Below are positions 1 to 34,519 of a stretch of DNA of 34,519 nucleotides, piece after piece (positions within the stretch are counted from its first letter, which is position 1; each line of letters begins with the position of its first letter). The notes under the pieces were generated by a model, which saw only the letters and a list, made by a program, of their open reading frames with translations, ran no database searches and was not told where the DNA came from. The position numbers and the translations under genes were made by a program. This DNA comes from Candidatus Fusobacterium pullicola (GTDB lineage: Bacteria > Fusobacteriota > Fusobacteriia > Fusobacteriales > Fusobacteriaceae). The stretch spans positions 1 through 34,519 of the forward strand of contig JAHLFN010000055.1 of NCBI GenBank assembly GCA_018883725.1. Direction: 5' to 3'.

Positions 1-447
1 CTAGTACATGGTATGCTACACCCAGAGATGGGACATATAATAATAAAAAGACACCCTAAAGATAACTATGAAGGAAAGTGTCCATTTCATAAAGATTGCT
101 TAGAGGGAATGGCAGCAGGTCCAGCTATAGAGGCTAGATGGGGGAAAAAAGGATATGAGCTACCATCAGATCATGAAGCTTGGGATTTAGAAGCTTACTA
201 TATAGCTCAAGGATTAGTTAACTTCATACTAACTCTATCTCCAGAAAAAATAATTCTAGGTGGTGGAGTTATGAAACAGGAACAACTATTTCCAAAGATA
301 AGAAAAGAGATTGTTGAACTATTAAAAGGATATATTCAAACAACTGAAATTTTAGAAAATATTGATAACTATATTGTTTATCCTGAATTAGGTGATAATG
401 CTGGTCTTCTAGGAGCAGTGGCTTTAACTCTAGAAAATAATTATTAA
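1..447 (+). CDS. ROK-family fructokinase, 5'-truncated by the window edge
   Basis: The reading frame is open from the first base and ends at TAA 445-447, so only the C-terminal ~148 residues are present. The visible part begins with HGMLHPEMGH followed by CPFHKDCLEG, the zinc-binding His/Cys pattern of bacterial ROK fructokinases. GPAIEARWG and the C-terminal ILGGGVM segment also fit ROK sugar kinases. The family phosphorylates fructose (or a related hexose) with ATP in the cytosol. The ATP-binding N-terminus and catalytic aspartate lie outside the window. No sugar transporter is visible beside it, so the substrate is inferred from the motif alone; another ROK hexokinase is possible. Confidence 0.85.
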   Translation, partial: LVHGMLHPEMGHIIIKRHPKDNYEGKCPFHKDCLEGMAAGPAIEARWGKKGYELPSDHEAWDLEAYYIAQGLVNFILTLSPEKIILGGGVMKQEQLFPKIRKEIVELLKGYIQTTEILENIDNYIVYPELGDNAGLLGAVALTLENNY

Positions 448-453
448 AAAAAT

Positions 454-489
454 AAAGAAGAGGGATGAATAAAATTTCCCTCTTCTTTT
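454..489. terminator. Bidirectional intrinsic terminator between convergent genes
   Basis: A perfect 12-bp stem (454-465 with 477-488) with an 11-base loop sits between the ROK kinase stop and the alanine symporter stop. The arms are A-rich on the left and T-rich on the right, so each strand reads a stem running into a U-rich tail. It serves both convergent genes. Confidence 0.85.
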
Positions 490-492
490 AAA

Positions 493-1946
493 TTATCTAT
501 TTTTATCCTCATAAAACACAGGGATTTTATCCTCTTCTGCTACTTCTTTCTTAAGTATATATCTAGTTTTATAGTCTTTAAATAGTTTAAAGAAAGTTCC
601 ACTTAAAGATAGAATAACAGCGATATTTATAAAAGTAGGAATAGCAGTTGTAAAATCTGCAAACAGCCATACTTTAGCCCCAGGCATTCCTATTGTTGTA
701 GCCATTACTACCATTACAAATCCAGGAACAGGGTAAAAAATTCTATAAAATTTTAAGATACTATCTTTTAATTTTGGAGATGATTTCATAAGATGTCTTA
801 AGATAATCTCATAATAAGCATACCATCCAGAAGATGTAGTTACTCCAAATAGAAAAATTCCAACAGCGATAAATATTTTACTAGCCGATCCCATACCAGT
901 TTCAAATGCACTTAAAGTAAGAGTCGCTCCAGTAGCTCCACTATTCCATACACCAGTGATAACAATAACTAAACAAGTTAAAGTACAAACAACCATAGTA
1001 TCTACAAATACTTCAAAAGCTCCCCAAAGACCTTGTTTTATAGGATGATCAGTTTGAGCAGAAGAATGTATCATAGGAGAACTTCCCCAACCAGCTTCAT
1101 TACTAAATACAGATCTAGCCATTCCAATTCTCATAGCTTGTCTAAAAGTAGCTCCAGTAAATCCACCAATAGCAGCAGTTCCATTAAAAGCACCTGAAAA
1201 AATAAGTCTAAATGTTTCAGGAAGATTATGAATATTTATTAAAACTATGTATAGAGCTGCTATTACATAGAAAAGGCACATAAAAGGAACAACTTTTCCA
1301 GCTAATTTTCCAAGAGATTTTATCCCACCAATGATAAGAATATAGTTACAAACGATATATATTATACTAGCGTATATTATTTTTATTCCAAAAGCTGAAC
1401 TGATAGCTTCAGATACAGTATAATTTTGTACAGTTATAAAGAAAGTAGAGATAATTCCACCACCAAAAATTATAGCAGGAATAAACCACCACTTAATCCC
1501 CTTTTCTTCACCTAGTCCTTTTTCCATATAATAAGTAGGACCTCCATAAAGCTCCCCTTTTTCATCTTTTTCTCTATAATACACACCTAAAGAAACTTCA
1601 GCCATTTTAAGGATCATTCCAACAAAAGCAGCAATCCATAGCCAAAATAGAGCCCCAGGACCTCCAACAGCCATAGCAGTAGCTACTCCACCAATATTTC
1701 CAACACCTACAGAACCACCAATAGCAGTAGAAACGGCTTCAAAAGGAGTAATAAGTCCTTTTCCTCTCCTTCTGCCTTATTTCCTTTTTTTATAATTTTA
1801 AGAATAGTTTCTGAAAATATATGTTTAAGGTAAATAACTTGAAAAAATCCTAATTTAAAAGTAAAATATAGACCAGTTCCTAGAATTATCACAATAATAG
1901 GTAGTCCCCACAAAAAATTAACAAAAGCTTCGAAATAATTTAACAT
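493..1946 (-). pseudogene. Sodium:alanine symporter (AGCS family), interrupted by a one-base frameshift
   Basis: Two leftward reading frames together make one AGCS transporter. The N-terminal 79-codon frame (1946 to 1707) starts with MLNYFEAFVNFLWG after a gggggag ribosome site. The C-terminal frame (down to 493) carries the AGCS signature around NEAGWGSSPMIHSSAQTD and many membrane helices. Between them the sequence still encodes TPFEAVSTAIGGSVGVGNIG, but in the second frame. The switch falls at a run of four T (1759-1762 on the + strand, AAAA on the coding strand). One extra A restores a continuous 484-residue protein, the usual family length. The family imports alanine or glycine with Na+. 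The gene follows the C26 hydrolase by 35 bases and probably shares its operon. The lesion may be a real mutation, a phase-variable tract or a homopolymer sequencing error. Confidence 0.88.
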
Positions 1947-1981
1947 TTTTATATCTCCCCCATTTAAATTTTTTAACTTTT

Positions 1982-2704
1982 CTATTTACAACTATTAACA
2001 AATTCAACAAATATTTTTCTCATATCTTCGTTTCCTCTAGCAGTCATCATTTCAGGATGCCATTGTAATCCATAAAGGAATTTGTGATTTTTCATTTGAA
2101 AAGCTTCAATTACTCCATCTTCAGTTACAGCTATAATTGTTAAATTTTCCCCCAACTTATCAACTGCTTGATGATGAAAAGAGTTAGTAGAGATCTCTTT
2201 TCCAAAAAGTTTACTTAAGATATTATCGTTATCAGTAATTTTAACCTTATGAACTGCTAATTCAGGAAAAAAGTCTTGACTATGTTTTAATACTTCAGTT
2301 CCTTTATATCTTAGATCTTGAAAAAGAGTTCCACCTAAAAATACATTGATTAATTGATGACCTCTACAGATACCAAGTATAGGTTTATTAGTTTTAAAGA
2401 ACTCTTTTAAGATAAGAAATTCACATTCATCTCTTTCTGGGGAGATGATTCCCATATTTTGTTCAAAATCTTGTCCATAGTAGCTAGGATTAATATCTAC
2501 TCCTCCAGCAAAGATAATTCCATCAAGTAGTTCAAGTTGTTTTTTGATTACTTCTAGATTAGAGGTAACAGGTAAAACAATAGGAATACCTCCACTTTCT
2601 ATAATAGATTTTGAATAGTCGATGCTGACAGTAGTTCTATGGTAGTTTCTAAGACCATCTTCTATTTCATAAGCTGATGTTATACCTATTATAGGTTTTT
2701 TCAT
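1982..2704 (-). CDS. Peptidase C26 / class I glutamine amidotransferase-like hydrolase (gamma-glutamyl-GABA hydrolase type)
   Basis: A 240-residue protein. The start at 2704 (MKKPIIGITSAYE) is chosen over an upstream in-frame ATG at 2740 because a GGAGG lies about 10 bases before it. The nucleophile motif GICRGHQLINV and the later QWHPE are the Cys and His of the class I amidotransferase triad. The FAGGVDINPSYYG segment is typical of the PuuD/peptidase C26 group, which cleaves gamma-glutamyl bonds such as gamma-glutamyl-GABA. It is first in a leftward pair with an alanine-type symporter, suggesting amino-acid or gamma-glutamyl compound use. The rest of the Puu putrescine pathway is not in the window, so the exact substrate is unknown. 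Confidence 0.85.
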   Translation of the reverse strand: MKKPIIGITSAYEIEDGLRNYHRTTVSIDYSKSIIESGGIPIVLPVTSNLEVIKKQLELLDGIIFAGGVDINPSYYGQDFEQNMGIISPERDECEFLILKEFFKTNKPILGICRGHQLINVFLGGTLFQDLRYKGTEVLKHSQDFFPELAVHKVKITDNDNILSKLFGKEISTNSFHHQAVDKLGENLTIIAVTEDGVIEAFQMKNHKFLYGLQWHPEMMTARGNEDMRKIFVEFVNSCK

Positions 2705-2775
2705 ATAAATCTTTCCTCCTTTTTTGTATTTTTTTTCCAAAATATTATAATAATAAAAATAATTTATTTTTTTTT

Positions 2776-2803
2776 ATTATAACATAAATACAAAAGAGAG
2801 CAA
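2776..2803 (-). promoter_or_regulatory. Predicted sigma70-type promoter for the C26 hydrolase/symporter pair
   Basis: On the minus strand TTGCTC (2798-2803) is followed after 16 bases by TATAAT (2776-2781), preceded by TGT as in extended -10 promoters. It faces the hydrolase gene 72 bases away and is back to back with the miaB promoter. Confidence 0.6.
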
Positions 2804-2847
2804 GTATTAAATTAGAAAAAGTTTATTAAAATGTAACTATTTTTTAT

Positions 2848-2876
2848 TTGAAAAATATAGAAAAAACTGGTAAAAT
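2848..2876 (+). promoter_or_regulatory. Predicted sigma70-type promoter of the miaB-rho operon
   Basis: TTGAAA (2848-2853), a 17-base spacer and TAAAAT (2871-2876) preceded by TGG, an extended -10. The predicted leader to the miaB GTG is about 60 bases. Confidence 0.65.
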
Positions 2877-2944
2877 GATAAGATGAGTTATTTTGTCAAA
2901 AATCAAAAAAGACTAAAAAAATGTTATTAATAGGAGGAAAAATA

Positions 2945-4255
2945 GTGAAAAAAGCTTCAATCATAACTTATGGTTGTCAAATGAACGTAAACGAAAGTGC
3001 AAAAATAAAAAAGATGTTCCAAAATATGGGATATGAAATTACTGATAATATAGAAGAATCTGATGTTACTTTTTTAAATACATGTACAGTAAGAGAGGGA
3101 GCAGCAACTCAAATCTATGGTAAATTAGGAGAGTTAAAGCACATAAAAGAAAATAAAGGTATGATAATAGGAGTAACTGGATGTTTTGCTCAAGAGCAAG
3201 GTATTGAGTTAGTAAAAAAATTCCCACAAATAGATATTGTTATGGGAAACCAAAATATAGGAAGAATACCGCAAGCTATAGATGATATAGAGCATGGAGT
3301 AGATAAGCATCTTGTTTTCACAGACTGTGAAGATGATCTACCACCTAGATTAGATGCTGATTTCGAATCTAAGAAAACAGCTTCAATCTCAATAACTTAT
3401 GGATGTAATAACTTCTGTGCATATTGTATAGTACCATATGTTAGAGGAAGAGAGAGATCAGTTCCTATGGAAGAGATCTTACATGATGTAAGACAGTATG
3501 TATCTAAAGGATATAAAGAGATAATATTACTTGGACAAAACGTAAACTCTTATGGAAAAGAGTTCACAAATGGAGATAATTTTGCAAGGTTACTAGAGGA
3601 GATCTGTAAAGTAGAGGGAGACTTTATAGTTAGATTTGTTTCTCCACACCCTAGAGATTTCACAGATGAAGTAATTGATGTAATTGCTAAAAATGAAAAG
3701 ATAGCAAGATCATTACACCTTCCATTACAAGCTGGATCATCAACTATATTAAAGGCTATGAATAGAGGATATACTAAAGAGCAGTATATAGCTTTAGCTA
3801 ACAAAATAAAAGAAAGAATACCAGGAGTAGCCCTTACAGCAGATATTATAGTTGGATTCCCTGGAGAAACAGAAGAGGATTTCCAAGATACATTAGATGT
3901 AGTAAGAGAAATTCAATTTGACAACAGTTTCATGTTTATGTACTCTATAAGAAAGGGAACAAGAGCAGCTACTATGGAAAATCAAATAGATGAGGCTGTA
4001 AAGAAGGATAGACTTCAAAGATTAATAGATGTACAAACAGCATGCTCATTAGCAGAGAGTAAAACATATGTCGGAAAAACTGTAAGAGTGTTAGTAGAGG
4101 GAGAAAGTAAGAAAAACAAAGAGGTATTAAGTGGAAGAACTTCTACTAACAAGATAGTTCTATTTAAGGGAGATAAAGCTTTAGAGGGAACTTTCGTAAA
4201 TGTAAAGATAAATGATTGTAAAACATGGACTTTATATGGAGATATTGTAGAGTAA
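2945..4255 (+). CDS. miaB: tRNA-2-methylthio-N6-dimethylallyladenosine synthase MiaB
   Basis: A 436-residue methylthiotransferase that adds the 2-methylthio group to i6A37 of tRNAs reading UNN codons. An AGGAGG at 2932-2937 sits 7 bases before GTG 2945, so GTG is preferred to the in-frame ATG 2921, which has no ribosome site. From that start, the N-terminal UPF0004 domain has cysteines 11, 47 and 80 for the auxiliary [4Fe-4S] cluster. The radical SAM motif is C154-x3-C158-x2-C161 ([10 protein letters not shown]). The C-terminal ~60 residues are a TRAM domain ending TLYGDIVE. All cluster cysteines are present and length is normal. The stop is 25 bases before rho, so the two genes are probably co-transcribed. 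Confidence 0.96.
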
Positions 4256-4280
4256 AATATTATTTAATATTGAGGTGGAT

Positions 4281-5528
4281 ATGGATAGATTGGATAAGTT
4301 TCTTTTAAAGGAGCTTTTAGAGATAGCAAAACAGCTAGGATTAACAATAAAATCTGGAATAAAGAAAAATGAGATAAAAGAGTTAATTGAAAAGGATATC
4401 GAAAGTAAAGAGGGAACTGACATAGCATGGGGAGTTTTAGAAGTTCTCCCAGATGGATATGGATTTTTGAGAGGAACAAGTGTAGAAAAGGATATATATG
4501 TTTCAGCTTCACAAGTAAGAAAATTCAAATTAAGAACTGAAGATAGAGTCGTAGGAGAGGTAAGAGAACCTTCTGGAGATGAGAAAAACTATGCTTTAAA
4601 AAAGGTTTTACTAGTTAATGATGGAACTTTAGAAGCAGCTGAATCTAGAGTACCTTTTGAAGAGCTTATTCCAGCATATCCAACAGAGAAGTTTACTTTA
4701 GAAACAGATAGCAAGAATATATCAGGAAGAATAATAGATCTAATAGCACCAATAGGGAGAGGGCAAAGAGCCCTTATAATAGCTCCACCAAAAGCTGGAA
4801 AAACTATGTTGATAAGTAGTCTTGCAAACTCAATAATGCAGACTAGTAAAGATGTAGAGGTATGGATTTTATTAATAGATGAGAGACCAGAAGAGGTTAC
4901 AGATATAAAAGAGACTGTAATTGGGGCACAGGTATTTGCTTCTACCTTTGATGAGGATCCTAAAAATCATATTAAAGTAACTGAAAGTATCTTAGAGAGA
5001 GCTAAAAGAAAAGTAGAAAATGGCGAGAATATAGTTATTTTAATGGATTCGTTGACAAGGCTTGCAAGAGCTTACAATATAGTGATACCATCTAGTGGAA
5101 AATTAATATCTGGAGGTATAGATCCGACAGCTTTATATTATCCTAAAAACTTTTTCGGAACTGCTAGAAATATTAGAGGGGGAGGAAGTTTAACTATAAT
5201 TGCTACTGTTCTTGTAGATACAGGTAGTAAGATGGACGATATAATTTACGAAGAGTTTAAATCTACAGGAAACTGTGATATTCATTTAGATAGAAACTTA
5301 GCTGAACTTAGATTATTCCCAGCAATAGATATTCAACGTTCTGGAACTAGAAAAGAGGATCTATTAATTCCTAAAAAAGAGTTAGAAGCAATTTGGAAGA
5401 TAAGAAGACATCTTTCAAAATTTGATAAAGCTGAAAGTTTAAAAAGATTAGTAGATACATTAAAAAGTACTCAAAGTAATAAAAGTATGCTAGAACAGTT
5501 TGAAAAAGGGGTAAAGGATGAGAAATAA
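4281..5528 (+). CDS. rho: Transcription termination factor Rho
   Basis: A 415-residue hexameric RNA helicase that terminates transcription. ATG 4281 is taken as the start because GAGG (4272-4275) lies 5 bases upstream; the in-frame GTG 4275 overlaps that site. In order there is a Rho_N helical region (~1-45), a cold-shock-like RNA-binding domain (~48-115, YGFLRG) and the ATPase core. The core has Walker A APPKAGKT (~168-175), the [12 protein letters not shown] loop (~197-208), Walker [15 protein letters not shown] (~253-266), and the Q- and R-loop region through [16 protein letters not shown] and RNIRGGG. No insertion domain is seen, so it is a short Rho. Its 3' end overlaps the next gene by 11 bases. 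Confidence 0.97.
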
Positions 5529-6504
5529 GATAGTTGTACTTATAATATTAATCATAACTTTCTATGTTGGTATGTTAGTTGGAACTCCTTTTAAAACTGA
5601 AGTAGTAGATTTGAAGCAATTTACAGATTATTATGAAGAGGGAGCAGTAGAAACTGGAGGTTGGGAAGTTCAAGCTGATAACTTCTATACTTTTACTAGA
5701 GAATATTCAGTATTCGGAAGTAAAGGAACAGTAACTCCAGTAGATGAAAATAAAATTCCAGAAAAAAAAGTTTATGTAGTCCAAAAAGGTGATACATTAT
5801 CAGAAATAGCAGAAGCCCATGGAATGGGACTGAGTGTTCTTATGGCAAATAACCCAGGAGTATCTGCAAATAATTTAAAAGTTGGACAAAAGCTTACAGT
5901 ATTAACAGGAAATGGAATTTTCTATAAAGTTGGAAAAGGGGATTCTTTAAATAAGATAGCAGAGTTATTCAAAGTTAATATAGATGAAGTAAAGAAGATA
6001 AATAATCTTACTTCAAATACAGTTCAAGTTGGAGATACGCTGTATATAAAAAATCCTAATGTAACAAAATATCTAGGAACAACAAGTCCTACTGTTGATA
6101 ATAGAAGTAGCTTAGGGTTTATAATGCCAATTAAGTATACAGGGTTAACAAGTCCTCAAGGAAATAGATTCCATCCAGTTTTAAAGAGATATATTTATCA
6201 TGCTGGAGCTGACTTAAGAGCTCACTTTGTACCTCTTTATGCTTCAAAAGAGGGAAAAGTAACCTTTGCTGGAACTATGAATGGTTATGGTAAGATAATA
6301 ATTATTCAACATAGTGGAGGATATGAAACTAGATATGGACATCTAGATAAAATTGGAGTTAGAAAAGGACAGTATGTAAAAACTGGAGAGTTAATAGGAA
6401 AAACTGGACAAAGTGGAAGGGTAACAGGACCACATCTTCACTTTGAGCTTAGAAAAAATGGAAAGGCTTTAAATCCAATGAAATATATGCCAAAAACAAA
6501 ATAA
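5518..6504 (+). CDS. Membrane-anchored or secreted LysM-LysM-M23 peptidoglycan endopeptidase
   Basis: A 328-residue cell-wall protein. Residues ~4-22 are a hydrophobic signal or anchor ([17 protein letters not shown]). LysM 1 spans ~84-128 and LysM 2 ~135-177, both starting with the (V/K)xKGDxL pattern that binds glycan. The M23 zinc peptidase domain covers ~215-320, with metal ligands H228 and D232 (HAGAD), H275 (YGHL) and H306/H308 (GPHLHFE), so it looks catalytically competent rather than an EnvC/NlpD-type degenerate activator. It should cleave peptide cross-links in the periplasm. The start overlaps the end of rho by 11 bases, implying coupled translation. The specific bond cut and any role in division are not shown by the sequence. 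Confidence 0.92.
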
Positions 6505-6516
6505 AGAGGGATAATT

Positions 6517-7584
6517 ATGAGTAGAGTAGTAAAAGTGGGTAACCTTTTAATAGGTGGAGGAAATCCAGTTGTAATACAATCGATGACAAATACAACAACA
6601 AGTAATGTAGAAGCTACAGTTGCACAAATTAAGAAATTAGAATCTGCTGGATGCCAAATGGTGAGAATGACAATTAATAACGAAGAGGCAGCTAAGGCAA
6701 TAGGGGAGATTAAGAAAAGAGTAAATATTCCTCTATGTGCAGATATTCATTTTGATTACAAATTAGCTCTACTGGCAATAGAAAATGGAATAGATAAACT
6801 TAGAATTAATCCTGGAAATATAGGTTCTGATGAGAATATAAAGGCTGTTGTAGAAAAAGCAAAAGAAAGAAATATTCCAATAAGAATAGGTGTAAACTCA
6901 GGTTCAATTGAGAAACATATACTTGAAAAATATGGAAAACCAACTGCTGATGGAATGGTAGAAAGTGCAATGTATCATATAAATCTATTGGAAAAAAATG
7001 GATTTGAAGATATAATAATCTCACTAAAGGCAAGTAATGTTAAGATGATGGTAGACGCGTATAGAAAAATAAGCAAATTAGTAGATTATCCATTACATTT
7101 GGGAGTAACAGAGGCTGGAACAGCTTTTCAAGGAACTGTAAAATCTGCAATAGGAATAGGATCATTATTAGTAGATGGAATAGGAGATACAATAAGAGTT
7201 TCTCTTACTGAAGATCCAGTAGAAGAGATAAAAGTTGCTAAGGAAATACTTAAGGTTTTAGGACTTATAGATGCTGGAGTTGAGATTGTATCATGCCCAA
7301 CTTGTGGTAGAACAGAGATAGATTTGATAGGGTTAGCTAAAAAAGTTGAAAAAGAGTTTGAAAACGAGAAGAGAAAGATTAAGATAGCTGTAATGGGGTG
7401 TATTGTAAATGGACCTGGAGAAGCTAGAGAAGCAGACTACGGTGTAGCTGGAGGAAAAGGTGTAGGAGTTCTTTTCAAAAAAGGACAGGTAGTTAAAAAG
7501 GTAGATGAATCTGAAATATTAATTGAGTTAAAAAAGTTAATAATGGAGGATATGGAAAATGAAAATATGGAGAGTAATAATTAG
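6517..7584 (+). CDS. ispG: 4-hydroxy-3-methylbut-2-en-1-yl diphosphate synthase IspG
   Basis: A 355-residue MEP-pathway enzyme converting MEcPP to HMBPP using a [4Fe-4S] cluster and reduced flavodoxin or ferredoxin. The N-terminal TIM barrel begins with [20 protein letters not shown]. The cluster cysteines are C260 and C263 (CPTCGRTE) and C295 ([11 protein letters not shown]), with the conserved Glu two residues after GPG. The length matches the compact bacterial form. It lies 12 bases after the M23 gene and overlaps the following lipoprotein gene by 26 bases. Its pathway partner ispH is 15 kb away in this window in a separate operon. Confidence 0.96.
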
Positions 7585-7972
7585 TGTACTTTTTATTCTT
7601 TTAACAGCGTGTACATCTATTAGAAGTAATGAAAATATCTCTTTAGATAAGATAGCTGGAAGAAAAAAAGTGGTTATAAATTATGATAGAGGAAGATATA
7701 ATAGTGTAAAATTAGATAATATTGTTATTGATTCAGGAAGAGAGTATTATGTAAAAGAGGGAGCGTACACTCTTTCATACATAGAAGAAACATTCTTAAA
7801 TGGATATATAGATCTTTCTTGGCAAGGAAGTAAGGGAAGAGCTGGAGATAGCAGTAGAAAAATTCCAACAAATAAAGTGGTAGAGATCCAAGAGGACACA
7901 GAGATAAACTTAGAGAATCACACAGTTCAAATTAATTTCTCTGGAAGTATAAATTCTAATAAGAAGTTTTAA
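7559..7972 (+). CDS. Small putative lipoprotein of unknown function
   Basis: A 137-residue protein starting inside the end of ispG (26-base overlap), with GGAGG at 7545-7549. The N-terminus has a short charged start, a hydrophobic run and a lipobox LLTAC with the acylated Cys at position 18, so it should be a lipoprotein at the outer or inner membrane. The mature part is polar, beta-strand-like and rich in Lys, Asp and Ile (for example [19 protein letters not shown]). I do not recognise a domain. It ends where the predicted ECF promoter of the next operon begins. Confidence 0.8.
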
Positions 7973-7998
7973 ACTTTTTTTAATAGAATGGCGTCTAA
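7972..7998 (+). promoter_or_regulatory. Candidate ECF-sigma-type promoter upstream of the sigma factor gene
   Basis: AACTT (7972-7976) is followed after 16 bases by GTCTAA (7993-7998). This resembles the AAC-type -35 and TCTAA-type -10 of group-4 sigma promoters rather than TTGACA/TATAAT. It lies 32 bases before the sigma gene ATG, where an autoregulatory promoter would be expected. A weak sigma70-like TATAAA follows at about 8003, so this is a prediction only. Confidence 0.45.
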
Positions 7999-8029
7999 AT
8001 GATATAAAAAAGTGTGAGGGTAGAAATTA

Positions 8030-8479
8030 ATGGACTTTGATGAGATTTTCGAGGAGTATTTTGATAGGATATATTACAAAGTTTTAGGGGTAGTAAAAAA
8101 TCCTGAAGATGCTGAAGACATATCTCAGGAAGTTTTTATGAGTGTCTATAGAAACTTAAAGAGCTTTCGTTCTGAAAGTAATATATATACTTGGATATAC
8201 AAGATTGCAATTAATAAGATTTATGATTTTTTTAGAAAAAGAAAGATAGAGTTAGATATTAATGAGGAGATATTGATGTTAGAGGATAATAGCAATATTG
8301 AGACATCAATTTTTTTAGAGGAAAAATTGAAATTAATATCACCTAAAGAGAGAGAGATCGTAATACTGAAAGATATATATGGATATAAGTTAAAAGAGAT
8401 AGCAGATATGAAAAATATCAATATCTCAACAATAAAATCTATATATTATAAGGCAATCAAGGATATGGGAGGAAATTGA
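8030..8479 (+). CDS. ECF (group 4) RNA polymerase sigma factor
   Basis: A 149-residue sigma factor with only regions 2 and 4. Region 2 (~5-72) has the DAEDISQEVFMSVYRNL core and the -10-recognition helix near FRSESNIYTWIYKIAINK. Region 4 (~98-146) has the helix-turn-helix SPKEREIVILKDIYGYKLKE through NISTIKS. Both regions are intact, although the protein is slightly shorter than a typical ECF sigma. A gaggg sequence lies about 9 bases before the ATG. The next gene starts one base after its TGA, the usual place for an anti-sigma factor. It probably directs RNA polymerase to envelope-stress promoters, including a candidate one in front of itself. A sigma E with this role is known in Fusobacterium nucleatum; whether this is its orthologue needs a comparison. 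Confidence 0.88.
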   Translation: MDFDEIFEEYFDRIYYKVLGVVKNPEDAEDISQEVFMSVYRNLKSFRSESNIYTWIYKIAINKIYDFFRKRKIELDINEEILMLEDNSNIETSIFLEEKLKLISPKEREIVILKDIYGYKLKEIADMKNINISTIKSIYYKAIKDMGGN

Positions 8480-8480
8480 T

Positions 8481-8801
8481 ATGGTATCACCAAAAGATAG
8501 AGTAAAAGCTAATATATATAAAGAGTTGTTTGAGCAGGAGAAAAGAAAAAATAAAAGAAAATCACTATTTTCAGTTTCACTATTTTTTCTAGGGATTTTT
8601 ACAAGCTCGACTTATCAAATGTTAATTAGTGAGACGCCTATAGAATCAACTTTAAATTATGCTATAAATAAAACTACAAATAAGGTAAGTTATGGAAAGA
8701 GTGATTTATCTTTAGAGCATTTCTTTAATCCAAACTTTTTTGATGATAAAAAAATAGAGATAGATACTGATGAATTATTTGGATTAGATACGCAGATATA
8801 G
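8481..8801 (+). CDS. Single-pass membrane protein, candidate anti-sigma factor
   Basis: A 106-residue protein one base downstream of the sigma gene, with GGAGG inside the sigma 3' end. Residues 1-28 are highly charged (KDRVKANIYKELFEQEKRKNK) and probably cytoplasmic. Residues ~29-49 (LFSVSLFFLGIFTSSTYQML) form one membrane segment. The remaining ~55 residues would face the periplasm and are acidic at the end. It lacks the HxxxCxxC zinc anti-sigma motif. Position and topology are those of a membrane-bound anti-sigma, but no recognised anti-sigma domain is seen, so the role is inferred. Confidence 0.75.
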   Translation: MVSPKDRVKANIYKELFEQEKRKNKRKSLFSVSLFFLGIFTSSTYQMLISETPIESTLNYAINKTTNKVSYGKSDLSLEHFFNPNFFDDKKIEIDTDELFGLDTQI

Positions 8802-8813
8802 TGGAGGACATCA

Positions 8814-9215
8814 ATGAAAAAGATTATTTATTTCCTTGTAATAGTACTATGCTCAACAACAATAATTGCATCAGAGGGATTAGGAATAGTTTCAGATGAG
8901 GATTTTTTAAAGGTAGGAGTAACATCTGAAAATGTAGAAAAAGCTAAGATGATGGTAAATAGAGTTAGCACTAATTATAAGATGTTAATACTTGAGAAAA
9001 AACAACTAGAGTTAGAAGTGAATAAGTATGTGTTAGAGGGACCAGAGGCTAACCTTGAAAAGATAGATGCTATATTTGATAAAATAGGAGCAATAGAGGC
9101 AAGTATTTTAAAAGATAGAATAAGAAGTCAGATAGAGATGCAAAAATATATTACTCAAGAACAATATTTAAAAGCTAGAGATATAGCTATAAAGAGATTA
9201 AATACTCCAAAATAA
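8814..9215 (+). CDS. Exported helical protein resembling the Spy/CpxP periplasmic family
   Basis: A 133-residue protein with a clear signal peptide (KKIIYFLVIVLCSTTIIA, cleavage about residue 19-20) and GGAGG 6 bases before the ATG. The mature part is almost all helix. Its C-terminal half (IGAIEASILKDRIRSQIEM then YITQEQYLKAR) has the spacing and the TxEQ element of the Spy/CpxP/LTxxQ group, periplasmic chaperones or metal-stress sensors that dampen envelope-stress signalling. It is third in the sigma operon and ends at a strong terminator. By analogy it may bind misfolded protein or feed back on the membrane protein encoded before it. The family assignment is by pattern only. Confidence 0.7.
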   Translation: MKKIIYFLVIVLCSTTIIASEGLGIVSDEDFLKVGVTSENVEKAKMMVNRVSTNYKMLILEKKQLELEVNKYVLEGPEANLEKIDAIFDKIGAIEASILKDRIRSQIEMQKYITQEQYLKARDIAIKRLNTPK

Positions 9216-9218
9216 GAG

Positions 9219-9258
9219 AGAGGGTGTTATAAACTAAAAGTTTGTAATACCCTCTTTT
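9219..9258. terminator. Strong bidirectional terminator between the sigma operon and aroA
   Basis: A 17-bp stem (9219-9235 with 9239-9255) closes a 3-base loop, with only two G-U type wobbles read on the + strand. A short T run follows on the right. It separates convergent genes. Confidence 0.85.
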
Positions 9259-9265
9259 GTATCAA

Positions 9266-10531
9266 CTAGAATATCTCCAGTTTAATATTTAGTTTTTTCA
9301 AATCTTCAAAGAAATTAGGATAGGATTTTGAAATTGCTTCAGCTCCATCAATAATTAAAGGTTTATCAAGCATTGTTGCAAAAATAGCAAGACTCATAAC
9401 AACTCTATGGTCTTTATGTCCAAAAACTTCATTACAGCTAGTATAATTTCTTTTTCCTGTGATATAAATACTATCTTGATCAGAGTTTATATCTACTCCC
9501 AATTTTTTAAGCTCCATTTCCATAGCTTCTATTCTATCACTCTCTTTATATCTTAATCTATGAGCATTGTATATCTTAAAACTTCCATTACCATATGCAG
9601 ATAATACAGTTAGAATAGGACCAAGATCAGGACAATTTTCAAGGTTAATATTATAGCTTTGTGGAATACCATTAAAAAATCTATATCCATTTTCAAGGGT
9701 TTCCACATCAATATGACATTTTTTTAAAATATCAATTATCTCTTTATCCCCCTGTTTAGATTTTGTATTCAATCCTTTACAAGTCAGATCGTTATTAATA
9801 GCACCCAATACTGCAAAAAAACCAAGTTGAGAAAAATCACCTTCTACATAGTAATCAGTTGGAGTGTAGTGTTGGTTTCCTTTAATAAAAATAGTCAACT
9901 CATCTAAAAATTCAATCTCTATTCCAAATCTATTTAACATTTCAATAGTTAAATCAATATATGATTTTGATTCAAAGGGAGGAATAATTTTAATAGTAGA
10001 ATCTCCCTCAAGAAGTGGAAGAGTAAATAGCAATCCACTTATGAATTGAGAGCTAATATCTCCTCTAATGGTATAGTTAGTAGCTTTTAATTTACCAGAT
10101 ATCTCAATTTTTTCATTATCTTGAAAGTATAAAAGATTTTGACTTTTGAATATCTCTTCATATATTTTTTGTGGACGTTGGAGCAGTCTATTTCTACCTC
10201 TAAACTCAATTTTTTGATTAGTAAGTGAAAATATAGGAATGAAAAATCTAAGGGTAGAACCAGATTCATTACACTCTATAATATTTTCCTTTAAATTAGA
10301 AAAATTTTTAACTCCTTCAATATATAAATTATTACCTTCTTCTGTTATAATAGCTCCAAGTTTTCTCATTCCTTGAATAGTAGCAATGATGTCATCAGAG
10401 TAAGCTATATTTTCAATTTTACTTTTACCATTTGCAAGAGAGGCACAGATAATAGCTCTGTGTGCCATACTTTTTGAAGGTGGAAGAGTAACTTCACCAG
10501 AACATTTTGATGGATATATTTTAACTTTCAT
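9266..10531 (-). CDS. aroA: 3-phosphoshikimate 1-carboxyvinyltransferase (EPSP synthase)
   Basis: A 421-residue shikimate-pathway enzyme that joins PEP and shikimate-3-phosphate. The N-terminal substrate loop is LPPSKSMAHRAII (~16-28). ESGSTLRFFIPIF (~89-101) stands where the glyphosate-site NAGTAMR segment usually lies, with Ser in place of Ala as in class II-like enzymes. The C-terminal RLRYKESDRIEAM motif and the DHRVVMSLAI segment are present. AGGAG lies about 7 bases before the ATG. No other aro gene is adjacent, so it is a single-gene unit here. Two-domain inverted alpha/beta barrel architecture and length are normal. Confidence 0.95.
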   Translation of the reverse strand: MKVKIYPSKCSGEVTLPPSKSMAHRAIICASLANGKSKIENIAYSDDIIATIQGMRKLGAIITEEGNNLYIEGVKNFSNLKENIIECNESGSTLRFFIPIFSLTNQKIEFRGRNRLLQRPQKIYEEIFKSQNLLYFQDNEKIEISGKLKATNYTIRGDISSQFISGLLFTLPLLEGDSTIKIIPPFESKSYIDLTIEMLNRFGIEIEFLDELTIFIKGNQHYTPTDYYVEGDFSQLGFFAVLGAINNDLTCKGLNTKSKQGDKEIIDILKKCHIDVETLENGYRFFNGIPQSYNINLENCPDLGPILTVLSAYGNGSFKIYNAHRLRYKESDRIEAMEMELKKLGVDINSDQDSIYITGKRNYTSCNEVFGHKDHRVVMSLAIFATMLDKPLIIDGAEAISKSYPNFFEDLKKLNIKLEIF

Positions 10532-10622
10532 AATAACTCCTTAATTTTTTTCTATATTTTACAACTTTTTCTCTTAAAATAATAGTCTTGAAAAATAAAT
10601 TTAGGAAATATAAATATATGAT

Positions 10623-10651
10623 TTGACGTATTTTATAAAAAATGGTATAAT
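10623..10651 (+). promoter_or_regulatory. Near-consensus promoter of brnQ
   Basis: TTGACG (10623-10628), a 17-base spacer and TATAAT (10646-10651), preceded by TGG as an extended -10. The leader to the brnQ start is about 70-80 bases and shows no T-box or attenuator structure. Confidence 0.75.
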
Positions 10652-10721
10652 TTATAAGTCGTTTATGTCTAAAAAAATAGTATAAAACATATTTATGGGG
10701 ATAGAACATTAAAAACTGAAT

Positions 10722-10739
10722 AAGGGAGTGAGAACAATT
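10722..10739 (+). promoter_or_regulatory. Ribosome binding site and ambiguous start codon of brnQ
   Basis: AAGGGAG (10722-10728) is the only plausible Shine-Dalgarno sequence. Its last G is the first base of the GTG codon, which leaves no spacer. The next candidate in frame is ATT at 10737-10739 with a normal 8-base spacer. An in-frame TAA at 10710 rules out starts further upstream, apart from a CTG at 10716. Confidence 0.5.
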
Positions 10740-12017
10740 TATAAGAGCAAGGATATTATTTTAACAGGATTTGCACTATTTGCAATGTTATTTGGAGCAG
10801 GAAACTTAATATTTCCACCAACTGTAGGATATATAGTAGGAGATAACTGGAAATTAGCAGCTTTTGGTTTTTGTATTACTGGAATTGGTTTTCCATTAAT
10901 GGGAATAATAGCTTCAGGTTTTGCTGGTACAGAACTGGATCACTTTTCAGATAAAGTATCACCACTATTTAGTAGAGTTTTTAATACTGTCTTAATTTTA
11001 GCAATAGGACCATTTTTAGCTATACCAAGAACTGGAGCAACAGCTTATGAAGTAATGGTACTTCCACATTTAAATGGAGATAGTTCAATATTAAAGTATC
11101 TATTTCTAGCAATTTATTTTGGAGTTGTTTTACTATTTTCTTTGAGAGAGAGTGAAGTAATAGATAGAATAGGGAAAATTTTAACTCCAATTCTTTTAAT
11201 AGTTTTAGCTATTATAATATTTAAAGGGGTATCTACTCCGATAGGAGAGGTAATAGCAACAGGAACGACAAATAATTTTAGATATGGATTCTATAATGGG
11301 TATCAGACAATGGATACTCTTGCAGCTATTATATTTGCAAGTATAATTTTAAAAACTATAACTGGAAAAAATAAAGATTTAGGAAGAAAAGAGCAATTAG
11401 TATTTTTATTAAAAGCTAGTGGAATAGCTGTATTAGGATTAGCAATAGTATATGGAGGACTTTTATATATAGGTGCAACTTCAACAGCTGTATTAGAAAA
11501 TAGAGGAACAACTCAGCTTTTAAATGATATTATAGCAAGACTTTTAGGAAAAACTGGAAATATTCTTCTAGGTATCTGTGTTGCTGGAGCATGTCTTACT
11601 ACTGCAATAGGGCTTACAGCTACAGTTGGAGATTATTTTAGTTCAATATTAAAAATTAAATATGAAAAAATAGTTATTATTAATGTTTTAGTAAGTTTTA
11701 TTTTTGCTAGTTTTGGTGTTGATTTAATAGTTCAGATAGCAGCTCCAATATTAACTTTTATATATCCAATAGCTATTGTTCTTATAGTTTTAAACTTCTT
11801 TAAAAAATATTTAGGAAGTAGAGGAGTATTTATAGGGTGTGTAATAGGAGCTGGATTGATAGGAGCAGTTGAAACTTTACAAATGTTAGGAGCATGTCCA
11901 GTTACAATAGCAACTCTATATACAAGGCTACCTTTCCAAGATTATGGATTAGCTTGGATATTACCAAGTATAGTATTTGGAGTAGTATTTAGAGTGATAG
12001 AGAAGATAAGAAAGTAA
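10728..12017 (+). CDS. brnQ: Branched-chain amino acid transporter BrnQ (LIVCS family)
   Basis: A ~426-429-residue inner-membrane carrier with about 12 hydrophobic segments that imports Leu, Ile and Val with Na+ or H+. The N-terminus ILTGFALFAMLFGAGNLIFPP is the LIVCS hallmark, and GACLTTAIGLTATVGDYF is another conserved segment. The start is unclear. GTG 10728 overlaps the only good ribosome site (AAGGGAG, 10722-10728), while ATT 10737 lies 8 bases beyond it and gives the usual family N-terminal length. No in-frame ATG is available before the first membrane helix. It has its own promoter and terminator, so it is monocistronic. Confidence 0.93.
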   Translation: MRTIYKSKDIILTGFALFAMLFGAGNLIFPPTVGYIVGDNWKLAAFGFCITGIGFPLMGIIASGFAGTELDHFSDKVSPLFSRVFNTVLILAIGPFLAIPRTGATAYEVMVLPHLNGDSSILKYLFLAIYFGVVLLFSLRESEVIDRIGKILTPILLIVLAIIIFKGVSTPIGEVIATGTTNNFRYGFYNGYQTMDTLAAIIFASIILKTITGKNKDLGRKEQLVFLLKASGIAVLGLAIVYGGLLYIGATSTAVLENRGTTQLLNDIIARLLGKTGNILLGICVAGACLTTAIGLTATVGDYFSSILKIKYEKIVIINVLVSFIFASFGVDLIVQIAAPILTFIYPIAIVLIVLNFFKKYLGSRGVFIGCVIGAGLIGAVETLQMLGACPVTIATLYTRLPFQDYGLAWILPSIVFGVVFRVIEKIRK

Positions 12018-12033
12018 AATAATTTAATTATAT

Positions 12034-12073
12034 AAAGGGAAAAAGCCTACTAATAGTAGATTTTTTCCTTTTT
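12034..12073 (+). terminator. Intrinsic terminator after brnQ
   Basis: An imperfect stem of about 16 bp (12034-12050 with 12056-12072) with a 5-base loop ends in a T-rich arm and TTTTT. It lies 17 bases after the brnQ stop. Confidence 0.75.
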
Positions 12074-12101
12074 ATATTTATATACAAAATATTTTCTAGT
12101 A

Positions 12102-12110
12102 TGGTATAAT
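12102..12110 (+). promoter_or_regulatory. Extended -10 promoter of the rluD operon
   Basis: TGG followed by TATAAT (12105-12110), as at brnQ and miaB. The -35 region is weak. The ATG of rluD is 33 bases downstream. Confidence 0.55.
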
Positions 12111-12142
12111 ATAGTGAATAGAGAATGTATAGGAGAAAAATA

Positions 12143-13099
12143 ATGGATATAAAGGAAACATTAACAGTATATGCTAATGAAGATGATAAAGGTAAAAGAA
12201 TAGATAAATTTTTAAATGAGTTGATAGATGATGCAACTAGATCATATATCCAAAAGATAATAGATAATGGATTAGTAGAGATACAGGGAAAAAAGATTAC
12301 AAAGAGTGGAAATAAATTAAAGGGAACGGAAACGATTGTTGTAAATATTCCAGAGGATGAGGTGTTAGATTTAATACCAGAAGATATACCACTAGATATA
12401 ATTTATGAGGATAGTGATATAGTGGTAATTAATAAATCACCTAATTTAGTGGTACATCCAGCCCATGGAAATTATACAGGAACACTTGTGAATGCTCTTT
12501 TATATCATATAAAGGATCTATCTACAATAAATGGAGTGATAAGACCAGGTATAGTTCATAGATTGGATAAGGATACAAGTGGAGTAATAGTAGTAGCGAA
12601 AAATGATGAGGCTCATGGAAAACTTTCAGAGATGTTTAAAGAGAAAACTTTAGAAAAAACCTATGTTTGTATAACAAAGGGAATATTTAAGGAAAAAAGT
12701 GGAAGAGTAGAAACTTTGATAGGAAGAGATCCTAGAGATAGAAAGAAGATGGCGGTAGTAAATGAGAATGGAAAGATAGCTATCTCAAATTATGAAGTTT
12801 TAGATGAGGGAAAAAATCACTCTTTAGTTAAGGTAAGAATAGAAACTGGAAGAACTCATCAAATAAGAGTTCATATGAAACATCTTAATCACCCAATAAT
12901 GGGAGATACAACCTATGGAAATGGGAGCGAAGGAGCAGAGAGACAGATGCTACACGCTTACAGTTTAAAATTTACACATCCTACAAAAAATATTGAGATG
13001 AGGGTAATTGCTCCATTACCTGAAGATTTTAAAAGAGCGGCAAGACATGTGGGAATAGATATATCTAAGATAGAAAGTGAGATAAAAGATGGAGAGTAA
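12143..13099 (+). CDS. rluD: RluD-type ribosomal large-subunit pseudouridine synthase (RluA family)
   Basis: A 318-residue enzyme that converts uridines of 23S rRNA to pseudouridine. The start is ATG 12143, since AGGAG (12131-12135) is 7 bases before it; the upstream in-frame ATG 12125 has no ribosome site. An S4 RNA-binding domain occupies ~8-70. The catalytic motif HRLDKDTSG has Asp142, and GRTHQIRVHMKHL and HPIMGDTTYG follow as in the RluA/C/D group. RluC and other RluA-family targets cannot be excluded from motif alone. It leads a run of overlapping genes and shares 11 bases with rnhB. Confidence 0.9.
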   Translation: MDIKETLTVYANEDDKGKRIDKFLNELIDDATRSYIQKIIDNGLVEIQGKKITKSGNKLKGTETIVVNIPEDEVLDLIPEDIPLDIIYEDSDIVVINKSPNLVVHPAHGNYTGTLVNALLYHIKDLSTINGVIRPGIVHRLDKDTSGVIVVAKNDEAHGKLSEMFKEKTLEKTYVCITKGIFKEKSGRVETLIGRDPRDRKKMAVVNENGKIAISNYEVLDEGKNHSLVKVRIETGRTHQIRVHMKHLNHPIMGDTTYGNGSEGAERQMLHAYSLKFTHPTKNIEMRVIAPLPEDFKRAARHVGIDISKIESEIKDGE

Positions 13100-13709
13100 T
13101 TTACTTTATCAATTTGATTTAGAAAAAGGAACAGAGATAATAGGAGTAGATGAAGCTGGAAGAGGACCTCTTGCTGGGAGTGTCGTAGCAGCAGCAGTAA
13201 AATTAAAAAAATATTCAGAAAAACTTCAGGAGATAAATGATTCTAAGAAACTTACTGAGAAAAAGAGAGAGAAACTTTTCGATATTATTATGGAAAATTT
13301 TGAAGTAGGTATAGGAGTAGCTTCAGCTCAAGAGATAGATGAGATAAATATATTGAATGCAACTTTCTTAGCTATGAGAAGAGCTATAGAGGAGTTAGGA
13401 AAAAAGAGTAGTACAGATGTTCTGATACTTGTAGATGGAAATTTTAAAATAAGAGAGTATAATGGAGAGCAGGAACCGGTGATAAAAGGGGATGCGAAGA
13501 GTTTATCTATAGCAGCAGCTTCTATAATTGCAAAGGTAACAAGAGATAGGATGTTAGTTGAAGAGGGAAAAGAGTATCCAGAATACCACTTTGAAAAACA
13601 TAAAGGATATGGAACAAAGGCTCATAGAGAAGCTCTTTTAAAGTATGGACCAACACCTATTCACAGAAAGACATTTTTAACAAAAATATTGGGAGAAAAT
13701 GCAAAATAA
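13089..13709 (+). CDS. rnhB: Ribonuclease HII
   Basis: A 206-residue enzyme that cuts RNA in RNA/DNA hybrids and removes single ribonucleotides from DNA. The acidic active site is visible: GVDEAGRGPLAG (D and E at ~20-21), LVDGNF (D ~116) and the D of AKVTRDRM (~155). NDSKKLTEKKRE and KHKGYGTKAH are other RNase HII signatures. The ATG lies inside the last codons of rluD (11-base overlap), and the gene overlaps yraN in the same way. Confidence 0.95.
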   Translation: MESNLLYQFDLEKGTEIIGVDEAGRGPLAGSVVAAAVKLKKYSEKLQEINDSKKLTEKKREKLFDIIMENFEVGIGVASAQEIDEINILNATFLAMRRAIEELGKKSSTDVLILVDGNFKIREYNGEQEPVIKGDAKSLSIAAASIIAKVTRDRMLVEEGKEYPEYHFEKHKGYGTKAHREALLKYGPTPIHRKTFLTKILGENAK

Positions 13710-14061
13710 TAGAAGTGTTGGAGATAGGTATGAGGAGTTAGCTACAAAGTTACTTATCTCAAGAGGATATGAGATACTAGAGAGAAATTATAGAGTTAAA
13801 GCTGGCGAGATAGATATAATTGCAAGGATAGAGGACACGATAGTATTTGTAGAGGTAAAGTATAGAAAAGATAGTAGATTTGGTTATGGAATAGAGGCAG
13901 TTGATTATAGAAAGATTAGAAGAATATATAAAGCTGCCGAAATTTATCTGACTTTGAATAGAAAATTATCATCTAAGATTAGATTTGATTGTATAAGTTT
14001 TTTAGGGAAAAAAATATCTTGGACAAAAAATTTAACATGGGGTGATGAAATTGGATTTTAA
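13699..14061 (+). CDS. YraN/UPF0102 family nuclease-fold protein
   Basis: A 120-residue protein of the UPF0102 family, which has a restriction-endonuclease-like (Holliday-resolvase-like) fold. The core GEIDIIARIEDTIVFVEVKYR contains the D...ExK catalytic pattern. The N-terminal GDRYEELATKLLISRGYEIL is typical. It commonly lies beside rnhB, as here, with an 11-base overlap. The physiological substrate of this family is not well established. Its last 17 bases overlap the Zn-ribbon gene. Confidence 0.92.
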   Translation: MQNNRSVGDRYEELATKLLISRGYEILERNYRVKAGEIDIIARIEDTIVFVEVKYRKDSRFGYGIEAVDYRKIRRIYKAAEIYLTLNRKLSSKIRFDCISFLGKKISWTKNLTWGDEIGF

Positions 14062-14254
14062 ATGTGTAAAATGTGGATGTGAAAAATATCAAGTAAAAAC
14101 AACAGTTATTCCAGAAAAAAGCCCTGGTTTAAAGCTAGAGTTTGGAACTTATTATATAAAAACCTGCCTTAACTGTGGATATACGGAGATGTATTCTGCA
14201 AAGATAGTGAATATGGAGAAAAATGATAAGAAAAAACCTTGTCCAGAGTATTAA
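14045..14254 (+). CDS. Small Zn-ribbon protein (predicted nucleic-acid-binding, COG3478-like)
   Basis: A 69-residue protein. ATG 14045 is preferred over the in-frame GTG one codon earlier because it follows the GGGG at 14038-14041. Two knuckles, CVKCG near the start and CLNCGYTEMYSAK near residue 45, form a four-Cys zinc ribbon. The middle has the KSPGLKLEFGTYY stretch typical of this small family. It overlaps yraN by 17 bases and comF by 32 bases, so it is clearly part of the operon. Nucleic-acid binding is predicted for the family, not shown. Confidence 0.82.
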   Translation: MKLDFKCVKCGCEKYQVKTTVIPEKSPGLKLEFGTYYIKTCLNCGYTEMYSAKIVNMEKNDKKKPCPEY

Positions 14255-14864
14255 AAATCTGGTTTTTTCTCAAAGATGTCCAATATGTAAAAAAATTTCC
14301 CAAGATAACAGTTATATTTGTGAAGAGTGTTATTTTACTCTAAGAAAAAAGGGTAAGATAAAAAATATTGAAAATTATTACTATTTGTATTATTATAACG
14401 ATGAGATAAAGAGATTAATAGCTGATTTTAAATTAAAAAATAGAAAAAGTTTAGGAAAAGAGATATCCTCTATTATTAAGAGACCTTTAACAGAACTTAT
14501 TTTAGAGAAGGAAATTGATATGATATTGCCTGTTCCTATAAGTAAAGAACGGGAGAAAGAGAGAGGCTTTAATCAAGTAGAGGAGTTACTTGATAATTGT
14601 GGTATAAAGTATCAGAAGATAGAAAGAGAAAAAAATACTAAACATATGTATGAGTTACTCAATAGTGGAAGTAGAAAGGAAAATATCTACAATGCCTTTA
14701 GAAATAGAGGATTAGATATAGAGGGAAAGAATATACTGATTGTAGATGATATTGTAACAACAGGAAGTACAATAAAAGAGATGGTAAAGGAGATAAAGAA
14801 GGTTGGAACTCCCAATAATATATATGTTTTCTCTTTAGCTGTTTCAAAAATTTTTAAGCCATAG
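14223..14864 (+). CDS. comF: ComF-family phosphoribosyltransferase-like protein
   Basis: A 213-residue protein. The N-terminal zinc finger has CPIC (~19-22) and CEEC (~33-36). The C-terminal part is a type I phosphoribosyltransferase fold with DMILPVPISKEREKERGFNQ and the PRPP loop ILIVDDIVTTGSTIKEM. In competent bacteria ComF acts with the ComFA translocase in DNA uptake. No comFA is in this window, so here it may be a ComF homologue with a general DNA or nucleotide role. GGAG (14215-14218) precedes the ATG, and the gene overlaps the Zn-ribbon gene by 32 bases. Confidence 0.9.
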   Translation: MIRKNLVQSIKNLVFSQRCPICKKISQDNSYICEECYFTLRKKGKIKNIENYYYLYYYNDEIKRLIADFKLKNRKSLGKEISSIIKRPLTELILEKEIDMILPVPISKEREKERGFNQVEELLDNCGIKYQKIEREKNTKHMYELLNSGSRKENIYNAFRNRGLDIEGKNILIVDDIVTTGSTIKEMVKEIKKVGTPNNIYVFSLAVSKIFKP

Positions 14865-14877
14865 ATTAGGAGAGAAG

Positions 14878-15498
14878 ATGGAGTTATATATAGATAATAA
14901 AAAGGTAGAGTTAAAGCAAAAAAGATTTAAAAGCTTTGGACGAATGATAAATGAGATAACAAAACAACTGACTCAAGATAATAAAGTTCCATATAAGTTT
15001 TATATAAACGGGGAAAAATTGAAAGATAATACTGTTGTAAATTTAAAAGATTTGAAATTAGTAGAAGTAATAACTAAAACAGAGGGAGAGATGTTGCTAG
15101 ACTCAATAATGAGAGCTAAGGAACAGATTGATATATTTTTCTCAATTTTTGATTCTGAAGATGACGAAGAGGAGAATTCTGGAAAAACAGCAGTAATGGT
15201 GAGTGAGATAGAGATAGTAGAGAGAGGAATATTTTTAAGATGGTTCTATAATCTATTATTACTTATAAAAGCTAGTGGAGATTTAGATTTTGTATATAGT
15301 GATTTTGATGAATATATAGCTGAGTTTGAACGTGAGATGGAACAAGCTGAAAAAGCTTATGATGCCCATGACTATGAAACATTTGTAGAGATGCTAGAAT
15401 TTTCTATAGGAGATCTACTACAGGACTTCTATGAAAATGCTGAAAATTACTATAGTGATATTTTAGAAGAGGAAAATCGTAAAAGATTGCTCAATTAA
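14878..15498 (+). CDS. Acidic protein of unknown function at the end of the rluD-comF operon
   Basis: A 206-residue protein, 13 bases after comF with an AGGAG ribosome site. I do not recognise it. Residues 1-68 look like a compact strand-helix-strand unit (MELYIDNKKVELK ... FYINGEKLKDNTVV), possibly a ubiquitin-like grasp fold. Residues ~70-95 are helical and ~93-100 a very acidic linker (DSEDDEEEN). Residues ~105-206 are predicted helical, strongly acidic and rich in Glu, Tyr and Phe. No signal peptide is present, and the only longer hydrophobic run (~119-131, FLRWFYNLLLLIK) is probably a buried helix. No catalytic motif is evident. It is a cytosolic protein that may bind a partner. Confidence 0.75.
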   Translation: MELYIDNKKVELKQKRFKSFGRMINEITKQLTQDNKVPYKFYINGEKLKDNTVVNLKDLKLVEVITKTEGEMLLDSIMRAKEQIDIFFSIFDSEDDEEENSGKTAVMVSEIEIVERGIFLRWFYNLLLLIKASGDLDFVYSDFDEYIAEFEREMEQAEKAYDAHDYETFVEMLEFSIGDLLQDFYENAENYYSDILEEENRKRLLN

Positions 15499-15524
15499 GA
15501 GTTAGTTACTGACCAATGTAATAG

Positions 15525-15560
15525 TTGAAAATTGCTAAGCTCTATGATAAGATGTAAAAT
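15525..15560 (+). promoter_or_regulatory. Promoter region of tpiA-gpmI, two overlapping candidates
   Basis: TTGAAA (15525-15530) with a 17-base spacer to TAAGAT (15548-15553, preceded by TGA), and TTGCTA (15532-15537) with a 17-base spacer to TAAAAT (15555-15560). The two are offset by 7 bases; one or both may be used. Confidence 0.55.
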
Positions 15561-15593
15561 AAGAGTAAATATAATTATAATGGAGGAAATTTC

Positions 15594-16346
15594 ATGAGAA
15601 CAAATGTAATAGCTGGAAACTGGAAAATGAATAAAACAAATGCAGAAGCTGTAGAAATGCTTACTGAATTAAAAGGATTAGTAAAAGATGTAGAAGGAGT
15701 AAAAATAGTAATAGGAGCTCCATTCACAGCTTTATCAGATGCTGTAAAAGCAGTAGAAGGAAGTAATGTAGAGATAGCTGCTGAAAACGTATATCCAAAA
15801 TCATCAGGAGCTTATACTGGAGAAGTTTCTCCTACAATGTTAAAAGCAATAGGAGTAAAATATGTAATCTTAGGACACTCAGAAAGAAGAGAGTACTTCT
15901 GTGAAACAGATGCATTTATCAACGAGAAAGTAAAGGCTGTACTTGCAGCTGGAATGACTCCTATCCTATGTGTTGGAGAAAAATTAGAAGATAGAGAAGC
16001 TGGAAGAACTACTCAAGTAAATGAAACTCAAGTAAGAGAAGGATTAAAAGATATAACAGCTGAAGAAGCTAAAAATATAATCATAGCTTATGAGCCAGTA
16101 TGGGCAATAGGAACAGGAAAAACTGCTACTCCAGAAATGGCACAAGAAACTCACAAAGAGATTAGAGATGTATTAAGATCTATGTTTGGTGCTGTAGCTG
16201 AAGAGATGGTAATCCAATATGGAGGATCAATGAAACCTGAAAATGCTGCTGAATTATTAGCTCAAGCTGATATCGATGGTGGATTAATAGGAGGAGCTTC
16301 ATTAGAAGCAGCTTCATTTGCTAAAATAGTTTTAGCTGCTAAATAG
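15594..16346 (+). CDS. tpiA: Triosephosphate isomerase
   Basis: A 250-residue glycolytic enzyme interconverting DHAP and glyceraldehyde-3-phosphate. The active site is complete: K11 in AGNWKMNK, H95 in LGHSERRE, E167 in AYEPVWAIGTGK, and the phosphate-binding IQYGGSMKPENA. GGAGG lies before the ATG. It is followed after 24 bases by gpmI in one transcription unit, so this is a glycolysis pair. Confidence 0.98.
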   Translation: MRTNVIAGNWKMNKTNAEAVEMLTELKGLVKDVEGVKIVIGAPFTALSDAVKAVEGSNVEIAAENVYPKSSGAYTGEVSPTMLKAIGVKYVILGHSERREYFCETDAFINEKVKAVLAAGMTPILCVGEKLEDREAGRTTQVNETQVREGLKDITAEEAKNIIIAYEPVWAIGTGKTATPEMAQETHKEIRDVLRSMFGAVAEEMVIQYGGSMKPENAAELLAQADIDGGLIGGASLEAASFAKIVLAAK

Positions 16347-16370
16347 TTAAATTTTAGGAGGAGTAAAATA

Positions 16371-17888
16371 ATGAAAAAACCAGTAATGTTAATGATATTA
16401 GATGGTTGGGGAATAAACAAAAATGCAGATCAAAAAAATGCTATAACTGCTGCTAACCCAGAAACATTTAATAGACTTATGAAAGAGTATCCTCATTCAG
16501 AATTACAAGCTTCTGGAGAGGCAGTAGGATTACCAGAAGGACAAATGGGTAACTCTGAAGTAGGACACTTAAATATAGGATCTGGAAGAATAATATATCA
16601 ACCATTAGTAGAAATTTCAAAAGATATTAAAGAGGGAACAATATATGAAAACCCAGTATTAAAAGAGGCTTTTGAATATGCAGTAGCTAATGGGAAACCA
16701 GTTCACTTTGGTGGACTTCTATCAAATGGTGGAGTACACTCTCACATAGATCACCTATTTGGACTTTTAGCTATGGCTAAAAAATATGGAGTAAAAGCTT
16801 ATGTACACGCTTTCCTAGATGGAAGAGATACAGCTCCACAATCAGCTAAAGGATTTATAGAAGAGTTAGAAGCTAAGATGAAAGAGTTAGGAGAGGGATC
16901 AATAGCTACTCTTTCTGGAAGATACTATGCTATGGACAGAGATAAGAACTGGGATAGAGTAAAATTAGCTTATGATGCTATGGTTTTAGGAGTAGGAAAT
17001 AAAGCTAATTCAGCAATCGAAGCTATAGATGCGTCATATGCAGAAGGAAAAACAGATGAATTTGTTGTTCCAACAGTTGTAGATGCTAATGGTTTAATAA
17101 AAGCTGGAGATGTATTTATCAACTTTAACTTCAGACCTGATAGAGCAAGAGAGATAACAAGAGCTTTAAATGATAAAGAGTTTACAGGATTTGAAAGAGA
17201 ATACCTAGGATTAAAATTCTACTGTATGCGTCAATATGATGCGACAATAGATGCTCCAGTTGTATATGGAGAAAAAGATATCACAAATACATTTGGAGAA
17301 GTTTTAGCAAAAGCTGGAATGAAACAATTAAGAACTGCTGAAACTGAAAAATATGCTCACGTAACTTTCTTCTTTAACGGAGGAAAAGAGGAGCAATTTG
17401 CTGGAGAGGATAGAAAATTAGTTGCATCTCCAAAAGTAGCAACTTATGATTTACAACCAGAAATGTCAGCTTGTGGAGTAACAGAAGGGCTAATGGAAGC
17501 TTTAAACTCTGGAGAGTATGATGTTATAATAGTAAACTATGCTAACCCAGATATGGTAGGACATACAGGAGTATTTGATGCTGCAGTAGCTGCTGTTAAG
17601 AAAGTAGATAAGTGTATTGCTAAGGTTTCTGAAAAAGTTTTAGAACTAGGAGGAACTTTATTAATTACAGCTGACCATGGAAACGTAGAGTTAATGGAAG
17701 ATCCAGAAACTCATATTCCATTCACAGCTCACACTACAAACAACGTACCATTTATCTTAGTTTCTAACGAATACAAAAATGCTAAGTTAGAAGATGGAAA
17801 ATTATCTGATATAGCTCCAACTATGTTAGATATCTTAGGACTTGCTAAGCCAGAAGAGATGAATGGAAAATCTTTATTAGTAAAATAG
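16371..17888 (+). CDS. gpmI: 2,3-bisphosphoglycerate-independent phosphoglycerate mutase
   Basis: A 505-residue, Mn-dependent glycolytic mutase of the alkaline phosphatase superfamily, interconverting 3- and 2-phosphoglycerate. D11 (LILDGWG) and the nucleophile S62 (MGNSEVGHLNIGSGR) are present. The substrate domain shows GGLLSNGGVHSHIDHL and HAFLDGRDT; the C-terminal metal ligands are in NYANPDMVGHTG, TADHGNVE and AHTTNNVPF. Length is normal. AGGAGG precedes the ATG. It is the second gene after tpiA and ends before a strong terminator. Confidence 0.98.
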   Translation: MKKPVMLMILDGWGINKNADQKNAITAANPETFNRLMKEYPHSELQASGEAVGLPEGQMGNSEVGHLNIGSGRIIYQPLVEISKDIKEGTIYENPVLKEAFEYAVANGKPVHFGGLLSNGGVHSHIDHLFGLLAMAKKYGVKAYVHAFLDGRDTAPQSAKGFIEELEAKMKELGEGSIATLSGRYYAMDRDKNWDRVKLAYDAMVLGVGNKANSAIEAIDASYAEGKTDEFVVPTVVDANGLIKAGDVFINFNFRPDRAREITRALNDKEFTGFEREYLGLKFYCMRQYDATIDAPVVYGEKDITNTFGEVLAKAGMKQLRTAETEKYAHVTFFFNGGKEEQFAGEDRKLVASPKVATYDLQPEMSACGVTEGLMEALNSGEYDVIIVNYANPDMVGHTGVFDAAVAAVKKVDKCIAKVSEKVLELGGTLLITADHGNVELMEDPETHIPFTAHTTNNVPFILVSNEYKNAKLEDGKLSDIAPTMLDILGLAKPEEMNGKSLLVK

Positions 17889-17900
17889 TGATGTAAAAAG

Positions 17901-17924
17901 TTTTACCAAATAATATTGGTAAAA
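17901..17924 (-). other. Hairpin between gpmI and glnA, possible back-up minus-strand terminator
   Basis: A perfect 9-bp stem (17901-17909 with 17916-17924) with a 6-base loop. On the + strand it is followed by A residues, but on the minus strand it runs into CTTTTT, so it could stop read-through from glnA. Confidence 0.4.
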
Positions 17925-17944
17925 AATAGATAGCTTTTATATAT

Positions 17945-17977
17945 AGCTCCAGTGGGGTTTCCGCTGGAGTTATTTTG
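17945..17977 (+). terminator. Intrinsic terminator of tpiA-gpmI
   Basis: A GC-rich 9-bp stem (17947-17955 with 17961-17969, one wobble) with a 5-base loop followed by TTATTTTG. It is the most GC-rich short element in the area. Confidence 0.85.
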
Positions 17978-18050
17978 TTATTAAAAACTTATTAAATTTT
18001 TTATTTAAATATATATTGAAAATTTTTATTAAATATTAGAATTTTATTGA

Positions 18051-18089
18051 AAAATAAAAAGGTGTTAGTACCTTTAAGGTACTAACACC
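18051..18089 (-). terminator. Intrinsic terminator of glnA
   Basis: A perfect 12-bp stem (18061-18072 with 18078-18089), extendable to 13 bp with a 3-base loop. On the minus strand it is followed by TTTTTATTTT (18051-18060). It lies 21 bases after the glnA stop. Confidence 0.9.
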
Positions 18090-18110
18090 AGAAATTCTCT
18101 CTTTTATTTT

Positions 18111-20225
18111 TTATAATCTGAATAGTAAGTCATAGTAAGTAGGGATAGGCCAAACTGTTTTATCAACTAGAAGTTCTAAAGAGTCTACAACAACTCTCAT
18201 TTGATTAAGTAGAGGTACTAAATTACTATTGTAGAAGCAAGCTCTTTCATAATCATCAGTTATCATAGTGGCAGTTCTTAAACCTTCATTTAATTCAGTA
18301 ATACAATTTTTTAATTTATTTTTGAAGTTGATAACTTTTATTAAATGTTCCTTATCAAATTGGATATACTCTTCTTCTTTTAAGGCTTCTCTAACACTAT
18401 TGATCATTTGAGAGATGTTAGTTACATATTTTATTATACATGGATATATCTCATTTCTAGCCATTCTAATAGCAGTAGAGATCTCTATATTAGTTTGCTT
18501 ATTATATCTTTCACTATATACTTTAAATCTTGAATAAAGTTCATTTCTAGATAAAACTCCGTTTCTTTCAAAAAGGTCAATAGTCTCCTCTCTGATAAAA
18601 ACAGGGATACCCTCTACAGTATTTTTTAAATTAGAAAGACCAAGTTCTTTAGCTCTATCTATCCAAGAACTCTCATATCCATTTCCATTGAATATAATTC
18701 TTTTATGTAAATTATATCTCTCTTTTATTAATTTGATTATATATTTATTAATATTTTTTGTAGGATCAGTTTTTTCAAGAATATCAGCATACTCTCCTAA
18801 TATATCAGCTACGATAGTATTAATTATAAATACAGGAGTTGAAGCTGAGGCACTAGATCCAGGCATTCTAAATTCAAATTTGTTTCCTGTGAAAGCAAAT
18901 GGAGAAGTTCTATTTCTATCAGATAGATCTCTAGGAATTTTAGGAATACGAACTCCAATATCTATAGTATCTTTAATATCATTTGATTCTAAGAAAGAGG
19001 CATTTCCTATATTTTCAAATAATTCTTGTAACTGTTCACCTAAGAATATAGAGATAACAGCAGGAGGAGCCTCATGTCCACCAAGTCTATGGTCATTTCC
19101 AGGTGTAGCTGTACAAGCTCTTAAGACATCAGCATATCTATCAATTCCTTCAACTACAGCCATTGTATAAAGTAGGAATTGTAGATTATCTGGAGTTAGA
19201 TTATCTGGATCATAAAGATTAATTCCAGAATCAGTAGCAAGAGACCAGTTACAATGTTTTCCAGAACCGTTTACACCTTGGAAAGGTTTTTCATGTAATA
19301 GTGCAGCTAGTCCATGTCTATTTGCCACTTTTTTAATAGTATCCATAGCTAGGTGGTTTTGATCTACAGATACATTTGCTGATGTAAACATTAAAGCTAT
19401 TTCAAATTGGTTAGGGGCTACTTCATTGTGTTTAGTTTTAGCCATAACTCCAAGCTTCCAAAGTTCAGCATCTAGCTCAGACATAAATATCTCTACTCTC
19501 TCTTTTATAGTACCGTAGTAGTGGTCATTCATCTCTTGACCTTTTGGAGGAAGATTTCCAAATAGTGTTCTTCCAGCTAGGGCTAAATCTTGTCTTTTAT
19601 CCCAAAACTCTTTTTCAACAAGGAAATACTCTTGTTCAACTCCAAGGGTAACATTGATATGTTTAGTATCAAAATCTCCAAGAAGTTTTTGAATTCTTAA
19701 AGCTTGGTTTTCAATTGATTTGATTGATCTTAAAAGTGGAACTTTTTTATCAAGAGCTTCTCCATTATATCCAACAAGTGCAGTAGGAATATAAAGAGAT
19801 TTAGTTACTCCTTCTCCTTTAATAAACATTGGAGAACTAGTATCCCAAGCAGTATATCCACGAGCTTCAAACGTAGATCTTAATCCACCATTAGGGAAAG
19901 AAGAGGTATCGGCTTCACCTTTAATTAGATCTTTTCCAGAAAATTGAGACATTATAGTCCCTTCAGAAGTGACAGAAATGAAAGATTCGTGCTTTTCAGC
20001 AGTAAGTTCAGTAAGAGGTTGGAACCAGTGAGTAAAGTGAGTAGCTCCCTTTTCAGTAGCCCAGCTTTTTACAGCGTTGGCAATAACATCAGCAACTTCA
20101 AGAGACATTTCGGCCTCACCAGATTGCACAGCCTTGAATTTTTTAAAAATAGAACTAGGGACTCTACTCTTTAATTCAAGTTCTGAAAAATAATTTACTC
20201 CAAAGACGTCTAACATAGTGTTCAT
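18111..20225 (-). CDS. glnN: Glutamine synthetase type III (GlnN)
   Basis: A 704-residue GSIII that makes glutamine from glutamate, ammonia and ATP. This type is much longer than GSI (~470), and the length here is right for GlnN. Its hallmarks are the N-terminal VPSSIFKKFKAVQSGEAEMS, the metal/glutamate residues in GVEQEYFLVE (~195-204), KHNEVAPNQFEIA (~265-277), VNGSGKHCNWS (~318-328) and NRTSPFAFTGNKFEFRMPG. AAGGAGG precedes the ATG at 20225. It is monocistronic with its own terminator and divergent from ptsI across a 249-base gap that contains an inverted repeat. GSIII is found mainly in Bacteroidetes, cyanobacteria, some Firmicutes and Fusobacteria. Confidence 0.97.
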   Translation of the reverse strand: MNTMLDVFGVNYFSELELKSRVPSSIFKKFKAVQSGEAEMSLEVADVIANAVKSWATEKGATHFTHWFQPLTELTAEKHESFISVTSEGTIMSQFSGKDLIKGEADTSSFPNGGLRSTFEARGYTAWDTSSPMFIKGEGVTKSLYIPTALVGYNGEALDKKVPLLRSIKSIENQALRIQKLLGDFDTKHINVTLGVEQEYFLVEKEFWDKRQDLALAGRTLFGNLPPKGQEMNDHYYGTIKERVEIFMSELDAELWKLGVMAKTKHNEVAPNQFEIALMFTSANVSVDQNHLAMDTIKKVANRHGLAALLHEKPFQGVNGSGKHCNWSLATDSGINLYDPDNLTPDNLQFLLYTMAVVEGIDRYADVLRACTATPGNDHRLGGHEAPPAVISIFLGEQLQELFENIGNASFLESNDIKDTIDIGVRIPKIPRDLSDRNRTSPFAFTGNKFEFRMPGSSASASTPVFIINTIVADILGEYADILEKTDPTKNINKYIIKLIKERYNLHKRIIFNGNGYESSWIDRAKELGLSNLKNTVEGIPVFIREETIDLFERNGVLSRNELYSRFKVYSERYNKQTNIEISTAIRMARNEIYPCIIKYVTNISQMINSVREALKEEEYIQFDKEHLIKVINFKNKLKNCITELNEGLRTATMITDDYERACFYNSNLVPLLNQMRVVVDSLELLVDKTVWPIPTYYDLLFRL

Positions 20226-20320
20226 TTAAGAAATCCTCCTTATGAAATATAGATTAAATAAAAAATTCAGTACTATAATCATATATAACTTAAAAAATAA
20301 ATACGATTTTTATTCATGAA

Positions 20321-20369
20321 ATTGATTATATTAATAGAGATTTTAACATATGTTCATAATATAATCAAT
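20321..20369. repeat. 13-bp perfect inverted repeat between glnN and ptsI
   Basis: The left arm ATTGATTATATTA (20321-20333) is the exact reverse complement of 20357-20369. The 23-base centre holds a second palindrome, AACATATGTT (20345-20354). It lies about 95 bases upstream of the glnN start and 35 bases upstream of the ptsI -35 box. It has no T tract suited to termination. It is a candidate regulator-binding site for one or both genes. Confidence 0.6.
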
Positions 20370-20403
20370 GATTTTTTTAAAAACTTTTTATATAATTAAA
20401 AAA

Positions 20404-20432
20404 TTGAAAAAAATTACAAAATAAGATATAAT
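20404..20432 (+). promoter_or_regulatory. Predicted promoter of the ptsI-ptsH-ispH-rpsA operon
   Basis: TTGAAA (20404-20409), a 17-base spacer and a perfect TATAAT (20427-20432). The leader to the ptsI ATG is about 35 bases. Confidence 0.7.
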
Positions 20433-20474
20433 TTTATAGAGTATAGGAATAGGGAAGAAGGGGTGGATTTTTTA

Positions 20475-22208
20475 ATGGAGAGATTACTAGGAAAGTGTGT
20501 ATATGAAGGGATAGTAATAGGTGAAACATATCTAGATATAGACACTAATTTGCAGAATGAAAAGGAAAATATCCCCTTTGAAGATATTGATAAAGAGATT
20601 TTAAGATTAGAAATAGGAATACAAAGAGCAATTTCAGATTTAAGAGGATTGAAAATTGATTTAAAGGGAAAAGTAGATGAGAAAGAATTAGAGATAATAG
20701 AGGCTCATACCCTACTTTTAGAGGATCCTATGTATATTGCTGATATCAAAAAGATGATAAGAAAAGAGCAAAAAAAATCTGAATATGCAGTAAAAGATGT
20801 AACAGAAAAATTTGTAAGACTTTTTGAGAATATTGATAGTCCAATATATAAGCAGAGAGGATTGGATATAAAGGATGTATGTAACAGACTTATTGAAACT
20901 TTAAAAAGTGAGAATGAAGACTATAAAGTTTTTGATGAAAAGATACTTATAACTAAAGAGATATATCCTACAGAGTTATTGAAACTTCATAGAGAAGGAA
21001 TAAATTTAAAAGGAATTATAATGGAGTATGGAGGAGAAACTTCACATCTAGCAATATTGGCAAAGGCTCTTAAGATACCTACTCTTATGGGAGTGAATGA
21101 TGTATTCAATCACAATTGGAAAGAGAGAATTATACTTGATACTACTGAAGAAAATATGTGTGTAATAACTGATCCAACAGAGGAGCAGATAGCTGAGTAT
21201 GATAAAAAAAGGAAAAAGTTTTTACGAAAGTTAGATTTAATAAAAAGAGGTGCTCATCTTCCAAGTATTACAAAGGATGGAATCGATATAAAGCTTTACT
21301 TAAATTTAGGAGATGGAGAGCAGGATAAGGAGAATGAGATTTCAAGAGAGTTAGTTGAAGGGGTAGGTTTACTTAGAACAGAGTTAATCTATATGAAAAA
21401 TCAAAATTTTCCAACAGAGGAGCAACAGATAGAGAAGTATGCTCAAATTTTAAATGGCTTTTCAAAGGAGCAACCAATAATAATTAGAACATTAGATATT
21501 GGAGCTGATAAGCAACTTTCATATTTTAAAGTAACAGAGGAGGCTAATCCATTCTTAGGATTAAGAGGAATAAGATTTTGCTTAAAATATAGAGAGATTT
21601 TCGAAACACAGTTGAGAGCAATATTAAGATTATCTGAAGAGAGAAATATTAAAATAATGTATCCTATGATAACTACATTAAATGAGATGAGAGAAGCTAA
21701 TAAAATATTGGAAAAAGTAAAAGAGGATTTAAGAAAAGAAAATATAAAATTCAATGAAGATATAGAAATTGGAATAATGGTAGAGGTTCCATCAGTTATA
21801 ATGATGGCAGAAGCTTTTGCTAAAGAGGTGGATTTTTTCAGTGTAGGAAGTAATGACTTAACTCAATATATATTAGCAACAGATAGATTGTCAGAGACGG
21901 TAGGAGAGCTATATAGTTCATATAATCCAGCTGTTTTAAGGGCAATATACCATATAAAGAAAGCAGCAGATAAATATGATAAAAAGATATCTGTTTGTGG
22001 AGAGATGGCTGGAGATTTAAAAGGCTTGGTAGCTCTTTTAAGTCTAGGAATAAAGGATCTAAGTATGGTAGAATCTTCAATCTTATCAGCTAAATCACTA
22101 GTGAGAAATTTAAATTATAAAGAGTTAGAGGAGATAAGAGAGAGGATTTTAACAGAAGAAACCCCAGAAGGTGTAAAAGAGCTATTAAAAAATTATATAA
22201 ATTATTAA
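20475..22208 (+). CDS. ptsI: Phosphoenolpyruvate-protein phosphotransferase (PTS enzyme I)
   Basis: A 577-residue soluble enzyme that takes phosphate from PEP and passes it to HPr. ATG 20475 is chosen over the in-frame GTG 20463: a GGGGTGG lies 8 bases before the ATG, and this start places the phosphorylated His at 191 (GGETSHLAILAK), close to His189 of E. coli. The PEP-binding barrel shows GVGLLRTELIYM, RTLDIGADKQL, NPFLGLRGIRFCL, FFSVGSNDLTQY and the catalytic Cys in SVCGEMAGD. ptsH follows after 17 bases, the reverse of the common ptsH-ptsI order. No sugar-specific EII gene is in the window. Confidence 0.96.
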   Translation: MERLLGKCVYEGIVIGETYLDIDTNLQNEKENIPFEDIDKEILRLEIGIQRAISDLRGLKIDLKGKVDEKELEIIEAHTLLLEDPMYIADIKKMIRKEQKKSEYAVKDVTEKFVRLFENIDSPIYKQRGLDIKDVCNRLIETLKSENEDYKVFDEKILITKEIYPTELLKLHREGINLKGIIMEYGGETSHLAILAKALKIPTLMGVNDVFNHNWKERIILDTTEENMCVITDPTEEQIAEYDKKRKKFLRKLDLIKRGAHLPSITKDGIDIKLYLNLGDGEQDKENEISRELVEGVGLLRTELIYMKNQNFPTEEQQIEKYAQILNGFSKEQPIIIRTLDIGADKQLSYFKVTEEANPFLGLRGIRFCLKYREIFETQLRAILRLSEERNIKIMYPMITTLNEMREANKILEKVKEDLRKENIKFNEDIEIGIMVEVPSVIMMAEAFAKEVDFFSVGSNDLTQYILATDRLSETVGELYSSYNPAVLRAIYHIKKAADKYDKKISVCGEMAGDLKGLVALLSLGIKDLSMVESSILSAKSLVRNLNYKELEEIRERILTEETPEGVKELLKNYINY

Positions 22209-22225
22209 AATTAGGAGATATAGAT

Positions 22226-22495
22226 ATGAAAAGTAGAATAGTAGAGATAAAGAATAAAGCTGGTCTTCATGCAAGACCATCATCACTGTTTGTTCAATTA
22301 GTTACAGGATTTGATTCTGATATTACAGTAAAATGTGATGATGAGGAGATAAATGGAAAGAGCATAATGGGACTTATGTTATTGGCAGCAGAGCAAGGAA
22401 GAAAGCTTGAACTTATAGCTGATGGTCCAGATGAAGATGAGATGCTAGATGCTCTAGTAGATTTAATTGAAGTTAAAAAATTTAATGAGGAATAG
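22226..22495 (+). CDS. ptsH: HPr phosphocarrier protein
   Basis: An 89-residue PTS carrier. His15 (NKAGLHARPSS) accepts phosphate from enzyme I. Ser46 (INGKSIMGLMLLA) is in the regulatory position used by HPr kinase, so serine phosphorylation is possible, although no hprK is visible here. AGGAG lies before the ATG. It is second in the operon after ptsI and two bases ahead of ispH. Confidence 0.95.
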   Translation: MKSRIVEIKNKAGLHARPSSLFVQLVTGFDSDITVKCDDEEINGKSIMGLMLLAAEQGRKLELIADGPDEDEMLDALVDLIEVKKFNEE

Positions 22496-22497
22496 TT

Positions 22498-23367
22498 ATG
22501 GAGATTATAAGAGCAAAACATATGGGATTTTGTTTTGGAGTTGCTGGAGCTATTAAAATGTGCTATAAAGTTTCTAGTGATGAAAAAAATAAAGGAAAAA
22601 GAATATATATTTTAGGTATGTTAGTTCATAATGAACATGTAGTGAGTGAGCTTTCTAAGCAAGGATTTAAAATTGTTGAAGAAAGAGATATCTTAGCTGA
22701 AAAAGATGAATTACAGAAGGGAGATATAGTAATAATAAGAGCTCATGGAACATCAAATAAAATTTTTCAAGCTTTGGTTGAAAGAGAGGTAGAGATCTAT
22801 GATGCTACTTGTGTCTTTGTAACTCAGATAAGAAAAACTCTTGTAGATATGGAAAGTCAAGGATATGATATAATATTTATAGGTGATAAGGAGCATCCAG
22901 AGGTAAAGGGAATAATATCTTTTGGAAAGAGAGTATCTGTTTGTAATGATTTAGAGGAATTAAAAAATTTGGAAATAGATCCTCAAAGAGAGTATTGCTT
23001 ACTTACTCAAACAACTTTAAATAAAAAAAAGTTAGAAAAAATAAAAAGTTATTTGGAAAATACACATCAAAATGTTAAAATATTAGATAAGGTATGTGGA
23101 GCTACTCAAGTTAGACAAGAAGCAGTAGAAGAGTTAGCTAAACAGGTGGATATACTTATAGTTATCGGTGGAAAAACAAGTTCAAATACAAAAAAGCTAT
23201 ATGATATATCAATGAGTTTTAATCCTAATACATATCTGATTCAAGATGAAACTGACTTAAAAGATGAGTGGTTTGAAGGAAAGAGTAAGATAGGTATTAC
23301 AGCGGGAGCCTCAACACCAGAAGAAATAGTAATTAAAATAGAAAATCAAATAAGGGGGATTCATTAA
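22498..23367 (+). CDS. ispH: 4-hydroxy-3-methylbut-2-enyl diphosphate reductase IspH
   Basis: A 289-residue last enzyme of the MEP pathway, reducing HMBPP to IPP and DMAPP with a [4Fe-4S] cluster. The cluster ligands are C12 (MGFCFGV), C105 (DATCVFV) and C200 (CGATQVRQEA). EHPEV (with the catalytic Glu), RAHGT and GGKTSSNTKKL are also present. The ribosome site lies within the end of ptsH. The stop TAA overlaps the next ATG by one base (TAATG), so translation of the S1 protein is coupled. In several Clostridia these two proteins are fused; here they are separate. Confidence 0.96.
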   Translation: MEIIRAKHMGFCFGVAGAIKMCYKVSSDEKNKGKRIYILGMLVHNEHVVSELSKQGFKIVEERDILAEKDELQKGDIVIIRAHGTSNKIFQALVEREVEIYDATCVFVTQIRKTLVDMESQGYDIIFIGDKEHPEVKGIISFGKRVSVCNDLEELKNLEIDPQREYCLLTQTTLNKKKLEKIKSYLENTHQNVKILDKVCGATQVRQEAVEELAKQVDILIVIGGKTSSNTKKLYDISMSFNPNTYLIQDETDLKDEWFEGKSKIGITAGASTPEEIVIKIENQIRGIH

Positions 23368-24989
23368 TGTATAACAACGAAAATTATGATGAATTTGAAG
23401 CTCTGTTAAATGAGTACTTACCAGCAGAGGAAAAAACAAAGGTAAGAGCAAAAGGAGTAATTGCACAAAGAGATAGAAACTTTGCTTATCTTGATGTACA
23501 AGGACAACCAACAAGTGTTAGAGTTAGAAATGAAGAGCTTTTAGACTATAATATAGGTGATGAAGTAGAGATTCTTTTAGTTGGAGAAACTGAGGATGGA
23601 GAGTTCATCATCGGTTCTAGAAGAAGAATTGATATGGAAAATAGTTTAAAAAGAATAGAGGAAGCTTTTGAAAATAAAGAGATCCTTACAGGAAAAATAG
23701 TTAAAAGAATAAAAGGTGGATATATAGTTGAAGCTTTATTCCATCAAGGATTTTTACCAAATTCTTTATCAGAGATTAATATGAATGAAGGAGATAACTT
23801 CATCGGTAAAGAAGTTCAAGTTATGATAAAGGATATTCAAGTAGAGAAGGATAAGAAAACTAAAAAAATAACTTTTTCAAGAAAGGATATCACTCTTCAA
23901 AAAGAGGAGCAAGAGTTTTCTCAATTAAAAGTAGGAGATGTAGTTAAAGCTGAAGTAACTGATATTTTAGACTTTGGATTATTAGTTAAAATTGGACATT
24001 TAAAAGGATTTGTTCACATCTCTGAAATCTCTTGGAAAAAATTAGAAAAATTAACTAATGAGTTTAAAAAGGGAGATATAATAGAGGGAGTAGTAATCTC
24101 TTTAGAAGCTGAAAAGAAAAATGTTAAACTATCTATAAAAGCTCTAACTAGAAATCCTTGGGAAGTTGTTGCAGAAACTGTAGGAGTAGACTCTGTAGTT
24201 GAAGGAAAAGTAACAAAATTACTTCCATATGGTGTATTTGTAGAGATAGCTGATGGAGTAGAGGGACTTGTTCATATGTCTGATTTTACTTGGAATAAGA
24301 AAAAAGTAAATCTTGGAGAGTTTGTACAAGTTGGAGATAATATAAAAGTAAGAGTACTTGAATTTGTACCAGCTGAAAGAAAATTAAAACTAGGAATAAA
24401 ACAATTATGTGAAAATCCTTGGGATTCAGCTGAAGAGAGATTTGCAGTTGGAAAAGAGTTAACTGCAAAGGTTTTAGAAGTAAAACCATTTGGATTATTT
24501 GCAGAGGTTGAACCAGGAGTAGATGTATTTATTCACCAATCAGATTATAACTGGCAAGGTGAAGTTAATAAAAAATTCTCTGTAGGAGATACAATTAACT
24601 TTAAAGTTATCGAATTAAATATGGATGATAACAAAATAAAGGGAAGTATAAAAGCATTAACTAAGAGTCCTTGGGAAGTAGCTTTAGAAAACTATAAAGT
24701 GGGACAAACAGTTGAAAAAGAGATAAAAAATATAATGGATTTTGGATTATTCTTAAATCTATCTAAAGGAGTAGATGGATTTGTTCCAACTCAAATGGCA
24801 TCAAAAGATTTCATAAAAAATCTAAAAGATAAGTTTAAAGTAGGAGATATCGTAAAGGCTCAAATAGTTGAGATAGATAAAGAGAAACAAAGAATAAAAC
24901 TATCTATTAAAAAGATAGAGCAAGAGGAAGAAAGAAGAGAGAATCAAGAACTTCTTTCTAAATATGGAACATCTTCTACTGAAGAGTAA
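23367..24989 (+). CDS. rpsA: Ribosomal protein S1-like protein with six S1 repeats
   Basis: A 540-residue RNA-binding protein. S1 repeats fall at about 25-90 (divergent), 105-175 (divergent), 190-257, 272-345, 360-430 and 445-520. The last four have the classic pattern, such as GLVHMSDFTW and VDGFVPTQMA, each followed by a KLSIK-type end. This is close to the full six-repeat S1 of Gram-negative bacteria that helps ribosomes load mRNA. The tail is acidic and charged. It is last in the ptsI operon and ends at a terminator. A general S1-repeat regulator rather than a true ribosomal S1 is possible but less likely at this length. Confidence 0.9.
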   Translation: MYNNENYDEFEALLNEYLPAEEKTKVRAKGVIAQRDRNFAYLDVQGQPTSVRVRNEELLDYNIGDEVEILLVGETEDGEFIIGSRRRIDMENSLKRIEEAFENKEILTGKIVKRIKGGYIVEALFHQGFLPNSLSEINMNEGDNFIGKEVQVMIKDIQVEKDKKTKKITFSRKDITLQKEEQEFSQLKVGDVVKAEVTDILDFGLLVKIGHLKGFVHISEISWKKLEKLTNEFKKGDIIEGVVISLEAEKKNVKLSIKALTRNPWEVVAETVGVDSVVEGKVTKLLPYGVFVEIADGVEGLVHMSDFTWNKKKVNLGEFVQVGDNIKVRVLEFVPAERKLKLGIKQLCENPWDSAEERFAVGKELTAKVLEVKPFGLFAEVEPGVDVFIHQSDYNWQGEVNKKFSVGDTINFKVIELNMDDNKIKGSIKALTKSPWEVALENYKVGQTVEKEIKNIMDFGLFLNLSKGVDGFVPTQMASKDFIKNLKDKFKVGDIVKAQIVEIDKEKQRIKLSIKKIEQEEERRENQELLSKYGTSSTEE

Positions 24990-25005
24990 TAGATAATCAG
25001 ATAAT

Positions 25006-25050
25006 TGAGGGATTGTAGAAGATTAAACTTCTAAATCTCTCATTTTTTCT
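25006..25050 (+). terminator. Intrinsic terminator of the ptsI-ptsH-ispH-rpsA operon
   Basis: A stem of about 15 bp (25006-25021 with 25028-25042, one bulge and some wobble) followed by TTTTTTCTT. It lies 16 bases after the rpsA stop. Confidence 0.82.
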
Positions 25051-25194
25051 TAATAAATTATAGAAATTTTTATATGTAAAGAATTTTAAAAAATATTATA
25101 CAAAAAACTTTTAATTGCCATAAGATAGACACATAAAAGAGGTATACTTAAAACATAATAAATCTTTCCCCAAGATATTTTAATATAGATTAGT

Positions 25195-25230
25195 AAAAAC
25201 AACAGAGTTATCAAGTTCTCTGTTGTTTTT
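25195..25230. terminator. Terminator of the YqeC/MobA-like gene, symmetric
   Basis: A perfect 13-bp stem (25195-25207 with 25218-25230) with a 10-base loop, A-rich on the left arm and T-rich on the right, 12 bases beyond the leftward gene's stop. It could act on both strands. Nothing else is recognisable in 25051-25194. Confidence 0.8.
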
Positions 25231-25242
25231 ATTTTTTGTATT

Positions 25243-26529
25243 TTATTTATGTAAGGATTTGATAAGGTTATACTCTTCAGGAGTATCTATATCTAAAAAT
25301 TCAAATTTATTAGGAAACTCTACAAAGGAGATAAGAGGTGAATTTTTAATAACCTTTTTTCCTCCTACATCACCAGAGAGGTTTAGTAACTCTCTTTTTT
25401 TTTCTTTTGGAAAAAATACTGGGGAGAATCTTTCCCCTTCAGCTCTAGGAATAGTGATATATTTATATTTTAGAAAGTTGAAGTATATTTTTAAAAGAGT
25501 ATCTCTAGTTAAAAGTGGCTGATCTCCAGTGAAAAAAGCAATCCCTTCTCCAGTAGCATTACTAATTCCTAATTTTATACTCTCACTCTGTCCCAGGTGA
25601 GCTAATTTATTTTCTAAATATTGATAGTTATATTTTTTAGATAAATTTTCTACCCACTCCTCTCTCCCACAAACATATATATTATAGAATGGAATATATG
25701 AGAGTTTTTCAAAAGTATAATCCAGTAAGGTGGTATCTTGATATGGTAGTTTTAATTTATTTTCTCCCATTCTACGTGAATATCCAGATGCCATTACAAT
25801 AGCATCTGTAGGAGAATATTTAAAAAATGTACCTTCTTTTATTGAACCTAATATTAGCTTATAGGATAGATTTTTTTTGTATAAAAGGTTACAAACTTCT
25901 AAAGCAGTTGAAAATCTATTTAGATAATTATCTCCATCAATTCCATTAAAGAAGATATATTTATTATTAGAAGATGAATTTTTGAAAAAATCTCCCTTAA
26001 AAATATAATCAACTAAAAATTCTTTATCTACAATCATATTGATAAAATTTTTAAATTTTTCTTTAAAAATTTCAAATCGATGAATATTGGATTCGTTTAA
26101 TTTTAAATTCAAGATATCTAAATTAACTACTCCAATTACCTTATTAGAAAAAGATGGAATACAAGGTTCTGTATCATTCCAAGCTTTTATCTTTAGTTCT
26201 TTAGCTCCATCTCCTTCAATTAAAATATAGTCAAATTTTTCCTTTAAATCAAATATTTTTTCATAGGAAAGAGAGTATAATTTACTATTTTCTATTCTTT
26301 CTCCATAGATAATAATATTTTTATTATTTCCCTTAATTTTACTATCTGATGTTATTAATTCTTCAAAATTATCAGGATGTGGAACATAAATTTTAGTAGT
26401 TGTAGTAACAAGAACTCTACCTAGAGAGGCAAGTTCTCTAGCTAAAGAAAACATTAAAGAGGTTTTCCCACCAGCCCCTGTAATAGTTATAATGTCCCCT
26501 TTTTTTATATCAAATTCTTTTAGTAACAT
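25243..26529 (-). CDS. YqeC-like P-loop protein fused to a MobA/YgfJ-like nucleotidyltransferase
   Basis: A 428-residue two-domain protein. Residues ~1-235 match the YqeC group of selenium-dependent molybdenum hydroxylase accessory proteins: P-loop TGAGGKTSLM (17-26), VTTTTKIYVP (41-50) and LIEGDGAKELKIKAW (103-117). Residues ~240-428 are a MobA/MocA-like NTP transferase: DAIVMASGYSRRMGENKLKL, then GDQPLL and the late SGDVGGKKVI. The two activities are often separate neighbouring genes; here they form one polypeptide. Family knowledge links both to maturation of molybdenum hydroxylases such as xanthine dehydrogenase. No such enzyme and no molybdopterin gene are nearby. A GAGGTG ribosome site precedes the ATG. 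Confidence 0.87.
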   Translation of the reverse strand: MLLKEFDIKKGDIITITGAGGKTSLMFSLARELASLGRVLVTTTTKIYVPHPDNFEELITSDSKIKGNNKNIIIYGERIENSKLYSLSYEKIFDLKEKFDYILIEGDGAKELKIKAWNDTEPCIPSFSNKVIGVVNLDILNLKLNESNIHRFEIFKEKFKNFINMIVDKEFLVDYIFKGDFFKNSSSNNKYIFFNGIDGDNYLNRFSTALEVCNLLYKKNLSYKLILGSIKEGTFFKYSPTDAIVMASGYSRRMGENKLKLPYQDTTLLDYTFEKLSYIPFYNIYVCGREEWVENLSKKYNYQYLENKLAHLGQSESIKLGISNATGEGIAFFTGDQPLLTRDTLLKIYFNFLKYKYITIPRAEGERFSPVFFPKEKKRELLNLSGDVGGKKVIKNSPLISFVEFPNKFEFLDIDTPEEYNLIKSLHK

Positions 26530-26582
26530 ATTTTCACCTCACTTTTTTTATATTTTAAAATAAAATTTATTTAAAGTCTATA

Positions 26583-26635
26583 AAAAATAAAATGAGAAAA
26601 CTTTACAATAGTTATTACAGTAAAATTTTCTCATT
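26583..26635 (-). terminator. Intrinsic terminator of the met operon
   Basis: A 16-bp stem with one mismatch (26591-26606 with 26620-26635) and a 13-base loop. On the minus strand it is followed by TTATTTTTTA. It lies 25 bases past the last metQ stop. Confidence 0.8.
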
Positions 26636-26659
26636 ATAATCTAATTTTTAATTATTTAT

Positions 26660-27436
26660 TTATTTCCAAGCAGGGATATATCCACCTTTAAATGTTTCAA
26701 GAATATAATTTTTTATCTTATCACTTTGGAAAGTTTTAATAAGAATTTTGATATCCTCTCTATTCTCATCTTCAGCTCTTACAGCAAAAATATTAACATA
26801 TGGAGATTTAGAAGCATCTTCTAATAAAATAGCATCCTTTGTAGGAATAAAACCAGCTTCTAGAGCATAACCTCCATTGATGATAGCAGCAGTAACATCA
26901 GGTAAAACTCTTGGAAGTTGAGGAGCTTCTATTAGCTTAAACTTTAATTTTTTAGGATTTTCTACAATATCAAACTCTGTTGCTAAAAGATTAGTAGGAT
27001 CTTCTAATTTAATTAGTCCAGCATTGTGTAACATAATAAGAGCTCTTCCAGCATTGGTAGGATCATTAGGAATAGCTATTGTAGACTTTGCTGGGATCTC
27101 ATCAATAGATTTGTATTTATTAGAATATAATCCAAGAGCTACAACATAAGTTTCACCAGCAGATACTAAATTTAACCCTTTATCTTTACAGAATTGATTT
27201 AAATATTGAATATGTTGAAATGAATTTACATCTATAGCACCATCAGCTAAAGCTAGATTAGGAGTTACATAGTCATTCATTTCTACTATTTCTAGTTCAA
27301 CTCCTTGAGATGCTAAATCCTCTTTTATAAGATTGAACATTTCAACTCCAGGATAAGAGCTTGTTCCTAGTTTAAGAGTTTTTCCAAATGTAAGCCCAGA
27401 TAGAGCTAGTAAAAATAATATTATTAGTTTTTTCAT
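26660..27436 (-). CDS. metQ: MetQ/NlpA-family substrate-binding protein, divergent second copy
   Basis: A 258-residue periplasmic binding protein, last gene of the met operon. The signal peptide is MKKLIILFLLALSGLTFG with no lipobox cysteine, so it should be free in the periplasm. The second half (AIPNDPTNAGRALIML, EAPQLPRVLPDV) is nearly identical to the adjacent copy. The first lobe differs at the places that line the methionine pocket in this family: SYPGVEMFN replaces the usual TPVPHAELL, NSFQHIQYL replaces NYFQHYPYL, and TYVVALGLYS replaces IHVEPLGVFS. It probably arose by tandem duplication and may bind a methionine derivative or another amino acid. Confidence 0.9.
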   Translation of the reverse strand: MKKLIILFLLALSGLTFGKTLKLGTSSYPGVEMFNLIKEDLASQGVELEIVEMNDYVTPNLALADGAIDVNSFQHIQYLNQFCKDKGLNLVSAGETYVVALGLYSNKYKSIDEIPAKSTIAIPNDPTNAGRALIMLHNAGLIKLEDPTNLLATEFDIVENPKKLKFKLIEAPQLPRVLPDVTAAIINGGYALEAGFIPTKDAILLEDASKSPYVNIFAVRAEDENREDIKILIKTFQSDKIKNYILETFKGGYIPAWK

Positions 27437-27468
27437 AATTCCCCCTAGATGTTTTAAAATTTCAAGAT

Positions 27469-28251
27469 TTAGAATGCAGCAACTACTCCACCATTGTAGT
27501 TAGCTAAAATATATTGTTTTACTTTTTCACTTTGAAGAGCTTTGATAAGTTTTACTATATCCTCTTTATTTTCATCCCCAGCTCTTACAGCTAATATATT
27601 AGCATATGGTGATTCTTCACCCTCTAAAACTAAGGCATCTTTTACTGGAGAAAATCCAGCTTCTAAGGCGTAGTTTCCATTTATTACAGCGGCAGCAACA
27701 TCAGGTAAAACTCTTGGAAGTTGAGGAGCTTCAATAGGTTTAAATCTTAATTTCTTAGGATTTTCTACAATATCAAACTCTGTAGCATATAAGTTATTAG
27801 GATCAGCTAATTTAATAAGTCCTTTGTTGTGTAGTAATATAAGAGCTCTTCCTCCATTAGATGGATCATTAGGAATAGCTATTGTAGATTTTGCAGGAAT
27901 ATCCTCTAAACTCTTATATTTTTTAGAAAAAACTCCTAACGGTTCCACATGGATTTTTGCAGCAGAAACAAGTTTTAAATTTCTTTCACTTGCAAATTTT
28001 TCTAAATAAGGATAGTGTTGGAAATAGTTAGCATCAATCTCTCCATCAGCTAATGAAAGATTTGGAGTTACATAATCAGTAAACTCAATAACCTTTAAAT
28101 CTACACCTTGAGCTTTTAAATCATCTTTAACTAAGTTTAAAAGTTCAGCATGTGGAACTGGAGTAGCTCCAACTTTTAATTCTCCAGCTAAAGAGTTAGC
28201 TCCTAAAGCTAATAGTCCTGCTAATAAAAGTGTTTTTAATGATAGTTTCAT
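27469..28251 (-). CDS. metQ: Methionine ABC transporter substrate-binding protein MetQ
   Basis: A 260-residue NlpA-family binding protein delivering methionine to MetNI. It has a type I signal peptide (LLLAGLLALGANSLA, cleavage ~22) and no lipobox Cys, unlike the usual MetQ lipoproteins. Family segments are VGATPVPHAELLNL, YVTPNLSLADGEIDANYFQH, AIPNDPSNGGRALILLH and EAPQLPRVLPD. It lies 23 bases after metI and 32 bases before the second copy. It is the paralogue with the more typical pocket residues. Confidence 0.94.
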   Translation of the reverse strand: MKLSLKTLLLAGLLALGANSLAGELKVGATPVPHAELLNLVKDDLKAQGVDLKVIEFTDYVTPNLSLADGEIDANYFQHYPYLEKFASERNLKLVSAAKIHVEPLGVFSKKYKSLEDIPAKSTIAIPNDPSNGGRALILLHNKGLIKLADPNNLYATEFDIVENPKKLRFKPIEAPQLPRVLPDVAAAVINGNYALEAGFSPVKDALVLEGEESPYANILAVRAGDENKEDIVKLIKALQSEKVKQYILANYNGGVVAAF

Positions 28252-28274
28252 ATTATCCTCTCCCTTGTTTTATA

Positions 28275-28922
28275 TTATCTGTTTTTCTTTGCTCTGTAAA
28301 CTAGGTAGTTTCCTAGTGATTGTAGAAGTTGAACTACTACTATAATAACTAATACAGCATAGATCATAATATCTGTCTTAAATCTTTGATATCCAAATCT
28401 GATAGCTAGATCTCCTAGTCCACCAGCTCCTATTGTACCAGCCATAGCTGAAAATCCAATAAGACTTACTACTGTAACTGTAATTCCATGAATTATATGA
28501 GGCATAGTTTCAGGAATCATAACTTTAAAAATTATAGTCCAGTTATCAGCTCCCATACTAGAGCTAGCTTCAATAAGTCCCTTATCAACTTCATTTAAAG
28601 CTCCCTCTATCATTCTTGCAACAAATGGAGCAGCAGATATAGAAAGTGGAACTATTGCTGCAGTACTTCCGATTGTTGTTCCAACTATTATTCTAGAAAG
28701 TGGAAATAATAGAATCATTAGGATAATAAAAGGAAAAGATCTTAAAGTATTAATAACAAAATCTAATATTTTATTTAGTTTTGGTCTTTCTAATATATTT
28801 CCCTCTTTAGTGACTGTAAGAAGTATTCCTATTGGAAAACCTATTACCAATGAAAAAAGTGTTGAGAAAAAAACCATATATAATGTTTCAAGTGTAGATG
28901 TCCATATCATATTAAATACCAT
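28275..28922 (-). CDS. metI: Methionine ABC transporter permease MetI
   Basis: A 215-residue inner-membrane protein with about five membrane segments. The EAA loop that contacts the ATPase is present ([28 protein letters not shown]). [19 protein letters not shown] and the N-terminal [15 protein letters not shown] are typical of MetI. The ATG overlaps the end of metN by 11 bases (ATGGTATTTAA), giving coupled expression of the two transporter subunits. Confidence 0.95.
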
Positions 28923-29922
28923 TGTATATCACCTCTGTAAGTACTCCTGCTTCATTTTTAAACCAATTGATAGCCTCTTTTTGTTGCTCCATATCTCCAG
29001 ATAGCTCTATGAATAGATGTCCAACTTTCATAGTAGCAAGATTATCAATTGAACCACCAATAATACTAAAGTCTATATTGAAAGTTCTAGCAGCTTGAGA
29101 TATGATAGGATCATCAGCTATTGTTCCTAAAAACTCAAGTTTAACTATTGACTTTCCTTTTGTCTTCATAATCTCAATCTCTTTTTGTTCTACTCCAGGT
29201 AGATAAGAAATTAATTCCTTTGTTACTTCTGATTGAGGATTAGAGAAGATGTGGTGTACACTGCCAGTCTCTACTATTTTTCCATCAGCCATAACAGCTA
29301 CTCTATTACAAATGTCTCTAATTACTTCCATTTGATGAGTTATCATAACTACAGTAAGTCCAAATTGTTTTTGAATATTTTTTATTAACTCTAGAATAGC
29401 TTTAGTAGTTTTAGGATCTAGAGCAGAAGTAGCTTCGTCAGAAAGTAGAATGTCTGGATTATTAGCTAAAGCTCTAGCAATGGCTACCCTTTGCTTTTGT
29501 CCACCAGATAGTTGAGAAGGATAGTAGTTTTCCTTATCAGATAGTTCTACTACTGCCAATAACTCTTTAACTCTTTTTTCTATGTCAGCTTTTTTCCAAC
29601 CAGCTATCTCTAAAGAGAAAGCTACATTCTCTCCAACTGTTCTAGAAGCTAGTAAGTTAAAGTGTTGGAAAATCATTCCTATTTTCTTTCTTCTTTCTAA
29701 CAAGTCTTTTTTTGAAAGAGCTGTAATATCTACACCATCTACAATAATTTTACCGCTAGTAGGCTCCTCAAGTCTATTCAAAAGTCTTATAAGTGATGAT
29801 TTACCAGCTCCACTCAGTCCAATTACCCCAAATATATCTCCAGTTTTTATTGTCAATGATACATCTTTAACAGCGTGATAACCATTAGGATATACCTTAT
29901 TTATATTTTGTATCTCTATCAT
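28912..29922 (-). CDS. metN: Methionine ABC transporter ATP-binding protein MetN
   Basis: A 336-residue ATPase. Walker A is GLSGAGKSS (35-43), the Q loop follows IFQHFNLL, the ABC signature is LSGGQKQR (137-144) and Walker B is [13 protein letters not shown] (157-169). The C-terminal ~80 residues are a NIL domain, which binds methionine and inhibits transport when the cell is full. An AGGAGGG ribosome site precedes the ATG. It is the first gene behind the SAM-I riboswitch, so SAM should switch off transcription and internal methionine should inhibit the protein. Confidence 0.96.
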
Positions 29923-29950
29923 CTGTGTCCCTCCTGTTGATTTTTATGAT

Positions 29951-29984
29951 AAAAAAAATCTCTATTACCATCAAGTAATAGAGA
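29951..29984 (-). terminator. Regulated terminator of the SAM-I riboswitch
   Basis: A perfect 10-bp stem (29959-29968 with 29975-29984), a 6-base loop and eight T on the minus strand (29951-29958). It lies 29 bases before the metN ATG. Confidence 0.9.
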
Positions 29985-30090
29985 TATAATAGAGTCTTAA
30001 CTTCTATCCATCTTTCTGGAATTAGCACCACACTTCTTAAGCAGGTTGCTGAAACGTCTTTGGGCCAGTCCCTCAGTTTCTCTTGATGGT
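29951..30090 (-). ncRNA. SAM-I (S-box) riboswitch with expression platform
   Basis: Read on the minus strand from 30090, the leader shows the SAM-I core: the P1 5' strand ACCATCAAGAGA, then GAGGGACTGGCCC, CAGCAACC and GTGGTGCTAATTCC, closed by GATGGAT (30006-30012). An intrinsic terminator (29951-29984) follows. The riboswitch binds S-adenosylmethionine and then favours termination, reducing metNIQQ expression. The terminator loop contains CTTGATGGT, the exact complement of the P1 5' strand. Confidence 0.95.
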
Positions 30091-30109
30091 AAATTTATTT
30101 GTTAGAGCT

Positions 30110-30138
30110 ATGATATAATTTTTTTATGAAAATGTCAA
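30110..30138 (-). promoter_or_regulatory. Predicted promoter of the met operon
   Basis: On the minus strand a perfect TTGACA (30133-30138) is followed after 17 bases by TATCAT (30110-30115). It is correctly placed about 20 bases upstream of the riboswitch aptamer. Confidence 0.75.
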
Positions 30139-30176
30139 TAGTTTTTTTATTTAATTAAAGTAAATCTTATATAAAA

Positions 30177-31109
30177 TTATTTTTTGGGGATAGATGGAGT
30201 AATAAAATCTTTATATTTTTGTAAACGAGTTTTATATTCTTCGGTTTTTTTAGCTTCTATCAATTTTCCTTCATTTGTTTTAATATCATTCATGTGAATG
30301 AATTTACCAGAAAGAGTATTATGTGCATGTTCTAGTTGTTCTTCGGGAAAGATAAATTTTAATTTTCCTTCAGCAATCTCAAAACTTCCTTCTATTCCAC
30401 AAAGACAGCAGATAGCACTTCCATCATTTTTGATATAAAAGTTTCTACTGTGGCAATGTGGACATATTCCTAAATCACCTTTGAAAGTTGCATTTTCGAT
30501 ATCTCTTGCTGCTAAAGTTAAATTTCTTCCAATTTCTTGAACTCTTTTGATTTTATCATCTTCTAATATAATACCTTTAGACCAAGGGAAAACTTCGTTA
30601 TCTATTGTTTTCCACATAGGAGTTAATGAAAGCATTTCACAATCACATTGAACCCTAGTAGTCCAATCAGATCCTCCAATACCAATATAAGAGATAACTT
30701 TGTTTTTTAAATTTTTTTCATCAGGAGCAATTCCACCGTTTTCTTCAGCTATCTTTTTGGCCACAATATTATTACCTCTATCCATTCTAGGTCCGAAACG
30801 ATCTACTACTGTTCTAAATATACCAGCTGCTCCTTTTTCGAAGATAGGAACAGTAAAGATAATTCCATCTGCATCTAACATTTTTCCTTTTAACCATTCG
30901 AAATCATCTTTCAAAGAGCAAATATTTCCTTTTCCTGTCATAAGGGCTTTTACACAAGCTATACATCCCGTACAGTGTTTTATATTTAAGTCTAAAAGTC
31001 TTATAAATTCTACTTCTGCTCCTAGTTTTTTAGCCTCCATAAGAGCTTCTTTACACATTGCATCGTTATTTCCATTTTTTGTTCCTGCTGATATTCCTAA
31101 TATTTTCAT
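30177..31109 (-). CDS. Iron-sulfur flavoprotein (NADPH-dependent FMN reductase family) with C-terminal Zn ribbon
   Basis: A 310-residue cytosolic protein. The N-terminal flavodoxin-like domain begins MKILGISAGTKNGNN, an FMN phosphate loop. A compact cysteine motif, C46-x2-C49-x2-C52-x11-C64, matches iron-sulfur flavoproteins that carry a [4Fe-4S] cluster. TVPIFEKGAAGIFRTVVDRFG lies near the flavin. A zinc ribbon (C216PHC219 and C234CLC237) and a Lys-rich tail follow the flavin domain. Such proteins transfer electrons to quinones, oxygen or aromatic acceptors. It lies 35 bases downstream of the secreted-protein gene and is probably co-transcribed with it. No clear terminator separates it from the met promoter. 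Confidence 0.85.
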   Translation of the reverse strand: MKILGISAGTKNGNNDAMCKEALMEAKKLGAEVEFIRLLDLNIKHCTGCIACVKALMTGKGNICSLKDDFEWLKGKMLDADGIIFTVPIFEKGAAGIFRTVVDRFGPRMDRGNNIVAKKIAEENGGIAPDEKNLKNKVISYIGIGGSDWTTRVQCDCEMLSLTPMWKTIDNEVFPWSKGIILEDDKIKRVQEIGRNLTLAARDIENATFKGDLGICPHCHSRNFYIKNDGSAICCLCGIEGSFEIAEGKLKFIFPEEQLEHAHNTLSGKFIHMNDIKTNEGKLIEAKKTEEYKTRLQKYKDFITPSIPKK

Positions 31110-31144
31110 TTTATCTCATCCTTTCTATATATTAGATTTTAGTA

Positions 31145-32029
31145 TTAATTAGTAAAATGGTACTCAGTTCCATCTCTTAAAAAGTCTCTTTCAGCATGTT
31201 CTTCTAAAAATATACTAACTATATCTTTATAAGGTGTTAAATAAGGGAAAGTACTATTAGTAGTTGCCCAAGTAGGTTTTTTTACTTTAGGTGGATTTTC
31301 AACCCAGTTTTTTCTCCAAGCATTAGAATCTCTATACCAAAACTCTATTACTCTCACAAAAGGAGAAGTTTTAGGTTCGATAGCTTTGTAAGAGAAACAT
31401 CTAAGTAGATCTTTTTCTTTAATAATTTCTGGTATAAAATCATTATAAAACCATTTTTCTCCCTCACTTTCTTTTACACCTTCAGGATATTTTAAAGCCA
31501 CGACAAATCTATAAAATGGTCCATCATCACTAGTAAGTCCATAGCCTTTAAAGTCATCATCAATTCTTCTATTTACAAAAACAAAGGCAGCAGGATGAGC
31601 ATTTTTATTTTTTTGAGTTCCCCAATCAGCTCTCTTTGTTGAATCTGTTGGATTTCCAATCATCTCATTATAACCTTCAACCCATACTTCACTCATAGCT
31701 GTACCTTGATTTAATTCATCTTCCATAGAAAATGGATCCTCTCTCCAATAGTGTTCAGTCATTCTCCAGTTATATGCTCCATATTTTTCTCCACCTTGAG
31801 GTATAGGAAGAGCTCTATAAGTAGAGTATCCAGCTAATATAGGACCATTGATATTAACAGTATCTTGTGCATGATATTTGAAAAGCCATCTATTTGCTTT
31901 TGGTAGATCATTAATATCTGTTAAATTTAAAATTAAATAACTTCTTTTAAGTTGAGAAGCTAAAATAGGATTAGTAAGCACTAAAGAACAAAGTAATCCT
32001 AAAATAAAAATAATTCCTTTTCTTTTCAC
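31145..32029 (-). CDS. Secreted protein of unknown function with two EthD/Dabb-like repeats
   Basis: A 294-residue exported protein. GTG 32029 is the start because AGGAG (32036-32040) lies 6 bases before it; an in-frame ATG 30 bases upstream would put this site inside the gene and has none of its own. The signal peptide is KGIIFILGLLCSLVLTNPILA, cut near residue 25. By eye, two similar halves occur: ~30-76 (RWLFKYHAQDT ... GPILAGYSTYRALP) and ~173-232 (KWFYNDFIPEI ... LLRCFSYKAIEP). Each fits a dimeric alpha-beta barrel unit of the EthD/Dabb type, a fold used by monooxygenase-like and heme- or aromatic-binding proteins. The protein is rich in Trp and Tyr. No enzyme activity can be named. It sits between a MarR gene and a flavoprotein gene. 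Confidence 0.72.
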   Translation of the reverse strand: MKRKGIIFILGLLCSLVLTNPILASQLKRSYLILNLTDINDLPKANRWLFKYHAQDTVNINGPILAGYSTYRALPIPQGGEKYGAYNWRMTEHYWREDPFSMEDELNQGTAMSEVWVEGYNEMIGNPTDSTKRADWGTQKNKNAHPAAFVFVNRRIDDDFKGYGLTSDDGPFYRFVVALKYPEGVKESEGEKWFYNDFIPEIIKEKDLLRCFSYKAIEPKTSPFVRVIEFWYRDSNAWRKNWVENPPKVKKPTWATTNSTFPYLTPYKDIVSIFLEEHAERDFLRDGTEYHFTN

Positions 32030-32046
32030 TAAATACTCCTTTTTTA

Positions 32047-32060
32047 TGTGGTTAAACACA
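32047..32060. promoter_or_regulatory. Predicted MarR operator 2, in front of the secreted-protein gene
   Basis: TGTGGTTAAACACA is a 14-bp palindrome with one mismatched pair, nearly the same as the operator at 32544-32555. It begins 6 bases after the predicted -10 of the secreted-protein gene and ends 7 bases before its ribosome site, so binding would block transcription. Confidence 0.6.
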
Positions 32061-32066
32061 TTTTTT

Positions 32067-32096
32067 ATTAAAAAAATAGAGTAAAATTACTCTAAA
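32067..32096 (-). promoter_or_regulatory. Weak predicted promoter of the secreted protein/flavoprotein pair
   Basis: On the minus strand TTTAGA (32091-32096), an 18-base spacer and TTTAAT (32067-32072). It overlaps the marR terminator. The match to consensus is modest, but its spacing to the operator copies that seen at marR. Confidence 0.4.
32070..32094 (-). terminator. Short intrinsic terminator at the end of marR
   Basis: A 7-bp stem (32077-32083 with 32088-32094) with a 4-base loop and seven T on the minus strand (32070-32076). The marR stop codon (32087-32089) is inside the hairpin. It should separate marR from the following gene at least partly. Confidence 0.6.
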
Positions 32097-32521
32097 TTTT
32101 TTATAATTTTATCTAAAACAGCTGAAAAAATATTTTTTTCCTCTTCAGATACATTTTTAAAAGCTGTATCCAGATTAGTTTTAACAGTTTTTACAACATC
32201 TTTTTGTACCTTTTTTCCTAACTCTGATAGAAAAATTAAGTTAATTCTTTTATCAAGAGGAGAGGTCTCTTTTATAATTAAATCTTTTTTGATAAGAGCA
32301 TCGATTAATCTAGACACGCAGGTATGATCTTTTCCAATTAAAGTCCCAATTTGGTTCTGTGTAAGTCCATCATTTTCTAGTAAAAAATTGATAACTCCCC
32401 ATTGCTCAGGAGTGATAGTAAAATCATTCTCTTTCAATTTTTTACCAAAATTTAATGTCGTTAATCTAGAAGCTTTATCTAATTTAAAACCTATAGATTT
32501 TTTAAAATTATAATCACTCAT
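32087..32521 (-). CDS. MarR-family transcriptional regulator
   Basis: A 144-residue winged-helix regulator. The start at 32521 (MSDYNFKK) follows GGGAG at 5-6 bases and is preferred to an in-frame ATG 18 bases upstream. The DNA-binding part is TPEQWGVINFLLENDGLTQ, then QIGTLIGKDHTCVSRLIDAL (recognition helix) and the wing with SPLDKRINLIFLSELGKK, the MarR DxR signature. Helical ends should form the dimer. MarR proteins usually repress their own operon and release DNA on binding aromatic compounds or on oxidation. There is no Cys in the first 50 residues; the single Cys lies in the recognition helix (HTCVSR). Two matching palindromes flank the gene. Confidence 0.92.
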   Translation of the reverse strand: MSDYNFKKSIGFKLDKASRLTTLNFGKKLKENDFTITPEQWGVINFLLENDGLTQNQIGTLIGKDHTCVSRLIDALIKKDLIIKETSPLDKRINLIFLSELGKKVQKDVVKTVKTNLDTAFKNVSEEEKNIFSAVLDKIIKNLE

Positions 32522-32543
32522 AATTTCTCCCTTTTCCATTTAA

Positions 32544-32555
32544 GTGTTTAAACAC
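32544..32555. promoter_or_regulatory. Predicted MarR operator 1, autoregulatory
   Basis: GTGTTTAAACAC is a perfect 12-bp palindrome, starting 6 bases after the marR -10 box and lying over the likely transcription start. Confidence 0.7.
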
Positions 32556-32561
32556 ATATTC

Positions 32562-32590
32562 TTTATATCATATATTATAAATTTTTTCAA
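32562..32590 (-). promoter_or_regulatory. Predicted promoter of marR
   Basis: On the minus strand TTGAAA (32585-32590), a 17-base spacer and TATAAA (32562-32567) preceded by TGA. The MATE stop is only 19 bases upstream of the -35, and no terminator for MATE is evident. Confidence 0.7.
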
Positions 32591-32608
32591 GTAGTTATTA
32601 AAATAAAA

Positions 32609-33940
32609 TTATCTATTTCTCTTAAAAAGAAGTAGTATATCTTTTCTAAGTAGAATACAACTAAAAGTAAAACACATAAAATCTGCTGTAGGCAAAGATA
32701 GCCATACTCCAGTTTCCTTTAAGAATATAGGAAGGATAATTATAGCTATGATAAAAAATACGATACTTCTTAAAGAAGAGATAAGATTTGAAAGTTTTGT
32801 CATTCCTTTAGATTGTAAATATGAGATATTAATAAAATTTGCCCCTTGAAAAATAATAGCACTAGAAAATAAAATTAATCCATGAGAGGCTAAATTTATA
32901 AGTGGAGCATCATTATTAAAGAGTTTAACTAAATTTTTACCATATGAGATAACTCCTAATAATATTGAAGAGGATATAATAAAAGTAACTATATGTCCAA
33001 TTTTAAAAGTTTTTCTCACTCTTTCAAGCTCTTTTAGTCCATAGTTATAGCTAATAATAGGTTGTATTCCTTGAGAGAGTCCAGTGAATAAACATCTAAA
33101 AACATAGCAAATATATGCAACAATACAGTAAGCTGATACTCCAATTTCTCCTAAAAATTTCATAAATGAAATATTAAACAAAGCGTTAGTAATCGCAGCA
33201 GTGAACTCTATAGTAAAAGATGGAAATCCTATAGAGATAATATTTTTGAGAAGAGTTAGTTTTAATTTTTCAAATTTATATTTAAAATTACAATCTATTC
33301 TGAAAAAATATCTTACTAAGAATAAGAAAGATAAAAATTGACCAATAGCAGTAGCAAAGGCTCCACCAAAGACTCCCCAATGGAAAACAATTATAAAAAG
33401 CCAATCTAAAAATACATTAGTAACAGCTCCTATAACCATAGAGATAAAAGCATAAACAGGGGATTTATCATTTCTAACTACAGCATTCAAACTATTAGAT
33501 AGCATCAAAAATATCATTGCAATAACACAGGTATACAGATATATTTTAACTTGATTAGCTAACAATTCACTTGAACCAAGTAAAGAAATTAGTTTATTTC
33601 CACTAAGTAAAACTACTGATAATATAAAAATATATGAAAAAATATTCAAAGTAATTATGTGTGAAAAACAGAGATTTTTAAATTTAATATTTTTAGGACG
33701 TAAAGATATCAGGGTAGCTCCACCTGTTCCAATAAGCAAGCTAACTGCAATTCCTAAATTAATAATGGGATAAGCAATATTGACAGCAGCAAGGCCATCA
33801 GCTCCAACTCCTTGTCCAATAAAAATTCCATCTACAATAGCGTATAAAGCATTAACCATCATCCCTGTAACAGAGGGAATTGAGAAATTAAAAAACAGTT
33901 TTGAGATAGAATCTCTTTTTAAATCAATAGCTTTAAACAT
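32609..33940 (-). CDS. MATE-family multidrug/organic cation efflux transporter
   Basis: A 443-residue membrane protein with about 12 hydrophobic segments. The start at 33940 (MFKAIDLKRDSISK) follows AGGAGG; an in-frame ATG 21 bases upstream has no such site. The N-terminus has the MATE pattern IPSVTGMMVNALYAIVDGIFIGQGVGADGLAAVNIAYPI and GTGGATLIS, repeated in the second half around GLSQGIQPIISYNYG. The family exports drugs or toxic organic cations using Na+ or H+. It is upstream of marR in the same direction, suggesting a link to a chemical stress response. The predicted MarR operator is not found in front of it. Confidence 0.93.
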   Translation of the reverse strand: MFKAIDLKRDSISKLFFNFSIPSVTGMMVNALYAIVDGIFIGQGVGADGLAAVNIAYPIINLGIAVSLLIGTGGATLISLRPKNIKFKNLCFSHIITLNIFSYIFILSVVLLSGNKLISLLGSSELLANQVKIYLYTCVIAMIFLMLSNSLNAVVRNDKSPVYAFISMVIGAVTNVFLDWLFIIVFHWGVFGGAFATAIGQFLSFLFLVRYFFRIDCNFKYKFEKLKLTLLKNIISIGFPSFTIEFTAAITNALFNISFMKFLGEIGVSAYCIVAYICYVFRCLFTGLSQGIQPIISYNYGLKELERVRKTFKIGHIVTFIISSSILLGVISYGKNLVKLFNNDAPLINLASHGLILFSSAIIFQGANFINISYLQSKGMTKLSNLISSLRSIVFFIIAIIILPIFLKETGVWLSLPTADFMCFTFSCILLRKDILLLFKRNR

Positions 33941-33972
33941 TTTTCCTCCTAAATAAAACACTTCATTATGAT

Positions 33973-34001
33973 ATGATAAAAGATAAAATAAAAATAATCA
34001 A
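33973..34001 (-). promoter_or_regulatory. Predicted promoter of the MATE gene
   Basis: On the minus strand TTGATT (33996-34001), a 17-base spacer and TATCAT (33973-33978). The ATG of the MATE gene is 33 bases downstream of the -10. Confidence 0.6.
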
Positions 34002-34168
34002 GAGTTAATGATAAAATATACATTTATTATAAATATATTTTACATATAAAAAATAAATTGTTTTTTATAAATAAGAAATTTCATTTTTTTGAAAAATAGG
34101 ATATACTATATATATCATTCCTTATTTAAAAAATATATTGCTTACATTGAAAAAATAAATAAAAATAA

Positions 34169-34197
34169 TTGATTTTTTATCAAACAGACTATATAAT
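34169..34197 (+). promoter_or_regulatory. Predicted promoter of the glutaminase gene
   Basis: TTGATT (34169-34174), a 17-base spacer and a perfect TATAAT (34192-34197), 62 bases before the ATG. The -35 is part of a small TTGAT/ATCAA inverted repeat. Confidence 0.65.
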
Positions 34198-34259
34198 TAT
34201 ATTGTAGTGATTTGAAAAAAAACAAAAAATATTATTTTTAGACGAAGAGGTGTTTTTTT

Positions 34260-34519
34260 ATGCAAGAATTACTTAATAAATTAGTTAAGAAGAATGTGGT
34301 TCTTACAAAGGATGGAAGAGTTGCTGATTATATTCCAGAACTGGATAAAGCAAAAAAAGATGCTTTAGGAGTATGTATACTAGATAACGAGGGAAATAGA
34401 TATACAGCGGGTGATTGGGAGATAAAGTTCACAGTTCAAAGTATATCAAAGCTTGTAACTCTTATGTTGGCTATTTTGGACAATGGAGAGGAGTTTGTCT
34501 TCTCAAAGGTAGGAATGGA
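34260..34519 (+). CDS. glsA: Glutaminase (GlsA family), 3'-truncated by the window edge
   Basis: The frame opens at ATG 34260 after GAGGTG and runs off the window, so only ~86 residues are present. DGRVADYIPELDKA, LGVCILDNEGNRYTAGD and KFTVQSISKLVTLMLAI match the N-terminus of bacterial glutaminases. The SISK stretch holds the catalytic Ser-x-x-Lys of this beta-lactamase-fold family. The enzyme hydrolyses glutamine to glutamate and ammonia in the cytosol, the reverse of the glutamine synthetase role of glnN in this window. A leading segment of about 60 bases lies between promoter and start. Confidence 0.93.
   Translation, partial: MQELLNKLVKKNVVLTKDGRVADYIPELDKAKKDALGVCILDNEGNRYTAGDWEIKFTVQSISKLVTLMLAILDNGEEFVFSKVGM

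Follow-up and report, generated by a model that had tools for sequence, protein, structure and literature searches.

A putative MarR-controlled flavonoid-response cassette in Fusobacterium that pairs a flavone reductase with a predicted exported relative of chalcone isomerase

Flavonifractor and Eubacterium receive most of the credit for the conversion of dietary flavonoids in the gut. Flavone/flavonol reductase (FLR) and chalcone isomerase (CHI) carry out the first steps of gut flavone and flavonol metabolism as in F. plautii, and the function of FLR has been described together with ligand-bound structures, PDB 7d38-7d3b (PMC7862272). For the F. plautii enzyme FMN was reported, NAD(P)H was found not to be used directly, and the structure paper mentions no iron-sulfur cluster; eleven other putative FLRs all converted apigenin when tested, and FLR was already noted by sequence in Fusobacteria (PMC7862272). 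The CHI of E. ramulus has two ferredoxin-like domains, with chlorite dismutase and the SP1 stress protein as relatives; His33 is the catalytic acid-base residue and Asp36 its partner, and the direction of the enzyme in vitro is from chalcone to flavanone (PMC9694015). A BLAST survey of metagenome-assembled genomes (MAGs) recovered CHI in F. mortiferum MAGs and FLR in Fusobacterium; in the parts of that survey available to us, Fusobacterium is not named for the flavanone-cleaving reductase (Fcr) or phloretin hydrolase (Phy) (PMC8398226). Homologs of both FLR and CHI are therefore already known in this genus of disease interest from in silico lists (PMC7862272; PMC8398226, as far as available). 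The survey hits are very probably the same genes as those analysed here, whereas gene order, export, regulator and operators are not described in the available parts of that source.

The window analysed here is a 34,519-nucleotide stretch of Candidatus Fusobacterium pullicola, whose genome is close to F. mortiferum (99% protein identity between the CHI-like proteins of the window and of F. mortiferum strain An814). Four open reading frames, all on the minus strand, occupy positions 30177-33961, as the first-pass annotation had proposed, and their Pfam matches are MatE, MarR, FMN_red and Chalcone_N (PF18232). The MATE efflux transporter (32609..33940) and the MarR-family regulator (32087..32521; MarR_2, E 3e-12) had been correctly named in that annotation and are backed by Pfam and NCBIfam, the latter holding no model for FLR or the CHI-like protein. 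The likely ATG start of the regulator at 32521 (MSDYN...) is backed by its relatives. The frame of the CHI-like protein can be extended upstream to 32059, but its likely start is the second GTG at about 32029, which is preceded by the ribosome site AAGGAG, giving 294 aa at 31145..32029. It is followed by the 310-aa flavoprotein gene (30177..31109), whose product has no signal peptide and is predicted to be cytoplasmic. The right-hand border of the unit is formed by a SAM riboswitch (30005..30092, minus strand; Rfam RF00162, 67.5 bits) that belongs to the metNIQ genes further downstream.

By homology the flavoprotein is an FMN-dependent flavone/flavonol reductase. It matches F. plautii FLR (PDB 7d38) over its whole length (phmmer E 5e-142, query 1-310 on 1-309; 198/309 residues identical, 64%), and the match includes the C-terminal tail that is required for activity. 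G106, W149, H271 and I275, any one of which strongly lowers or removes activity when mutated (PMC7862272), are all four identical, and the FMN and substrate residues are the same. The Cys4 motif (Cys46/49/52/64) and the zinc-ribbon-like cysteines at the C-terminus, to which the first-pass annotation had rightly pointed, are likewise present and conserved in the F. plautii enzyme. The iron-sulfur cluster supposed in that annotation is speculative; a 4Fe-4S cluster at the Cys4 motif, if there is one, could have a bearing on the question of the FLR electron donor left by the structure paper (PMC7862272). In both organisms a CHI gene adjoins flr, the two locus tags being consecutive in F. plautii; the Fusobacterium gene differs in standing under a MarR regulator with putative operators of its own and in belonging to a genus in which neither Phy nor Fcr was found. 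FLR also lies beside CHI, or nearly so, in Acetoanaerobium noterae (L063) and Clostridioides difficile (L064), and this repeated pairing ties both genes to flavonoids. In these two species, however, CHI has no signal peptide, no marR adjoins, and the neighbours are others (DUF1097; a Phy-like gene).

The second enzyme gene encodes a protein that, judged from alignments, is related to bacterial chalcone isomerase over its full length. It matches E. ramulus CHI (PDB 3zph/4d06) with a phmmer E of 5.8e-33 (query 39-289 on chain 9-267), a profile built from five Fusobacterium homologs gives E 6.3e-33, and Chalcone_N is matched at 61 bits (cut-off 25). The fold was assigned by homology to the solved structures; AlphaFold2 run on the CHI-like protein alone gave a mean pLDDT of 39. 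The mature length aligns with the two-domain E. ramulus enzyme, which fits the earlier description of a secreted protein with two EthD/Dabb-like alpha/beta halves. In long-ORF numbering, H63 (codon 31871..31873, minus strand) corresponds to the catalytic His33 of E. ramulus CHI (PMC9694015), D66 and Y78 to Asp36 and Tyr48, and T101 and Q118 to Thr71 and Gln101; His73 and Trp75 have retained equivalents as well. The protein differs from E. ramulus CHI, to which it is 28% identical, at the pocket positions Gln69 (here Arg), Phe50, Phe41 and Phe135, carries Pro at the position of Asp79, and lacks about 13 residues of the catalytic domain, between 76 and 100 and before Gln101, with a gap placement that varies between alignments. 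Of the three A-ring residues, Thr71 and Gln101 are thus retained and the one at position 69 is changed. Active CHIs (branch A) have helices alpha3-5 of the catalytic domain intact, and the missing stretch may affect them. Proline at position 79 also occurs in active CHIs, and distant 'branch B' homologs, in which the catalytic domain is rebuilt, were inactive as CHIs (PMC8361940). In view of the latter, we consider chalcone isomerase activity of the Fusobacterium protein likely but not assured.

It is accordingly possible, if doubtful, that the protein is a CHI-family relative that catalyses some other reaction, or acts in binding, within a flavonoid operon. This would agree with its identity of 28-33% to clostridial CHIs (47-60% among themselves), the missing segment, the changed pocket and the inactive branch-B homologs (PMC8361940), and also with the neighbourhood of an exported relative in Novosphingobium, whose gene lies beside those of a PQQ dehydrogenase and a TonB receptor. 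Against such a role stand the seven retained residues named above and the Chalcone_N score, and the Fusobacterium protein is closer to the clostridial CHIs than the Novosphingobium relative is. The latter carries a twin-arginine-like signal and also yields a weak score against EthD.

The CHI-like protein is predicted, from its Sec signal, to be exported from the cytoplasm. The signal peptide VKRKG-IIFILGLLCSLVL-TNPILA/SQ (31958..32029, minus strand) has a positive n-region, a hydrophobic core and a small residue at -1, according to hydropathy and charge. The same positively charged and strongly hydrophobic N-terminal extension is found in all Fusobacterium homologs, whose mature parts are 78-90% identical, and is absent from clostridial CHIs; maximum N-terminal hydropathy over 13 residues reaches 2.8-3.4 in four Fusobacterium homologs, against 0.8-1.3 for two CHIs from clostridia. 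In the A. noterae and C. difficile proteins the first domain begins at once, and the E. ramulus enzyme differs from the Fusobacterium protein in the same respect, the signal peptide being peculiar to the latter. The signal anatomy together with the homology to two-domain CHI supports the earlier claim of an exported alpha-beta barrel protein. No account of an exported chalcone isomerase was found in the literature searched. To our knowledge, no exported bacterial chalcone isomerase has been known before.

Comparison across genomes points to a unit of three genes, marR-chi-flr, inherited together at two chromosomal sites. The order MarR-CHI-FLR is common to five Fusobacterium genomes (the window and L007-L010), so this part of the proposed four-gene order is kept and the remainder is not. 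In the window and L007 the cassette lies between the MATE gene and metN, with another MATE/MarR pair intervening on the MATE side in L007, and in three genomes it lies elsewhere, flanked on one side by a peptidase-like gene and on the other by a further conserved gene. Empty counterparts of both sites exist in CHI-negative congeners: MATE is directly followed by metN in G009 (L109), and the peptidase-like gene and the other conserved flank stand side by side in G001. Of 98 genomes from the phylum, 6 gave a match to Chalcone_N, and these all belong to Fusobacterium. The scan of genome contigs recovered CHI relatives only in F. mortiferum An814, and the scan of viral contigs none. Strain An814 (L006) has cleanly lost flr and retains MarR, CHI and both putative operators. 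Synonymous changes far exceed replacements in marR, chi and flr (dN/dS about 0.06-0.15).

The regulator is predicted to be autoregulated by a palindromic putative operator at its own promoter. Two putative operators lie on the minus strand, O1 (TGTGTTTAAACAC, 32544..32556) upstream of marR and O2 (TGTGTTTAACCACA, 32047..32060) upstream of chi. A hexamer scan placed a probable promoter, TTGAAA-17-TATAAA (32562..32590, minus strand), with O1 just downstream; the same arrangement is present in L007, with a weaker counterpart in L008-L010. In all species one copy of the palindrome ATGTGKTTAAMCACAT closely follows the -10 box of the marR promoter and a second copy precedes chi, and the intergenic sequence around both copies has diverged. 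Among 12 whole genomes scanned, TGTGKTTAAMCAC has exactly two sites, upstream of marR and of chi, in each of the six CHI-positive genomes and none in any of the six CHI-negative ones (a reversed control pattern gave 0-1 hits per genome). Because of this distribution, MarR very probably controls the marR-chi-flr unit only.

We posit that self-repressed marR-chi-flr is probably a flavonoid-response cassette for conversion, that is detoxification, and not for carbon use. The homology, residues, export signal, operators and inheritance behind this reading come from sequence, and from them we infer ligand, reaction direction, location and purpose. A MarR dimer would bind both copies of the palindrome, and flavonoids entering the cell would free it from both operators. 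Cytoplasmic FLR would then reduce flavones and flavonols at C2=C3 to flavanones and flavanonols, and the exported CHI relative would work via His63 in the periplasm or outside, where it may close reactive chalcones to flavanones, or open flavanones and ring-contract flavanonols. The likely outcome would be conversion of flavonoids, possibly serving as an electron sink too. Protective conversion is favoured since FLR, acting on flavones inside, and CHI, acting on chalcones outside, could both give flavanones. More tentatively, and with less than even likelihood, this may amount to a shield in two compartments, in which exported CHI neutralises chalcones outside and FLR neutralises flavones inside, both towards flavanones, under one flavonoid-sensing MarR whose regulon has two sites and as a portable cassette. 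Weighing against the detoxification reading are the low identity of the CHI relative to characterised enzymes, its shortened catalytic domain and altered pocket, the inactive branch-B homologs (PMC8361940) and the existence of a strain, An814, that has no FLR.

The main rival for the order of reactions is a linear route, which we regard as rather unlikely: cytoplasmic FLR would form flavanonols, such as taxifolin from quercetin, that leave the cell and are turned irreversibly into auronols (alphitonin) by the exported CHI. E. ramulus CHI does convert taxifolin to alphitonin (PMC9694015), and the pairing of FLR with CHI extends across phyla, but a dedicated exporter is lacking, the MATE transporter being unlinked, and strain L006 has CHI without FLR.

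Complete catabolism of flavonoids as a carbon and energy source, on the model of F. plautii and through later enzymes that escape recognition, appears improbable, even though that pathway begins with FLR and CHI (PMC7862272). A search of the genus for Phy with PF18089 gave no match; this is a weak negative, as the A. noterae Phy-like protein also falls just under the cut-off (22.1 vs 22.7 bits). With the A. noterae protein as query, in a run without a positive control, there was again no match in Fusobacterium. Characterised Fcr and enoate reductases are larger, multidomain proteins. OYE-family proteins of the genus come from frames no longer than 363 aa, no such protein is confined to CHI-positive genomes, and a full-size Fcr, judged by the size of OYE-family proteins alone, was not found in Fusobacterium. 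Because neither Phy nor a full-size flavanone-cleaving reductase was recovered, conversion or detoxification is favoured over full catabolism, and the MAG survey, in its available parts, agrees in naming Fusobacterium for FLR and CHI and not for Fcr or Phy (PMC8398226). FMN_bind ene-reductases were considered as possible chalcone reductases outside the cell and set aside; they are present in every one of the 12 congeners, irrespective of the cassette.

What appears to be new is the export of CHI, the two-operator MarR operon, the inheritance as a unit at two sites and the apparent absence of the later pathway. If the detoxification reading is true, some gut bacteria would transform flavonoids for protection rather than as food. 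The cassette offers a compact and testable regulon with two putative operators, and An814 offers a natural FLR-less strain for comparison.

The first-pass annotation had taken the four genes for a chemical-stress module and knew no named system of this kind, whereas the FLR and CHI pair matches known steps of gut flavonoid metabolism (PMC7862272). Its idea of a regulated gene set acting on an aromatic compound holds, with flavonoids indicated and not quinones, nor the stresses by bile acids, indole or heme that it had suggested. A four-gene module with drug export by MATE is very improbable: although MATE lies 70 bases upstream in the same direction in the window species, it directly adjoins metN in G009, which has no cassette, does not adjoin the cassette in the three genomes of the other clade, and has no copy of TGTGKTTAAMCAC in the whole-genome palindrome scan. 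As the palindrome is confined to two sites, MATE very probably lies outside the MarR unit, and we read it from its distribution as a core gene of the genus. Its orthologs are present in all 12 congeners, CHI-positive and CHI-negative alike, and the one in CHI-negative G009 is 83% identical.

Four cysteines are conserved at residues 46-64 of FLR, the flavone reductase homolog encoded at 30177-31109 of the window, where they are spaced CX2CX2CX11C. A putative cluster on these cysteines, if held, might be a reason why FLR accepts no electrons from NAD(P)H.

Fusobacterium mortiferum An814 is a natural FLR-less strain: flr has been cleanly lost from the interval that separates chi from the metN SAM riboswitch (L006:6000-6400), while marR, chi, which encodes the exported chalcone isomerase relative (CHI), and both predicted MarR operators are still present. 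In a Fusobacterium congener, a separate MarR/MATE gene pair in opposite orientation (L007:9732-11584) lies between the cassette and MATE.

The SAM riboswitch of the window (30005-30092, RF00162) precedes metN along with one permease gene and a pair of metQ-like genes. The latter are adjoined in all mortiferum-type loci by the gene of a 428-aa protein (window 25243-26529), which by eye looks like a YqeC-type selenium-hydroxylase accessory domain fused to a MobA-like nucleotidyltransferase.

FLR and CHI also cluster with a phloretin-hydrolase-like protein, whose PF18089 score is slightly below the cut-off, in Acetoanaerobium noterae (L063:4466-8834), a candidate flavonoid degradation cluster of an environmental anaerobe. 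A second exported branch of the CHI family, in an aerobic setting, is represented by a protein with a twin-arginine-like signal encoded on a Novosphingobium plasmid (L065:8001-8828); its gene overlaps that of a PQQ-dependent dehydrogenase, with a TonB receptor close by.
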